Shown here: piece after piece, positions 1-64,000 of the stretch
Layout of the letters: each line of letters begins with the position of its first letter
How positions within the stretch are numbered: position 1 is the stretch's first letter
NCBI RefSeq assembly: GCF_001939115.1
Contig: NZ_MQTZ01000042.1
Span: forward strand, 124,001-188,000
Source of the DNA: Leptolyngbya sp. 'hensonii'
Lineage (GTDB): Bacteria; Cyanobacteriota; Cyanobacteriia; GCF-001939115
DNA length: 64,000 nt
Direction of reading: 5' to 3'
Notes under the pieces: generated by a model
What the model was told of the DNA's origin: nothing
The model's database searches: none
Seen by the model: the letters and a program-made list of their open reading frames with translations, nothing else
Translations under genes and position numbers: made by a program

Positions 1-18
1 CTGAGTTATGAGACCGGT

Positions 19-1968
19 TCAGGAGGGCGTATCCTGGTTGATCAAATCCGATGAGGCAGTAGGCTGGTCGATCGCCGCCCCACCCCCGCTATCCTGCAAC
101 AGATGCTTAATCTGACCGATCAGACCCGCCAATTTGCCCTCCTCCAGTAAGGTGTTAATCAGTGCCAGCCCACTGGTGGAAAGCAGGAGTTTATTTACAT
201 CCTGCACCCCGCTGCCATTGCTGCCATTGGCTCCGGGAAAGGCGTAGATGCGGGTATCGCCCAACACACCGGGTTGGGGAGCCAGGGCTTGCAGCACCTC
301 TGGCAGCCGATCGGCCAGTTCTGGCCAGATGGCCAGAATCAGATTGGCCGTTAGGTTGGCATTACTGATCACATTCTTGGCTTCCATCTGAGCCTGAATC
401 CCGGCAGCCTCCGCCAGGGCCTTATCCCGATTAGCTGCGGCCAGGGTCCGGATGGCTTCTGCTTCTAATTCAGCCGCCTGCTGGGCGATTTCCGCCTGCC
501 GCCGCCGCCGAAACACATCAATTTCGACCACGTTCTGTTCCAGCACCCGCTTCTCCTGGGCATCTTTCTCAGCCGCAATCACGGCCAACTTCTGGGATCG
601 TTCCGCCTTCTCAATTTCTGTGGCCGTGGTCACACTGGCTTCGGCCTTGGCTTGCTGGGCCTCAGCCATAAAACTCTCTCGCTTTTTGTTTGAGATTGAG
701 ATAGCCACATCTTCCTGGGCCAATTTTGCCAACCGCTCTGACTCAGCCAGTTGCACCTGGGCCTGGAACTTGCTCGACTCCACCGCTTGCTGGCGGGTGA
801 CTTCGGCAATTTCCGCTTCCTGTTGCTGGATTGCCTGGGTCACTTTTAGTTGCTTGCTCCGTTCTTCCAGGGAAATATCCGCCTCGATCTGACTCTGCTG
901 CACCGATAGCTTCTTCCGAATTTCCTCTTCCTCAACAGCCTTCTCCTGCAGAATCCGAGTCCGACGCGCTGTTGCTGCTTCCCGGTCTTTGGCTTCCTGC
1001 ATTTCCCGTTCCTGCTGAGCCCGCAGAGCCTCAATCTGGAGTTGTTGCTCTAGGCGAGCGGCTTCTTGCTCCTGGGCAATCTGGAGAGATTTTTTCTGCG
1101 CATCCAATTCCCGTTGCTCGATCGTCACCCTTGTGGTCAACTCTACTTCCCGCTTCTGCTGAATCGATTTCTGAATTGTTTCCGTCCGCAGGCGCACCCC
1201 CTGGGCATCAAAGAAGTTATTGGTGTCATAGGTGTCACTTTCCTGAATTTCTGAAATGGCAATATTATTCAGGGTCAGTCCCACCTTGCTGATGTCCTGC
1301 TGCATCAGGTTAAGCACTTCCTGGGCGAACCCCAGCTTATCTGAGTCGATCTCCGCCAGATCCTTATTCTTGGCTGCGGCCCGAATGGCGTCATCCGCCC
1401 GCTTCTCCAGGGCATTCTTGATATCTTCAGGGGTGATCCGGTTGTACTGGGAAAGACGGGCCGCTGCCGTCAGCACATCCTCCTCACTCGCATTAATGCA
1501 CACGTAGAAAGTAACCCGCATATCCGCCCGCAGATAATCCTTTGTGCGGACCGCCAGTTTGCCCGTTCGTTCCACATCGATCGAGATTTCCCGCAAGGGC
1601 ACCCGGGTCAGTTCATGAAAGCCCGGTAACACCACACAGCCCCCATTTAAAATCACACTCTTGCGTTTAACAAAAACACCCCCCGTGCGCACAAAAGCCT
1701 CGTTGTTGGGCGTGATCACATAGACCCGGGTGTAGGCCCACACACTCAGAAGTGCCAGCAGTACCAACCCCAGGATCAATCCTGGGAAAAACAGTAGACC
1801 CGTCGTTGCCTGTCCTGTCAGTAGTCGGGGAGTGGAGATCTGGGCTACATGTAGGGCAGGATGGGTTGTGGCTGGGGATGGCAGGCTGATTTTAGGCAGC
1901 GGCGCAATCTCCGTCTTGGACGGAGCGGAGATCGGCAGGGACCTAATCAACGTTAACCAGAACAGCAT
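19..1968 (-). CDS. Flotillin/YqiK-like SPFH membrane-scaffold protein
   Basis: About 649 aa. A hydrophobic membrane segment lies near residues 56-80, after a roughly 55-residue lead. It is followed by an SPFH/Band-7 domain starting around VITPNNEAFVRTGG, then a long Glu/Ala/Gln-rich coiled coil (roughly 250-510) and a Gly-rich tail. This is the flotillin architecture; such proteins oligomerise at the inner face of the membrane and organise lipid microdomains. I start at ATG 1968 because GAGGAG sits 7 nt upstream; an in-frame TTG at 1983 is a poorer choice. The NfeD/YqiJ-like gene lies 74 bp upstream on the same strand, the usual flotillin operon partner. The family call is firm; the physiological role here is unknown. 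Confidence 0.9.
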   Translation of the reverse strand: MLFWLTLIRSLPISAPSKTEIAPLPKISLPSPATTHPALHVAQISTPRLLTGQATTGLLFFPGLILGLVLLALLSVWAYTRVYVITPNNEAFVRTGGVFVKRKSVILNGGCVVLPGFHELTRVPLREISIDVERTGKLAVRTKDYLRADMRVTFYVCINASEEDVLTAAARLSQYNRITPEDIKNALEKRADDAIRAAAKNKDLAEIDSDKLGFAQEVLNLMQQDISKVGLTLNNIAISEIQESDTYDTNNFFDAQGVRLRTETIQKSIQQKREVELTTRVTIEQRELDAQKKSLQIAQEQEAARLEQQLQIEALRAQQEREMQEAKDREAATARRTRILQEKAVEEEEIRKKLSVQQSQIEADISLEERSKQLKVTQAIQQQEAEIAEVTRQQAVESSKFQAQVQLAESERLAKLAQEDVAISISNKKRESFMAEAQQAKAEASVTTATEIEKAERSQKLAVIAAEKDAQEKRVLEQNVVEIDVFRRRRQAEIAQQAAELEAEAIRTLAAANRDKALAEAAGIQAQMEAKNVISNANLTANLILAIWPELADRLPEVLQALAPQPGVLGDTRIYAFPGANGSNGSGVQDVNKLLLSTSGLALINTLLEEGKLAGLIGQIKHLLQDSGGGAAIDQPTASSDLINQDTPS

Positions 1969-2042
1969 GGTTTTGCTCCTCAAGGAATCAACAATTTAAG
2001 TCATGATCCAGACTTGGCACGGATTCTGGCACTAAGTCTGGT

Positions 2043-2759
2043 TTAATTCTGACGGGACGGATTGAGCCACTGCTCCTGATCCGGGCTGTCTTTCAGGATC
2101 ACCAGATAGGTGGAACCCGTGCGATCGATAACCAGCACCTTATCCCCCAGTTTGGGAACAGCCCTAGCCCATTGGGGAATCTGGGCATTGGCATTCACCA
2201 GATTGCGGGCTGGATCGATCACATTCACCTGGCCAATCCGACCTTCGGCCACCCTGGGGACCAGGGCAGAACTGACCGTGCCCACACAGCCCACCAGGCG
2301 ATCGCCACTGGCATCTTCCCCAAAGGCAGCCAGAGCTTTACCGATCGGCTGGGAGATCAACCCTCCCAGAACCAGGGCCATCACCAGGGACAGGGCCAGA
2401 ATCAGCCCCGTCCAGAAGCTCCCAGGGATCTGTCCGGTCACACCGATGAAGACCATATTGCTGAACCAACCCCAAACGCCCCAAAGACTCAGATCAGTGG
2501 CCAGCAGGAGGATCAGGGGAGCTTTACCAAATCCAAACCAGCCCAGGATCTGACCCAGATCAAAGTCGCTGTCCACATCGATCCCGGCATCTCCGTTCAG
2601 ATCGACATCCCCATCCAGATCCGCATCATCATCGCCCCCACCGGACAGAATCACCATCAGATACAAAACCACACCCAGTCCGAGTAAAATCCAGTAGGGC
2701 AAATGAATCAGGTTGAATAGCATAATCCGGGGGGGTGGCAGGAGAATGGCAGGTTCCAT
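2043..2759 (-). CDS. NfeD/YqiJ-like (OB-fold) membrane protein, flotillin partner
   Basis: 238 aa. It has an N-terminal membrane helix (around residues 18-38) and a cytosolic or periplasmic loop very rich in Asp (about 41-70, repeated D-x-D-x-D). Two more hydrophobic helices follow (about 75-100 and 115-145), then a C-terminal beta-rich OB-fold-like domain ending near KVLVIDRTGSTYLVI. The pattern fits the YqiJ/DUF1449 group of NfeD-type proteins, which are encoded next to flotillins and thought to act with them at the membrane. The acidic loop looks like a divalent-cation site, but that is inference. Neither ATG 2759 nor ATG 2723 has a clear Shine-Dalgarno sequence, so the start is uncertain. 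Confidence 0.8.
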   Translation of the reverse strand: MEPAILLPPPRIMLFNLIHLPYWILLGLGVVLYLMVILSGGGDDDADLDGDVDLNGDAGIDVDSDFDLGQILGWFGFGKAPLILLLATDLSLWGVWGWFSNMVFIGVTGQIPGSFWTGLILALSLVMALVLGGLISQPIGKALAAFGEDASGDRLVGCVGTVSSALVPRVAEGRIGQVNVIDPARNLVNANAQIPQWARAVPKLGDKVLVIDRTGSTYLVILKDSPDQEQWLNPSRQN

Positions 2760-2935
2760 CCCTGACCAATTGTTATAGTTTTGAATTCCTTCAGATTAGC
2801 CGGGATTCCCCTCAATCTGAGAAATTCACCGAATTCAGTTAAGAATTGTATGCTCCGCTGAGAGCAGCGGATAGGGGTTCTCATGCAGAGACCTACCATA
2901 GCCTCTGCCCAGAATCCAAGACAATAAAACAAGAC

Positions 2936-2986
2936 AATAAAAAAAGGAGATGGGATCGCATCTTCTTTTACGATCGCATCTCCTTT
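2936..2986 (-). terminator. Rho-independent terminator after tRNA-Arg
   Basis: Read on the minus strand, AAAGGAGATG (2986-2977) pairs with CATCTCCTTT (2952-2943) and is followed by a run of T residues (2945-2939). It begins 3 bases after the tRNA 3' end. The loop holds a second copy of GATGCGATC, so alternative pairings are possible. Confidence 0.75.
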
Positions 2987-2988
2987 AA

Positions 2989-3062
2989 CGGGCCAGGAGG
3001 GATTCGAACCCCCGACACCGTGGTCCGTAGCCACGTGCTCTAGTCCACTGAGCTACAAGCCC
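2989..3062 (-). tRNA. tRNA-Arg(ACG)
   Basis: The 74-nt minus-strand sequence folds as a standard cloverleaf. The D-arm is GCTC/GAGC. The anticodon arm is CGTGG-CTACGGA-CCACG, giving anticodon ACG. The T-arm is GGGGG-TTCGAAT-CCCTC. The acceptor stem GGGCTTG/CTGGCCC has one T-T mismatch at pair 6-67 and one G-U pair. CCA is not encoded; the discriminator base is G. In bacteria the ACG anticodon is normally deaminated to ICG to read CGU, CGC and CGA. Confidence 0.93.
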
Positions 3063-3096
3063 TTGCCAGATATAAATAGTAGCATAAGATAGCCCC

Positions 3097-3594
3097 ATGA
3101 TCCAAAATCCTTCCCCGTTTAATTCCAACTTGACCCACCTGGACTCTGCTGGACAGGCCCAGATGGTGGATGTGTCCAGTAAGCCTCAGACAGTCCGACA
3201 GGCCGTGGCTGGCGGATGTATTCGCATGTTGCCAGAGACCCTGGCTGCGATCGAAGCTGGCAACAGCCCTAAAGGGGATGTGCTGGGAACGGCGCGGCTG
3301 GCGGGCATTATGGCAGCCAAACAGACGGCCAATCTGATTCCCCTCTGTCACCCACTGCCCCTGAGCAACGTGGAAGTTCAGATTATGCCAGACCCGGAAT
3401 TACCGGGGTATCAGATTCGGGCTGAAGTTCGAACGAAGGCAGAGACTGGTGTCGAAATGGAAGCGCTGACGGCAGTTTCAGTCGCAGCCCTCACCCTTTA
3501 TGACATGGCCAAGGCCCTGGAAAAGTCGATGCAGATTGAGCAGATTTGTTTGCTCAGTAAGACAGGGGGCAAATCTGGAGACTACAGCCGCTGA
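3097..3594 (+). CDS. moaC: Cyclic pyranopterin monophosphate synthase MoaC
   Basis: 165 aa, the normal length for MoaC, which acts with MoaA to turn GTP into cyclic pyranopterin monophosphate, the first step of molybdenum-cofactor synthesis. Diagnostic stretches are [16 protein letters not shown] near the N-terminus, [29 protein letters not shown] (active-site region with conserved His) and the C-terminal KTGGKSGDY. It is divergent from the tRNA and overlaps the convergent folA 3' end by 13 bases. No other moa gene is nearby. No strong ribosome-binding site is seen before ATG 3097, but this start gives the expected N-terminus. Confidence 0.96.
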
Positions 3595-4127
3595 TACGTC
3601 ACAAACCGGTAGCCAGGATGGGCAACCTCCTGCACCAGAGTCATATGGCCCAACCGTTCAGTGTAATCGGGGAAAACCGTATCTCCAGCGAAGTCTCCCT
3701 CGATCAGGGTCAGCTCCATCCGATCGGCCAGGGGCAGGGCCTGGGCATAGACGGAGGCTCCTCCGGCAATAAAGATGGGGAGGTGGTTGCTGGCCAGGGC
3801 GATCGCGGCCTCCAGGGAGCTTGCAAAATAGAGCTCGGATGCAGGGGAGACGGGACGAATCGCTTTTGGACTGGGAAGATGGGGGGGATAGGCTGCTTGG
3901 TATTGGGCAGGGGTGGAGGTGAGGATGATATTGCGGCGCTGGGGCAAAGGGCGCTGGCCCAGATCGAATTCCCAGGTTTTGCGGCCCATGATCACTGGAT
4001 GGCCCAGGGTCAGGTGCCGGAATCGTTGCAGGTCTGCCGGAATGGACCAGGGCAACTTGCCGTTATTGCCCATGACCCGATTGGTTTCTGCCAGGGCGGC
4101 AATGATGATGATTTCGGGTTGGCTCAT
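3582..4127 (-). CDS. folA: Dihydrofolate reductase
   Basis: 181 aa. Folate-cycle enzyme that reduces dihydrofolate to tetrahydrofolate with NADPH. Conserved blocks are [22 protein letters not shown] (substrate and Met20-loop region), the [11 protein letters not shown] block and [14 protein letters not shown] (NADPH site). The reading frame is open a further 675 bases upstream, but homology begins at MSQPEI, so the start is placed at ATG 4127. The 3' end overlaps moaC by 13 bases in convergent orientation. The segment around residues 85-105 is slightly longer than in short bacterial enzymes. Confidence 0.93.
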
Positions 4128-4211
4128 GGGATACTTCGAACAAAGAAATGGGTAGGATTGTACAGAGGGCCTGCCCTCCATATCATTCATGTGCTCAGTT
4201 GAATCTGCTCT

Positions 4212-4970
4212 ATGCACCACAATTCCCAATCCGACCCGGCCATCCATCCTACCGCTATTCTCGACCCGTCCGTGCAGCTTGGCCAGGATGTCTACATTGG
4301 AGCATATGTGGTGATTTATGCTGGGGTTACCCTTGGTCATGGGGTTCGGATCGCTCCCCATGTGGTGATTTATCCTGGAGTTCAGATTGGCGATCGCACC
4401 ATGCTCCATGCGGGTTGTACGATCCATGAACGCACCCAGATTGGGGCTGATTGTGTCCTCCAAACAGGGGCTGTGATTGGGGCCGAGGGATTTGGCTTTG
4501 TACCTACCCGGCAAGGCTGGCTCAAAATGGAGCAATCGGGGACGGCTGTTTTGGAAGATCGCGTAGAAGTGGGCTGCCGATCGAGCGTTGATCGTCCCGC
4601 TGTTCTGGAAACTCGGATAGCTCAGGGTACTAAACTGGCCAGTGCAGTCCATATTGGCCATGGGGTTCACGTTGGCCAAGACTGTATTCTGGAGGCTCAG
4701 GTGGGGATAGCTGGGGGGAGCAAGATTGGCAACCGGGTTACCCTGAGCCGTCAAACGGGAATTGCAAACCAAACTCAGGTAGATGATGGGGTTTTCGCCC
4801 ATACGATGGCTGGGCTACATGGTCATGTTCTGGCTGATGAGGAAGTGTCTGGGCCAGTGCATATGCCCCATCAAGTCTTCATCGAAGCAACTGGAATTTT
4901 TAGACAGTTACCCGAAATCCATCGATTTCTGCAAATCTTCCGCCAACGGTTTAATCTCCCTGAACATTAA
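4212..4970 (+). CDS. LpxD-like acyltransferase lacking the N-terminal domain
   Basis: 252 aa of left-handed beta-helix hexapeptide repeats (I-G-x-x-x and V-x-I-G patterns) from residue about 10 to 220. It contains the LpxD hallmark GAEGFGFVP (near 91-99), SSVDRPA, and the [10 protein letters not shown] block holding the expected catalytic His (around 148-151), then a C-terminal helix. LpxD transfers the second acyl chain onto UDP-3-O-acyl-glucosamine in lipid A synthesis. Full-length LpxD is about 340 aa with an N-terminal uridine-binding domain, which is absent here. It may be a shortened cyanobacterial paralog with another acceptor. It stands alone, without lpxA, lpxB or fabZ. Confidence 0.8.
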
Positions 4971-4979
4971 TCGCGTGAA

Positions 4980-5110
4980 ATCCCCTCTTGGGAGGGGTGG
5001 CCCCCAGGACCGGGGTGGGTCTAGGAACGGGAGCAGGAGCGTTGAACCCACCTCTACCCCTCCCAGGAGGGGATTGTGTGTACACAGTAGCCCTCTGGGA
5101 GAGGGATTGC
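4980..5110. repeat. Dispersed GC-rich inverted repeat
   Basis: The gap between the LpxD-like gene and the Eis-like gene holds a large imperfect palindrome. CCCCTCTTGGGAGGGGTGG (4982-5000) is mirrored by ACCCCTCCCAGGAGGGG (5056-5072). GGGGTGGGT (5012-5020) is mirrored by ACCCACCTC (5047-5055). A smaller CCTCTGGGAGAGGG hairpin follows (5091-5105). Related sequence lies near 20556, 28240, 42840 and 47970-48240. Confidence 0.7.
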
Positions 5111-5141
5111 AATCAGGTTCTCCTTCTCCCCTAACAGAACA

Positions 5142-6329
5142 CTAGAAATGATCAGCCATCCAGGGTTCAGGACCTGAGAATAACAGGGTGGCTGTAGCCA
5201 GGGCTGATGATGTTCCGGTCAGATAGCCAGCCTGATGGAGCTGATCAGGGGTCAGCAAGCCAGTAAACAAGGGAGACAAGCCTCGTACAGGGATCTGAAG
5301 TTCTCCCCGACCGCCCGGTGTAACCCGCCCCTCTCCCTGAGAAACCGTCAGGACAAACCGTCCGTTGTTTGGCTCGATTAGGTCATCCTGTACCTCCAGG
5401 TGCAATTCTGCCTCTATTCCCTCAGGATACCCCCGCATTGCTAAAGCCAGGGGCACATCGACCAGACGGACGAACCAACGCTCCAGATGGCTGACCTGGT
5501 AAGTTTGCTCGGGGAGGTGCAGAAGGGAAGGGTTGACCATCGGTCCCCGCCACAGAACCTGATCCGCCAGGGAACGATGGTCCGCCAGAAAGGTCCACAA
5601 GCGCTCCTGGGCTGCTGCTGTTAGGGTCACAACATCTCGCAAATTCAGGCTATATCCACCTGGAGCAGCCTGATGATGCAGAATGACATACCCCTGGGGA
5701 TTGGTTTCAGAGCCAATCAGGTAGGCATACAGGGGTTCAGAGGAAGAGTGAACAATCCGTTGCCAGATGACGGGGTGACGATCCAGATTGCCGTTATTGG
5801 CAATTGCCTGCTGCTGATATAGATCCGCAAAGATCTGCCAGTTTTGTGGGTCCACCGCAATCATCTCTAAACGGCGGTGCCTGGATATCAGCGTTTTCGC
5901 GGGGACAGAAAAACGGCAGAAGATTCCCGCCTGCTCAAACCCCACTTTACGATATAAGCGCTGGGTGGAGGCATAGAGGACAGCTAGAGGAATATCGGTA
6001 GCATGAAGAGATTGGAGAACCTGGGTTAGAAGCGTGGTAGCAACTCCAGAACCCCGATGTTCGGGCGCGATCGCAACGGCAGCTATCCCGGCAATCTCCA
6101 GCCGATGCCTTCCATACCACTGCCCCATGGGATAAATCTGCAAGCCCCCCACCACCTGTCCAGCCTTCCGGATGATCCGAAAGTTTTCGATGCCCAGGCG
6201 ATCGATATAAGCCTGTTCCTCGGTAATAGGCGCATTAAAACATTGTGCGACAATCCGACAGAACTGTTCAGCTTCGGCCAACTCAGTGGGAGCACCAACT
6301 TCATAGTTAGAAAAAGTGTGCTTGTCCAT
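5142..6329 (-). CDS. Eis-like GNAT family N-acetyltransferase
   Basis: 395 aa, the size and layout of Eis (enhanced intracellular survival) acetyltransferases: two tandem GNAT folds followed by a sterol-carrier-like C-terminal domain. The acetyl-CoA site is VAIAPEHRGSGVATTLL (about residues 84-100). A conserved Tyr sits in RLYRKVGFE, matching the Eis general-acid position. The protein ends with Phe, consistent with the use of the C-terminal carboxylate in Eis enzymes. Eis proteins acetylate amines, including aminoglycosides and protein lysines; the natural substrate here is unknown. It lies just downstream of the exported HG...GC protein on the same strand (30-bp gap), so the two could be co-transcribed. 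Confidence 0.88.
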   Translation of the reverse strand: MDKHTFSNYEVGAPTELAEAEQFCRIVAQCFNAPITEEQAYIDRLGIENFRIIRKAGQVVGGLQIYPMGQWYGRHRLEIAGIAAVAIAPEHRGSGVATTLLTQVLQSLHATDIPLAVLYASTQRLYRKVGFEQAGIFCRFSVPAKTLISRHRRLEMIAVDPQNWQIFADLYQQQAIANNGNLDRHPVIWQRIVHSSSEPLYAYLIGSETNPQGYVILHHQAAPGGYSLNLRDVVTLTAAAQERLWTFLADHRSLADQVLWRGPMVNPSLLHLPEQTYQVSHLERWFVRLVDVPLALAMRGYPEGIEAELHLEVQDDLIEPNNGRFVLTVSQGEGRVTPGGRGELQIPVRGLSPLFTGLLTPDQLHQAGYLTGTSSALATATLLFSGPEPWMADHF

Positions 6330-6359
6330 ATCTATCCGGATGGGATGTGCATCAGGGAC

Positions 6360-7766
6360 CTATCCGTCGATCGCAGTTGCAATCTCAGCCAAGGAGACAG
6401 GCCGTTGGGTGCTACCAGGAATTTCCACCACAATGACGTAGCCTGCGAATTTTGGCCCCCCCAGTTGGGTCAACAGGTTAACGATCTTCGGCATGTCAGC
6501 CTGCACCAGGCGACCGGTATTGTCGTACAGTTCCAGAGCGGAGAGGCACCCGATCGTGGGATTCCAGACATAACTGTCCGAACTCAGCGACTTATTACTG
6601 AAAAAATCAGGACTCTCACCCGTACCATGAATCCGAAATTCTGTGCGTCCAGATCTGCCCGCCCAGTAGGTTTGCTGGATAGGCCAGTAGCCACGCCAAC
6701 TGGACGGCAGCAAAGCCTGGTATCCCTCCAGATTCTTCAATGTGCCTGATTGACCCGGCACGAAGGATTTCACCCCGGATTCAAAAGGCACAAACAGATT
6801 CACCAGCGGAAACTGGCCAAAAGCACGGAAGAATTTCAGATCTGGCTGTTCCTCCATGCCTTCCATGCGGAAAATTCCCTGGGGAGTTGCGCCCCGCTGA
6901 AAATTCCAGCTCAGGTTGTGGAGGGAGCGCAGCAGCAGGGGAACGGTCCAGAGTTCACCGTTCTGACGCACGAATTCACCCTGTTTGTTCTTCACCACCG
7001 TTTGACACAGCACCTCTCGATTGGGCCGACAGAGGACATAGACATGGATCTGTTTGGGCGCAATTTCCCAGGTGAGCAGGTCCTTTAACGGGGGAAGTGC
7101 ACTAGGGGCATAAATCCGATCAAGGTCGCGCAGGGTTGTCTGCAGGAAGACATTGCCCGACCAATTGGGAAAGCGCTGGCGGACCCGATCGCGCAACTGC
7201 TGCACTGCCGAGGACAGGGCTTTACGGTCTGCTTTTTGATTGCTGGCCGGATTAGCCAGCGCTGAGAGTGCCATGGCCACCCATTGTGGGTCAGAACTGC
7301 GATCGATCGTCTGCAACAACTGCTGGGCAATGTTGTCATACAGATTAGGGTTGCTCAGATAGAGCTGAGTTCCCACCTGCATGGCCATATCCACGGTGCG
7401 CTTCTGTGGATCAGACAGGCGTGGTTGTGTGGTCAGGGCCAGGATTCGGCTGATTGTCTCCCCAACGAACGCTTCTTGAGGATGGACAACAGCCGTGGTC
7501 CAGAGGAGAAATTTCCAGTGTTTTTCGTTCTTATCTATGACAGGATAAGCAGCCAGATCATAATTTTCAGGCCGGACCTGGCGCACCTGCTGCTCCCGCT
7601 GCTGGATTCTGGCTGCAGCAGTGGCCTGGGGAATCTCCGCCTGAGCGGTGACTCTGGCAGGAGGCGTCATACTCAGTAATGGACCCAGGAACAGAGCCGG
7701 GAGGGTCCATTTAAGCCAGAGAGAAGTTCGGGAGGGGTTGGGGAGGAACGATCGAACCTGGTTCAT
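6360..7766 (-). CDS. Exported protein with L,D-transpeptidase-like HG...GC signature
   Basis: 468 aa, not assigned to a family. A signal peptide is clear: positively charged start, hydrophobic residues about 18-36 and an AQA cleavage-like site near 42. The middle is helical and Gln/Arg-rich. The C-terminal 160 residues contain RIHGTGE (His about 380) and PTIGCLSALE (Cys about 406). This spacing and context recall the H-G...S/T-x-G-C core of YkuD L,D-transpeptidases, which cross-link peptidoglycan or attach proteins to it. The residue usually Arg after the Cys is not obvious here, so enzymatic function is a guess. The gene sits between the Eis-like gene and the deacetylase, all on the same strand. 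Confidence 0.6.
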   Translation of the reverse strand: MNQVRSFLPNPSRTSLWLKWTLPALFLGPLLSMTPPARVTAQAEIPQATAAARIQQREQQVRQVRPENYDLAAYPVIDKNEKHWKFLLWTTAVVHPQEAFVGETISRILALTTQPRLSDPQKRTVDMAMQVGTQLYLSNPNLYDNIAQQLLQTIDRSSDPQWVAMALSALANPASNQKADRKALSSAVQQLRDRVRQRFPNWSGNVFLQTTLRDLDRIYAPSALPPLKDLLTWEIAPKQIHVYVLCRPNREVLCQTVVKNKQGEFVRQNGELWTVPLLLRSLHNLSWNFQRGATPQGIFRMEGMEEQPDLKFFRAFGQFPLVNLFVPFESGVKSFVPGQSGTLKNLEGYQALLPSSWRGYWPIQQTYWAGRSGRTEFRIHGTGESPDFFSNKSLSSDSYVWNPTIGCLSALELYDNTGRLVQADMPKIVNLLTQLGGPKFAGYVIVVEIPGSTQRPVSLAEIATAIDG

Positions 7767-7860
7767 GATGGCGGAGAGGGGCGGTGATCCAATGGGCTAT
7801 ATTACCCAGAAGAAAAGTATTACACATCACAGATGCACTAACTTTTTATATCGGCCTCAT

Positions 7861-9633
7861 CTAACGCTTCAGGGCAACCGCACAGCCATTGGTGTTTGCC
7901 AAAACACCCGGTGGGACCAGTGCAACAACATGAGGCACCGGACGGGGCTCATAGCCTACCAGAGATTGCCCTTTATAGGCCAGGGACGTGCTGGCTCCAG
8001 AGTCTAACATCACCGCATCCCGGAAGCCTGCCTTAGCCAGGATCTGCCCCAACTGAACAGATCCAACTGGATCGTGGGAGACCCCAATCACGGGCTGGCC
8101 CTGCTGGTTAATGCCCCAGAAGGCCCGATGCCGTTCAGCATCAAAATCAAACAGGGTGCCAAAGCTCTTGGCCGGTTGGGGTTCGCCATCCCTGACCAAA
8201 AAAGCCGCCCCGACAAAGGCATCGGTGACATCCGGCATTTCCAACTGAATCGCTTCCAGAGAGTCATGCACCTTCGCCTTAAAGGGAACAAACCTCACAG
8301 CCTGGGGACCGATTAGAACCAGGGGACGGCCATTTAAACGGGGATTTTCCGATCGATTGCCTGGGAGAAACTGGTTATTGACCTGACTCAGCACCGGCCC
8401 AATCATCACATTGGAATCCAGATATTCTAGGGAGAAAAACGCCCCATCTACCGCCGCTTCTGCCTTGGTCCCCGCAATAATTTCTGGAACCTGATAGCGA
8501 CTGCGAGCATGGATGGTCATAGGTTGACCGCCGCTAATAAAGGAAAAGCTAATGTTATCAACCTTGGTATTCGTCATCTGGATCGGCGTACTAAAGTCAA
8601 ACCCTCCCCGCCGGATACCAGGCAGTTTCGGACCTCCCCAGGCCTGGGGCAACAGTTCCATTGTGCGGGATTGGCCAAAGCGCTTGATAGCCAGCAGGCT
8701 TTCTGACTGTCCGGCAAACCCTTCATTCAGGTCGTCCATGGTCAGAGCCGCTTCATATCCGGCCTCCGTCACCAGTTTAGCCACCCGCTCGTCGTAAAAG
8801 CCCGCCGGATAGACAAAGTAGCGGATTGGGATGCCCAGGTTCTGCTCCAGAATGACTTTGGATGCAAAGATTTCCTGCTTCAGTTGGGCATTGGGCAGGG
8901 CTCGCAGGTCAGGGGGATGGCTGAGACTATGAGCGGCGATCGTCACCAGGGGATCGGCAGCCATCTCTTTCACCTGCTCCCAAGTCATGCTGGAACGCCC
9001 CAGTTGCTTATCGATCTTATTGGTGTAGATGGCAAAGACTGCCGGATAGCCATACTTTTTCAACAAGGGATAAACAAAGGTATAGTGCCCCCGGTATCCA
9101 TCATCAAAACTGAGCAGCACAGGCTTTGCAGGTAAGGGAACCCCAGTCCGCAGGTGGGCCACCAACTGCGCCATACTGATGGGCGTCAACCCATTGGTCC
9201 GAATCGCCTCCAGGTGATCTTCAAACTCTCCTGGGGTGACATCAAAGAAGACCTGCTTCTGAATCAAAATGTCGTGGTACATCAGGATGGGCACCTTGGC
9301 CTGCTTGGATCGATCGTGTAACTCGGGCCAGGGTGCAGGGTTGAAATAGGCCATGAGTTGGGGCAGCATCCCAACCAGGTAGGATTCGGTTCCAGTCGCC
9401 ACCTCGCCCACCCAGTTCACAGCCTGTACCAACCCATCAACCGATTTGGGCAGGGTAATGGGAGTCAGGTTCTGGGTTGGACAGGGATTGGTTGGTTCCT
9501 GAGCGATCGCAGGCAACCCAGGCAGAAGCAGTGGCAGAAGCGACAGGCTACCAGCCAGACTGAATCCCAATCCTGCTCGAACCCGATCAAAGAGAGCCGA
9601 TGGAAATGTATGTCGGGGCTGACGGTACACCAT
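7861..9633 (-). CDS. Secreted polysaccharide deacetylase fused to phosphodiester glycosidase (NAGPA-like) domain
   Basis: About 590 aa. The N-terminal signal peptide ends near LPAIAQ. A NodB-type polysaccharide deacetylase domain (about 115-310) shows MYHDI, the metal-binding pair in LLSFDDGY, the HSLSHPPDL H-x-x-x-H motif and FVYPAGFYDE. The C-terminal half (about 345-590) looks like a phosphodiester glycosidase/NAGPA domain (VDGAFFSLEY, then AVMLDSGASTSLAYKG near the end). The first domain removes acetyl groups from cell-wall or exopolysaccharide sugars; the second cleaves sugar phosphodiesters. A GTG lies two codons upstream (9639) of the ATG chosen. Acting on envelope glycan outside the plasma membrane is the likely role. 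Confidence 0.85.
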   Translation of the reverse strand: MVYRQPRHTFPSALFDRVRAGLGFSLAGSLSLLPLLLPGLPAIAQEPTNPCPTQNLTPITLPKSVDGLVQAVNWVGEVATGTESYLVGMLPQLMAYFNPAPWPELHDRSKQAKVPILMYHDILIQKQVFFDVTPGEFEDHLEAIRTNGLTPISMAQLVAHLRTGVPLPAKPVLLSFDDGYRGHYTFVYPLLKKYGYPAVFAIYTNKIDKQLGRSSMTWEQVKEMAADPLVTIAAHSLSHPPDLRALPNAQLKQEIFASKVILEQNLGIPIRYFVYPAGFYDERVAKLVTEAGYEAALTMDDLNEGFAGQSESLLAIKRFGQSRTMELLPQAWGGPKLPGIRRGGFDFSTPIQMTNTKVDNISFSFISGGQPMTIHARSRYQVPEIIAGTKAEAAVDGAFFSLEYLDSNVMIGPVLSQVNNQFLPGNRSENPRLNGRPLVLIGPQAVRFVPFKAKVHDSLEAIQLEMPDVTDAFVGAAFLVRDGEPQPAKSFGTLFDFDAERHRAFWGINQQGQPVIGVSHDPVGSVQLGQILAKAGFRDAVMLDSGASTSLAYKGQSLVGYEPRPVPHVVALVPPGVLANTNGCAVALKR

Positions 9634-9740
9634 ATTCACTAACTTTATAAGGAACTTACTTGCGACAGATTTAACCTAATTTTGCCAATTTGTCAGGTGT
9701 TTTAAACAACAAAAATTCCCTAGTTATAGTCACAAATGCA

Positions 9741-9774
9741 CTTGTGGAGACGTTGTATGCAACGTCTCCACAAG
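9741..9774. repeat. Perfect 15-bp-arm palindrome (GTGGAGACGTTG family)
   Basis: CTTGTGGAGACGTTG and its exact reverse complement are separated by TATG. It lies in the upstream region of the deacetylase gene and beyond the end of the DUF3172 gene. The core resembles the palindrome at 54772-54801, so it belongs to a dispersed cyanobacterial repeat family. Confidence 0.85.
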
Positions 9775-9808
9775 GCTTATCACCATAATTTAGAGCTCAA
9801 AGGTCAAT

Positions 9809-10300
9809 TCAGGAGGGGGAAACACCCTGCAACTGGTTGAGGAAAAGATTCTGGGCTCCATCGTTCTCATACACGCAATTGACCTGGGGAGACTGACTGA
9901 GATCTCCGGTGAAGCCGAAGGTGTTCATCCGTTGCTTACATTGCTGGACCTGCTCAGAGTTCACTAGCTTCCGCTGTTCCAGAATCGCCCAGTTACTGTT
10001 GCGTAAAACACAACCTGGTTGTGTTTTTGCCTGGGAGACGTAAATCTTGAAAGGATTCAGAGTAACGTAAATGCGGGCATCCATGGTAATTGCACTGGAG
10101 CCATACTGCAGGCAGAGTTCTTTATCTGGTGCGGCAGCATCAATCACTTCCCGACTGGCAATATTCTCCGGCCCTGAACTGGCCACGGAGCTAAAGCTAA
10201 TCCCAACCATGACCCCCAGTGAGAAAATAGCCCCGAGGACGGCAATCATGGCATAACTCAGACTGGACTTAAAGAGGGAAGGTTTTGATTTACGTTTCAT
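9809..10300 (-). CDS. DUF3172 family membrane-anchored protein
   Basis: 163 aa. A basic N-terminus (KRKSKPSLFKSS) precedes one hydrophobic helix (about residues 15-37), followed by an extracytoplasmic or lumenal domain with four Cys (CLQYGSS, PGCVLRNSNW, VQQCKQRM, VNCVYEND) that could form two disulfides. The pattern IYVTLNPFKIYVSQAKTQPGCVLRNSNWAILE is characteristic of DUF3172, a family I know only from cyanobacteria and plastid relatives. Function is unknown. It is divergent from the ABC ATPase gene. Confidence 0.75.
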   Translation of the reverse strand: MKRKSKPSLFKSSLSYAMIAVLGAIFSLGVMVGISFSSVASSGPENIASREVIDAAAPDKELCLQYGSSAITMDARIYVTLNPFKIYVSQAKTQPGCVLRNSNWAILEQRKLVNSEQVQQCKQRMNTFGFTGDLSQSPQVNCVYENDGAQNLFLNQLQGVSPS

Positions 10301-10446
10301 GGCAGGTTGAGACGTTTTTCTGAGCAGAATGAATTGGGACTACTTTAGCATACCCACCCTGATCTTCTCTGGTGCTCAATTTTGAGACGTTCCATTGGGT
10401 GATACCTTGGAGTATGGTTTGCCCTACCCTGTCCCTCCCTAGCTTC

Positions 10447-11298
10447 ATGACGATCGCCGTTTCTCTACAACACGTTTTCAAGACTTACAACCAGACGCCC
10501 GTCGTTACGGATCTGTCCCTCGAAATTGCTTCAGGAGAAATGTTTGGCCTCCTGGGTCCCAATGGGGCTGGTAAATCCACTACCATTCGAATGTTGACAA
10601 CCCTGACCCGTCCTACTCAGGGACAAGCTGAGGTGGCAGGCTATGACGTCGTCCGCTCCCCCCTGGAGGTTCGCCGCCGCATTGGGGTTGTGTTACAGCA
10701 GACCAGTGTGGATAATGACCTGACGGTTTGGGAAAATCTGGAGTTTCATGGTCGCCTCCATCATCTGCCCCAGACCCAGCGGCGACAGCAGATCGATCGC
10801 TGGTTGGATTACGTCGAACTGACCGATCGGCGGGACGATCGGGTCAAAACCCTCTCTGGGGGGATGAAACGCCGGTTGCAAATTGCCCGAGCCATGCTCC
10901 ATGGGCCGGAGATTTTGTTTTTGGACGAACCCACTGTGGGGCTGGACCCTCAAACCCGTCGCCGTCTCTGGGAAATTATTCGCGACCTGAATCGTCAGGG
11001 GATGACGATTCTGCTGACGACCCATTACATGGAAGAAGTGGAATACCTCTGTCAACGGATTGGCATTCTGGATGGGGGCAAACTGATCGAACTCAGCACC
11101 TTACCAGAACTCCGCCGTCAGTACGGGGAGGGGCTAGTCATGAAGCAAGATGGCGATCGCTGGGAGTATTTGTTCTTCCCCAGCCTGGAAGCTGCCAACC
11201 ACTATCTGGATCAACAACCGGATAAGACGGGTCTGATGGTTCGCCCCTCCAATCTGGAAGATATTTTTGTGAAGCGAACGGGTCGGAATCTGGATTAG
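10447..11298 (+). CDS. ABC transporter ATP-binding protein (DrrA/CcmA-like)
   Basis: 283 aa. It has a complete nucleotide-binding domain: Walker [11 protein letters not shown]-loop VVLQQTSVD, signature LSGGMKRRL, Walker [13 protein letters not shown] and the H-switch TTHYMEE. The C-terminal extension ending in [15 protein letters not shown] is typical of the daunorubicin-resistance/ABC-2 type group, which powers export of drugs, lipids or polysaccharides. The longer open frame begins at 10372, but homology starts at [10 protein letters not shown], so ATG 10447 is used. No ABC-2 permease is adjacent, because ilvC follows about 110 bp later. Its membrane partner must be elsewhere or the protein is an orphan. 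Confidence 0.9.
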
Positions 11299-11405
11299 TT
11301 CAAGATGGTAGAATTGACCCTGATCCTGCAGAAACCGAGGTACAAAGTCTGGTAACATCAAAGGTTTGCAGTATTAAATTTCAATCTCTCACGGAGATCC
11401 TCCCT

Positions 11406-12401
11406 ATGGCTCGCCTTTACTACGACTCTGACGCCAATTTAGACCTGCTAACTGGAAAAACCGTCACGATTATTGGTTACGGTTCTCAAGGTCATGCCCA
11501 TGCCCTCAACCTGAAAGACAGTGGTGTCAATGTCATCGTCGGGTTGTATCCCGGAAGCAAGTCTGTAGCAAAGGCCGAGGCCGCAGGGCTAACGGTTAAA
11601 CCTGTCGCAGAAGCAGCCAAAGCCGCCGATTTCATCATGATTTTGCTCCCGGATGAAGTCCAAAAGACTGTTTATCGGGAAGAGATTGAACCCCACCTGA
11701 CTGAGGGCAAAGTTCTGGCTTTTGCCCATGGTTTCAATATTCATTTTGCCCAGGTGGTGCCCCCAGCCCACGTCGATGTGGTTATGGTGGCTCCTAAGGG
11801 GCCTGGACATCTGGTCCGGCGTACCTACGAGCAAGGGCAGGGGGTCCCCTGTCTGTTTGCCGTCTATCAGGATGCCTCTGGGCAGGCCCGCGATCGGGCC
11901 ATGGCCTATGCCAAGGGCATTGGTGGCACCCGGGCCGGGATTCTGGAAACCTCCTTTCGGGAAGAAACCGAAACGGACTTGTTTGGAGAACAGGTGGTGC
12001 TTTGCGGTGGCCTCAGTGCCCTGATCAAAGCAGGTTATGAAACCCTCGTCGATGCGGGGTATCAGCCAGAGTTGGCCTATTTCGAGTGTCTGCACGAAGT
12101 GAAGCTGATTGTAGACCTGATTGTCGAGGGGGGACTGGCCAAGATGCGGGACAGCATCTCCAATACGGCTGAATATGGAGACTTCACCCGTGGTCCTCGG
12201 ATTGTCACCGATGAGACCCGTGCCGAAATGCGGAAAATTTTGGGGGAGATCCAGAGTGGCCAGTTTGCCCGGGAGTTTGTGCTGGAGAACCAGGCTGGCA
12301 AGCCCGGTTTCACGGCTATGCGGCGTCAGGAAGCTGAGCACCCGATCGAAGAAGTCGGGAAAGACCTGCGGGCTATGTTTAGCTGGCTAAAACAGGGCTA
12401 A
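11406..12401 (+). CDS. ilvC: Ketol-acid reductoisomerase (NADP+)
   Basis: 331 aa, a class I enzyme. It isomerises and reduces acetolactate or acetohydroxybutyrate in valine/isoleucine synthesis. It has the Rossmann motif [13 protein letters not shown] (about residues 25-37), metal and substrate residues in [10 protein letters not shown] and [11 protein letters not shown], and the C-terminal SNTAEYGD block. GGAGATCC stands upstream of ATG 11406. It is a single gene, convergent with psaK across a shared terminator. Confidence 0.98.
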
Positions 12402-12465
12402 AAAGCTCAGGGGCGCACTTCCCATGAATCCATAAGCCGTGCGCCCCTTCAAGCTAAGTTTTAAT
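12400..12465. terminator. Bidirectional terminator between ilvC and psaK
   Basis: GGGGCGCAC (12410-12418) pairs with GTGCGCCCC (12439-12447), extended outward by AGCT/AGCT. On the minus strand the stem is followed by GAGCTTTTT, on the plus strand by a weaker TTTT near 12459. It sits exactly between two convergent genes, so it probably ends both transcripts. Confidence 0.8.
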
Positions 12466-12480
12466 GATTTTTGCTGATGC

Positions 12481-12777
12481 CTACAGTAAGCCAGCAGCAC
12501 TGAGTCCGAGAACGAAACCAGCACCCAAAATATGGCCGAAGCTCAGGGTTGCCAGCAGTTCAGGAGTTCCAAACTTGTCCCAGATCGCAGGCAGGGACAG
12601 GGGGAAGCGGGGGCCACCTTCACCAGCGTGTTGAATGGCATAGCGACCGATCGCAACTGCAAACAGGCAGCTCAGGATCATAACGATTCCTGTAGAAGGA
12701 CTCCAGGACGTAGTTCTGGCAACTGCGAGTAAAGTAGGGTAAAACAACTTAAAATTCTCCCGTATTGATAAACTCAT
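12481..12777 (-). CDS. psaK: Photosystem I reaction-centre subunit PsaK
   Basis: 98 aa. PsaK is a peripheral two-helix subunit of photosystem I in the thylakoid membrane. The sequence SWSPSTGIVMILSCLFAVAIGRYAI (first helix), a Gly/Pro-rich stromal loop with LPAIWDKFGTPELLATLSFGHILGAG and a second hydrophobic stretch fit the family. ATG 12777 is preferred over the TTG at 12786. A TATAAT box (12791-12796) lies only 13 bases upstream, so either the transcript has a very short leader or translation starts further in. The 91-bp gap to the divergent trpF must hold both promoters; it contains repeated GTTAA elements near 12834-12857. Confidence 0.92.
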   Translation of the reverse strand: MSLSIRENFKLFYPTLLAVARTTSWSPSTGIVMILSCLFAVAIGRYAIQHAGEGGPRFPLSLPAIWDKFGTPELLATLSFGHILGAGFVLGLSAAGLL

Positions 12778-12868
12778 CCAAACCAAAAGGATTATAAAAA
12801 GCGCTTAGCGAAAAATTTTCTTTTGTTTTAAGAGTTAACAGTCAGGTTAAGGTTTAATACATTTTCCC

Positions 12869-13552
12869 GTGCGGATCAAAATTTGTGGACTCATGCGATC
12901 GGATCAGGCCCTGGCGATCGCCCAGAAAGGTGCAACTGCTCTGGGCTTCATTTGTGTGCCTACATCACCCCGGTATATTTCGGCTGCAGAGGTCAGAATC
13001 ATTTCCCAGGACCTGATCCAGGCCAATCCGTCTGTCGATCGGATTGGCATTTTCGTCGATGCACCCCTGGAAAAAATTGATCAGACTGTAAGCATGGCCT
13101 ATCTCACGGGTGTGCAACTGCATGGGCAGGAATCCCCCCAATTCTGCCAGCAGGTGCGGCAGGCATTGCCCCAGGTGGAAATCATCAAGGCCATTCGGGT
13201 GAAAAGCCCAGAAAGCCTCCGTCATCTGGAGCGTTACCAGGCAGGCATTGACACGCTACTGCTGGATGCCTACCACCCTCAGATGCCGGGAGGTACCGGG
13301 CAACGCCTACCCTGGTCCAGTTTGCAGGGATTGCGGCCCTCCTATCCCTGGTTTCTAGCCGGGGGGTTAACGCCAGATAATATCCTGGAAGCCTTGCAAA
13401 TATTGCAACCCGATGGCATCGACCTTTCCAGTGGCCTGGAACAGGCCCCCGGAAATAAGGACCTGGCCAAGGTCGATCGATTATTTGATCAACTCCGACT
13501 GCAACCCCGTTCAATCCAGGCTCGCATTTTGCCCGGGTTGAACAATCCGTAG
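12869..13552 (+). CDS. trpF: Phosphoribosylanthranilate isomerase
   Basis: 227 aa from a GTG start. TIM-barrel enzyme of tryptophan synthesis that converts N-(5-phosphoribosyl)anthranilate to the carboxyphenylamino-deoxyribulose phosphate. Motifs include [11 protein letters not shown] (catalytic Cys near residue 6), [28 protein letters not shown] (catalytic Asp), [19 protein letters not shown] and [15 protein letters not shown]. The last about 20 residues extend past the usual end and overlap the convergent FAD-oxidase gene by 64 bases. It is not in a trp operon here, as is common in cyanobacteria. Confidence 0.96.
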
Positions 13553-14850
13553 GGGTCAACCAATTCCTTAAAGCGCAACTGCTCCAGGTCTACTGCTTTC
13601 ATACCCCCATCTTCCAGAATGTAGGTGTGGGGATTGAAAATCAGGGCTCCCTCCGCTTCGTGAGCCTGAATAATGGCATTCAACCGCTCCTCTGTGGTGT
13701 AGCGCATCACCTGCAGTCCCACAGGCTTAACAGCGCCTCCCACCCGCAGAAACTCCAGATGCATCATCACCTCATCCCCAAACTGATGCATCATCTGTTC
13801 TACCCGATCGAGATCCGGGAATAGGGTTTGGAGATAGGTCAGAGCCGGATCAACGTTGCGGGCGTGCAGAGTCGTATGGTTCCAGCTATATTCCCCTAAA
13901 GAGACTCCCTTGCTGGCATCTTGGGCTGATTTCTGATAGCAGATTTGACCATCCCACTGGCGCACCAGGGCCTCCAGAGCCTCCAGGGCCGACTCAGCCA
14001 CGATCACCAGCGCACAGTGGCTCTCTGCAGGAATGACATCCCGGAAGGCAGTAAAGTAACTGGGAAGGGGCCAGGCAGAGACAGAAATGAGTTTTTTAAT
14101 CAGTCCATCTGCCTGCGCCAGGTCCTGACCAAAATGAGCCGCTGATCTGAAATCCGAAAAGGCCACGATCGCCTCAGCCCAGGGGTAGGCGGGGCCGAGG
14201 GGAATTTCCAGTTGAGTGAGAATGCCATTGGTGCCATAGGCATGGTTGACCTTCTGCACCTCATCTCCCCGCAACACCAGCACCCGGGGCTGATCCTCCA
14301 GAGTCACCACCCGAACCGCCAGCAGGTTGCCCCGATCACGCAACTGTCCGTAGGTAATCGACCCAATTCCACCGCTACCGCCCGCAATGAAGCCCCCGAT
14401 CGTGGCCGTTTTGTAGGTTGAAGGAGCCATGCGAATTTCCCAGCCAATTTCCCGCGCCTGTTTATCCAGGGCTGCCAGTTTTACCCCCGGCTCTACACAG
14501 GCCAACCCTGGTTCCAGACGGAGGATGGCTTGCATTCGGGTCATGTCGAGGATAATTCCCCCCTCCAGGGGCACACATTGACCATAGTTGCCCGTTCCCG
14601 CCCCGCGCACCGTCAACGGCACCTGATGACGAACACAAACCTCAGCCACCCGTAAGACCTCAGCCTCGCTCACCGGACGTACCACCAGGTCACCCGTTTT
14701 TCCCTCTAATTGCTTCTGCAGGACGGGACTGAAGTGGTAATAGTCTACAGAGAGCTTCATCACCTGAGCCAAGTCGGTGATCACATCCAATCCTGCCAGA
14801 TCGGATAAAAGGACATCCAGCGAGGTCGATCGAGCTGGGGTTAAAGTCAT
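13489..14850 (-). CDS. FAD-binding oxidoreductase (GlcD-like)
   Basis: About 453 aa. It has a PCMH/FAD-binding-4 domain near residues 55-235 with [16 protein letters not shown] and [20 protein letters not shown], then a C-terminal oxidase domain ending with [14 protein letters not shown], the typical end of glycolate/D-lactate dehydrogenase-like flavoproteins. The substrate is probably a 2-hydroxy acid, but this cannot be fixed from sequence. ATG 14850 is preferred: GGAG lies 6 bases before it and would overlap the ATG at 14862. No GlcE or GlcF partner is adjacent. The 3' end runs 64 bases into trpF on the opposite strand. Confidence 0.88.
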
Positions 14851-14892
14851 GCCATTCTCCAAAAAGCAACTGGTTCAAAGCGACTGTTTCTA

Positions 14893-14919
14893 GAGGATGT
14901 CTGAAAATGCTACATCCTC
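14893..14919. other. Intergenic region between FAD oxidase and SpoIIE-type phosphatase; 8-bp inverted repeat
   Basis: The 356-bp divergent gap 14851-15206 contains no ORF that I trust. The only structure seen is GAGGATGT (14893-14900) repeated inverted as ACATCCTC (14912-14919) with an 11-base spacer, 43 bp upstream of the FAD-oxidase start. It could be an operator or a leader hairpin. No convincing promoter boxes were picked out. Confidence 0.35.
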
Positions 14920-15206
14920 ATCCTCTCAATTGTTGGGATTCCCACCTTCCTGAACGGTAGCGTATCAGGCAGAACTGCAAAAAGCAGGAGAAGGGCCAAT
15001 CAGGGGAGAGAGGAAAAAGTTGGTTCAACCTCATATCGGGAATAATTTGATAGAGTCTAGATCCTGACTGCCCAGGCAGCCCAGATGCTGGTTGTCTTAA
15101 CAAGCCTGACTTTCAGTAGATGCTACCAAGTAGGACAAAGGCCCAGGCAGACGTTAAGGATCATCAAACTCTCTATTTCCTACTGTTCAGGCAATATTAA
15201 GAAATC

Positions 15207-17165
15207 ATGCAATTACTCAGGCCCGCTATCATGTTGATGAATCGACTCAAATATCCTCAGAAATTTGCTCTAATTAGCTGCCTTTTCATTTTACCCCTGG
15301 GCTTGATCATGTATCTCCTGTTCTCAGAGATTCAAAGTCGAGTTGACTTCGCTCGGAAGGAAATAATGGGCAACCGATACCTCCGAGAATTAAGACAGTT
15401 TTCTGCGCTGATCCCAACCTTCCAGCTCCATGATCAATTATCTAACAGTTCTACCAATGAAACCAGGAGACTAGAGCAGGAAATTACACAAAGATTGCAA
15501 ACCTTAGAATTTCTCGATCGAGAATTAGGGGCCACCTTACTCACGACAAAGAAGTTACAGCAAATGCGGCAATCCTGGAATACCCTACAGCAGAACCAAA
15601 GTAATTGGAGTCGTGAAACCAAAGCGGAATACTATAACCTGATATACCGACGAATTCAGGATTTGAGGGCTCAAGTTGGAGATCAATCTAACCTGATCCT
15701 GGATCCGGATCTAGACACTTACTATTTGATGGATACTATCTTATTGAAATTACCTGATATTCAAAAAAATTTAGTTGAACTTCAAATCATTAGCAAAGAA
15801 ATCACACGTTCGAAACAAATTACACCTGTAGACAAGGCCCGTCTGATTGTTTTATTGGGGATCATCCAGGATGGCGCTAGTGATCTGCAACGGAATACAG
15901 AAACTGCTTTTCAAAATAATCCTTTACATAATCTCAGGCCCAAGCTTTCCAGTTCTGTCAATCAGTTAATTCAAGATTTACAGCAATTAACGACTCAAAT
16001 CAATTCCATCCTTGAGTTGAAGGATCCAGCCAAAATCACCCTGGATGCCCAGACACAACTGAGCCTAAAAGATAGCTTTATACTCTGGGACAAAACCCTT
16101 CTAGAATTAGATTTTTTATTACAACATCGAATTGATGGCTTTATTCAAAAACAGGTGTTCATCTCTATTTTTGTTTGCATAATTTTAGTGATTGTGACTT
16201 ACCTGTTCATCGGGTTTTATCGGGGTGTCATGCAGACCATCTCTGGCTTAAGTTCTGCCTCCAAGCAGATGATTGCAGGCTCTTTACAGGTAGCAGTGAC
16301 CTTGGATAGTCGCGATGAGTTAGCAGAAGTGGTCAAATCCTTCAACAATATTGCCGGTGCACTGGTCAAGGCCAATCAAGAAATTACTGGTCTGAATACC
16401 CAACTCCAGGCGGAAAATTTGCGTATGAGTACCGAATTAGAAGTCACCCGACGGTTGCAGCAAATGATTTTACCCCTGGAAGAGGAGTTGGCGCAGCTTG
16501 GGGGCCTTGACATTGCAGGGTTTATGGAACCTGCTGCCGAGGTCGGTGGGGACTACTACGATGTCTTGCACCAGAACGGCAAGATTAACATTGGCATTGG
16601 CGATGTCACCGGCCATGGTCTGGAAAGTGGCGTTGTCATGATTATGGCCCAGACAGCTGTCCGTACCCTGATAGCCAATGGAGAATCCGATCCAGCCCGG
16701 TTATTAAATGCGGTGAATCGCATTATCTACGACAATACCCGTCGGATGAAATCTCGCAAGAACATGACCCTGGCTTTGTTAGAGTATGAGGCGGGTGCCC
16801 TGCGCCTAAGTGGACAGCATGAAGAATTGATTGTGGTCCGTCAGGATGGAACCATTGAGCAAGTAGATACCCTGGATTTGGGCTTTCCCCTGGGCATTGA
16901 ATCTGATATTACGTCCTTTGTGGCTGAAACTAAGGTCAATCTGCAATGCGGAGATATTGCCATCCTTTATACCGATGGCATCACCGAGGCCATGAATGCT
17001 CAAAGGCAACAATATGGTCTGGAACGCATGTATGCTGTCCTCCAGGAAAATCGGGATCGATCGGTGCACGAAATTCGCCAGGCAGTCATTCAGGATGTGA
17101 TGCGCCATATTGGAGAGCAGAAAGTTTTTGACGATATCACCCTGGTGGTCATGAAGCAAAAGTAG
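15207..17165 (+). CDS. Membrane-bound SpoIIE/RsbU-type serine phosphatase with HAMP domain
   Basis: 652 aa. The first transmembrane helix (about 20-42) is followed by an extracytoplasmic helical sensor of roughly 270 residues, the second helix (about 317-340), a HAMP-like region, a short coiled coil (LNTQLQAENLRMSTELEVTRRLQQ) and a PP2C-type phosphatase domain (about 430-650). The metal-binding motifs GGDYYDV, IGIGDVTGHG, ILYTDGITEA and DDITLVVM are all present, so it should be active. Such proteins dephosphorylate anti-sigma-antagonist (STAS) proteins in partner-switching pathways. No STAS or anti-sigma gene is adjacent, and the stimulus is unknown. Alternative in-frame ATGs occur within the first 12 codons. 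Confidence 0.9.
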   Translation: MQLLRPAIMLMNRLKYPQKFALISCLFILPLGLIMYLLFSEIQSRVDFARKEIMGNRYLRELRQFSALIPTFQLHDQLSNSSTNETRRLEQEITQRLQTLEFLDRELGATLLTTKKLQQMRQSWNTLQQNQSNWSRETKAEYYNLIYRRIQDLRAQVGDQSNLILDPDLDTYYLMDTILLKLPDIQKNLVELQIISKEITRSKQITPVDKARLIVLLGIIQDGASDLQRNTETAFQNNPLHNLRPKLSSSVNQLIQDLQQLTTQINSILELKDPAKITLDAQTQLSLKDSFILWDKTLLELDFLLQHRIDGFIQKQVFISIFVCIILVIVTYLFIGFYRGVMQTISGLSSASKQMIAGSLQVAVTLDSRDELAEVVKSFNNIAGALVKANQEITGLNTQLQAENLRMSTELEVTRRLQQMILPLEEELAQLGGLDIAGFMEPAAEVGGDYYDVLHQNGKINIGIGDVTGHGLESGVVMIMAQTAVRTLIANGESDPARLLNAVNRIIYDNTRRMKSRKNMTLALLEYEAGALRLSGQHEELIVVRQDGTIEQVDTLDLGFPLGIESDITSFVAETKVNLQCGDIAILYTDGITEAMNAQRQQYGLERMYAVLQENRDRSVHEIRQAVIQDVMRHIGEQKVFDDITLVVMKQK

Positions 17166-17252
17166 CCCCTCCAGGGATGCGACAGCCCATTGGAGCCTTC
17201 TTTTCCCCCCATTAGGGGGCAATTTCCTCTGGCTGGGCTTGTGTCACAATAA

Positions 17253-19013
<1,761 letters not shown>

Positions 19014-19046
19014 AGCCTATTCGTAAAGAAAATTGGGTGATTAATT

Positions 19047-20480
19047 GTGCAGTTCAAAAACTACGATCCAGGGGATTTTTATGATGAGTTGTTTTTGGCC
19101 AAGGGGAAACCCCGACCGGCAGCTACCCCCCTGGCAGACCGGGTGAATGCACTTCCGCCAGGTGAGTTACTGCGGCGGCAAGAGGCCGCTCAGGTTGCTC
19201 TGTTCAAATTGGGAGTCACCTTCAATGTCTATAGCGATGGGCAGGGAGCCGAGCGGATCATGCCCTTCGACATTATTCCCCGGATTGTTTCAGCCCAGGA
19301 ATGGGAACATCTGGAGTTGGGGTTGAAGCAGCGAGTCTATACCCTGAACCTGTTCCTGCATGACATTTATCACGACCAAAAGATTCTAAGCGACGGGATT
19401 ATTCCTGCTGACCTGATAGTCTCAGCCAGTGGTTTTCTGCAGCCCTGTATGGGTCTCAAGCCTCCCGGTGATATCTGGTGTCATATCACTGGAACCGATC
19501 TGGTTCGTGATCGAGAAGGTCAGTGGTTTGTCCTGGAAGATAATATGCGCTGTCCTTCCGGGGTTTCCTACGTTCTGGAAAATCGTCGGGTCATGAAAAA
19601 TACCTTTCCCCAGGTTTTTGAGACTATGGCCATCCAACCCGTGGAAGAATATGCCAGTCACCTGCTGGAAACGTTGCTAAACCTGGCTCCCCCCAACCTG
19701 CTCGACCCCACCGTGGTCGTGTTAACCCCAGGGATTTATAACGCTGCCTATTTTGAACATTCCTTCCTGGCCCAGCAAATGGGGGTGGAATTGGTGGAAG
19801 GCCGAGATCTGGTAGTCGCCGATGGCTACCTGCAAATGCGGACGACTAAAGGCCTGCATCGGGTGGATGTGGTTTACCGTCGCATCGACGATATCTTCAT
19901 TGATCCCAAGGTCTTCCGGGCCGATTCCCTTTTGGGAGTTCCAGGGCTAATGGATGTGTATCGATCGGGCCGGGTGGCGATCGCCAATGCTATGGGAACG
20001 GGCGTCGCCGATGACAAGGTGATTTATGCCTATGTGCCCGAGATGATTCGCTACTACCTGAATGAAGAACCGATCTTGCAAAACGTACCCACCTACCTGT
20101 GCTGGATTGAAGAACAGCAGAAATACGTTCTGGAGCATCTCGACACCCTGGTCGTTAAGGCGGCCAACGAATCTGGGGGCTATGGCATGCTCATTGGTCC
20201 CCATGCCACACCCGAACAGCGGCAGGAATTTGCCGATCGGATCAAAGCTGCTCCCCGTAACTATATTGCCCAGCCGACCCTCAACCTCTCCCGGGTACCT
20301 GCCCTGATGGACGGTGAGTTTGAAGGGTGTCATGTGGATCTCCGGCCCTATATCCTCTATGGCAAAGACATCTTCGTCAACCCCGGTGGTTTAACTCGTG
20401 TTGCCCTCAAACGAGGTTCTCTGGTTGTGAACTCTTCCCAGGGCGGAGGCACTAAAGATACCTGGGTTCTAGCTCAATGA
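19047..20480 (+). CDS. Circularly permuted ATP-grasp protein (DUF404/407)
   Basis: 477 aa from GTG 19047. Hallmarks include NVYSDGQGAERIMPFDIIPRI, FLHDIYHDQKIL, RDREGQWFVLEDNMRCPSGVSYVLENR, NESGGYGMLIGPHA and the C-terminal LTRVALKRGSLVVNSSQGGGTKDTWVL. This is the permuted ATP-grasp family that is almost always encoded with an alpha-E protein and a transglutaminase-like protease, as here. ATP-grasp enzymes form amide bonds between a carboxylate and an amine, so a peptide- or amide-forming role is expected; the product is unknown. The three genes run in the same direction with gaps of 155 and 65 bp. Confidence 0.92.
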   Translation: MQFKNYDPGDFYDELFLAKGKPRPAATPLADRVNALPPGELLRRQEAAQVALFKLGVTFNVYSDGQGAERIMPFDIIPRIVSAQEWEHLELGLKQRVYTLNLFLHDIYHDQKILSDGIIPADLIVSASGFLQPCMGLKPPGDIWCHITGTDLVRDREGQWFVLEDNMRCPSGVSYVLENRRVMKNTFPQVFETMAIQPVEEYASHLLETLLNLAPPNLLDPTVVVLTPGIYNAAYFEHSFLAQQMGVELVEGRDLVVADGYLQMRTTKGLHRVDVVYRRIDDIFIDPKVFRADSLLGVPGLMDVYRSGRVAIANAMGTGVADDKVIYAYVPEMIRYYLNEEPILQNVPTYLCWIEEQQKYVLEHLDTLVVKAANESGGYGMLIGPHATPEQRQEFADRIKAAPRNYIAQPTLNLSRVPALMDGEFEGCHVDLRPYILYGKDIFVNPGGLTRVALKRGSLVVNSSQGGGTKDTWVLAQ

Positions 20481-20525
20481 ATTTTTGTTTGTCATTAGTC
20501 ATGAGTCACTTGATGGGTTGAGTAC

Positions 20526-20615
20526 CAATGACCAATGACTCATGACCGATCCAAACCCACCCTAGCCCCCTGGGCTACCCCTCCCCAGAGGGGATGAACC
20601 CAATGACCAATGACT
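20526..20615. repeat. Intergenic repeats between the ATP-grasp and alpha-E genes
   Basis: ACCAATGACCAATGACT occurs at 20524-20540 and CCAATGACCAATGACT again at 20600-20615. Between them is one copy of the GC-rich inverted repeat (ACCCACCCTAGCCCCCTGGG ... CCCCTCCCCAGAGGGG). The upstream GTCATTAGTCATGAGTCA is a partial inverted copy of the ATGACT repeat. This is dispersed intergenic repeat material inserted within a likely operon. Confidence 0.65.
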
Positions 20616-20635
20616 AACAACCCATTTGAACCAAT

Positions 20636-21595
20636 ATGCTCAGTCGCGTTGCTGATTCGATTTACTGGTTGAACCGCTATGTCGAGCGGGCAGAGAACAT
20701 CGCTCGGTTCGTCGATGTCAATTTGAATCTTTTGCTAGATTCTCCCAGCGGGGTAACTCAGCAGTGGGAACCTCTGATCATGACGACTGGGGATTTGCAC
20801 CTGTTCAAACAGCGCTATGGGGAAGCTACCGCAGAGAATGTGATCCGATTCCTCACCTTTGACAGTGATTATCCGAATTCCATCCTCTCTTGCCTGCGGT
20901 TTGCCCGGGAAAATGCCCGCTCTATCCGTGAAATTATTTCCTCGGAAATGTGGGAACGGGTGAACGATTTTTACCTGATGGTCCAGGATGCCTGTCAGGT
21001 CGAAAACTCGCCCAACTGGTCAGAGTTCTTGCAGAAGGTCAAACTGGCCAGCCACCTGTTTGCTGGGGTGATGGATGCCACCATGACCCATAATGAAGGC
21101 TGGCATTTTGGGCAAATTGGCAGATTTCTAGAGCGGGCCGACAAAACAGCCCGGATTCTGGATGTGAAGTACTTTATCCTGCTGCCCTCCCTGAGGGATG
21201 TGGGCAGTACGCTGGATGAATTACAGTGGATTGCCTTACTCAAGTCGGCCAGTGCCTATGAGATGTACCGGAAGGGGCAACATCGGATCACCCCCACCGC
21301 TGTGGCAGATTTTTTGGTCCTGGAGCGAAATTTCCCCCGATCGATCCGCTTTTGCCTCATGATGGCTGAGCAGAGCCTCCACCAGATCACCGGTACACCC
21401 ATCAGCACCTGGCGCAATCCGGTGGAACGGACTTTGGGTCGTCTGCGCGCCGATCTGGACTATCTTCTGATTGAGGACATCATTACGACAGGACTGCACG
21501 AATTTTTAGACAATCTGCAGCAGCAGATCAATGATGTAGACACCAAAATCTTTGAAACCTTCTTTGCCCTCCAGCCGATTCCCGCTAACGCCTGA
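20636..21595 (+). CDS. Alpha-E domain protein (DUF403)
   Basis: 319 aa, all-helical. It begins MLSRVADSIYWLNRYVERAENIARFVDVNLNLLLD, the diagnostic opening of the alpha-E family, and includes GRFLERADKTARILDVKYF and LLKSASAYEMYRK. The biochemical role is not established. The family is found with permuted ATP-grasp and transglutaminase proteins, and is thought to be a structural or catalytic partner in forming a peptide-like product. It is the middle gene of the trio here. Confidence 0.92.
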   Translation: MLSRVADSIYWLNRYVERAENIARFVDVNLNLLLDSPSGVTQQWEPLIMTTGDLHLFKQRYGEATAENVIRFLTFDSDYPNSILSCLRFARENARSIREIISSEMWERVNDFYLMVQDACQVENSPNWSEFLQKVKLASHLFAGVMDATMTHNEGWHFGQIGRFLERADKTARILDVKYFILLPSLRDVGSTLDELQWIALLKSASAYEMYRKGQHRITPTAVADFLVLERNFPRSIRFCLMMAEQSLHQITGTPISTWRNPVERTLGRLRADLDYLLIEDIITTGLHEFLDNLQQQINDVDTKIFETFFALQPIPANA

Positions 21596-21660
21596 ATCCA
21601 AATATGTTATGGCCAGTCCAGGCGTTGCAGGTAACCCCGCTAACCCCACATCTTTCCCTG

Positions 21661-22512
21661 ATGCGTTATCAAATTGCTCACACGACAACTTATACCTACA
21701 GCCTGCCAGTAATTCTGCAACCTCACCTGGTCAGGCTCCGGCCCCGCTGTGATGGTACCCAATCTTTGTCAGCCTTCTCTCTGAAGGTCTCCCCCGCACC
21801 AGCCAATGCCTCGCCCCTGATTGATCTGGATGGCAATACCCCAATTAAGCTCTGGTTCCCACCAGAAACCGTCACCCACCTGGAGATAGCCGTACTCTCC
21901 CAGGTAGAGACTTACCGAACCAATCCCTTCAACTTTCTACTCGACCCCTGGGCCATCCAACTGCCGATCGACTATCCCCTTTCCCTCGTCTCTCAACTTC
22001 AGCCCTATCTGAGTGCTGCCGATCGACCGATCGACCCGATTGCCCTGCAATTGTCCCAGGAGTTGAGTCACACCGTTCACAATGATACGATCTCGTTTCT
22101 GAGCCAACTGAATCAGCAGATTCATCAAACTTGCCGCCATACCCTGCGGGAAACTGGAGATCCCTTACCCGCAGGGCTGACCTGGAATCAGAAGTTGGGT
22201 TCCTGTCGGGATTTTACGGTCCTTTTTATGGAAGTTTGTCGGGCTGTGGGTCTGGCCTCTCGCTTCGTCAGCGGCTACCAGGAAGGGGAACCAGGGTGGG
22301 AACGGCACCTGCATGCCTGGGTAGAGGTCTACCTGCCAGGGGCGGGCTGGCGTGGCTATGATCCAACTCAGGGGCTGGCGGTTGCCGATCGTCACATTGC
22401 CCTGGTGGCCAGTGCCCATCCCAAATATGCCGCTCCGGTTACAGGCAGCTTTGCCCCCGCTGCAGGGGTGCAGGCCACCCTGAAGCACAGTCTATCAATT
22501 CAGGGTCTGTAA
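21661..22512 (+). CDS. Transglutaminase-like cysteine peptidase
   Basis: 283 aa. The N-terminal beta domain begins MRYQIAHTTTYTYSLPV. The transglutaminase core has a Cys-His-Asp triad in LGSCRDFTVLFMEVCRAVGLASRFVSGY, HLHAWVEVYLPG and GWRGYDPTQG. The C-terminal HPKYAAPVTGSFAP block matches the family that accompanies alpha-E and ATP-grasp proteins. It probably acts as a peptidase or amidase on the product of that system. The start is ATG 21661; the open frame extends to 21604, but the family start fits the later ATG. Confidence 0.9.
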   Translation: MRYQIAHTTTYTYSLPVILQPHLVRLRPRCDGTQSLSAFSLKVSPAPANASPLIDLDGNTPIKLWFPPETVTHLEIAVLSQVETYRTNPFNFLLDPWAIQLPIDYPLSLVSQLQPYLSAADRPIDPIALQLSQELSHTVHNDTISFLSQLNQQIHQTCRHTLRETGDPLPAGLTWNQKLGSCRDFTVLFMEVCRAVGLASRFVSGYQEGEPGWERHLHAWVEVYLPGAGWRGYDPTQGLAVADRHIALVASAHPKYAAPVTGSFAPAAGVQATLKHSLSIQGL

Positions 22513-22671
22513 AGGTCATTCAGAGATCTATGCCTGGAAGATGGCTCAAGCCGAGAACCCCGAGGATGGGGCTCTTAGCTAACGGAAGCACACTATACCT
22601 GTCCGAGGAAGGGCAAATCCCTACGTCTATAATAGGTTCCAGAATAGGTTCCAGATGTCTTCCCATCTTTT

Positions 22672-24039
22672 ATGCTGATTAATCACAGTTCCCTGCTGTT
22701 GCATAACCCCACCCAACTGAACTATGGCATGGCGGTTACGGATGTTGACGGAGATGGGGCATTTGAACTTTTTGTAGCTGCGTTTAGAGGGGCAAACCTC
22801 GTCTTAAAGTGGAATGGTTCCGGTTTTGTGAATATTGCAGATGCAACCCTGGCTGATGAGGACCGGCAGGCCATCGGAGTTGCTGCCGGAGATTTGGATG
22901 GAGATGGCCGGGAAGAAATCTATGTGCTCAACACAGATAGCTTTTCGGGACGCAAGCAGTGGGGCGATCGTCTATTTGATTGGCAGGATACCCAATGGGT
23001 GGATTTGTTTTCCCTGCCTGAGAATCAGGATGCCCTGAACTTGACCGCAGGCCGATCGGTCGCCTGTCTAGACCGTAAGGGGAATGGGCAATATGGCTTC
23101 TTTGTGGCAAACTACGGCGGTCCCATGCGCCTTTATGAACTCAGCGAAACCGGGATGTTGGCTGATGTGGCTCCAGATGCCGGGATCAACTGGAAAACAG
23201 GGGGGCGGGGGGTGGTGACGGTGCCTCTGGTCTCCGATCGCATGGATATCTTTGCCGCCAATGAGGGAGGGCCTAATTTTCTATTTCGCAATCGCGGAGA
23301 TGGCACCTTTGAGGAAATTGCTGAACAGGCTGGGCTGAGCGATCCCCTGGAACAGGGCCGGGGGGTTGCGGTGCTGGATGCCGATCGCAACGGCACCTTT
23401 GATCTGGTCTACGGGAACTGGGAAGGACCCCATCGCCTCTTCCTCCAAGTGGCACCGGGTAAGTTTCAAAATGTGGCTCCGCCAGAAATGGCCCATCCTA
23501 CTCGCATTCGGACCGTAATTGCAGCAGATTTTGATAATGATGGCTTTGAAGAACTGTTTTTCAACAATATCGGTGGCCCCAATGCCCTGTTTGGATTGCG
23601 CGATCGGGATTTGATCCCCCTGGAGATTGGGGATGCGCTGGAACCGGGGGGGTTAGGCACTGGGGCCGCAGTCGGTGATTTTGACCAGGATGGCCGCTTG
23701 GAGCTGGCGATCGCCCATGGGGAATCCGGAGCCCAACCGATTTCCCTCTATCGGGTTGCAGACAATGGTCACAACTGGCTGCGGGTCTTGCCGTTTACAG
23801 CTCAGGGGGCACCCGCTCGCGGAGCCATTGTGACCCTGACGACTCAAAATCGAGTCCAGCGCCGGGCGATTAATGCAGGTAGCGGATACCTTTGTCAGAT
23901 GGAACCCGTGGCCCACTTTGGGCTTAGCCATGAAACCCAGGTAGAGCGGATCGAAGTGCGCTGGCCAGATGGCCATCAAGCAGTGATTCACCATCCTGAT
24001 GTCAATCAACTCCTCCGGGTGAACCATCCAACCTGCTAG
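22672..24039 (+). CDS. FG-GAP/VCBS repeat protein with ASPIC/UnbV C-terminus (CRTAC1-like)
   Basis: 455 aa. It is a beta-propeller made of repeats with calcium-type loops: DVDGDGAFELFVA, DLDGDGREEIYVL, DADRNGTFDLVYG, DFDNDGFEELFFN and DFDQDGRLELAIA. The last about 80 residues form an ASPIC/UnbV-like domain (ARGAIVTLTTQNRVQRRAINAGSGYLCQMEPVAHFGL). CRTAC1-like bacterial proteins are usually surface or adhesion related. No signal peptide is visible at this start, so export, if any, would need another route. A 13-base tandem repeat (ATAGGTTCCAGA, 22633-22656) lies just upstream of the ATG. Confidence 0.85.
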   Translation: MLINHSSLLLHNPTQLNYGMAVTDVDGDGAFELFVAAFRGANLVLKWNGSGFVNIADATLADEDRQAIGVAAGDLDGDGREEIYVLNTDSFSGRKQWGDRLFDWQDTQWVDLFSLPENQDALNLTAGRSVACLDRKGNGQYGFFVANYGGPMRLYELSETGMLADVAPDAGINWKTGGRGVVTVPLVSDRMDIFAANEGGPNFLFRNRGDGTFEEIAEQAGLSDPLEQGRGVAVLDADRNGTFDLVYGNWEGPHRLFLQVAPGKFQNVAPPEMAHPTRIRTVIAADFDNDGFEELFFNNIGGPNALFGLRDRDLIPLEIGDALEPGGLGTGAAVGDFDQDGRLELAIAHGESGAQPISLYRVADNGHNWLRVLPFTAQGAPARGAIVTLTTQNRVQRRAINAGSGYLCQMEPVAHFGLSHETQVERIEVRWPDGHQAVIHHPDVNQLLRVNHPTC

Positions 24040-24167
24040 TCACCAGTCATTTTGGGCAAAACTCGGCCAACCAGATAGGGGACCGTGACATTGCTTTAAG
24101 ATTACTTAATGAATCGATCAATCCATCGATCCGAGATCCCCTGATCTTCCCGCAGGTAAAACCAACA

Positions 24168-25238
24168 ATGTCTAAAGTGCTTGATCGCGATGCCATTCTA
24201 GAGATTTTACGTCCCGTCCAGGATCCTGAACTCCGCAAGAGCCTGGTGGAACTGAACATGATTCGTAACGTGCAAATTAACGCCGGGAAGGTCAGCTTTA
24301 CCCTGGTCTTGACTACCCCCGCCTGTCCTCTGCGGGAATTCATTGTGGAAGATTGCCGGAAGGCCATTGAGACCTTACCCGGAGTCCGTGAAGTCGTGGT
24401 TGATGTGACTGCAGAAACTCCCCAGCAAAAATCCTTGCCCGATCGCACCGGGATCCAGGGAGTTAAAAACATCATTGCCATCACCAGTGGTAAAGGTGGG
24501 GTCGGAAAGAGTACAGTCACGGTGAATGTGGCTGTGGCCCTGGCCCAGCGAGGGGCTAAAGTTGGTCTGATTGATGCTGACATCTACGGTCCCAATACCC
24601 CCACCATGCTGGGTCTGACCAAAACCCAGGTAGCTGTTCGCCAATCTCCCCAGGGCGAAATTCTGGAGCCAGCCTTCAATCATGGGGTCAAGCTGGTTTC
24701 CATGGGTTTTCTGATTGGGGCAGATCAGCCCGTGATCTGGCGAGGCCCCATGTTAAATGGCATTATTCGCCAATTTCTCTACCAGGCAGAGTGGGGAGAA
24801 CTGGATTACTTATTCGTGGATATGCCTCCTGGCACTGGAGATGCCCAACTCACCCTGGCACAGGCCGTTCCGATGGCTGGAGCCGTGATTGTGACAACGC
24901 CCCAGACCGTTGCCCTGCAGGATTCTCGGAAGGGGCTTAAAATGTTTGAACAACTCGGCGTTGCCATTTTGGGCATCGTGGAAAACATGAGTTACTTTAT
25001 CCCTCCCGATCTGCCCGATCGCCAATATGACATCTTTGGTTCTGGAGGCGGTGAAAAAACAGCGCAGGAATTAGGCATCCCGCTGTTGGGATGTGTGCCC
25101 CTGGAAATTTCTCTCCGGGAGGGAGGCGACGCAGGTCTCCCCATTGTTCTCTCAGACCCTGATTCTGCCTCAGCCAAAGCCCTGAGCGCGATCGCTGAAC
25201 AGATAGCCGCCAGAGTTTCCATCGCTGCCTTGACCTGA
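24168..25238 (+). CDS. Mrp/ApbC/NBP35-family P-loop ATPase (Fe-S cluster carrier type)
   Basis: 356 aa. The N-terminal MIP18/DUF59 domain (about 1-90, with LVELNMIRNV and TTPACPLREF) is fused to a deviant Walker A ATPase (ITSGKGGVGKST near 104-116, then DADIYGPNTPTMLG and FVDMPPGTGDAQLTLAQ). Family members carry Fe-S clusters to apoproteins. The CxxC that normally bridges the cluster between two subunits is not present: the equivalent stretch reads NMSYFIPPDLPDR. I have the impression that this variant is common in cyanobacteria, but cannot verify it. The gene stands alone ahead of rodA. Confidence 0.9.
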   Translation: MSKVLDRDAILEILRPVQDPELRKSLVELNMIRNVQINAGKVSFTLVLTTPACPLREFIVEDCRKAIETLPGVREVVVDVTAETPQQKSLPDRTGIQGVKNIIAITSGKGGVGKSTVTVNVAVALAQRGAKVGLIDADIYGPNTPTMLGLTKTQVAVRQSPQGEILEPAFNHGVKLVSMGFLIGADQPVIWRGPMLNGIIRQFLYQAEWGELDYLFVDMPPGTGDAQLTLAQAVPMAGAVIVTTPQTVALQDSRKGLKMFEQLGVAILGIVENMSYFIPPDLPDRQYDIFGSGGGEKTAQELGIPLLGCVPLEISLREGGDAGLPIVLSDPDSASAKALSAIAEQIAARVSIAALT

Positions 25239-25320
25239 TGTAGCCATTTAAGCCCCTTCCCTCACCAGCCGATCGGGTTTTCTATTCACCTTTGTATCTT
25301 GACCTTTGAATTGATATCCA

Positions 25321-26589
25321 ATGCTCCAGAAGTCCTTGATTAAAATCAGTTGGAAGTCAATTCTCCAGCCCTGGCAGGAGGTTGATTGGTGGCTGTTTAT
25401 TCTGCCTGTTGGCTTAACCGTTTTTGGCGGAGTCATGATCCGCAGCACAGAATTAAACTACGGGTGGACGGACTGGCGTCAGCACTGGATTGTTGGTGGG
25501 GTGGGGCTAACATTGGCCCTGGGGCTAGCCCGCATCCGCTACGAGTACCTGGCCCGCTGGCACTGGGTAATTTACGCCATCACCAACCTGTCTTTGCTGG
25601 CCGTCATTTTCATCGGTACCTCTGCCCTGGGTGCTCAGCGCTGGATCACGATCGGATCTTTTAACGTCCAGCCCTCCGAATTTGCCAAGCTGGGGGTGAT
25701 TATTACCCTGGCCGCGATGCTGCAGGCCAATCCTCACCCGACTATTCTTTCTGTCGCCCGGGTGCTGGCGGTGGTGGGCGTCCCCTGGGGGCTGATCTTC
25801 ATTCAGCCTGACCTGGGCACCTCTCTCGTGTTTGGGGCGATCGCGCTAGGGATGCTTTATTGGGGGAATGTTAACGCCGGGTGGCTCATGCTGCTCTGCT
25901 CTCCGATCGTCTCAGCCATTTTATTCAATGCCTTTTTCTCCAACTGGTTGATTAGCGTCGCCCTGTTTTGGGTCTTACTGATGGGGGTGATCGCCTGGTA
26001 CACCCTGCCCTGGTCCTGGATGGGGAGTTTGGGGGCGATCGTGATCAATCTGGTATCGGGTGAACTGGGACACATTCTCTGGGGGCTACTGAAGGATTAC
26101 CAGAAAGACCGGATTATTCTGTTCCTGAATCCTGATAAAGATCCCCTGGGAGGAGGATATCACCTGATTCAATCTCGGATTGCCATTGGGGCCGGTCAAC
26201 TCTGGGGCAGAGGGTTGAATCAGGGCACCCAAACCCAGTTAAATTTCATTCCGGAGCAGCATACCGACTTTATCTTCTCTGCGATCGGGGAAGAACTGGG
26301 CTTTATGGGCTCCCTCTTTCTCCTGGTTGCCTTCTGGCTCATCTGTCTCCGCCTGCTGATCATTGCCCAGAATGCCAAGGATGACTTTGGGTCTTTACTG
26401 GCTGTTGGGGTTCTCTCCATGCTGGTGTTTCAAGTCGTGGTCAATATCGGGATGACGATCGGCCTTGCCCCGGTGACGGGCATTCCCCTACCCTGGGTTA
26501 GCTATGCCCGGTCTGGCATGCTCACCAACTTTATGGCGATCGGGCTGGTGCAATCCGTCTCGAACTACCGACAACGGGTGAAATACTAG
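25321..26589 (+). CDS. rodA: Rod-shape SEDS peptidoglycan polymerase RodA
   Basis: 422 aa, about ten membrane helices. It has the SEDS signatures GAQRWITIGSFNVQPSEFAKLGVI, FIQPDLGTSLVFG, KDPLGGGYHLIQSRIAIGAGQLWGRG, LNFIPEQHTDFIFSAIGEELGFMG and the C-terminal GITGIPLPWVSYARSG-like block. SEDS proteins polymerise glycan strands from lipid II; the QSRIAIGAGQLWGRG and FIPEQHTDFIF forms favour RodA over FtsW. No class B PBP gene is adjacent. It is followed in the same direction, after 115 bp, by gvpK. Confidence 0.93.
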   Translation: MLQKSLIKISWKSILQPWQEVDWWLFILPVGLTVFGGVMIRSTELNYGWTDWRQHWIVGGVGLTLALGLARIRYEYLARWHWVIYAITNLSLLAVIFIGTSALGAQRWITIGSFNVQPSEFAKLGVIITLAAMLQANPHPTILSVARVLAVVGVPWGLIFIQPDLGTSLVFGAIALGMLYWGNVNAGWLMLLCSPIVSAILFNAFFSNWLISVALFWVLLMGVIAWYTLPWSWMGSLGAIVINLVSGELGHILWGLLKDYQKDRIILFLNPDKDPLGGGYHLIQSRIAIGAGQLWGRGLNQGTQTQLNFIPEQHTDFIFSAIGEELGFMGSLFLLVAFWLICLRLLIIAQNAKDDFGSLLAVGVLSMLVFQVVVNIGMTIGLAPVTGIPLPWVSYARSGMLTNFMAIGLVQSVSNYRQRVKY

Positions 26590-26704
26590 TGCTGCAACCA
26601 TAAGTTTTTGGTGTCCTGGCTTCATCAAGTCTTGTGTCACACTCCAGATCTCCAGATCAACCCAGGCACTATAAAAGCATGGCTGTTCTTTCCCTGGCAG
26701 GCTT

Positions 26705-27178
26705 ATGACCTCTCCTGAACCTTCTGCCGAACTACCCTCCACGCTCTTGCTGCAACCGAAATCCCGGAGCAAAGATGCGGGGCTGGCCCCTCTGTTACTA
26801 ACGGTGGTGGAACTGGTGCGACAGTTGATGGAAGCCCAGGTGATTCGGCGGATGGAAGCGGGCGATCTGACCGATGCCGATCTGGATCGGGCTGCCGAGA
26901 GCTTACGCAAGCTGGAAGAGCAGGTGGTCCATCTGTGCGAAGTGTTTGAGATTGATCCAGCCGATTTGAATATTGACCTGGGGGAAATGGGCACCCTCTT
27001 ACCACAATCAGGGGGCTATTATCCAGGAGAAAAGTCCAGTCAACCGACTATTCTGGAGTTGCTCGATCGGCTGCTCAATACAGGCATCGTGGTGGAAGGG
27101 GATGTTGAGTTGGGATTGGCTCAGTTGAACCTGATTCATGCCAAACTACGACTGGTATTAACGTCTAAACCGCTTTAA
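26705..27178 (+). CDS. gvpK: Gas vesicle protein GvpK
   Basis: 157 aa. GvpK is a minor protein needed for gas-vesicle assembly. Conserved blocks are LAPLLLTVVELVRQLMEAQVIRRMEAGDL, LRKLEEQVVHLCEVFEIDPADLNIDLG and a C-terminal LNTGIVVEGDVELGLAQLNLIHAKLRL. The first about 25 residues, Pro/Ser-rich, are poorly conserved. It is the first of three gvp genes in the order K-F/L-G, the order seen inside larger cyanobacterial gas-vesicle operons. The structural genes gvpA and gvpC are not in this window. Confidence 0.95.
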   Translation: MTSPEPSAELPSTLLLQPKSRSKDAGLAPLLLTVVELVRQLMEAQVIRRMEAGDLTDADLDRAAESLRKLEEQVVHLCEVFEIDPADLNIDLGEMGTLLPQSGGYYPGEKSSQPTILELLDRLLNTGIVVEGDVELGLAQLNLIHAKLRLVLTSKPL

Positions 27179-27236
27179 TGCCCACCAAATCCATTGATCT
27201 TGACGCGGGATATTGACCTTCAAATTTTGCATTCCC

Positions 27237-27977
27237 ATGGGATACGGTCTCTACCTCTATGGCATTCTTCCTGCACCTGTGCCCCGTGAACCCCGACTGC
27301 AAGGTCTGGACCAGCAACCGGTGCATGTGCATACGATCGAAGATTTTGTCTTTCTCTACTCGGAAGCCCAGCAGGAGCGATACCTGGCCAGTCGGCGTAA
27401 CCTGTTAGATCATGAGCGCGTTCTGGAGCAGATGATGCATGCTGGCTATCGAACGCTGTTACCGCTCCAGTTCGGTCTGATTATTGAAGACTGGGAGACG
27501 GTGGCAACACAACTGACGATTCCTCACCATGATCCCCTAAACCATCTTCTGCAGAAACTGGCAGGCCATCGAGAAGTAGGGGTCAAGATTTTCTGGGATC
27601 CTGCTGCCGAATTACAGATGCTGATGGAGGAGAATCAATCCCTCAAAGCGGAACGGGATCAGTTGGAAGGCAAAAACCTCAGTATGGACCAGGTGGTCCG
27701 GATTGGGCAGTCGATCGAACAAGCCATCCAAAATCGACAGGATAATATCATTCAGGCCTTTAGAACCCAACTGAATCCCGTTGCAATTGAAGTGGTGGAA
27801 AATGCCCCTCTGACCGAAACGATGATTTATAACGCAGCCTACCTGATTCCCTGGGACGCAGAAGCAGAGGTGAGCGATCGGATCGATGCCCTGGATCAAC
27901 AATTTGGCGGTCGTCTACGGATTCGCTACAACAATTTCACAGCCCCCTTCAACTTTGCCCGACTCGACCAGTTATAG
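27237..27977 (+). CDS. Gas vesicle protein GvpF/GvpL
   Basis: 246 aa. It begins MGYGLYLYGILPAP, typical of the GvpF/L family, with two ferredoxin-like domains joined by a coiled segment (LMEENQSLKAERDQLEGKN). Motifs include RNLLDHERVLEQMM, TLLPLQFGLIIED and the C-terminal RIRYNNFTAPFNFARL. GvpF/L proteins bind GvpA subunits during vesicle assembly. The frame is open to a TTG at 27213, but the family start is ATG 27237. Sequence alone does not let me say F or L. Confidence 0.92.
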   Translation: MGYGLYLYGILPAPVPREPRLQGLDQQPVHVHTIEDFVFLYSEAQQERYLASRRNLLDHERVLEQMMHAGYRTLLPLQFGLIIEDWETVATQLTIPHHDPLNHLLQKLAGHREVGVKIFWDPAAELQMLMEENQSLKAERDQLEGKNLSMDQVVRIGQSIEQAIQNRQDNIIQAFRTQLNPVAIEVVENAPLTETMIYNAAYLIPWDAEAEVSDRIDALDQQFGGRLRIRYNNFTAPFNFARLDQL

Positions 27978-27987
27978 GAGAACCCCT

Positions 27988-28233
27988 ATGCTTCTGCGCT
28001 TATTATTGGCTCCCATTACAGGTCCATTGGAAGGAGTCACCTGGATCGCCCGCCAGATCCAGGAACGGGTGGATACCGAAACCAATGACCTGGAAAACCT
28101 GAAAAAGCAACTGCTTGCCTTACAACTTACCTTTGACATGGGGGATATCCCAGAAGCAGACTTTGAGGCCCAGGAAGAAGAACTCCTGCTCGCTATCCAG
28201 ACCCTGGAAGACCAGGCCCGCGCCCAGGAATAA
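27988..28233 (+). CDS. gvpG: Gas vesicle protein GvpG
   Basis: 81 aa. The sequence MLLRLLLAPITGPLEGVTWIARQI is the GvpG signature, followed by an acidic helical tail (FEAQEEELLLAIQTLEDQARAQE). AGGAG lies 7 bases before ATG 27988, so the longer frame from 27886 is rejected. It is 10 bp after gvpF/L and surely co-transcribed. GvpG is an accessory assembly protein. gvpV and gvpW, which often follow, are missing here. Confidence 0.92.
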   Translation: MLLRLLLAPITGPLEGVTWIARQIQERVDTETNDLENLKKQLLALQLTFDMGDIPEADFEAQEEELLLAIQTLEDQARAQE

Positions 28234-28287
28234 TCCTTTAGGAGGAGTGGTCCGCAGGGCCAGAGTGGGTTTGAGTGCTAGCTCATG

Positions 28288-28312
28288 AAAAAAGGGGAGC
28301 CTCGGACTCCCC
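28288..28312 (-). terminator. Rho-independent terminator of the 28374-29015 gene
   Basis: On the minus strand GGGGAG, a 7-base loop and CTCCCC are followed by TTTTTT (28293-28288). It stands about 60 bp after the stop codon of the secreted-protein gene. Confidence 0.8.
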
Positions 28313-28373
28313 CACAAATCGTCACATAAGTTTGCTCTATAAGATTTAGATCAAAGGGCCTCAGGGCCTGATC

Positions 28374-29015
28374 CTATCGGGATAAAGTTTGCTGGTAATC
28401 AGCCTTGCAGGTCGTTAAAATGCGCTGATCGGTTTCACTCAAGGTTGAAATTGGGTGAAAGCCCTGCAACTTCAGGGAATTAGCCACAGGATTGCCACCA
28501 GCAGCAGCAACGGGGTAACTCTTTTCTAGCGCGATTGCATAGGGATGAGCTGTACGCTCATAACTATCTACAACAGTTAAAGCTAATTTGTCAGTTTGAA
28601 ATTCACCGTGGAAACAATCAAAGGAAGAGGAGGGCATGTAGAATGCACCCACGACCTTACCTTGCTTCACTTCCAGAACCGCGTAGGTTTTCCCGATTTG
28701 GTTCGGCTTAACCGACTGACCATAGAGGTAAACCCCATCTTCCGGAAGGGAAGGTTGCACCGCTGGCACGGCCTGGACAACGGCAAAAGCTGCTGTACTG
28801 GACGCTGGAGCTGACCCAACCTGGACAGGGACAGCCTGGGTTGATGGCGTTGTCGGCATCAACTTCGGGGCCTCTGAACCATGAACAAGGGTGGCGTGCA
28901 AGCTACCTGCTGTTAAGAGCCCGATCGCCAGCGCCAACTGAACAAACGACCCCTTGAACGAGGGAGAGAGAATCATCCACGGTGAGGAGCTGAAATTAAT
29001 ATGTGAATTAAACAC
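28374..29015 (-). CDS. Hypothetical secreted protein
   Basis: 213 aa, family not recognised. A signal peptide or anchor occupies about residues 22-45 (LALAIGLLTAGSLHATLVHG), followed by a Pro/Ala/Val-rich linker (50-90). A compact domain then starts at GVYLYGQSVKPNQIGKTYAVLEVKQGKVVGAFYMPSSSFDCFHGEF. I have the impression of similar domains in cyanobacterial hypothetical proteins. It carries two Cys (FDCFHG and TTCKAD), possibly a disulfide. GTG 29015 has AAGGGGA upstream; ATG 28976 is the alternative and would still give a good signal peptide. A strong terminator follows the gene. Confidence 0.6.
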   Translation of the reverse strand: MFNSHINFSSSPWMILSPSFKGSFVQLALAIGLLTAGSLHATLVHGSEAPKLMPTTPSTQAVPVQVGSAPASSTAAFAVVQAVPAVQPSLPEDGVYLYGQSVKPNQIGKTYAVLEVKQGKVVGAFYMPSSSFDCFHGEFQTDKLALTVVDSYERTAHPYAIALEKSYPVAAAGGNPVANSLKLQGFHPISTLSETDQRILTTCKADYQQTLSR

Positions 29016-29263
29016 CGCAGTTTCCCCTTATCAGGTACCTATTATTAATTATCTGTGAGAGCCTGAATTAGATACAGTGTCGTCACAGCAAATTTACAAA
29101 CCCACGGGAAAAATCATTCTTTTGGATGAGCCCTGCTGGCAGGCATCCAGATGAGGGGCAGCCGACTGGCTATCAGAAGGCCAAAAGTAGTACCAAGATG
29201 CAGAAGGCAGAACCAATCTATTGCCCACCTTCTGCACCCGACTTGCCATTTACAGCCGCCCCT

Positions 29264-30247
29264 TTAGCTGGCTAGATACTCGCGCACCGTTTCCCGTCGG
29301 CGTCGCAGGTGATTGAGCGCCTGGTGCTCCAGTTGCCGAACCCGCTCCCGGCTGATGTTCATCCGCTCTCCCACCTTCGCCAGGGAGAGTTCGTGCCCAT
29401 CATCCAGGCCGTACCGCAACACCATCACCTCCCGCTGTTGCGGGGTCAGTTCTGCCAGCAAGCCATTGATATCCTGGCGCAGCAGATCCTGAGTCATGTG
29501 ATGCTCGGGAGAAGGACCATCATCCTCCAATAGCTCCTGCAACTCCGTATCCTGGTTGTCGCCAACGCGCAAATCCAGAGAAACTGGTTGGCGAGCCATC
29601 GTCAGATATTCCCGAATTTGAGCTGGTTCCAGTTCCAGGACGGCAGCAATTTCTGCCGAGGTTGCACTTCGGCCCAACTTTTGAGCCAATTCCCGCTGCG
29701 TCCGCTTGATTTTATTCAGCTTCTCAGTAATGTGGATCGGCAAGCGGATGGAGCGGGCCTGCTGGGCGATCGCTCTGGTAATGGCCTGGCGAATCCACCA
29801 GTAAGCATAGGTCGAGAATTTATACCCTCGCATAGGGTCAAACTTCTCTACACCCCGTTCCAACCCGAGGGTGCCCTCCTGGATCAGGTCGAGGAATTCC
29901 AGGTTGCGCTTCTGGTATTTCTTTGCGATCGCGACGACCAAGCGTAGATTCGCTTCGATCATCTTGCGCTTGGCTCGCTGCCCTTCTTTCACCACCCGGA
30001 GCAATTCTGCTTCAGCCAAGTGGACCTGTTCAGCCCATTCCTGCTGAGAGGGCTCCCGCTTGAGTTGCTGGGCCAGATTTTCCTTCTGCTCCAGCATTGT
30101 CATCAGTTGCTGCACCTGTTTACCATAGATGATCTCCTGCTCGTGGGTTAGCAACGGAACGCGCCCAATTTCGTGCAGATAGGTGCGAACCATATCAACA
30201 CTGAACATCGGATTGGCGGTTTTAGTTTTAGTGTTAGCAGTGGCCAT
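29264..30247 (-). CDS. RNA polymerase sigma factor, RpoD/SigA-like group 2
   Basis: 327 aa. It contains region 1.2 (VRTYLHEIGRVPLLTHEQEI), region 2 with the core-binding NLRLVVAIAKKYQ and FLDLIQEGTLGLERGVEKFDP, the -10 recognition helix GYKFSTYAYWWIRQAITRAI, region 3 (RLPIHITEKLNKIKR) and region 4 (LTPQQREVMVLRYGL, ISRERVRQLEHQALNHLRR). It is too short, and lacks the N-terminal extension, to be the primary SigA, so it is one of the alternative group 2 factors (SigB/C/D/E type). In cyanobacteria these respond to stress, light-dark and nitrogen or carbon status. An 840-bp gene-free region precedes it. Confidence 0.93.
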   Translation of the reverse strand: MATANTKTKTANPMFSVDMVRTYLHEIGRVPLLTHEQEIIYGKQVQQLMTMLEQKENLAQQLKREPSQQEWAEQVHLAEAELLRVVKEGQRAKRKMIEANLRLVVAIAKKYQKRNLEFLDLIQEGTLGLERGVEKFDPMRGYKFSTYAYWWIRQAITRAIAQQARSIRLPIHITEKLNKIKRTQRELAQKLGRSATSAEIAAVLELEPAQIREYLTMARQPVSLDLRVGDNQDTELQELLEDDGPSPEHHMTQDLLRQDINGLLAELTPQQREVMVLRYGLDDGHELSLAKVGERMNISRERVRQLEHQALNHLRRRRETVREYLAS

Positions 30248-30535
30248 GGTACGTCGTTAACTCAACAGAAAAAGCTTGGAAATGATTGATGAGCCAGAGA
30301 CCGATCGAACAGAAGAGAAAATTCTTCCTGCCATTCATTAAAGAATGTTCGTAGATAGCAGCAATTCAGGAGAGTCAGCGTTGAAAGTTGAATACAGAGA
30401 GCCCTAAATCTTGAGGTCCAAATCTCCCAAGAGATCAAGTTCAATGACTCCCAATGGGAAACGTAATTTAGAGACAGAAGGAGAATTCCCTTTAGGGAAA
30501 ACCATCCGATTCTTAAGTTTTGGTTAACCCCTTAC

Positions 30536-30587
30536 TTGTGGTCTAGCCACAAATTATGGCTAGAATCTGTGACTAGCTTGTGGCTAG
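30536..30587. promoter_or_regulatory. Inverted-repeat cluster in the long upstream region of the sigma gene
   Basis: The 840-bp stretch 30248-31087 has no ORF that I trust. Within it, TTGTGG-TCTAG-CCACAA (30536-30552) forms a hairpin. CTAGCCACAA (30543-30552) is repeated inverted as TTGTGGCTAG (30578-30587). GGCTAG (30558-30563) and CTAGC (30573-30577) lie between them. The cluster is 290-340 bp upstream of the sigma start. It could be an operator or part of a structured leader. Confidence 0.4.
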
Positions 30588-30743
30588 AAGTAGCTTTAGG
30601 AAATAAGTTCGGGAAAACAACCTTCGGAAGCAGTAGCTTTTAGAGAATAGACTCTAACGAGGAAACACTTCGCCACTGGGAAATACCGGAAAGTAACCCC
30701 TAAATACTGTAGGATTCCCAACCCATACAGCAGAGACAACATA

Positions 30744-30771
30744 AGCGAAGTTAGTACAGCGAAGTCAGTAC
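30744..30771. repeat. 14-bp tandem duplication
   Basis: AGCGAAGTTAGTAC is followed directly by AGCGAAGTCAGTAC (one mismatch), about 500 bp upstream of the sigma gene start. Confidence 0.7.
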
Positions 30772-31087
30772 GAGTTTAATTTTCGATTCAGTATTACTTA
30801 GTTTAAGCTTCCGTAAATATTGGGAGATCACCCTGTAGGATGATCCTGGAAGGTAGATACGGGAGCAAGCTACAGGCTCTGTGCCCATTGATCCTGAAGC
30901 AGTGTCGTTTTCTCCTTCTGTGCTTTTTTCTATCATGCATCCCTGGCCTGCAACTTGGGGAACAGACGACGGTGTAATAACCGAACTTCTGAAGGCCCAT
31001 TCAGGGAGGGATAATACCCAACTGAGATAGACCTATTGAAAGGGAGACCAAAACTTTTGTTCCTAAAATATTATAGTACAAAAGTAC

Positions 31088-32812
31088 CTATAATCCCAGA
31101 TCAGCTTTTGCAGCTTCTGCTGCCTTGAAAACAGTTGGAGTTGGCATATCTTCCCAGGCAACATCCCCAATTTCGGCATAAAAAGTTTCATCGTAGGGCC
31201 GAGTTCGAATGACCACGGGCATTGGGACAGCATGCCCTAGGATCAGAGCCTGCTGTTTGGAGTCCAGTTTAGCTAGCACCGATCGCAAACTCTGGCTCCC
31301 GGAAACCCCGGTAAAAATTGCGTCAATATCTTTATCATCGTTAAGGAGCGCCGTAATCCGGGTGCCGATTTGGGACATCACTTCATTGTCAATGCCAGAG
31401 GGGCGCTGATCCACCACAAGCAGGGTGACAAAGTACTTCCGCATTTCCCGAGCGATCGTTCCGAAGATAGTTTGCCGTACGGAAGCTGGATCCAGAAACC
31501 GATGGGCTTCCTCAATCGTAATGACCAGGTGGTGGGGGCGATCGCTGGGATTCTTGGTTTGGAGAAAGTGTTCTGCCTTCCGGACGTAAGCTTGGTGAAT
31601 TCGGCGCGCGATAATATTTGTGGCCAGCATATAAGACAGTAAATTGGCCTGGGAACCAAACTCAACCACAACATGCTTACCCGCTTCCAGGGAATCCAGA
31701 ATCTGACCCACATAATTATGAGGACAGGCGCTGCGAATGTACTTCAGTTCATCCAATCGCGTCAATTTGCGCTGCAGGGCCATAATCGAAGACTTATTTC
31801 CCATCCGCGTTTCACAAAACTCCTGAATTTCACTGTTGCTCATGGATAACAGCCGGGTAATCCAGGATTTGCCAAACTCATTGCGGAGAATCACCGCATT
31901 CTCCAGACTGGCCTCCGAGAGATTCAATTCTCCTCGAACCAGCATTAAATCTTCTACATCAATCTGGTCGTAACTCATGTAGAGTTCCTGGGCATCCCGC
32001 ACCCCCCGCCGTCGCGTGGATTCAGGATCCAACGTATAGATCTGGACCTGACCGGGAAAGAGCTGGCGTAACCCCTTGACCGTACTGAACCGCTTTCCTT
32101 CCTGAGCGGCCTCCCAACCGTATTCCGAGTGCATGTCAAAAATCAGATTCACCGCAGCCCGTTTGCGGATAATGCCTGACAGGAGCAGGCGAGTCAGGAA
32201 AGATTTACCCGTGCCCGATTTCCCAAACACCCCATTGCTCCGCTCTACAAACCGATCCAGATCGATGCAGACGGGCACATCCATATCGATCGGCTGCCCG
32301 ATCGCGAAATTACGCCGATGGGGGTCATCCTCCCAGCCAAACACCACGCGAAAATCTCGTTCGGTGGCATCCATCACCTGGCTGAAATGACTGGGAATTG
32401 TTTTCACGGGTTGCAGTTCGATCGAGGAACTACTTTGTGCTTCTAAGGAAGCCAGAGTGGCATTCTGACTTTTCAGCTTTGAGTTCTTCCGCCTGACCTG
32501 GGGGGAACGCTCAAGTTCAGGGGTAAACATCAACATGGGCGTCAAATTGATCGTGCCGAAGATCCCTGAACCAGCCAGCACCTCCTGCAGAAACGTGTTG
32601 GCTGGTTCAGGAGGATTGGCCAGAATCCGAGAACTGGCTGTGGCCAGGGCAACATCGGTCAACATGCAGAAGAATCGAGATCGAGCCCCATGCACAACCA
32701 GAAACTTCCCCACCCGAATATCTTCAACGGAGACATCGGGGTGAAGACGGACCTCCAACCCCTGACTGAGAGACCCTTGAATAACGGAACCGATCGGCTG
32801 ACCCAGGTTCAT
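31088..32812 (-). CDS. HerA-like P-loop ATPase (DUF87 type)
   Basis: 574 aa. The N-terminal HAS-barrel-like domain (about 1-100) is followed by an FtsK/HerA-type ATPase: Walker A GKSGTGKSFL (near 199-208), a Walker B-like VITIEEAHRFLDPAS and an arginine-finger region. VVDQRPSGIDNEVMSQIGTRI and RTRPYDETFYA complete the pattern. HerA proteins are hexameric DNA translocases that usually work with the NurA nuclease in end resection or defence. No nurA gene is adjacent, so this may belong to the stand-alone cyanobacterial group of unknown role. The region between the barrel and the ATPase (110-150) is a variable Ser/Lys-rich linker. Confidence 0.85.
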   Translation of the reverse strand: MNLGQPIGSVIQGSLSQGLEVRLHPDVSVEDIRVGKFLVVHGARSRFFCMLTDVALATASSRILANPPEPANTFLQEVLAGSGIFGTINLTPMLMFTPELERSPQVRRKNSKLKSQNATLASLEAQSSSSIELQPVKTIPSHFSQVMDATERDFRVVFGWEDDPHRRNFAIGQPIDMDVPVCIDLDRFVERSNGVFGKSGTGKSFLTRLLLSGIIRKRAAVNLIFDMHSEYGWEAAQEGKRFSTVKGLRQLFPGQVQIYTLDPESTRRRGVRDAQELYMSYDQIDVEDLMLVRGELNLSEASLENAVILRNEFGKSWITRLLSMSNSEIQEFCETRMGNKSSIMALQRKLTRLDELKYIRSACPHNYVGQILDSLEAGKHVVVEFGSQANLLSYMLATNIIARRIHQAYVRKAEHFLQTKNPSDRPHHLVITIEEAHRFLDPASVRQTIFGTIAREMRKYFVTLLVVDQRPSGIDNEVMSQIGTRITALLNDDKDIDAIFTGVSGSQSLRSVLAKLDSKQQALILGHAVPMPVVIRTRPYDETFYAEIGDVAWEDMPTPTVFKAAEAAKADLGL

Positions 32813-33230
32813 CTAAAGTTCACATCGAATTTGCGTAAATTGCCTGTTGCTATCCCACTGCTCATTTCAAACCCGTAAATGCTCGGATGGTAATCAGGAA
32901 TAGCTCCTGTAGCATGCGCAAGCATAGAGGATACAAATGTGAACAGAAGTACTAAAGGCAATATGCCCAATTGTACTCAAAAATGTACCAGGGAATGTAC
33001 TACCTATTGGAAATGGCCTTGCACCTGTCAATGTATCCCTGCAGTTAGTGAAATAAAGGCTCAAAAATCATTCCAGCCTGCCTTAAGTACGCTCATACTA
33101 CGCCATTCTGTAATCTGATTCAAGCAGAATTCCAGTTGGCGGATAGAAGACCTGAATAGTGAATCGGTGTGTCCATTTTTGCTCGGCCAGTGATGGGTTC
33201 CGTGGTTGTCGGTCATGACCATGGAGTCGA

Positions 33231-33265
33231 AGCTGCAAATTCCGCCTGGATTGCAATTTGCAGCT
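33231..33265. promoter_or_regulatory. 11-bp inverted repeat upstream of the secreted Ser-Pro protein
   Basis: The gap 32813-33312 has no ORF that I trust. AGCTGCAAATT (33231-33241) is perfectly repeated inverted as AATTTGCAGCT (33255-33265), 48 bp before the ATG at 33313. It could be an operator or a 5' leader hairpin. Confidence 0.45.
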
Positions 33266-33312
33266 CAGTAAACACCCTCATCCACTGAATCAAAGCAAGG
33301 AGATTTCATTGA

Positions 33313-35088
33313 ATGTTTAAACTTCTGAATTACGGGGCGGTATCCGGCCTGGCAGGTTTAGCTGTGCTAGCAACTGCCAGTTCAATCAGGGCCCAGATTC
33401 CCTGTTCCTCCACAGGAACAACAGCAACCAACCTGGTTGTTTGCTCTGCCTCCTACATGGGGACCGCCGGTCCAGATGCAGGGGCCGCAGCAGAAATTGC
33501 TCCGGATCAGTCGGTTGTCTTTGGCGCAACGCTTGCTGGTAGCTATTTCGATACCCAAACCCTAAAGCTGACCGTAAATGGCATTGTGGGAGGAAACGGG
33601 GCGATCGTCCGCGTTAACCCCAAGGGCAAAACGATTCTGTCCGTCACTCGCCTGGGCAGCACAGTGGACGATCTGGCCGTCAATCCAATTTCTGGGGAAA
33701 TTGCTGCGGTAGGAAATTTTGGTCTGGCCTTGTTGAACAGTTCAGCCAGTTCAGTCCTCTGGAGCAAACCCCTGAGTTCAGGAGGAGGAGCCACGTTTAG
33801 TTCTGGCCGCCGGGTAGCCATAGCCCAGAATGGCACCGTGGCAATTTTGTTTAACAAGACCGTGAGTGTCTTCAATTCTCAGGGCACTTCCCTGGGACAG
33901 TTTTCCGTGGGTGGTACCTACGTCGAAGACATTGCGATCGACAGCGCTAGCCAGACGGTCATCCTCACAGGCTATAGTCAGAAAGATGGTGGGGGTTGTA
34001 GCAAACTGCAGGTCGCCTTTGTGCGTGGCTATAGCTACAGCGGCACCCAAAAGTGGAAAGCCTATGACTGGCTCCATGCTGAGGCTCACGGCACCAAGGA
34101 ACCTGGTGGTACTAAGGCTTCCCCTTCCTGTGCGGACAGTCGTGGGGTGCGGGTCGCCCTGGGCAGAGACAATCTCCTGTACTTTGCAGGAGAAAGTGCT
34201 GGTGGCAACAGCATCTATCGCTATAACGCCAAGAATCTCGCTCAGAAGGCTCCCAACGAAGAGTCTGACATGTACAATCAGGCCTACAATACGGCCTCCA
34301 ACCATATCACTTACTATGCCCGGTTTAACCCAAGCACCGGGGATATGATGAAAGGTCAGTTTGCTCTGGCCAGATTGCCCCAGAATAAGGGTTCCAAAGG
34401 AAATACGATCCGCCCCCGGGCGATCGCAGCGGATGAGCAGGGAAATGTCTACATTGGTGGCATCAGTGCGGCTTACATTGCCAACCGGCCCTCTCCTGGA
34501 GTCAGTATTTCGGGCCAACCAGCAGGTACCTATGCGGGTGGAGATAATTTCCTGCTAGTCGTCTCTCCCGATTTCAAGCAACGCAAGGTCTGGACAACCT
34601 GGACTGGACAAGGGGCAACCACCAGTAGCGGCACGATCGTAGGGATTGGTGTTGGTAAAGGATCTGCAGCGGTGATCATGACAACACCAGGCAAGATGCT
34701 GACTTTCAGTCCCCTGCAAGTCAATCTAGTCGGTGGTGATGATGCCTTTTTCTCTGTTTTTCCTAGCCTATCGGGAAGTCTAGTTCCGGCACCCATACCC
34801 CCGATCACGCCATCACCAAGCCCATCACCAGCGCCAAGCCCGTCACCATCACCAAGCCCGTCACCATCACCAAGCCCATCACCATCACCAAGCCCGTCGC
34901 CGAGTCCGACGCCAAGGCCGACGCCAGCGCCAAGCCCGTCGCCGAGTCCGACGCCAAGCCCCTCCCCATCACCCACGCCCAGATCGGTGGAGTCACCAAG
35001 CCCATTACCGAGTCCATCGCCAGCACCAACACCAACCTATCCTCCTCGGCCAACACCGTCACCCTATCCGGCTCCGGTACGTCGGTAA
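33313..35088 (+). CDS. Exported beta-propeller-like protein with Ser-Pro repeat tail
   Basis: 591 aa, not assigned to a named family. The signal peptide (about 1-28) ends near SIRAQ. Residues about 30-490 look like an SBBP/NHL-type propeller: repeated phrases such as [44 protein letters not shown] and [20 protein letters not shown]. From about 495 to the end the chain is almost pure Pro/Ser with Ala, Thr and Arg (PSPSPSP), which usually forms a stiff wall- or surface-spanning stalk. GGAGATTTCATTGA precedes the ATG. Extracellular structural or adhesion function is likely but unproven. Confidence 0.75.
34803..34990 (+). repeat. Tandem repeat coding for the Ser-Pro tail
   Basis: Imperfect tandem units built on CCATCACCAAGCCCGTCA, mutating to GTCGCCGAGTCCGACGCC, run through the 3' end of the secreted-protein gene. 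Such coding repeats commonly vary in copy number. Confidence 0.8.
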
Positions 35089-35130
35089 TCGTCTGTCCCT
35101 TGTACGGCTCCTAACTTGAAGCTGGTAGGT

Positions 35131-35165
35131 CAGGTGTCAGAAGAAATCTTTTCTCCTGACACCTG
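35131..35165. terminator. Hairpin between convergent genes
   Basis: CAGGTGTCAG (35131-35140) and CTGACACCTG (35156-35165) form a 10-bp stem with a 15-base loop, set between the convergent Ser-Pro protein and GST genes. There is no clear T-run on either strand, so it is only a possible terminator. Confidence 0.45.
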
Positions 35166-35174
35166 GCTTCTAAC

Positions 35175-35966
35175 TCATTCAATTGGAATCTGGTTGGGGG
35201 CTGCCCCAGAAGTTGTTCCTTCCGTTAAAGGAATACGGAAATCCCGATAGAGGCGATCGCGCCACTCAAAGAAGGCAGTGTAAGCACTGTCATCCGCCAG
35301 CCCTGGCACCCCCCGGCCCCGCAGATTCTCTGGAATATTCAGGTAGGGGCCATCAGGAAACTTGAGATACAGGGTCATTCCAGCCACTGCAAAATCGGCC
35401 AGGGTGGGTTGATCAGCTACCAGATAGGGCTGATTGGCCAGCAGTAGACAGAGCGCTTCCAGGTTCTGCTTGAGCGCATCTTTGGCCAGCTTTAAGGTAT
35501 CGCTGCCCAGGCCCAGACCCGTGTTAAACGCCCCCAGAATTTCCCCTGGAACAGCCCCCACCAGGTTTTTCAAAATCGGAGGAACAGAAGACGGCAAAGC
35601 AGCCGTGCGGAAACTGGCATCCTGGCTGAAAGCCCCCAGCAGTGCCTTGCGGCCATTCTGGCCGATCGACTCATCAGCCCATTCTTCCATCAGCAGACAG
35701 AGACCTCGCTGTTTGGGATCTGTGGGCACGATCGGTCTTTCGGGATATTCCCGGTCCAGATATTTAGCGATTTCGGTCGAATCTGCAATGACGGTACTGC
35801 CATCCTTCAAAACAGGGACCTGGCGTTGTCCTGATAGACGGAACACTTCGAGTTGTCCGATTCCAGGCGTGACCTCAATCTTGCGATAGGGCACCCCTTT
35901 GTAATCGAGAATCAGCCGTACCTTTTCGCAGTAATGAGAGAGTTCGAATTGATATAACTCCAGCAT
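35175..35966 (-). CDS. Glutathione S-transferase family protein
   Basis: 263 aa. The N-terminal thioredoxin-like domain begins MLELYQFELSHYCEKVRLILDYKGVPYRKIEV, with a Cys in the usual omega/beta-type active-site position, and continues with GQRQVPVLKDGSTVIADSTEIAKYLD. The C-terminal helical domain contains ANQPYLVADQPTLADFAVAGMTLYLKF. AGGAG stands 8 bases before ATG 35966. The substrate is unknown; detoxification or redox repair is the usual role. Confidence 0.9.
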   Translation of the reverse strand: MLELYQFELSHYCEKVRLILDYKGVPYRKIEVTPGIGQLEVFRLSGQRQVPVLKDGSTVIADSTEIAKYLDREYPERPIVPTDPKQRGLCLLMEEWADESIGQNGRKALLGAFSQDASFRTAALPSSVPPILKNLVGAVPGEILGAFNTGLGLGSDTLKLAKDALKQNLEALCLLLANQPYLVADQPTLADFAVAGMTLYLKFPDGPYLNIPENLRGRGVPGLADDSAYTAFFEWRDRLYRDFRIPLTEGTTSGAAPNQIPIE

Positions 35967-36168
35967 GATGAATCTCCTGTAGCCTGGATCACAGTGCTGT
36001 TATGGATAGAAAGGAGGCTAAACCCCCTTCCGATCATGTCACAAGGAAAGAGTTTCCAACCTTGAATCCCACTTGAAATGAGGACACTTCGGCATGCTTT
36101 TGGAACTTTCAGCCCTTTGTTCTAGTCTCAGGGAGAAAATTTGTTCATTTCCCTCATGGAGAAGCTCT

Positions 36169-37350
36169 ATGCCGTGGTCACCCTCGATCGAGACCCTCTC
36201 AAAAAATGCTGTGACGTTCAGTGGTTTGATGCTCCTGCTCTCGGCGATGTTACCCGCAAATGCCCTGTCTGTAGTTCCTGAAGCCAGTCAAGCCCCTGGG
36301 GAAAAGGCGTCCGGGTCTTCTGATGCAGCTTACCTGCTTGCAGACAAGACCAAGGACGATGACGATGATGACGACGATGAGGATGACGACGACGATGACG
36401 ATGATGACGATGATGAAGGAGGTCGTTACGATCGCAAGCGAGATCGCTATCGCAACTGGCACAAAAAGGGGAACAAACGCCGCAAATGCTTCGACTCCAC
36501 CACTGTTTATGAAACCAGACGCTGGCGCAGTTCAGTGACGATGACCAGACTGGTACAGACCAATTCCATGGTCGTGTACTTTGACGTGCTTGACAAGCCT
36601 GCAACCCGCTATGCCAATGCCGTGTACGTGTTGTATGCCTGGAAGAATGAGCGCTGGGAACAGATCTACACCAGCACAGGGGCCAGACTGATCAACAAAC
36701 AGGCCGGACGATTTGCCCTACAACCAGAAGTGATTGACCTGGATAAATTGAATCTACAGGGGATTGATCTGGCCACAACACGGATTAAGTCTGTGGTTCA
36801 GATCCGCTACGATACCGCAGAAAAGCGCGATCGGAAGCTTAATTTCACAGAGATCTGGGACTACCGCAGCATTACCCAGGTCAACAATGTTCAACAAGTG
36901 ATCGACATTAGCAACAATATCTCGACCGTTCTCCTAGGCCAGTCTCAGGGGAATTCATCCAATCCAGTTATGCAGAGTATCACGCTGGCGAACGGATTTC
37001 GTGTGAGTTACTTGGGGGTTATTTACAGTGACAGACAATCAACCTGGCGCTACAAGATCGAGGAGACATCCGGTTCCAGAGACTTAAGCAATTGGGTTTT
37101 GGGTTTACCAGGATGTGTTCGAGTTGCTAATCTTACACCAAGGGGGGAAAGGGTTAACCCTGATCCCAATGCCCGCATTAGTGGCATCAAGTGGCAAACA
37201 AGTCGAAGTTTTCAGAGTGGAGAATTCACCATTACTCTGAATGGACGGCATACAGTAGGTAGTATTACGGTCGCAGCCAAGGGACCGGATGTGGCTCGTG
37301 GGACGTTACCGGGTCCCAGTTGCGCGATCCAGGGTCTGCAGGGAATCTAA
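36169..37350 (+). CDS. Exported protein with an extreme poly-Asp tract
   Basis: 393 aa, family not recognised. ATG 36169 has GGAG 7 bases upstream and gives a clear signal peptide (AVTFSGLMLLLSAMLPANALS); a longer frame from 36094 is less likely. Residues about 60-84 are almost all Asp, coded by GAY repeats, followed by a very basic segment (RYDRKRDRYRNWHKKGNKRRKC). The remaining about 290 residues look like two beta-rich domains. A poly-Asp/poly-basic junction on an exported protein suggests cation binding or mineral interaction, but this is inference. A strong terminator follows. Confidence 0.65.
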   Translation: MPWSPSIETLSKNAVTFSGLMLLLSAMLPANALSVVPEASQAPGEKASGSSDAAYLLADKTKDDDDDDDDEDDDDDDDDDDDEGGRYDRKRDRYRNWHKKGNKRRKCFDSTTVYETRRWRSSVTMTRLVQTNSMVVYFDVLDKPATRYANAVYVLYAWKNERWEQIYTSTGARLINKQAGRFALQPEVIDLDKLNLQGIDLATTRIKSVVQIRYDTAEKRDRKLNFTEIWDYRSITQVNNVQQVIDISNNISTVLLGQSQGNSSNPVMQSITLANGFRVSYLGVIYSDRQSTWRYKIEETSGSRDLSNWVLGLPGCVRVANLTPRGERVNPDPNARISGIKWQTSRSFQSGEFTITLNGRHTVGSITVAAKGPDVARGTLPGPSCAIQGLQGI

Positions 37351-37371
37351 CCCAATCGAGGGGTACAAGGG

Positions 37372-37415
37372 GGAAGGGGATGTTGCGATGAGAAGCAAAT
37401 TCCCCTTCCTTTTTT
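37372..37415 (+). terminator. Rho-independent terminator of the poly-Asp protein gene
   Basis: GGAAGGGGA (37372-37380) pairs with TCCCCTTCC (37401-37409), followed by TTTTTT (37410-37415), 22 bp after the stop codon. Confidence 0.85.
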
Positions 37416-37561
37416 GCATGACATTGGTCAGGTAGAGGACTGAATCGGGTTTCACCCAGAAGGGTGAGAATTGCCGATCGACAGTGGGAACTCTGTATAA
37501 AGGAAAATACTGAACCGCTCCGTCATTTTCCCAAGCTCAGTTCTCTTATCGCGATATCTCT

Positions 37562-40051
37562 ATGAGTCCAGTCTCTTCCCATTGTCGGCATCTTCAAGAC
37601 CAGGTTGACAGTCTTCTCAATTTACTGCGCCAGGAACCTTCTCTCCGGTCTCAGGATACCACCGCAGTTCAAAATTCCCTCCGGAAGGCGATCGCGCCTA
37701 CCTTTGAAATTGTGTTTGCTGGAGCCTTCAGTGCGGGCAAATCGATGCTAATCAATGCGCTGCTGGAGCGGGAACTCCTCTACAGTGCTGAAGGCCACGC
37801 GACGGGGACCGAGTGCCTGATTGCCTATGCCGAGTCCGATCAGGAACGGGTGGTGCTGACCTTCCTGAGTGAAGCCGAAATTCGTGAACAGGCTACTGCC
37901 CTCTGTCAGCGTCTAGGCATCAATAGCAGCATCAATGTGAATCAACCTGAAGTGATTCAACTGTTGCAGCAGAAATGCCAGGAAATTATTCAGCAAGAAG
38001 GTGGAGAAAGTAAGTCAGAGCGGGCAAAACAGGCCAGTGCTCTGAATTACCTACTGGATGGATTTGTTCACAACCGTGAGCATATTCACACCATCAGCAA
38101 CAACACTTTCTCCATGGAGCAGTTCAACTTTTCCAACCTGCAGGAAGCAGCCAGTTATGCCCGTCGTGGCAGTAACAGTGCGGTTCTAAAACGAGTTGAG
38201 TACTACTGTCACCATGAGTTGCTGCGCGATGGCAATGTGATTGTCGATACCCCAGGTATTGATGCCCCGGTGAAGAAAGACGCGGAGATGACCTATCGCA
38301 AGATTGAAAATCCCGATACGTCTGCGGTGGTCTGTGTACTCAAGCCTGCTTCCGCTGGAGATATGACGACAGAGGAAACGGAACTATTGGAAAAAACAAG
38401 GGCTAATCCAGGCATTCGCGATCGGGTTTTCTATGTGTTCAACCGTGTTGACGAAACCTGGTATAACACCCAACTGAGACAGCGATTGGAGCGATTGATC
38501 AGTGAGCAATTTAGAGACTCTCAACGACTCTATAAAACCAGTGGATTGCTGGGATTCTATGGGAGCCAAATTCGCAAAACCAGCCGTGCCGATCGCTTTG
38601 GCCTTGACACCATTTTTCTGAACAGTGTCAAGAGTTCTGGTGGACAGGAAGAAACACCCCAATTTATCAACGAATTTAATCGGTATTGTGCAAACTCTGG
38701 TAAGCTGCCTGCCGATAAATTTAGGATTGATGTTAAAAGCTATGAGACTCCTAATGAGAATTATGTGCGGATTTTGGGAGAACAAGGTACTCCTCTAATT
38801 GAGCAACTAATTCGAGACAGTGGGATTGATGATTTTCGAGTGGGCATTACCCAATATTTGACGAAGGAGAAGCGTCCTCTTTTGTTTGCTCATCTGGCTG
38901 ATGACTTGCAACCCTTTTGTATCAATCTGCGGAAAGCTTATATCGAAGTCTGGCAGGAACTGGACGGCCAACCCCAGGATGTTGAAGCGATTAAAGAGAA
39001 AGAGTTGAAGCAACTCAGCCGGGAGTTGAAGCGCATTGGAGATGAATTTCGCCGAGATATTGAACGGGAAGTGAACGAAGTAGTCGCTAGCCCTCTGAAC
39101 AGGGGCTTTGAGGCGGACTTCCTCAAACTCAAGGCCAGAATGGTGAGTCGGCTAGATGAGTTACTCAACACCTTTTCCGTCGGTCTAGTCCATCGCCAGG
39201 CCCAGGCCAGCCATAAGCGCAATTCTGTGGTGCCATTGCTGGGGATTCTGGCAGAGGCTTTCTACTATCTGGCTAATGGTCTGGAGGATGTGCTGGTGGA
39301 GTCTTCCCGCGAAATTGTGACAAACTTTTTCCAGCAGTTGATCGATCGGGTCAAACAGCAGGACTATTACCGGGATCTCTATCGCTTATTGGGGAATGAT
39401 GGCGGCATCGAGCTAAATCTGAAGCGCATTCAAGAGCAGGCCACCCATGCCCTGATCAATGAAGCCAGAACGGAGTGCGATCGCTACGTGCGGGAAAGAC
39501 CGGAATTCTACACGGAAGGCACCTGCTCGATGTGGCAACTTCGCCAGACCCTGCAGCAAGCCTGTCGCGGCTTTGACTATCAGAACATGATTGAAGCCGA
39601 ACCCGCTATTCGGCAGTTACTGAAGCTGGATTTTGAGTTCAAGGTGCGAGAAACGGTGACCCAAACGTTCCGACAAACTATCAATCAAACTCTGAATACC
39701 CATCTGTTAGCGCGGGCCAATCAGCAGGTGGAGGAAATCCTGCAGCAGTATGACCAGGCGCGGGCCTATCTGGCGCAAACGCTGGCGAAGGAAGCGGAGG
39801 AGAAGATCCGGGTGAATCAGCGAAAGCAGGAGGCGGTAAATCAAAAGATTGAGGTTTACAATCAGGCGATCTCTGGGATTAATAACTGTCTGGAGGATAT
39901 GCAACTCGATCGCCAAAAGCTGCCCCTCATCAGTGATAGTGATTTAATGCCTGCAGCGATTCTCAAGGATGCTGTTGCGGGAGAATCTGAAGTAACTGAG
40001 CTAGACGTTGAGGAGACGGAAAGTTCTGAGGCTTTAGCGTTGCCCGATTAA
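37562..40051 (+). CDS. Bacterial dynamin-like GTPase
   Basis: 829 aa. The G domain has P-loop GAFSAGKSMLINALL (about residues 57-71), a switch I Thr in GHATGTECLIAY, G3 VIVDTPGID and G4 FNRVD. A long helical stalk follows, with a hydrophobic, possibly membrane-inserting segment near residue 560 (SVVPLLGILAEAFYYLANGLEDVLVE) and a C-terminal coiled coil (QARAYLAQTLAKEAEEKIRVNQRKQEAVNQ). The layout matches bacterial dynamin-like proteins, which remodel or protect membranes. Tandem or paired DLPs are common, but only one is present here. It is followed in the same direction by the KGK gene (74-bp gap). Confidence 0.88.
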   Translation: MSPVSSHCRHLQDQVDSLLNLLRQEPSLRSQDTTAVQNSLRKAIAPTFEIVFAGAFSAGKSMLINALLERELLYSAEGHATGTECLIAYAESDQERVVLTFLSEAEIREQATALCQRLGINSSINVNQPEVIQLLQQKCQEIIQQEGGESKSERAKQASALNYLLDGFVHNREHIHTISNNTFSMEQFNFSNLQEAASYARRGSNSAVLKRVEYYCHHELLRDGNVIVDTPGIDAPVKKDAEMTYRKIENPDTSAVVCVLKPASAGDMTTEETELLEKTRANPGIRDRVFYVFNRVDETWYNTQLRQRLERLISEQFRDSQRLYKTSGLLGFYGSQIRKTSRADRFGLDTIFLNSVKSSGGQEETPQFINEFNRYCANSGKLPADKFRIDVKSYETPNENYVRILGEQGTPLIEQLIRDSGIDDFRVGITQYLTKEKRPLLFAHLADDLQPFCINLRKAYIEVWQELDGQPQDVEAIKEKELKQLSRELKRIGDEFRRDIEREVNEVVASPLNRGFEADFLKLKARMVSRLDELLNTFSVGLVHRQAQASHKRNSVVPLLGILAEAFYYLANGLEDVLVESSREIVTNFFQQLIDRVKQQDYYRDLYRLLGNDGGIELNLKRIQEQATHALINEARTECDRYVRERPEFYTEGTCSMWQLRQTLQQACRGFDYQNMIEAEPAIRQLLKLDFEFKVRETVTQTFRQTINQTLNTHLLARANQQVEEILQQYDQARAYLAQTLAKEAEEKIRVNQRKQEAVNQKIEVYNQAISGINNCLEDMQLDRQKLPLISDSDLMPAAILKDAVAGESEVTELDVEETESSEALALPD

Positions 40052-40125
40052 TGGGAATTACAACCGATTTCATTGGCATGGAAATGGGGGTGGTTTGCAG
40101 ATAATCTTTAGGAATAGAGGGTTTT

Positions 40126-40473
40126 ATGGAAGAGAAAATTAATTTGGATGATTTTGATGAGCATGATGTCATCTGTTTCAATGAGCATAATGTTTTTAAG
40201 ATGGGCAAACTTATGCCTGGAATAGAGGGTGCTATAAAAAGTCAGGATGTAGCAAATGCTTTTGTCAATGCATTACAAAGGCATGGTATAAGCATCAAAG
40301 TTGGGGAGATGCTTAACGATCGATTTCAAGATTGCTACGGTTGGTGGTTTACTGAAGGTGTAGGTTGCGAGATTTTGCAGCCCGGATCGAGCCGATGGAA
40401 GAAGGGCAAAGTGAAACTCAATTTCACCCTGGAGTTTTACCCAGAAGCTGAAGAGTGCATCCCACTTTTGTAG
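40126..40473 (+). CDS. KGK-domain protein, C-terminus altered by insertion of a small repeat element
   Basis: 115 aa as it stands. The sequence DEHDVICFNEHNVFKMGKLM near the N-terminus and SSRWKKGKVKLNFTLEFYPEAEE match the KGK family, which I know mainly from cyanobacteria and whose function is unknown. After FYPEAEE the frame enters a 137-bp inserted element and stops after CIPLL. If the element and one copy of the flanking 12-bp repeat are removed, the frame continues through 40605-40685 for 26 more codons (ESLPENDGHIEELEFPLDDI ...), giving a 136-aa protein. The core domain should survive, so this is a truncated rather than dead gene. Confidence 0.75.
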   Translation: MEEKINLDDFDEHDVICFNEHNVFKMGKLMPGIEGAIKSQDVANAFVNALQRHGISIKVGEMLNDRFQDCYGWWFTEGVGCEILQPGSSRWKKGKVKLNFTLEFYPEAEECIPLL

Positions 40474-40592
40474 CCCTCTCCCTAAATCCCTCTCCCAGAA
40501 CGGGAGAGGGACTTTGAATCTGGCTCCCCTTCTCCCAAAGAGGGAGAAGGGGCTGGGGGATGAGGGCAACCTTGCAAAACTGGGATGCTCTC
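40456..40592. mobile_element. 137-bp MITE-like repeat element inserted in the KGK gene
   Basis: The terminal inverted repeats are GCATCCCACTTTTG (40457-40470) and CAAAACTGGGATGC (40575-40588), with one mismatch. The interior is two GC-rich hairpins (CCCTCTCCCAGAACGGGAGAGGG and CCCCTTCTCCCAAAGAGGGAGAAGGGG types). It is flanked by perfect 12-bp direct repeats GAAGCTGAAGAG (40444-40455 and 40593-40604), consistent with a target-site duplication, and carries no coding capacity. It must have been mobilised in trans. The interior resembles repeats widespread between cyanobacterial genes. Confidence 0.75.
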
Positions 40593-40685
40593 GAAGCTGA
40601 AGAGGAATCTCTGCCTGAAAATGATGGGCATATAGAGGAGCTTGAGTTTCCTCTGGATGATATCAGGAAGGCGATGAATCAGTGA
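40593..40685 (+). pseudogene. Detached 3' end of the KGK gene
   Basis: The frame GAA GCT GAA GAG GAA TCT ... AAT CAG TGA codes EAEEESLPENDGHIEELEFP and then LDDIRKAMNQ. It has no start codon of its own at the front, continues the KGK frame exactly once the inserted element is removed, and the ending PLDDIRKAMNQ resembles KGK C-termini. Confidence 0.7.
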
Positions 40686-40746
40686 TTCTGGTTACCTCTG
40701 CTCAACCAACCCACAAATCTGGAAAAATCAAGCTGGGATCGTTTTT

Positions 40747-40923
40747 ATGAGTTTAGAGCCAATCAAGATTTTGGATGATGAAGTAATCCGTAATCCTGAA
40801 CTTATCCCCTTCTATGGAAGCGGAACGATATTCACAGGAGGCCAATTAATGGACGGAATACTGGAACGGTTCTCTGATAACCCCAGAAAAGCTATCGAGA
40901 AAATGATAGCTGAGGATAAATAA
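40747..40923 (+). CDS. Small 58-aa ORF, possibly KGK-related
   Basis: ATG 40747 to TAA 40921-40923 codes 58 aa beginning MSLEPIKILDDEVIRNPELI and ending KAIEKMIAEDK. It is same-strand, between the KGK remnant and the HNH gene (9-bp gap to the latter). The pattern D-D-E-V-I ... F-x-x-G-G-Q-L-M-x-G-I loosely resembles the N-terminal part of KGK proteins (DVICFNEHNVFKMGKLMPGI in the neighbour), so it may be a degenerate duplicate. No good ribosome-binding site is visible. Function is unknown. Confidence 0.5.
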   Translation: MSLEPIKILDDEVIRNPELIPFYGSGTIFTGGQLMDGILERFSDNPRKAIEKMIAEDK

Positions 40924-40932
40924 ACTCCGGGT

Positions 40933-41178
40933 ATGGCTAAAACTCCAAGGATTACGATTCCAGCAGAAGTCCGAAAATACGTGTTTGAGCGCGATCGCTG
41001 CCAATGTCAGAGCTGTGGCAAAACCGATGGAGAAGCCAATCTACAAGTCGATCACATTATTCCCCTGGCTCAGGGCGGCTCAAACGATATAAGCAATTTT
41101 CAAACCCTGTGCCAGACCTGTAACCAAATGAAGCGCGATCGGCTTGATCCTCGCTTTAGCAGGCGTTTCACGAATTAA
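40933..41178 (+). CDS. HNH endonuclease domain protein
   Basis: 81 aa, essentially a bare HNH domain: CQCQSCGKTDG (first zinc-binding CxxC), LQVDHIIPLAQGGSNDISNFQTLC (catalytic D-H and conserved N) and CQTCNQMKRD (second CxxC). HNH proteins of this size are metal-dependent nucleases found alone, in restriction systems and in mobile elements. No methyltransferase is adjacent. It could be residual mobile or defence DNA, given the neighbouring repeat element and small ORF. Confidence 0.9.
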   Translation: MAKTPRITIPAEVRKYVFERDRCQCQSCGKTDGEANLQVDHIIPLAQGGSNDISNFQTLCQTCNQMKRDRLDPRFSRRFTN

Positions 41179-41204
41179 GCCTCACTCAATTAAGGAGCAA
41201 CCCG

Positions 41205-42404
41205 GTGAATTCATCGATCGCACTGAGTCTCTGCATGATTGTGAAAGACGAAGCAGCACTGTTGCCGCGATGCCTGAGTAGCTTGCAGGGTCTGGTGGAT
41301 GAGATGATTGTGGTGGACACAGGTTCAACCGATGGGACGATCGCGATCGCCCAACAATTTGGAGCCCAGGTCCATGCCTTTCCCTGGCAGGATGACTTTG
41401 CCCTGGCCCGTAACGAGTCCCTCCAGTACGCCAGGGGCGAATGGATTCTGGTGCTGGATGCGGATGAGGTGCTGGTGCCAGAGATGATCCCTGTGTTGCG
41501 CCAGAGCCTAACCCACGATCGCACCCTCCTGATTAACCTGGTGCGGCAGGAAGTGGGGGCAAAACAGTCCCCTTACTCTCTGGTCTCCCGACTCTTCCGC
41601 AATCGCCCAGACCTTCGGTTTTCTCGGCCTTACCACGAAACGGTGGATGACAGTGTGTTGGCGATCGTCCAGGCAGAACCTGGATGGCAAATTGCCGATC
41701 TGGCTCAGGTTGCAATTTTGCACGACGGGTATCAAGAGCAGGCGATCGCCAGTCGGGATAAGGTCAACCGGGCCCAACGAATTCTGGAGAAAGCCCTGAT
41801 CAAACAGCCCCATGATGCCTATCTTTGCAGCAAGCTCGGAGCCCTTTATCTGGAATCTGGTACCCCTCAACGGGGCCTGAAGCTATTACAGCGGGGATTG
41901 GCCAGCGCTGTAGAGCCTCCCCTGCTCTATGAGTTGTATTATCACCTGGGCATTGCCTGGAGCCAGTTGAAAGATGCAGTTCAGGCGGAAGTCCACTATC
42001 GTCTGGCCCTGCAACAGCCCATTCTGGCCATTCTGACCCTGGGAGCCCGCATTAATCTGGGCAATCTCTTACTGGAGCGGGGAGCTACAGACGAAGCCCG
42101 GAAAACCTATGAGTCCGTAATAGCTATTGACCCCAATCTGGCGATCGCCCATTACAACCTGGGCCTGACCCTGAAAGCCCTGGGCCAGTTTCCGGCAGCG
42201 ATCGCCGCCTATCGAGAAACCATTCGGCTACAGCCAGACTATGCCGAAGCCCACCAGAATCTGGGTGTAGCCCTCCTGAAAACGGGGAACATCCCGGAGA
42301 GTCTGGTTGCGTTTCAGCAGGCCATTACCCTGCATGAGCAACAGCATTCCCCAGAGGCCGATCGATTGCGTCAGGGTCTGGCTGGAATGGGTTTTCGGCT
42401 ATAG
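41205..42404 (+). CDS. Family 2 glycosyltransferase with C-terminal TPR repeats
   Basis: 399 aa from GTG 41205, with GGAG 8 bases upstream. The GT-A domain (about 1-190) has LSLCMIVKDEAALLPRCLSSLQ, DEMIVVDTGSTDGT and the DxD in ILVLDADEVL. Residues about 190-395 form TPR repeats, the clearest being AIAHYNLGLTLKALGQFPAAIAAYRETIRLQPDYAEAHQNLGVALLKTGN. This combination is common in cyanobacterial glycan or glycoprotein assembly; the acceptor is unknown. The last 80 bases overlap the convergent osmC-like gene. Confidence 0.92.
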   Translation: MNSSIALSLCMIVKDEAALLPRCLSSLQGLVDEMIVVDTGSTDGTIAIAQQFGAQVHAFPWQDDFALARNESLQYARGEWILVLDADEVLVPEMIPVLRQSLTHDRTLLINLVRQEVGAKQSPYSLVSRLFRNRPDLRFSRPYHETVDDSVLAIVQAEPGWQIADLAQVAILHDGYQEQAIASRDKVNRAQRILEKALIKQPHDAYLCSKLGALYLESGTPQRGLKLLQRGLASAVEPPLLYELYYHLGIAWSQLKDAVQAEVHYRLALQQPILAILTLGARINLGNLLLERGATDEARKTYESVIAIDPNLAIAHYNLGLTLKALGQFPAAIAAYRETIRLQPDYAEAHQNLGVALLKTGNIPESLVAFQQAITLHEQQHSPEADRLRQGLAGMGFRL

Positions 42405-42801
42405 GCTGACCGCTGGTGATCTGGGTGGTCATAGTCGGGGGATGGGTCAAGGTATTGTGAATCAAACAGGTTTTGACGGCCCGTTCCAGCCCAGTGCGAT
42501 GCCGATCGTCTAGGGCCAGGGGCAGATTCACCCGCACTTGGATATGGTCCAGACGGGCTGGGTCTGCCACTTTTTGGGCTGAAACATCGACGGTGAGACC
42601 GGTGGCATCCAGATCCCTGGTTTGACAGTAGTGGACGGCATAAAAGCCGATACAACTGCCGAGAGAAGCCAGGAACCATTCTGGGGGAGTCATGCCGATG
42701 TCATCTCCCTGGTTGTCACAGGGTTGGTCGCCCCAGATGGTATGGTTGCGCGCGATCGCCTGAAACTGAGCGTGACCGTGGTAGTTAAGTCGAACTTGCA
42801 T
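42325..42801 (-). CDS. OsmC/Ohr-family protein
   Basis: 158 aa. The OsmC fold shows MTPPEWFLASLGSCIGFYAVHYC, with the first redox Cys, and the second Cys in AVKTCLIHNTLTHPP. OsmC-like proteins reduce organic hydroperoxides or act on related electrophiles. The C-terminal 20 residues overlap the GT2 gene. It lies 102 bp downstream of pflB on the same strand, with a repeat in the gap, so co-transcription is possible but uncertain. Confidence 0.88.
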   Translation of the reverse strand: MQVRLNYHGHAQFQAIARNHTIWGDQPCDNQGDDIGMTPPEWFLASLGSCIGFYAVHYCQTRDLDATGLTVDVSAQKVADPARLDHIQVRVNLPLALDDRHRTGLERAVKTCLIHNTLTHPPTMTTQITSGQPIAENPFQPDPDAIDRPLGNAVAHAG

Positions 42802-42835
42802 AGGATGCCTCCTTGGGTTAAATCTCCTGGCTGTT

Positions 42836-42903
42836 AGCCCTCAAACTCATCCCAGCCCACAGGGCCACCTCTCCTGGGAGAGGATTTCCCAGGGGGTGGA
42901 GGG
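42836..42903. repeat. GC-rich dispersed repeat between osmC-like gene and pflB
   Basis: CAGCCCACAGGGCCACCTCTCCTGGGAGAGGATTTCCCAGGGG-type sequence, with CTCTCCTGGGAGAG forming a hairpin. Same family as the copies near 4980, 20556 and 48170. Confidence 0.6.
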
Positions 42904-45135
42904 CTAGTCGCAGCGATCGTGGAAGGTGCGCTGAATCACATCCAACTGTTGCTCCCGAGTCAGTTTGGTGAAGTTGACGGCATAACCTGACACCCGAATC
43001 GTGAGTTGGGGATAGCGTTCCGGATGCTCCATGGCATTCAGGAGGGTTTCCCGGTTGAGGGTGTTGACATTGAGATGGAAACCTCCATCCTGGAAGTACC
43101 CATCCAGCAGGTCGATCAGGTTACGGGTTTGGTCGGTTTCGGTTTTGCCCAGAGCCCCTGGTACGATCGAGAAGGTGTTCGAGATCCCATCCTGGGCGTA
43201 GTCGTAGGGCAGTTTGGCGACGGAGGCCAGGGATGCGATCGCCCCCTTTCTGTCCCGTCCATGCATGGGATTGGCCCCCGGCGCAAAGGGCTCGCCCGCC
43301 TTGCGGCCATCGGGCGTACTCCCGGTCTTCTTGCCATACACCACGTTTGATGTAATCGTCAGCACCGATTGGGTGGCGGTGGCATTGCGATAGGTGGGGT
43401 GCCGCCGGAGCAAGGTCATAAACCGCTTCACCAGATGGACTGCAATCTGATCCACCCGATCGTCGTTGTTCCCGTACTTGGGAAACTCCCCTTCGACCTG
43501 GTAGTCGATCGCGAGTCCAGCCTGATTGCGGATCACTGTCACAGTCGCGTATTGAATCGCCGAGAGTGAGTCTGCCACGACGGAAAGACCAGCAATCCCG
43601 CAGGCCATAGTCCGGAGCACATCCCGATCGTGAAGGGCCATCTCCAATCGCTCATAGCAGTACTTGTCGTGCATGTAATGGATGGCATTCAGGGTATTGA
43701 TATAGGCCCCCGCCAACCAACTCATCATTTGGTCAAACCGAGCCATGACCTCTTTGTAATCGAGGATCTCAGCGGTAATGGGGGCATAGGCAGGTGCAAT
43801 CTGCTCCCCTGATTTTTCGTCCTTACCGCCATTGATGGCATAAAGCAGGCACTTGGCCAGGTTGACCCGCGCTCCGAAGAACTGCATTTGTTTGCCCAGA
43901 CGCATCGCGGAGACACAACAGGCGATCGCATAGTCATCGCCCCAATAGGGTCGCATCAAATCATCATTCTCATACTGGATCGAACTGGTCTGAATCGAAA
44001 TGCGGGCACAGTAACGCTTGAACGCTTCCGGCAACCGCTTCGACCAGAGCACCGTCAGGTTCGGTTCTGGGGCTGGGCCTAGGGTACAGAGGGTATGCAA
44101 CACCCGGAAACTGGTCTTCGTTACCAGGGAGCGGCCATCGTCACCAACGCCCCCGATCGCCTCCGTCACCCAGGTCGGGTCACCGGAAAACAGCTCATTG
44201 TAGTCTGGGGTCCGCAGGAAGCGCACCAGCCGCAATTTCATCACGAAATGGTCAATCAGTTCCTGCACCTGCGACTCCGTGATCAGTCCCTTTTGCAGAT
44301 CTCGTTCCAAATAAATATCCAGGAAGGTAGACACCCGCCCCAGAGACATGGCTGCCCCATTCTGTTCCTTGATCGCCCCCAGATAGGCCAGGTAAAGCCA
44401 CTGGATGGCCTCCTGAGCCGATGCTGCCGGGCGGCCCAGGTCAAAGCCATAGCCCATCCCCATCTCTTTCAATTCGAACAGGGCTTTAATCTGCTCACTC
44501 AGTTCTTCCCGCAGGCGCAATATGGGTTCGTCGATCGTGTCCACTTCCAGGGATTCCAGTTGTTGCTTCTTGTCATTAATCAAGAAGTCCAGCCCATACA
44601 GGGGCACCCGCCGATAGTCCCCAATAATCCGCCCCCGGCCATAGGCATCGGGCAGACCTGTGATAATGCCGGAGTGTCGTGCCAGCCGCATTTCCTTCGT
44701 ATAGGCATCAAATACCCCGTCATTATGGGTCTTGCGGCATTGGGTAAACATCTGCTCCGTATCCGGATCCAGTTTGTAACCGTAAGCTTCCAGGGCCGAT
44801 CGCACCACCCGCAGCCCCCCAAACGGCATCATGGCGCGCTTCAGGGGTTTGTCTGTTTGCAACCCGACAATTTGTTCCAGATCTCGATCGAGGTAGCCAG
44901 GGGCATGGGAAGTGATGCTGGAAACCACCCTGGTATCCGCATCCAGCACCCCTTTTTCCTTTTCTTTCTGCATCAGGACCCTGACCTGTTCCCAGAGAGC
45001 CTGGGTTCGCTCTGTCCCATCCGTCAGGAAAGATTCATCGTCATCGTAAGGGGTGTAATTTCTCTGAATAAAATCACGGACATTGACTGCACTGATCCAT
45101 TTGCCTGCAGTGAAGCCCTGCCATTGCTCGAACAT
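42904..45135 (-). CDS. pflB: Pyruvate formate-lyase (formate C-acetyltransferase)
   Basis: 743 aa. A glycyl-radical enzyme that splits pyruvate with CoA into acetyl-CoA and formate under anoxia. The two adjacent active-site Cys are in [14 protein letters not shown] (Cys406-Cys407). The radical Gly is in RVSGYAVNF (Gly717). The N-terminus [29 protein letters not shown] is canonical. AGGAGG precedes ATG 45135. Its activase is encoded at 51168. PFL is patchily distributed in cyanobacteria and implies dark, anaerobic fermentation. A candidate promoter with a tandem CCTCA repeat lies 134-166 bp upstream. Confidence 0.98.
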
Positions 45136-45268
45136 GTGCTTGCCTCCTGGCGGTGATGCAGTTTTGCGGGTCGAGGGTTATAGGGAGAGCGGCATGACTG
45201 AGGGAAGAATGCAGCGGACGCCCAGTCACAAAACCCCCGCGATCGACGCAAAACGGGTCTTCACTCCA

Positions 45269-45301
45269 GTTATAGGAGAAGAACATGAGGAAGTTGTGAG
45301 G
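45269..45301 (-). promoter_or_regulatory. Candidate promoter/operator of pflB: CCTCA-N6-CCTCA-N11-TATAAC
   Basis: On the minus strand CCTCACAACTTCCTCA is followed by TGTTCTTCTCC and TATAAC (45274-45269). The same three elements with identical spacing stand before ppsA and pflA. The implied start site is about 45262, giving a leader of about 125 bases. No -35 hexamer is apparent; the second CCTCA overlaps its position, which suggests activator dependence. Confidence 0.65.
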
Positions 45302-45378
45302 TATTGGTTATGGTTGACCGGAGAGGGAAATCTGACTCGCCCCGCATGGCTAGGACGACCCCATGCGTTTGACAAGCC

Positions 45379-45422
45379 AAAAAGCCCCTGTCTTCCTATG
45401 AAAGTTGAGGAGACAGGGGCTT
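45379..45422 (-). terminator. Rho-independent terminator of the histidine phosphatase gene
   Basis: On the minus strand AAGCCCCTGTCTCC (45422-45409) pairs with GGAAGACAGGGGCTT (45396-45382), followed by TTT, about 60 bp past the stop codon. The rest of the 349-bp gap 45136-45484 holds the pflB promoter region. Confidence 0.75.
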
Positions 45423-45484
45423 CTATCAGGAACGATCAGGGAAAAGAGTCGTAACATCCGGGAAGAAGGATGCCTGGACTTGAT

Positions 45485-46090
45485 CTAAGGCATCAGGCTG
45501 CTCCACTCCTGTACCCGAATCCGGCCCACAAGCTTGTAATTGTTATTTCCTTCTGGTTTGAAAATCAGGGCCTCTCCCTCTTCGGGAACAAAACCTAAGG
45601 CTGCCTTAATATTGGTGCTGTGAGAAATCAAAACTGTGTTGGTTCCAACTGCGGGTCGATTGGCCAGCAATGGTTTCAAGAGTGACGCAGCTTTCTTTTC
45701 ATCTTCACTGGAAGTGGTGACGTAATTCAGGGCCTGGAAGGGTTTAACGCGAGAAAAGGCAAGCCGACCTGTATCCATGGCCCGACAAAAGGGACTGGCC
45801 AGAACTTTGCCAACAGGAATTTGGAGGGTGTCCATTGCCTGACCAATCTGGCGGGAATCCATTCTACCCTCGCGAGACAAATTCCGTTGAGTATCGCAGT
45901 TATTCAGGTCAACCTTATCGGCATCTTTCTGATCTTTATTACCGGCAGCATGACGAATCAGAATTACGTAGCCTCCCTGACGCAGGGGAGTAACCAACTC
46001 CTGACCTTTCTTCAGAACCTCTTCAGCGATTGCGGGCAGTAACGATAAACTGGAAATTCCAACCAGCAGCAATACTCCAAGCTTTCTCAT
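45485..46090 (-). CDS. Exported histidine phosphatase family protein
   Basis: 201 aa. The signal peptide MRKLGVLLLVGISSLSLLPAIAEE is followed by a phosphoglycerate-mutase-like phosphatase fold: GGYVILIRHAAG (phospho-accepting His), NLSREGRMDSRQIGQAM, VLASPFCRAMDTGRLAF and the second catalytic His in NTVLISHSTNI. The substrate is unknown. A terminator follows it, so it is transcribed separately from pflB. Confidence 0.85.
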   Translation of the reverse strand: MRKLGVLLLVGISSLSLLPAIAEEVLKKGQELVTPLRQGGYVILIRHAAGNKDQKDADKVDLNNCDTQRNLSREGRMDSRQIGQAMDTLQIPVGKVLASPFCRAMDTGRLAFSRVKPFQALNYVTTSSEDEKKAASLLKPLLANRPAVGTNTVLISHSTNIKAALGFVPEEGEALIFKPEGNNNYKLVGRIRVQEWSSLMP

Positions 46091-46317
46091 ACTGATTTTC
46101 TGCCAGATAGTTGCTTTATTGAGCCTTATGCTACGGAGTCAGGAGATTCCGAGTCAAGTATTATAGGTTACCTGGGAAAAGATTTGTAGCTGCAGTCATT
46201 GGGATTAAGACGGGGCGCAGGGGTTCCACCCCTAGGCAGGGATTGCCCGCTAATTGCAGGTTTTCCTTGGTTGACGCAGCTATGGTTCTGCCCCATCAAT
46301 GATGCTTGGTCCGTTGG

Positions 46318-47337
46318 CTAATCTAACAGCACCTCTTGAACCTCACGGCGGGGCGTAGGTTTGACCGCAGTTCCATAACCCAGGCGCAGAAGGAGTTGGG
46401 GAAAAGTCGATCGGCCCAGGATCTGGGTCAGTTGAGTCCGCAGGTGGGGGACTTCGATCGGCTGGTTCAGATACGAGACCGCAAGACCACTAGCCTGGGC
46501 CTGGAGTAAGACTCGTTCCAGGGCCTGACCGGCGGCTAACCAATCCTGGGGGGTGTCTTCGTCCGTATACAGGATTGCCAGTGCCGGAGAATGACGGGCC
46601 AGTTCCTGGTCTTTGGCAGCCTGGGCATTCCCCAGATCGAAGGTGCGAATCACTAAGGGACTGGCATAGGACAGTAAATCCCCAATCCCATGGGCATATC
46701 CTGGCATGCCATCCCGACTGCGGCTACGGTTGGCATGGATCCAGGCAGCCAGTTCCCGCCGGAAGTGAGCATTGGCCATTTGCAAGCGATCGCCTTCGGC
46801 AATCAACCCTGCGATCTTGGCTTGCTCCTCCCCATCCAGAACCAGCTCTAATCCCCCTCCTTCCTGGTTCGCTGCTGTGTGTAATGGCAAGAGCAAGGGT
46901 AGGGGCACCGGCTGTCCTGTAAAGATCTGGCGGTTGGTATGTCGCTGGAGAATCGCCTGAAATAGCGCTTCCTCTTCTGGGGTAGCGGTTTTCCAGCTCC
47001 CCGCACTGAGGCAAGCTAACCAATCTGGATTGGCTGGATCAGGGAACAGTTTCACCCGATCGGTATAGCCGAAATGCCAGAGAGCCACTCGCAGGTTAAA
47101 CAGGGCCGCCCCACAGCTGATGATCAACTCCCGATCCTGGGGATCAACCACCGGCAGAGCACGGCTGCGATCGGCATGGAGCTCTAGGGTTTCTCCCTGG
47201 ATCCGAAACAGCCAGGGCTGACTGTTGTGGCCTGATGGAGCCAGGATGGCGTAGCGCAACAGGAATTGCAACTGTTCCGCGATCGTCGCCATTCTGGGAA
47301 AGTCCAATTCTGAGATCGTCCATGCTTTTGTAGACAT
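46318..47337 (-). CDS. Acg-type nitroreductase family protein
   Basis: 339 aa. It resembles the two-domain Acg/nitroreductase group (ILAPSGHNSQPWLFRI near the N-terminus, DPQDRELIISCGAALFNLRVAL, a central RHTNRQIFTGQPVP block and a C-terminal VSYLNQPIEVP...PQLLLRLGYG segment). Mycobacterial Acg is an FMN-binding, hypoxia-induced protein without classic nitroreductase activity. The frame is open to 47502, but that part overlaps the usp gene, so ATG 47337 is used; no clear ribosome-binding site. It begins 22 bp after the usp stop, so the two form an operon. Confidence 0.85.
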   Translation of the reverse strand: MSTKAWTISELDFPRMATIAEQLQFLLRYAILAPSGHNSQPWLFRIQGETLELHADRSRALPVVDPQDRELIISCGAALFNLRVALWHFGYTDRVKLFPDPANPDWLACLSAGSWKTATPEEEALFQAILQRHTNRQIFTGQPVPLPLLLPLHTAANQEGGGLELVLDGEEQAKIAGLIAEGDRLQMANAHFRRELAAWIHANRSRSRDGMPGYAHGIGDLLSYASPLVIRTFDLGNAQAAKDQELARHSPALAILYTDEDTPQDWLAAGQALERVLLQAQASGLAVSYLNQPIEVPHLRTQLTQILGRSTFPQLLLRLGYGTAVKPTPRREVQEVLLD

Positions 47338-47359
47338 TGTTGATGTAGGAATAAGGGAT

Positions 47360-47902
47360 TTAGAGACCAGTTGATGGGGAATCTCCAGCAGAAAGTGCCT
47401 CAGACTGATGCAATGGCTGAGGAGTCTGGTGTTGCAGGGCCAACACAGCACAGGGGGCATGGTGCAACACATAGTTACTAACACTGCCCACCAGCAACTC
47501 ATTCAGCCCAGAATATCCCCGTCGTCCTACCATAATCAGGTCTGCCCCCCAGGAACGGGCTACCTCACAGAGGGTCTGACCGGGATCGCCCTGAACGCGA
47601 CTGGTTTCTACCTCAATGCCAACCGCTTTTGTTTGCTCAGCCAGAGATCGCAGCCATTCCATCTCCTGTTGATTGAAAGTCTCCATCTGGAGGGCATAGC
47701 TTTTCCAGGCTGCTTCATAGAGTTGGGGATAGATGTTGTCGGGCCGCAGAAACATCGGACTGGGATACCCTTCATTCGAGGGCGTCAGTACATGAAGCAA
47801 CAACAATTTGGCCTGGGTTAACTGGGCTAGGGAGATGGCAGCCTGCAGAACGCCTTCTTCCACCGCAAACTTGTCGATCGCGACCAGAATTTTCTGAAAC
47901 AT
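47360..47902 (-). CDS. Universal stress protein (UspA family)
   Basis: 180 aa. It begins MFQKILVAIDKFAVEEGVLQAAISLAQ and ends with the nucleotide-binding motif ADLIMVGRRGYSGLNELLVGSVSNYVLHHAPCAVLAL (G-2x-G-9x-G-S type), so ATP binding is expected. A 25-residue tail follows. GGGAG lies 6 bases before ATG 47902. Universal stress proteins often accompany nitroreductase-like genes in hypoxia regulons, for example in mycobacteria, as here. Confidence 0.93.
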   Translation of the reverse strand: MFQKILVAIDKFAVEEGVLQAAISLAQLTQAKLLLLHVLTPSNEGYPSPMFLRPDNIYPQLYEAAWKSYALQMETFNQQEMEWLRSLAEQTKAVGIEVETSRVQGDPGQTLCEVARSWGADLIMVGRRGYSGLNELLVGSVSNYVLHHAPCAVLALQHQTPQPLHQSEALSAGDSPSTGL

Positions 47903-47964
47903 AGGATTCTCCCGTCTTTGCTTACCGATATCCCTTTCCCGATTCTGCCTTCCCTGCTCCCTCT

Positions 47965-48250
47965 GGAGCATAGAGGTGGGTTAGGGGATCCCATGCCTGA
48001 ACTCCTCTATGAAACCCATCCCGGCCCCTGAGGGCCACCCTTCCCCAGAGCAGGGACTATTCATTCTGGGAAGGTAAAGAGCTTGAGCAAGGGATCTGGA
48101 TCGAGGCTTCAGGTCTGTGGGATCGATCGCTGTCCCTGCTGCATCTCAGCCCAGGCGATTGCTCCCCAGAGGGAAAGGGGCCACCCCTCCCAAGAGGGGA
48201 TCTCACAAATGGGAGGGGGCAGGAGAGGGGTGGGTTCTGTTGGGGCACCC
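47965..48250. repeat. GC-rich dispersed repeats in the usp-ppsA gap
   Basis: The 385-bp gap 47903-48287 contains no ORF that I trust. It holds two blocks of the inverted-repeat family: GGTGGGTTAGGGGATCC ... ACCCATCCCGGCCCCTGAGG (about 47968-48040) and GGGGCCACCCCTCCCAAGAGGGG ... GAGAGGGGTGGGTTC (about 48176-48238). No clear terminator for ppsA was seen. Confidence 0.6.
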
Positions 48251-48287
48251 AGGCAGAGCCTGGGCGCGAGGGAGGGGCCAGGAGAAG

Positions 48288-50732
48288 CTATTTCGCCTGC
48301 TGGGCCTCCACTTCAGCGATGTGGAGCAGGGTCTTCATTACCGAGTCGGGGTTGAGGCTAATGGAATCGATACCCAGTTCTACCAGGAAGCGAGCAAACT
48401 CCGGATAGTCGCTGGGAGCCTGGCCACAGATGCCAATCTTGCGATCGTACTGTTTGGCCGTGGCGATCGCCTGTTCTACCATCCGCTTCACTGCTTCATC
48501 CCGTTCATCAAACAGATGTGCCACCAGCGCAGAATCCCGATCCAATCCCAGGGTCAGTTGGGTCAGGTCATTGGACCCAATGGAGAAGCCATCAAAGACC
48601 TCACTGAAGCGATCGGCCAGAATGACGTTGCTGGGCAGCTCGCACATCACATAGACCTGCAAACCATTTTGCCCCCGCACTAGGCCATTTTTGGCCATCT
48701 CGGCCAGAACCTGACGGCCCTCTTCGGGAGTTCGACAGAAGGGAATCATCAGAATCACATTGGTTAGGCCCATGTCGTTTCGGACCTGCTTCATGGCCTT
48801 ACATTCCAGAGAGAAGCCATCCCGATAGCGCTCATCGTAGTACCGAGAAGCTCCCCGCCAGCCAATCATGGGGTTTTCTTCCTTTGGCTCAAAATCACGT
48901 CCTCCGAGTAGGTTGGCATACTCATTGCTCTTGAAATCAGACATCCGCACCACAACTGGTTTGGGATAAAAGGCTGCTGCGATCGTGCCAATGCCCTGAG
49001 CCAGCTTATCCACGAAGAATTGAGCCTTATCTTCGTACTGAGCTGTGAGTTCCGCGATCTTGTAGCGGGCCAGTTCATCCTTCAGTTGATCAAAGTACAG
49101 CAGGGCCAGGGGGTGAGCCTGGATGTGATTGGCAATGATAAACTCCATGCGGGCCAGACCTACCCCATCATTGGGAATTGCTGAGAGGCTGAAGGCTTCT
49201 TCTGGATTGCCCACATTCATCAAGATCTGGGTACGGGTACGGGGCAGATTATCCAAAGTCATTTCATTGATCTGGAAGGGTAACAGACCGTCATAAACCC
49301 GGCCCTCTTCCCCTTCGGCGCAACAAACGGTGACTTCCTGCCCAGTTTTCAACGTGGTCGTCGCTGTGCCGCAACCGACGATCGCCGGAATTCCCATTTC
49401 ACGGGCAATGATGGCAGCGTGGCAGGTGCGGCCCCCCTGGTTGGTGACGATCGCACTGGCCTTCTTCATGATCGGTTCCCAATCCGGATCTGTCCGGTTG
49501 GTCACCAGCACTTCACCCGCATGGAATTGGTCAATCTTATGGACATCCAGAATCACTCTGGCCTTGCCCTGGCCAATCATCTCACCCACGGCCCGACCTC
49601 GAACCAAGACCGAGCCCTGCTCTTGCAGTTGGTAAGACCGCAGCACATTCCCTGCTTTCTGGGATTGCACCGTTTCCGGGCGAGCCTGAACAATAAACAG
49701 TTCTTCCGTCAAGCCATCCTTGGCCCACTCAATGTCCATCGGGGTGTAGCTTCCCCGCACTTTAGAGTAGTGGTCTTCAATCTCACAGGCCCATTGGGCC
49801 AGGGTAATCACTTCATCATCCTCCAGCGAGAACTGGCGGCGCTGCTCCGGCGAGACTGAGACATTCTTCGTAAACTTGGACCCACCCAGGTCATAGACCA
49901 TTTTGATTTCTTTGGTCCCCAGACGTTTGGCCAGGATGGGGCGGAACCCCTGCTTGAGGGTCGGTTTGAACACCAGAAATTCATCCGGGTTGACAGAGCC
50001 CTGCACCACATTCTCACCCAATCCATAGGCTGATGTAATCAATGCGGCATCTTTGAAGCCTGTTTCCGTATCGATCGAGAACATTACCCCAGAACAGGCC
50101 AGGTCAGATCGCACCATCTTCTGCACCCCCACAGATAGGGCCACTTCAAAATGGTCAAACCCTTTGATCTGGCGGTAGGAAATGGCTCGATCGGTGAAGA
50201 TGGAAGCGAAACACCGATGGCAGGATTCCAGCACATCCTGTACCCCATGGACATTCAGATAGGTTTCTTGCTGACCGGCAAAGCTCGCATCCGGCAGGTC
50301 TTCAGCCGTTGCGCTGGAACGTACCGCCACATCTGTTTCTGGGCCGTAGCGCTGGCAGAGGTTCCGATAGGCATGCACAATAGCCTCTTGTAACTCATCT
50401 GGGAATGGGGTTTGCAGGATCAACGATCGGGCCTGTTTCCCCACAGACCGCAGGCTATTGACATCTTCCACATCCAGGTCAGCAAACAGATGGCGCAGCT
50501 TTTCCTCTAATCCGGCAATTTCAATGAAATACCGATAGGCATAAGCCGTTGTCGCGAATCCATCTGGAACACTGATGCCCCGTGGTGTGAGCTGCTGCAG
50601 CATTTCTCCTAGAGAAGCATTTTTACCTCCGACCAGGGGAATATCTGTAATCCCGACTTCCTTGAACTGCAGTACAAATGCCTGTTCTTTTCGGGATGAG
50701 CTGACCTGGATATTATCGGTGATTTGTACCAT
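48288..50732 (-). CDS. ppsA: Phosphoenolpyruvate synthase
   Basis: 814 aa. It converts pyruvate, ATP and water to PEP, AMP and phosphate. The N-terminal nucleotide-binding domain begins GITDIPLVGGKNASLGEMLQ, with AVRSSATAEDLPDASFAGQQET. The phosphohistidine domain has the swivelling His in GGRTCHAAIIAREMGIPAIVG (His about 438). The C-terminal PEP-binding barrel has EFIIANHI, PVVVRMSDFKSNEY and MCELPSN. Being without an N-terminal split or regulatory AMP-kinase motif, it is PpsA, not pyruvate phosphate dikinase. GAGGAA precedes the ATG. It shares the CCTCA promoter module with pflB and pflA. Confidence 0.96.
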   Translation of the reverse strand: MVQITDNIQVSSSRKEQAFVLQFKEVGITDIPLVGGKNASLGEMLQQLTPRGISVPDGFATTAYAYRYFIEIAGLEEKLRHLFADLDVEDVNSLRSVGKQARSLILQTPFPDELQEAIVHAYRNLCQRYGPETDVAVRSSATAEDLPDASFAGQQETYLNVHGVQDVLESCHRCFASIFTDRAISYRQIKGFDHFEVALSVGVQKMVRSDLACSGVMFSIDTETGFKDAALITSAYGLGENVVQGSVNPDEFLVFKPTLKQGFRPILAKRLGTKEIKMVYDLGGSKFTKNVSVSPEQRRQFSLEDDEVITLAQWACEIEDHYSKVRGSYTPMDIEWAKDGLTEELFIVQARPETVQSQKAGNVLRSYQLQEQGSVLVRGRAVGEMIGQGKARVILDVHKIDQFHAGEVLVTNRTDPDWEPIMKKASAIVTNQGGRTCHAAIIAREMGIPAIVGCGTATTTLKTGQEVTVCCAEGEEGRVYDGLLPFQINEMTLDNLPRTRTQILMNVGNPEEAFSLSAIPNDGVGLARMEFIIANHIQAHPLALLYFDQLKDELARYKIAELTAQYEDKAQFFVDKLAQGIGTIAAAFYPKPVVVRMSDFKSNEYANLLGGRDFEPKEENPMIGWRGASRYYDERYRDGFSLECKAMKQVRNDMGLTNVILMIPFCRTPEEGRQVLAEMAKNGLVRGQNGLQVYVMCELPSNVILADRFSEVFDGFSIGSNDLTQLTLGLDRDSALVAHLFDERDEAVKRMVEQAIATAKQYDRKIGICGQAPSDYPEFARFLVELGIDSISLNPDSVMKTLLHIAEVEAQQAK

Positions 50733-50851
50733 GGCTTAATTCCTCAATTATGTTATGGCGGTTTTATGACAACCGCATTCTGAGGTAGAGGCAGGGTTCG
50801 TCTGTCCCTACCGATGCCCTAAGGCCGTTCTGTATCTAGCCTTACAATTCC

Positions 50852-50884
50852 GGTATAAAAGAACAATTTGAGGAAATTGTGAGG
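50852..50884 (-). promoter_or_regulatory. Candidate promoter/operator of ppsA: CCTCA-N6-CCTCA-N11-TATACC
   Basis: On the minus strand CCTCACAATTTCCTCA is followed by AATTGTTCTTT and TATACC (50857-50852), 120-152 bp upstream of the ppsA ATG. The 16-base box differs from the pflB copy at one base. It lies in the 435-bp divergent gap 50733-51167 with the pflA copy. Confidence 0.65.
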
Positions 50885-51064
50885 AAGGTTTTTGAAAGCC
50901 TGATTTGGCGGACCTGCAGGACACAAAAATTAAAGAGAGGCGTGGCAGGCAGGCTCAGTCTCAGGCCAATCTTGTTGCTGGGGCAATGGGGATATCCCTG
51001 GAACAACGCTCCATATAGCCCACCCTACAAGGCTACATAGGGAATTCATGACTTAAACTTATGC

Positions 51065-51097
51065 CTTCACAAGTTCCTCAGATTCTGTGCTTATAAC
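51065..51097 (+). promoter_or_regulatory. Candidate promoter/operator of pflA-adhE: CTTCA-N6-CCTCA-N11-TATAAC
   Basis: CTTCACAAGTTCCTCA (51065-51080), then GATTCTGTGCT and TATAAC (51092-51097), on the plus strand 71 bp before the pflA ATG. Spacing is identical to the pflB and ppsA copies. Confidence 0.65.
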
Positions 51098-51167
51098 CAA
51101 GAGGTAGAACACCTGAAGCATTTTCTGGCAATGGTTCCAACACCCTTTCCCCCTAAGAGGGAGGACT

Positions 51168-51935
51168 ATGCTGCACCCTGCCTTCCCGTCTATCTCTGCT
51201 CTTCCGATCGTCACTGGCCATGTCCACTCGATTGAAACCTGTGGTGCCGTAGATGGTCCAGGGTTGCGCTATGTCGTCTTTACCCAGGGATGCCCCCTGC
51301 GGTGCCTGTACTGCCACAACCCCGATTGCCGTGATTGGGTTGAGGGTCAGGTGCTCAGTGTGGACGATCTGATCAACGACATTCGGAACTACCTCCCCTA
51401 TTTGCATGCTCCAGGAGGGGTGACGATTAGTGGGGGGGAACCTCTGATGCAGCCTTACTTTGTGCGGGAGTTGTGCCGACGTTGTCAGGAAGAGTTGCAC
51501 TTACACACGGCCCTGGACACCTCTGGCTACGCCCAGATCCAAACCGTGCGGGATGTGGTCCGATTTGTGGATTTGGTTCTGCTGGACATCAAATCTTGGG
51601 ACCCCAAAACTTATGCCACAGTGACCCAGGTCTCCATCAGGCCCACTCTGGATGTTGCGAAATACCTGAGTGACATCCATAAGCCCACCTGGATTCGGTT
51701 TGTACTGGTCCCTGAGCTGACGGATGACCCAGACAATGTCAATGGTCTGGCAGACTTTGTGGCCACGTTGCAAAACGTAGAAAAGGTCGAGGTTCTGCCC
51801 TTTCATCAGATGGGCAAATACAAGTGGGAACAGATGGGTCTGGCTTATCCACTCAAGGACACGCCCATTCCCACACCGGACCAAATCCAGCAGGTGGTTG
51901 AAATCTTTCGCCGTCGAGGGTTGCAAGTTGGATAA
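51168..51935 (+). CDS. pflA: Pyruvate formate-lyase activating enzyme (radical SAM)
   Basis: 255 aa. It installs the glycyl radical on PflB using a 4Fe-4S cluster and S-adenosylmethionine. The cluster motif C-x3-C-x2-C is in GCPLRCLYCHNPDC (Cys42, 46, 49). It is followed by GGVTISGGEPLMQP, the SAM-binding GGEP motif, and TALDTSGY and DLVLLDIKSWDP. AGGGAGGA precedes ATG 51168. It is 81 bp ahead of adhE, forming a probable operon, and about 6 kb from pflB. Confidence 0.96.
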   Translation: MLHPAFPSISALPIVTGHVHSIETCGAVDGPGLRYVVFTQGCPLRCLYCHNPDCRDWVEGQVLSVDDLINDIRNYLPYLHAPGGVTISGGEPLMQPYFVRELCRRCQEELHLHTALDTSGYAQIQTVRDVVRFVDLVLLDIKSWDPKTYATVTQVSIRPTLDVAKYLSDIHKPTWIRFVLVPELTDDPDNVNGLADFVATLQNVEKVEVLPFHQMGKYKWEQMGLAYPLKDTPIPTPDQIQQVVEIFRRRGLQVG

Positions 51936-52016
51936 AATTCACCCCGATGCTCCATATAAAGCCCCTAATTTTGAACTTTGAACTTTTAAAGCTCTTTCCC
52001 GTCCCTCTATCTCCAA

Positions 52017-54689
52017 GTGATGACCATGAAAGTGACCAACGTTCAAGAACTGGAAGCCCTGATTCAGCGCGTCAAAACGGCCCAGGCCAAGTTTGCCCAC
52101 TACACCCAGGCGCAAGTGGACCAAATCTTCAAACGAGCTGCCCTAGCCGCTAACGCCGAACGGATTCCCCTGGCCAAACTGGCCGTAGCAGAAACAGGGA
52201 TGGGTGCGGTTGAAGACAAAGTGATCAAAAATCACTTCGCTTCCGAATACATCTACAACAAGTACAAGCATGAAAAGACGTGCGGTGTGATCGAAGAGGA
52301 TAAGTCCTTTGGGATTCAGAAAATTGCTGAGCCCGTCGGAATTCTGGCCGGTATCATTCCCACCACTAACCCAACCTCGACGGCTGTTTTCAAAGCCCTG
52401 ATCAGCCTCAAGACCCGGAACGCCATCATTTTTTCCCCCCATCCCCGAGCCAAAGCCGCCACGATCGCGGCGGCTCGCATCGTCCTCAATGCAGCAGTCG
52501 CTGCCGGTGCCCCGGAAGATATCATCGGCTGGATCGATGAACCAACCGTTGAACTCTCCCAGACCCTGATGCAGCATCCAGATATCAAATTGATCCTGGC
52601 CACTGGGGGACCGGGCATGGTAAAAGCGGCTTACTCTTCTGGTCATCCTTCTCTGGGGGTAGGCGCAGGCAACACCCCTGCTGTGATCGATGAAACAGCC
52701 CACATTCAGATGGCCGTCAGTTCTGTGCTCCTGAGCAAGACCTTTGACAACGGTATGATCTGTGCCTCAGAACAGTCTGTGGTCGTGGTTGATGCTGTCT
52801 ACGATCAGGTCAAACAGGAATTTCTCAATCGGGGAGCCTACTTCCTCAATCCGGAAGAGAAAGAGAAAGTTGGCCAGGTGATCCTGAAAGAAGGTCGAAT
52901 CAATGCTGCGATCGTTGGCCAATCCGTAGCGACCATTCTGCAACTGGCTGGGATTGATCCACACCATCGTCATGGGGCCGACATCCCCAAAGTGTTGATT
53001 GGGGAAGTCGAGGAGATTGGTCCGGAGGAGCCCTATGCCTATGAAAAGCTATCGCCCATTCTGGCCATGTACCGGGCGCAAGACTTCTCTGAAGCCGTGA
53101 CCAAGGCTGAGCAATTAATTAAGTTTGGAGGCTTGGGTCACACCTCTGTGCTCTATACCGCTCTGGCCAATCACGATCGCATTGCCCAGTTTGAGACCAC
53201 CCTTTCCACAGCCAGAGTCCTGATTAACACGCCGTCTTCCCAGGGGGCAATTGGGGATCTTTATAACTTCAAGCTGGATCCCTCTCTGACCCTGGGTTGT
53301 GGTACCTGGGGTGGCAACTCCATTTCCGAGAACGTCGCCCCCCACCACCTGCTCAACATCAAAACCGTCTCTGAGCGGCGGGAGAATATGCTTTGGTTTC
53401 GGGTGCCCCCGAAAATCTACTTCAAGTATGGGGCCCTGGCGATCGCCCTGCGGGAACTGGTGGGGCGGCAGCGGGCTTTCATCGTCACCGACAAACCCCT
53501 GTTTGAAATGGGAATGGCCGATAAGATCACGGACGTACTGGAAGACATGGGCCTCAAGTCTCAGGTTTTCTACAATGTCGAACCCGATCCATCGCTGGCT
53601 ACGGTGAAGCGAGGACTGGCAGAAATCAATGCCTTTAAGCCCGATGTCATCCTGGCGATCGGCGGCGGATCTCCCATGGACGCAGCCAAGGTGATGTGGC
53701 TGATGTACGAACAACCCAATGTGGATTTTGACGGACTGGCCACCCGCTTTATGGACATCCGGAAGCGGGTATACGAACTGGCTCCCCTGGGCCAGAAAGC
53801 CCTGATGGTGGCGATTCCCACCACTTCTGGGACGGGATCAGAGGTCACCCCCTTTGCGGTAGTCACCGACGATCGCACGGGCATCAAGTATCCCCTGGCC
53901 GACTATGCCCTGACGCCGAACATGGCGATCGTAGACCCGGAACTGGTGATGAAAATGCCGAAGAAGTTGACCGCTTACGGTGGCATCGATGCCCTCACCC
54001 ATGCCCTGGAAGCCTATGTTTCTGTCGTAGCCTCGGAATATACCAATGGCATGGCCCTGGAAGCCATTCGCCTGCTGATGAAATATCTCCCTGCTGCTTA
54101 TCAGGAAGGAGAAGCCAATCCCAAAGCGCGGGAGAAGGTCCACTACGCAGCCACGATGGCCGGGATGGCCTTTGCCAATTCGTTCCTGGGCATCTGCCAC
54201 TCCATGGCCCACAAACTCGGTTCCGTCTTCCATGTCCCCCATGGGCTGGCCAATGCCCTGCTCATTTCCCATGTCATCCGCTATAACGCCACGGATGTCC
54301 CTTTCAAGCAGGCCATTTTCCCCCAATATAAGTACCCCAATGCGAAGTGGCGCTATGCTCGCATCGCCGACTACCTGAGCCTGGGGGGAGATACGGAGGA
54401 GGAAAAAGTCGAACGCCTGATTACGGCGATCGAGACCTTGAAACAGCAAGTTGATATCCCGGCCACGATTAAGGATGTGCTGACGATCGACGATTCGACC
54501 TTCATGGATCAGGTGGAAGTTATGGCCGAGCAGGCGTTCGATGACCAGTGCACCGGCACTAACCCCCGCTATCCGTTGATCCGGGATCTGAAAGAAATGT
54601 ATGTCCTGGCTTACGGCGGGTATCACCTTGGGGAAATAACCTCTACCCAGCCTGCCTCGATTGCCAGCCTACTAGCACGGCAAGCTTAA
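52017..54689 (+). CDS. adhE: Bifunctional acetaldehyde/alcohol dehydrogenase AdhE
   Basis: 890 aa, full length. The N-terminal CoA-acylating acetaldehyde dehydrogenase domain (about 1-440; GIIPTTNPTSTAVFKAL, catalytic Cys in NGMICASEQS) is fused to a C-terminal iron-type alcohol dehydrogenase (about 455-870; GGGSPMDAAKVMW, TTSGTGSEVTPFAVVTDD, DALTHALEAYVS, HSMAHKLGSVFHVPHGLANAL with metal-binding His). It turns acetyl-CoA from PFL into ethanol, regenerating two NAD+. Several Met codons lie at the front (52017, 52020, 52026). It probably shares the pflA promoter. Confidence 0.97.
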   Translation: MMTMKVTNVQELEALIQRVKTAQAKFAHYTQAQVDQIFKRAALAANAERIPLAKLAVAETGMGAVEDKVIKNHFASEYIYNKYKHEKTCGVIEEDKSFGIQKIAEPVGILAGIIPTTNPTSTAVFKALISLKTRNAIIFSPHPRAKAATIAAARIVLNAAVAAGAPEDIIGWIDEPTVELSQTLMQHPDIKLILATGGPGMVKAAYSSGHPSLGVGAGNTPAVIDETAHIQMAVSSVLLSKTFDNGMICASEQSVVVVDAVYDQVKQEFLNRGAYFLNPEEKEKVGQVILKEGRINAAIVGQSVATILQLAGIDPHHRHGADIPKVLIGEVEEIGPEEPYAYEKLSPILAMYRAQDFSEAVTKAEQLIKFGGLGHTSVLYTALANHDRIAQFETTLSTARVLINTPSSQGAIGDLYNFKLDPSLTLGCGTWGGNSISENVAPHHLLNIKTVSERRENMLWFRVPPKIYFKYGALAIALRELVGRQRAFIVTDKPLFEMGMADKITDVLEDMGLKSQVFYNVEPDPSLATVKRGLAEINAFKPDVILAIGGGSPMDAAKVMWLMYEQPNVDFDGLATRFMDIRKRVYELAPLGQKALMVAIPTTSGTGSEVTPFAVVTDDRTGIKYPLADYALTPNMAIVDPELVMKMPKKLTAYGGIDALTHALEAYVSVVASEYTNGMALEAIRLLMKYLPAAYQEGEANPKAREKVHYAATMAGMAFANSFLGICHSMAHKLGSVFHVPHGLANALLISHVIRYNATDVPFKQAIFPQYKYPNAKWRYARIADYLSLGGDTEEEKVERLITAIETLKQQVDIPATIKDVLTIDDSTFMDQVEVMAEQAFDDQCTGTNPRYPLIRDLKEMYVLAYGGYHLGEITSTQPASIASLLARQA

Positions 54690-54771
54690 ACTGTTGGTTT
54701 GATCACGAGACGGTTCAAGGGTTTTAGAGACGTTTGACCTAACAAATTAGATTTGCCGTCCTACTACCGTA

Positions 54772-54801
54772 GGTAGAGGCGTTTCATGAAACGCCTCTAC
54801 C
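54772..54801. repeat. Perfect 30-bp palindrome (GTAGAGGCGTTTCATG family)
   Basis: GGTAGAGGCGTTTCA followed directly by its reverse complement. It stands about 100 bp upstream of the GH63-like gene. A degenerate half (TTTAGAGACGTTT) lies at 54722-54734. Same family as 9741-9774. Confidence 0.85.
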
Positions 54802-54902
54802 ACGTAACTCAGGAACTTCTCATGTTGGGTTCAGCCTATCCCTGGGATTCTTGCCAGATACTCCAGAGAGATCAGCCACAGTTGTTCTCCTGGAGTATCC
54901 CT

Positions 54903-57566
54903 ATGAGCGCAGAAGCAGACCGTCTTCAGGCAATCCGCACCCATCAGACCCCCTGGCGTAAGTGGGGACCTTACCTGAGCGATCGCCAGTGGGGCACAGT
55001 GCGGGAGGACTACAGCCCTCATGGTACGGCCTGGGACTTCTTCAGCCATGATCAGGCCCGCTCCCGCGCCTACCGCTGGGGGGAAGATGGCATCGCTGGG
55101 ATCTGTGATGACCACCAGTGGCTCTGTTTCGCGATCGCCCTCTGGAATGGCGCGGATCCCATCCTGAAGGAACGGTTCTTTGGGCTGACTGGCCCAGAAG
55201 GGAATCACGGGGAGGATGTCAAAGAGTATTACTTTTATTTGGATAGTACTCCCACCCATTCCTACATGAAGATGCTCTACAAGTATCCCCAGCAGGAATT
55301 TCCCTATGGCTCACTGGTCGAGGAAAATCGTCGTCGGGGGCGACAGGCACCAGAGTTTGAACTGCTGGATACGGGTGTCTTTGATCAGAACCGCTATTTT
55401 GATGTGTTTGTTGAATATGCCAAGGCCAGTCCGGAAGATATTCTGATCCAAATTCAGGTGGTTAACCGGGGACCAGCAACCCATACCTTGCATCTGCTGC
55501 CCACCCTCTGGTTTCGTAATATCTGGAGTTGGAGTGGCAACGAGGGGAAGCCAGTGCTGAAGGGGCTGAGTTCAGGCAATGGCGTCCCCACGATCGGGGC
55601 CTTTCATCCCCATCTGGGCAACCGCTGGCTCTATTGCCAGTCTGGAGCTGATCTCCTGTTCTGTGACAATGAGACTAACTATGAGCGGGTGTTTGGCTAT
55701 CCAAACAGCACGGCCTATGTCAAAGATGGCATCAATGATTACGTAGTCCAGGGCCATCAAGCTGCCGTTAATCCTGACCAGAGTGGGACCAAAGCTGCCG
55801 CCTATTATGTTCTCACCCTGGAGCCTGGGGAATCTCGCACTATCCAGCTCCGCTTGAGTGAGCAAGCTGACCTGCCAGACCCTTGTGGGGATGGTTTCGA
55901 TCGCACCTTCCAGTCCCGGTTACAGGAAGCTGACACCTTCTATCAAACCCTCAACCCTTTTCCCATCACTGAGGACCGGCGGCAGGTCCAACGACAAGCT
56001 TTTGCGGGCATGATGTGGAATAAGCAGTACTTTTACTACAACGTGGAGGAGTGGTTGAATGGCGATCCAGGAGCACCATCACCCCCACTAGAACGGAAAC
56101 GGGGGAGAAATCGGGACTGGATTCATCTCCACTGTGAGGAGGTCCTCTCCATGTGCGACAAGTGGGAGTATCCCTGGTTCGCCGCCTGGGATCTGGCTTT
56201 CCACTGCATTCCTCTGGCCATGATTGACCCGGACTTTGCTAAGAGCCAGCTCGATCTGCTGACCCGGGAATGGTACATGCACCCGAATGGCCAGATTCCT
56301 GCCTATGAATGGCAATTCAGCGATGTCAATCCGCCCGTTCATGCCTGGGCCACCTGGCGTGTCTACAAGATTGAGCAGAAGCTCCGGGGTGAGGGCGATC
56401 GCCATTTCCTGGAGCGGGTCTTCCAGAAACTGATGCTGAATTTTACCTGGTGGGTGAATCGGAAAGATATTGAAGGGCGGAATGTGTTTCAGGGCGGATT
56501 TCTCGGCTTGGACAACATTGGGGTGTTCGATCGCAGTGCGGCCCTGCCTACGGGCGGGTATATCAACCAATCCGATGGCACCAGTTGGATGGGGATGTAT
56601 TGCCTGAATATGCTGACGATCGCCCTGGAACTGGCGCAGACCAATTCCGTTTATGAAGACATTGCCACCAAGTTCTTTGAGCATTTCCTCTATATCGCCG
56701 ATGCCATGAACCATATTGGCGAAATGGAGACCTCCCTCTGGGATGAGGGGGATGGATTTTACTACGATGTCTTGCACCTGCCGAACGGTCATCAGATCAC
56801 CCTGAAGGTGCGATCGATGGTGGGCCTGATTCCCCTGTTTGCCGTGGAAACCCTGGAACCTGCCGTCCTGGAAAAACTACCGGCCTTTAAAGCCCGGTTG
56901 GAGTGGTTTATCCGGAATCGTCCCAAACTGCGACACAACGTTGCCTGTATGGAGAGTAGGGGGATAGGAGCCCGCCGCTTGCTGGCGATCGTCTCCCAGG
57001 ACAAATTGCGGCAGATTCTCCAGAAAATGCTGGATGAATCGGAGTTTTTCGGCCCCCATGGCATTCGGGCCTTGTCCCGTCACCATGCAGCCCATCCCTA
57101 CATCTTTGAAGCGAATGGCACCCCGTTCCGGGTCGATTATGAACCCGCTGAGTCCAGTAGTGGTCTGTTTGGGGGCAATTCCAACTGGCGGGGACCGGTC
57201 TGGTTCCCAGTCAACTTCCTGTTGATTGAGTCCCTGCAAAAGTTCCACTATTACCTGGGAGATGACTTCAAAGTGGAATGCCCCACGGGCTCTGGTCAGA
57301 TGCTGACCCTCTGGGAAGTGGCCGCAGAACTGTCCGAAAGATTAATCCAGACCTTCCTCAAAAACCCTGCCGGACAACGCCCCGTCTATGGCGCGTTAGA
57401 GAAATTTCAAACGGACCCCCACTGGCAGGATTACCTGCTGTTCTACGAATATTTCCATGGCGATAATGGCGCTGGAATCGGGGCCAGTCACCAGACAGGA
57501 TGGACGGGACTGGTCGCCAAGCTGATTCAACAGGTCGGAGAATACAGCCCTGCCAGGGAATTGTGA
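54903..57566 (+). CDS. GH63-like alpha-glucosidase-type hydrolase
   Basis: 887 aa. An N-terminal beta domain (about 20-370; [40 protein letters not shown]) is followed by an alpha/alpha barrel with [91 protein letters not shown] and [25 protein letters not shown]. This fits family GH63 (mannosyl-oligosaccharide glucosidase type), whose bacterial members hydrolyse alpha-glucosides such as mannosylglycerate or glucosylglycerate-type compounds. I start at ATG 54903 (GGAG 7 bases upstream); the upstream frame crosses the palindromic repeat. No signal peptide, so probably cytoplasmic. Confidence 0.85.
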
Positions 57567-57645
57567 TCTGATTCCAATGAATCATGCGGTTCTTCGCCAG
57601 ACATGATATTACTCAAACAATCAGAGTCTTGTGAGAAAGCCAGTT

Positions 57646-57942
57646 ATGTATAGTGAAGCCGGTCTTCCAACCTTCCAGATTACTTTCCATTATCTGAATG
57701 GTCAGTCAGAAGCGTTTACCGTCACGTTGGAGAGTGATAGCACAACTGTTCAGGACCTGCGGCAGGACATTAAGCGCTTCCTGGCCCAGGACTGGTGGAC
57801 TTTAAAAACCCTTGACGATACGGTCATCATCAAAGCTAGCAATGTGTTGAAAATTGAGATCAAGCCCCCGATCGAAACCCTGCACGGCGATGGTGTGTTC
57901 CACAATGCCGAGCGCGTCACGGCTCTAACTCGCAGCCGCTAG
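57646..57942 (+). CDS. Conserved-looking hypothetical small protein
   Basis: 98 aa. No family recognised. It begins MYSEAGLPTFQITFHYLNGQSEAF, predicted alpha/beta, with a DLRQDIKRFLAQDWWTLKTLDDTVIIKASNVLKIEIKPP middle that suggests a small beta-rich fold. An in-frame GTG lies five codons upstream (57631). It has good codon use and stands 79 bp after the GH63-like gene in the same direction. Function unknown. Confidence 0.65.
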   Translation: MYSEAGLPTFQITFHYLNGQSEAFTVTLESDSTTVQDLRQDIKRFLAQDWWTLKTLDDTVIIKASNVLKIEIKPPIETLHGDGVFHNAERVTALTRSR

Positions 57943-57970
57943 CAAGCCCATGGCTCAGAACTTGAGGGGG

Positions 57971-58080
57971 AGGTGTGATAGCTTCCTCCGCCTCATGTCC
58001 CGGCATGACGACTAGGCCCCATTGCTGAACCTGCCGACTAGAGGTGTGATAGCTTCCCCCCCTCATGCTCCGGCATGGGG
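57971..58080. repeat. Paired direct repeats with CATG hairpins
   Basis: The 281-bp gap 57943-58223 holds two near-identical blocks about 71 bp apart: AGGTGTGATAGCTTCC at 57971 and at 58042, each followed by CCTCATG ... CCGGCATG. In the second block CCTCATGC-TCC-GGCATGGGG forms a hairpin. No gene is seen in the gap. Confidence 0.7.
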
Positions 58081-58223
58081 TATACCCCCTGACATCAGTT
58101 TTCTGAAGAAACAGATCACCTTGTCTCTTCCATCGGGACATCCTAGGATATTGAGACTGTTCACCTGCGGTCAAGCCTCGCCTAAACTGCGCGTTCAAGC
58201 TTGCTATTCGTCAACCTGGTTCT

Positions 58224-59558
58224 ATGAAGAAAACTCCTTTGGCAAATATCCTGGGTTATTTGCGTAGCCAAGCCCAATGGCTGGTTGGAACAGCCGATAG
58301 GGCACTGGATCAGGCTTATGACGCAGCATTGAAAATCCAGGCGATCGAAGACGAGCATTTCAATGGCGAAAAAGTCCCCACCGAGTCATCTCAGTACAGT
58401 GCCAATGTTCTGGCTTACTTTCAGGGGGAAGTGAAGAAGTACCAGATTCTCGCTAAAGTTCGGTTAGCTGAATTTAGAGCCAGTAACCTTTTTCTGAATA
58501 ATTCCAATCGCAAAGCCCTGATTTCAGAATCTGTCGGGGTAAATTCCGATGGCCGCTTTTCTCCCGGCATCCCAGACCGGCTGTCTATGGTTCTGGAGAA
58601 ATTAAGGTTTATTGATGCGGTCATCGATCGCTATAATCAGGACCCTGATCTGGAAGTCAGACCTTCTAATGCTCTAACCGTGGTTCAGGCCGACAATCCC
58701 TTGCCCTCGCCAGAATTGGCCAGCCCCAAGCAAGTATTTTCTGAGCAAACGGAGACCATCACGGATAAGACGGGCGTATTGCCCCGATCCATTTTAGGAA
58801 CGGTGAATCGGATTAAGCGAGAACTCGATCCCCGCTCTGAAGAAGAGGTTGTTCGCAACTTTCGCAATTCTAAAGCCAAGACGGTGATCTCAATTCAGCT
58901 AATTTTGCTGATGATTATTGTGCCGCTTCTGGCCCAACAAATGTCCAAGAGCATTGTGATCGGCCCGATCGTGGATCAGATTCGGGGAGAAAGCGAAGAG
59001 ACCGTCTTTTTGAACTATGAGCTAGAAGAAAATGCCTTCAGCGAATTGCAACGCTTTGAAGAGAAGCTGAGGTTTGAAAATCTGATCAGCCCGACAATCC
59101 GCTATTCTCCTGAAGAGATGGAAGAACGGGTGAAAGAACGGGCAACTCAACTAGCAGCGAAATACCGGGAGGAAAGTAATAATGCCATTAAGAATGTCCT
59201 AGCGGACTTCCTGGCTCTGCTTTCCTTTGCCCTGGTCCTGGTTACAAATCAAAGGAAAATTCAGATTCTGAAATCCTTTATTGATGAAATTGTTTATGGG
59301 CTCAGTGATAGTGCCAAGGCTTTTATCATCATCCTGTTCACAGATATCTTTGTGGGTTTTCACTCTCCCCACGGATGGGAAGTCATCCTGGAGGGATTAT
59401 CCAGACATCTCGGCTTACCAGAGAATCGCCAATTTATCTTTCTGTTTATTGCAACGTTCCCCGTGATTTTGGATACCATCTTCAAATATTGGATTTTCCG
59501 CTATTTGAATCGGATTTCCCCGTCGGCTGTTGCCACCTATAAGAATATGAACGAATAG
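58224..59558 (+). CDS. pxcA: Proton-extrusion protein PxcA (CemA/CotA family)
   Basis: 444 aa. PxcA is needed for light-induced sodium-dependent proton extrusion and CO2 uptake in cyanobacteria; the plastid homolog is CemA. The N-terminal half is soluble and helical. Membrane helices follow near 225-245 (VISIQLILLMIIVPLLAQQM), 330-350 (ADFLALLSFALVLV), 373-395 (AKAFIIILFTDIFVGFHSPHGWE) and 410-435 (FIFLFIATFPVILDTIFKYWIFRYLNR). The NQRKIQILKSFIDEIVYGLSDSAKAF loop is the family signature. Confidence 0.93.
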   Translation: MKKTPLANILGYLRSQAQWLVGTADRALDQAYDAALKIQAIEDEHFNGEKVPTESSQYSANVLAYFQGEVKKYQILAKVRLAEFRASNLFLNNSNRKALISESVGVNSDGRFSPGIPDRLSMVLEKLRFIDAVIDRYNQDPDLEVRPSNALTVVQADNPLPSPELASPKQVFSEQTETITDKTGVLPRSILGTVNRIKRELDPRSEEEVVRNFRNSKAKTVISIQLILLMIIVPLLAQQMSKSIVIGPIVDQIRGESEETVFLNYELEENAFSELQRFEEKLRFENLISPTIRYSPEEMEERVKERATQLAAKYREESNNAIKNVLADFLALLSFALVLVTNQRKIQILKSFIDEIVYGLSDSAKAFIIILFTDIFVGFHSPHGWEVILEGLSRHLGLPENRQFIFLFIATFPVILDTIFKYWIFRYLNRISPSAVATYKNMNE

Positions 59559-59614
59559 GCAGATGGCTACGGCTATATCAAACCAAAGCCAGGTGCTGCG
59601 CCAGCTTTTTCCAA

Positions 59615-61846
59615 TTAACGGCGCTTCCACTGCTGAATGGCGCGACGCGCTTCTCGATAGCTGGCTGTGTTGGCAGGCACCAGTTGAGCCGCCTCGATCG
59701 CTTTCTGATAGCTTCCTCGTCTAGCCCGGTTTTTGGCAATCTTGAAAATCTCCTGACTCCAGGTATCCATTAGTTTTCGGGCCCTTTTATATTCCGGATC
59801 TCCCGCTTGGATCCGACTGGCCAAACGAATCGCCTGATTATAGGTGGATGCCCGTCCCGGCTGGAGTTGCTTCTCAGCAACAGAGAGTAATTCTCGGCTG
59901 GACTGCCGCTGGCCTGCTTGCCGCTGGCCTGCTTGTTCCTGGCCTAATTGCCCCTGCCAGCGAGCAATCGATTGCTGCGCCTGGGCAAATACTGCCGGTT
60001 GATAACTGGGCACCAATCGAGCGGTTGCGATCGCAGTTTGATACGCTCCCTCTGCTGCCCGTCCTTCAGCCAGATCCAAAATCACCCAGCTCCAGCGCTC
60101 AATATTTGCCTGAGCCTGCTCATACTGGGGTTGGTTAGGTCGAATTTGTCTGGCTCGTTCGATCGCTTCTCGAAATCGACCGGGCTGATTCGGTAGAGAG
60201 GCCCTTGCTGCTTCCAGAGGAGTTTTCTGGACAGGATTGGGGCTGTTCCGAGCCATGGGCTTGGCCAGGATCGGATTTTTCCCAGAGGTGACCAAGGCCG
60301 CACCAACCCTGCCGTTGGCAGAGGCAGCAGGAACAGCCGCATCACGGTTTGGGACCCCACGAAAGGCCGTCTGATTCCGCAACAGGGTTCCCAGCAATAG
60401 AAAAGCCGCAATGAGCGTTGTCCAGAGCAGGAGGCGTCCGCGAAAAACACCATCCTCCATCTCAATCACTGCATCATCCTGAGAAGGTTGAAGGGAGCTA
60501 CCTGGGTTGGGGGAAGCCATAGTTGAAGAGGGAGAGGACTCATTTACTCTTTGCTGCCCTATGACTTCTGATTCCGGAGATTTTTCTTCCTGCTCAGGAA
60601 CTTGTTGTGTCAGCACTGCAGGAGGAATCCCTGGGTAGGGGGAGTCGGAAGGCGCAGCCGGATAGGACAGGTCACCCTCAATCTCAGGCGCAGCATAGTT
60701 CGGGTTGCCCACCAGTTGGTTTAACAAACTATTGTAGAGGGTAGGCTGCAAACCAGAAGCAACTGCCTTGATCTGCTGGCCATCAGCCAGCTCCACCGTC
60801 TGGCTTCCCAATTGAGACGCGAGACCTTGCCTCAGCCCTGCGACTGTCGCAACGATCATCGGATTGGCACTAGGTCGATCGACCGCTCCAGCCCCATTAG
60901 CCAAGGGGACAACGTAGCCATCTTCGGTCAGGCCATTACCATTGCCGTTACCGTTGCCATTGCTGTGATTGTCTTTGAAGGTCATAGCCGTGGATGTTTG
61001 AGGCAAAATAAGTTGTTGCGTTTTCAATACCCTATCATTGACGCAGACAGGATGCTGCAAGGGTCGCCAGTAGTCATCGGTGAGCTTGGGAAGATGGCGA
61101 GTCAAATATTGCTCCAACTGAGCTACCGTATGACAGCCATGGTGCCGCAATCCCTCCAAGAGTGCTGCCGTGAAGAAGCCCTGCCGCAGTTCTGTGCTTT
61201 CGCAGGAGAATTCCTCTGGGCGGCAGGACAGAAAGGTCGAAATGCCAGAGTTGCGGGCAACCTCGATCGTTTGAGCCCCTGTCTGCCCATTCATCTGGAT
61301 GCTGCGGTTACGGTTCATATCCAGCAAAGCCAGAGTCGTTTTAGCCCCCGCAGCCTGCAGACTATCAAACAAAGACTGAACCGATATCCCTGTACTGGGA
61401 ATATCCCCAGGATTGGCATCGATCGGCAGCAAATAATCCCGTCCTTGAACAGAGGCTCCTAAGCCACTGAAAAAACACCAGACGGTTGCCTCTGCATGAA
61501 GGTACTGACCACAAAATCGTTCCAGCCAGTTACAAATTGTTTCGCGAGTTGGATAGGTCGATCGCCCCCAAGCCGATGGTGAACTATCGGTCAGAAGCAG
61601 ACATTGTTCGGGGGGAAAGCCCACCTCATTGACCAGAAACGTCTGCATGGCCTGGGCATCCCAGAGCGCATAATGCAGGGGGTGAAACAATTGATATTGG
61701 TTAATCCCAATCAGAATGGCAAAGCAGGATTGGCGATCGATGCCCTTAGGAATTGCTCCATCACCTGTGATCTCCGATCTCGAACCATTCAGTGGGGATT
61801 TAAGTTCCCTCTGCCCAATCATATTCATTACCGATGCCCCAGTCAT
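59615..61846 (-). CDS. Caspase-fold (orthocaspase-like) protein lacking catalytic residues, membrane-anchored, with C-terminal repeats
   Basis: 743 aa. The N-terminal p20-like domain (about 40-240) begins CFAILIGINQYQLF and contains GFPPEQCLLLTD, but the usual F-S-G-H-G reads FFSGLGAS and the usual L-D-x-C reads LLDMNRNRS, so both the catalytic His and Cys are replaced. A Gly-Asn-rich linker follows, then a hydrophobic segment near 475 (RLLLWTTLIAAFLLLGTLL). The last 180 residues carry three TPR-like repeats (A-I-x-x-A-x-x-I-x-P-x-x-x-x-Y-x-x-A-x-x-x-I-x-x-W). It is likely a non-proteolytic scaffold or regulatory protein. Convergent with pxcA. Confidence 0.82.
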   Translation of the reverse strand: MTGASVMNMIGQRELKSPLNGSRSEITGDGAIPKGIDRQSCFAILIGINQYQLFHPLHYALWDAQAMQTFLVNEVGFPPEQCLLLTDSSPSAWGRSTYPTRETICNWLERFCGQYLHAEATVWCFFSGLGASVQGRDYLLPIDANPGDIPSTGISVQSLFDSLQAAGAKTTLALLDMNRNRSIQMNGQTGAQTIEVARNSGISTFLSCRPEEFSCESTELRQGFFTAALLEGLRHHGCHTVAQLEQYLTRHLPKLTDDYWRPLQHPVCVNDRVLKTQQLILPQTSTAMTFKDNHSNGNGNGNGNGLTEDGYVVPLANGAGAVDRPSANPMIVATVAGLRQGLASQLGSQTVELADGQQIKAVASGLQPTLYNSLLNQLVGNPNYAAPEIEGDLSYPAAPSDSPYPGIPPAVLTQQVPEQEEKSPESEVIGQQRVNESSPSSTMASPNPGSSLQPSQDDAVIEMEDGVFRGRLLLWTTLIAAFLLLGTLLRNQTAFRGVPNRDAAVPAASANGRVGAALVTSGKNPILAKPMARNSPNPVQKTPLEAARASLPNQPGRFREAIERARQIRPNQPQYEQAQANIERWSWVILDLAEGRAAEGAYQTAIATARLVPSYQPAVFAQAQQSIARWQGQLGQEQAGQRQAGQRQSSRELLSVAEKQLQPGRASTYNQAIRLASRIQAGDPEYKRARKLMDTWSQEIFKIAKNRARRGSYQKAIEAAQLVPANTASYREARRAIQQWKRR

Positions 61847-62067
61847 AGATGCCCCAGATACATACCCAGCTTATTGTGCCCTGAAATACCTGATTGGCTC
61901 ACGCAATCCAAAATTGATTCAGCAATACTACTGACATCCCCATCTGATCCCCCCGGAGGACCGATGTTCTCTCAGCTCCTGAATATCCTCTCCAGACTGA
62001 ACACAACAGGGAATTAGGGATAAGAGAAGCAGGGATATTGATCTGAAATCATTTGCAGTTTTCCACC

Positions 62068-62090
62068 AGAGGTGAGGGCTATTCACCTCT
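62068..62090. other. Gene-free stretch upstream of the caspase-like gene; one hairpin
   Basis: The 937-bp region 61847-62783 carries only short ORFs without support. AGAGGTGA-GGGCTAT-TCACCTCT (62068-62090) forms a perfect 8-bp stem. The rest is AT-rich; no further signals were identified. Confidence 0.35.
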
Positions 62091-62783
62091 AGAGGGAATC
62101 TGGCTCCTGGATGCGAGTTAATCTGATCAGTTCGAGCCGTACAGGAACATGACAAATCTACAGGAACTGAAGCAATAAAGAGAAAAGGAAAAATTACAGG
62201 AATACCCTATATTAGCTGACCTTAATCTACGATCGTCCACATCTTTGATTGCCCAGATCCCCCCAGATGCATCAGCTTTCATTGGGCTCAGAAGCGGGGA
62301 AAAGATACAGGCAGAGAATCCTGCGGCAAAAAACTCTATTCTCAAACTAAAGACTGATGAAATTGACCATGAACCATTGATAGGGTGCAGTCAAACTTAA
62401 TATAACTTAGCTCTCAGATCCGGCAGGGAAATTTATCGAAGATTGAAAAAGTCTGGAAAATCCTTTAATTATTTGTTACTTTTTGGTTGCTGAAACTAAT
62501 TTCAAATTCTCATCGTTGATCTTCATCTCACCCCCTGATTTTTTCTGTTGTATTTTGAACCAATTAAGTGTGAAGAGTAACTGGGGGTAGGGTTTCCCTT
62601 CCGCCGCCACAATCTTCACTTTTAATCAAGCCGATTTGCTGAATCAGTTGATCGAGAAATAAATTCCAGCCTGCCTGTGCAATTTTTAAACCGCCCTCCA
62701 GGTCACCTTAGGTGAGGAACCCGATGCCCTGGAAAGCCCAAGCTAAATCTACTCAAGTTGTGACACACCGACGTAGGGACATT

Positions 62784-63698
62784 ATGATAAGCAAGCAATC
62801 ACTTACTACCTTAGCTTCATGGAGTCTGGCAGTCAGTATCGGCCTGGCAGGCGGATGTTGGGTGATGGAAGCAGTCACAGGACCTCAGCCCGTTCAAGCC
62901 TATACAGTACGGGTTGATGTTGCCCTCGATAATCGACCCGGTGAAACCTATGAGACGCTGATGCGCCGGGCTGAAGGAGCAGCGAGGGCTGCCGTACAAC
63001 GCAGTTTCGATCGGGATATTCTGGCCACGGTGGCCTCGGTGATTGTGACTGGGCAGAACCAGGGTCTGACAGCTCCGATTCTCTCCCTGGAGATCACCCG
63101 TGAGCAGTGGCGAAACCAACCGGACATCCGACGCTGGGCAACCTATTATCCGGCCTCCAAAATTTTGTTAGGGCTACAAAATTCAACGCCCACCCAGCCT
63201 GCCACCACCCAACCTGGTGCTGGGCCATCTCAAACACCTCCAGCAGGTCAACAGACTGGAACACCCGCAACCCCAGCCAGTCCCAGCACCCGTCCAACGC
63301 CTGGGAATGTGGCTCCCAGCAATCCAGCTCCGACCGAAACAACAGGAGGTCAGGGCACCACGCCTACACCGGGCGGAGCAACACCAGCAACACCGGTAAC
63401 ACCCTCGTCAACGACTAATCCACCGGCCACCAATACACCCGGTGCGGCTCCAACTCCTGGTGCGGTTCCGGCTCCTGGTACGGTTCCGGCTCCTGGTACG
63501 GTTCCGGCTCCTGGTACGGCTCCGGCTCCTGGTACGGCTCCAGCAACACCGTCAACCTCCCCAACCATGCCCGGAACAGTTCCGACAACGCCTGCTTCGG
63601 GAACAGCACCTACTAGCAGGACTCCCGCTTCTGGGACGACTCCGATTCCCGGAGCGACAACTTCTGCAATTCCAGGCTCAGTCAGTACCATGCCATAA
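62784..63698 (+). CDS. Exported Pro/Ala/Thr-rich protein with small N-terminal domain
   Basis: 304 aa, family not recognised. ATG 62784 has AGGG 6 bases upstream and gives a signal peptide or anchor (ISKQSLTTLASWSLAVSIGLAGGCWVM). A domain of about 105 residues follows (YTVRVDVALDNRPGETYETLMRRAEGAARAAVQRSFDRDILATVASVIVTGQN), then WRNQPDIRRWATYYPASKILLGLQN. The last 160 residues are low complexity, rich in Pro, Thr, Ala and Gly, including five tandem GTVPAP-type units coded by an 18-bp DNA repeat. Secretion with a wall-spanning tail is likely; a Cys at about residue 24 could make it a lipoprotein. Confidence 0.65.
   Translation: MISKQSLTTLASWSLAVSIGLAGGCWVMEAVTGPQPVQAYTVRVDVALDNRPGETYETLMRRAEGAARAAVQRSFDRDILATVASVIVTGQNQGLTAPILSLEITREQWRNQPDIRRWATYYPASKILLGLQNSTPTQPATTQPGAGPSQTPPAGQQTGTPATPASPSTRPTPGNVAPSNPAPTETTGGQGTTPTPGGATPATPVTPSSTTNPPATNTPGAAPTPGAVPAPGTVPAPGTVPAPGTAPAPGTAPATPSTSPTMPGTVPTTPASGTAPTSRTPASGTTPIPGATTSAIPGSVSTMP
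63441..63542 (+). repeat. 18-bp tandem repeat (GGTACGGTTCCGGCTCCT)
   Basis: Five full units (63441-63530) plus a partial one, with only A/G or C/T changes at two to three positions, coding G-T/A-V/A-P-A-P. A likely variable-number coding repeat. Confidence 0.9.
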
Positions 63699-63880
63699 TC
63701 AGGTCGATTGGCACTTTGGGGCATGGGGGTTGACATGGCCTCAAATCAGCTCCTTCAGTAACCAGGGGCCGATTAAGGGGTATTGAACCCCCCTCACACC
63801 ATTTTTCTAATGTTTCCGTCTTGCCAAATAGATAGTTGCCCAATAAATGGGGGGTTTGCTTCTGCTTATTCCTTTAGAGA

Positions 63881-63904
63881 AGTATAGAATCAGGATTCTA
63901 TACT
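63881..63904. repeat. Perfect 11-bp-arm palindrome near window end
   Basis: AGTATAGAATC, spacer AG, GATTCTATACT. It lies in the 302-bp gene-free end of the window (63699-64000), 183 bp after the stop of the Pro/Ala/Thr-rich protein. The near-absence of a loop favours a protein-binding site over a terminator. Confidence 0.6.
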
Positions 63905-64000
63905 GGAAATAAGCGGCTAATCACTGACTCAAAGTTATCCGTTTGAGGTCCGAATTTTTCGGATTGAAGCGGGTGAACCGAGTACTATAGTCTGAGGATT

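Follow-up and report, generated by a model that had tools for sequence, protein, structure and literature searches.

The question raised at this locus is what kind of repeat element interrupts a KGK-domain gene of Leptolyngbya sp. 'hensonii', where this element begins and ends, and by which machinery it may have been moved. The window, i.e. the whole stretch of DNA that was analyzed, is 64,000 nucleotides long (contig NZ_MQTZ01000042.1, positions 124,001 to 188,000 of the forward strand), and coordinates given without a contig label refer to it.

The interrupted KGK gene and the ends of the element

The gene, the element (a MITE) with its terminal inverted repeats (TIRs) and the target duplication (TSD) are composed of the following features, with the supporting evidence in brackets.

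40126..40452, +: KGK-domain gene, 5′ portion with codons 1-109 (ORF listing; Pfam PF08872, E=6e-24)
40444..40452, +: left TSD copy, 9 bp, GAAGCTGAA (boundary fixed by other copies)
40453..40592, +: MITE, 140 bp, non-coding (other copies; folding z -8.4 for RNA, -7.3 for DNA)
40453..40470, +: left TIR GAGTGCATCCCACTTTTG (18-bp identity to the transposase-side IS end)
40473..40567, +: hairpin core, GCCCTC ... GAGGGC (not related to the inner part of the IS; occurs by itself and within a second MITE family)
40484..40514, +: first internal hairpin, AAATCCCTCTCCC / GGGAGAGGGACTT (inverted-repeat search, folding)
40526..40552, +: second internal hairpin, CCCCTTCTCCC / GGGAGAAGGGG (inverted-repeat search, folding)
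40575..40592, -: right TIR GAGAGCATCCCAGTTTTG (17 of 18 positions shared with the other IS end; G at position 13 kept)
40593..40601, +: right TSD copy, 9 bp, GAAGCTGAA (repeat comparison)
40602..40685, +: KGK gene, 3′ part cut off by the insertion, ending in PLDDIRKAMNQ followed by TGA (reconstructed 136-aa protein, homologue tails)

The KGK ORF now runs from 40126 to 40473 and is closed by a TAG (40471-40473) which lies inside the MITE. Deletion of 149 bp, that is the MITE along with one TSD copy, reopens the frame for 26 codons with the end PLDDIRKAMNQ and gives a protein of 136 aa, in agreement with the earlier note on this DNA. The same note had considered that the regained end fits the KGK family, and this view is borne out by the Pfam KGK profile (PF08872), whose score rises from 85.2 bits (profile positions 2-98 of 119) for the truncated ORF to 101.9 bits (2-118 of 119) for the reconstructed protein, and by the tails of KGK homologues of other cyanobacteria, for example ESPLDDIRQ. 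These intact homologues represent the unoccupied gene at the protein level. The restored frame and the profile match indicate that insertion of the MITE has truncated the KGK gene by 26 codons.

The earlier note was right in placing a non-coding inverted-repeat element between direct repeats in this gene, but its length of 137 bp, its TIRs of 14 bp and its perfect TSD of 12 bp had to be revised. The 12 bp GAAGCTGAAGAG are literally present on both flanks of the MITE. The extra GAG of this repeat is formed by the first three bases of the MITE itself, and the host sequence past the right TSD matches them by chance, for which the probability is 1/64. The GAG was assigned to the element because copies with differing flanks all begin with GAG(T/A)GCATCCCA, and therefore the MITE comprises 140 bp (40453-40592, + strand) and the TSD is the 9-bp GAAGCTGAA at 40444-40452 and 40593-40601. 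The ends that had been called exact were thus off by 3 bp, as all tabulated type-1 copies begin with GAG and the full-length ones are bounded by repeats of 8 or 9 bp. The TIRs are 18 bp long and complementary at 16 of 18 positions (GAGTGCATCCCACTTTTG / GAGAGCATCCCAGTTTTG). The reconstruction of the gene is unaffected by this correction, since the repeat-to-repeat spacing is 149 bp with either boundary.

In the ORF listing of the window, no reading frame of at least 40 aa lies wholly within the MITE. The fold of the element is stronger than that of shuffled sequences (RNA -86.3 kcal/mol, z = -8.4; DNA z = -7.3). Compensatory changes were seen in only 3 of the 42 pairs of the hairpin, because the core hardly varies. 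A known RNA family was rejected as an identity for the element, its matches in an Rfam search being far under the gathering thresholds.

Copies in the genome and the parent insertion sequence

The search for copies was done in the organism's own genome (5.94 Mb, 77 contigs) with this stretch as query; a search for copies with the same termini had been proposed in the earlier note. More than 20 full-length copies of the MITE with differing flanks were found elsewhere, and none of the observations that the earlier note had named as speaking against its reading was made. The type-1 copies were tabulated (n=25, 140-185 bp), and all of them start with GAG; their TSDs are of 9 bp in 14 cases and of 8 bp in 11, with 24 perfect and one having a single mismatch. 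A perfect 8-bp repeat abutting the fixed ends is expected by chance at about 1.5e-5 per copy, and such a repeat of 8 or 9 bp was seen in 24 of 25. Pairwise identity within the 140-bp class is 92-100%, with a mean of 97%. Three more copies split genes for XisH, Trypco1 and AbiU2-HEPN (L002, L003 and L014, at C39:13475, C53:4748 and C2:187233 of the same genome), and the joined frames give nearly complete Pfam domains. The longer copies (L016-L025 and L065; 159, 166, 174 and 185 bp) have modular extra segments in both core arms. The insertions L006, L010 and L011 appear to be situated within other short palindromic repeats.

The second search suggested by the earlier note, for an insertion sequence (IS) with the same ends, was also successful. 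By end-pattern search an ISKra4-family IS of 1182 bp was found in the same genome at C39:4095-5276. Its ORF of 275 aa matches the ISKra4 transposase profile NF033572 with 274 bits (cut-off 205; E=2.3e-81), and an upstream ORF of 78 aa is present in a different frame. A T-TTT-TTA heptamer occurs within the 78-aa ORF; in the frame of the 275-aa ORF it precedes the listed start but still falls in the part free of stop codons. From its sequence, the parent is a two-ORF IS of ISMich2 type with a predicted -1 frameshift. The assignment to the ISMich2 group was made on this frameshift organisation along with closeness to cyanobacterial ISs annotated as ISKra4.

The inverted repeat of the IS is 18 bp long with a terminal C. 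Near-identical fragments of the IS (98-100%) stop at the edges of many contigs, the pattern that a collapsed multi-copy repeat would give, and about eight copies were marked; on comparison of flanks, five pairs share duplications of 8 or 9 bp. The sole complete IS, on C39, has differing flanks that each find their partner at a different contig end, so that it joins the flanks of two insertions and is therefore an assembly join or a recombinant. Mutator-like ISs including the ISMich2 group are described with inverted repeats of 18-39 bp, a terminal cytosine and direct repeats of 8 or 9 bp, and two ORFs with a frameshift are reported for the ISMich2 group (PMC3942029). The parent IS resembles this group (ISKra4 family; p-MULT 4, Mutator-like) in transposase profile, two ORFs, 18-bp ends, 8-9 bp duplications and terminal cytosine, whereas the element in the window has no transposase and keeps just the terminal 18-21 bp. 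A 12-bp duplication had been called unusually long in the earlier note; this was a boundary error, and the length of 8-9 bp is that published for the Mutator-like ISs of the parent's kind (PMC3942029).

Origin of the element and of its hairpin core

At 18 of 18 positions the left end of the MITE agrees with the IS end that lies on the transposase side, and its right end agrees with the opposite IS end at 17 of 18. The asymmetry at position 13, C versus G, is the same in the ends of both, and their TSD lengths agree (8-9 bp). Alignment of the MITE interior with the IS ends past the terminal 18-21 bp, and the interior is not alignable. The core of two hairpins occurs without the MITE termini in the same genome (the C60 copies) and in many other cyanobacteria. 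It is also carried by a second MITE family of this genome, which is 149 bp long, has the ends GGGTACATGTCACCTTTG / GGGAGCATGTCACTTTTG and is flanked by duplications of 8-9 bp (C65:15804-15952, C29:33158-33306, C45:49695-49843 and others; L208-L215); no autonomous IS carrying the ends of this second family was found. A third group of 99 bp has related ends and 8-9 bp duplications (C7:41617-41715, C44:1308-1406 and C25:5147-5245).

The element is almost certainly a MITE cross-mobilised by an IS of the ISKra4 family (ISMich2 group), because it shares the 18-bp ends, has matching TSDs of 8-9 bp, occupies many unrelated sites, has its parent IS in the same genome, and its removal restores reading frames. 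For its interior, capture of a hairpin repeat of cyanobacteria is the most likely source, and not a remnant of a deleted IS. The idea of the earlier note that a dispersed cyanobacterial hairpin had been captured as a MITE-type transposable unit holds. Judged from the sequences, ISMich2-type ends seem to have closed around an already existing dispersed hairpin on more than one occasion. The opposite order is also possible, in which the lone cores are decayed MITEs.

That the MITE arose from the IS by internal deletion is unlikely. Such an origin would account for both IS ends and the left/right asymmetry being kept, but similarity to the IS stops about 18-21 bp from each end, and the interior hairpin repeat is found elsewhere and in the second MITE family. 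A simple internal deletion was accordingly rejected, the core being a separate repeat found without IS ends; a variant in which deletion of the IS was followed by insertion of the hairpin is possible. It is also conceivable that the element is a dispersed palindromic repeat of REP or SDR type which has nothing to do with an IS, spreads by another mechanism and is flanked by a repeat through coincidence. The existence of the core alone, without MITE termini, in the C60 copies and in many cyanobacteria agrees with this, but the termini common to the IS and the duplications of 8-9 bp around nearly all copies make it very improbable. Least probable, and practically negligible, is the reading in which the target duplication is truly 12 bp long and the parent of the MITE is still to be found: GAAGCTGAAGAG is indeed repeated on both sides, but the other tabulated copies all open with GAG despite unrelated flanks and have 8/9-bp duplications, no tabulated copy of this genome starts at TGCATCCCA without the preceding GAG, and a parent IS has been found.

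For cross-mobilisation by the ISKra4-family IS, the following course may be proposed. A full-length transposase would be made by frameshift and would bind both TIRs of the MITE, which would then be excised or circularised; excision or circle formation is reported for related families (PMC3942029). Insertion would follow on a cut staggered by 8-9 bp. It may be speculated that cruciform folding of the core aids excision or limits transcriptional damage.

Spread across cyanobacteria and relation to known systems

Among 390 sampled genomes of the same class, some match to the element was present in 223, many of them core-only, and near-full-length matches were present in at least 44. The pattern of end-core junctions occurs in Leptolyngbyaceae, Nodosilinea, Petrachloros, Kaiparowitsia, Stenomitos, Arthrospira and others, and many of these copies also have 8-9 bp duplications. 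ISs of the same group from Kovacikia, Microcystis and Nostoc are bounded by nearly the same ends and by 8-9 bp duplications; in cyanobacterial ISs of the ISKra4/ISMich2 group other than the parent, the ends GGGTGCATCCCA, GGGAGCATCTCA and GGGAGCATCCCA occur along with duplications of 8-9 bp. Among the matches listed, an ISKra4 transposase was detected in 31 of the 44 genomes with a near-full-length MITE and in 156 of 345 others (odds ratio 2.9, p=0.002, by statistics that ignore kinship), so the association of MITE and IS across the 390 genomes is only moderate. An ISKra4 transposase of the parent type was not detected in 13 of the 44 genomes with a near-full-length MITE among these matches, and in these the MITE may be moved by a more distant relative, or its mover may have been lost.

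In plasmid pTCL26-01_B of Nostoc sp. TCL26-01 (L240), an ISKra4-family IS lies between two annotated pieces of a type III-B cas10 gene, which it probably splits.

MITEs mobilised by resident ISs are well known, cyanobacteria included (PMC10969869, PMC11448079). The element is like the 187-nt MITE of Microcystis moved by an ISL3-type IS (PMC11448079) in being non-autonomous and hairpin-forming, in having a parent known by shared ends and in interrupting genes. The duplications are of 8 nt in the Microcystis MITE and of 8-9 bp in the present family; the ends (GGCTCTTCG) and the transposase family (ISL3) of the former are different. The core for its part behaves like the short palindromic dispersed repeats of cyanobacteria (GTAG repeats, PMC3733652). 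Unlike small dispersed or REP-like repeats, it has IS termini at its borders here, with target duplications outside them. Nezha of Zhou et al. 2008, going by the title of that work, is reportedly a cyanobacterial MITE, and it is said to have a similar size and to fold. Small dispersed repeats of cyanobacteria are reportedly the subject of Elhai et al. 2008. The core sequence was sought in open-licence literature, where the papers listed were all unrelated; the core has been assigned to no named repeat family. Descriptions of MITEs of the ISKra4 family, including the ISMich2 group, were not found in the open-licence literature searched, by which their absence is unproven.

As a tentative and rather doubtful possibility, a single MITE lineage with ISMich2-type ends around a hairpin repeat may have spread through much of the class, with many divergent ISKra4 transposases accepting nearly the same ends and the hairpin enclosed at least two times by different ends. 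If the hairpin was enclosed at least twice, then the hairpin itself would assist transposition or would be the form best tolerated by the host. The occurrence of the same core in two MITE families with different ends raises the question of whether the core contributes to mobility. The notion of an abnormal 12-bp duplication is corrected, and a hairpin element widespread in cyanobacteria is now provided with exact ends, a TSD length and a named parent, which allows repeats of this kind to be annotated as mobile and broken genes adjacent to them to be recognised.
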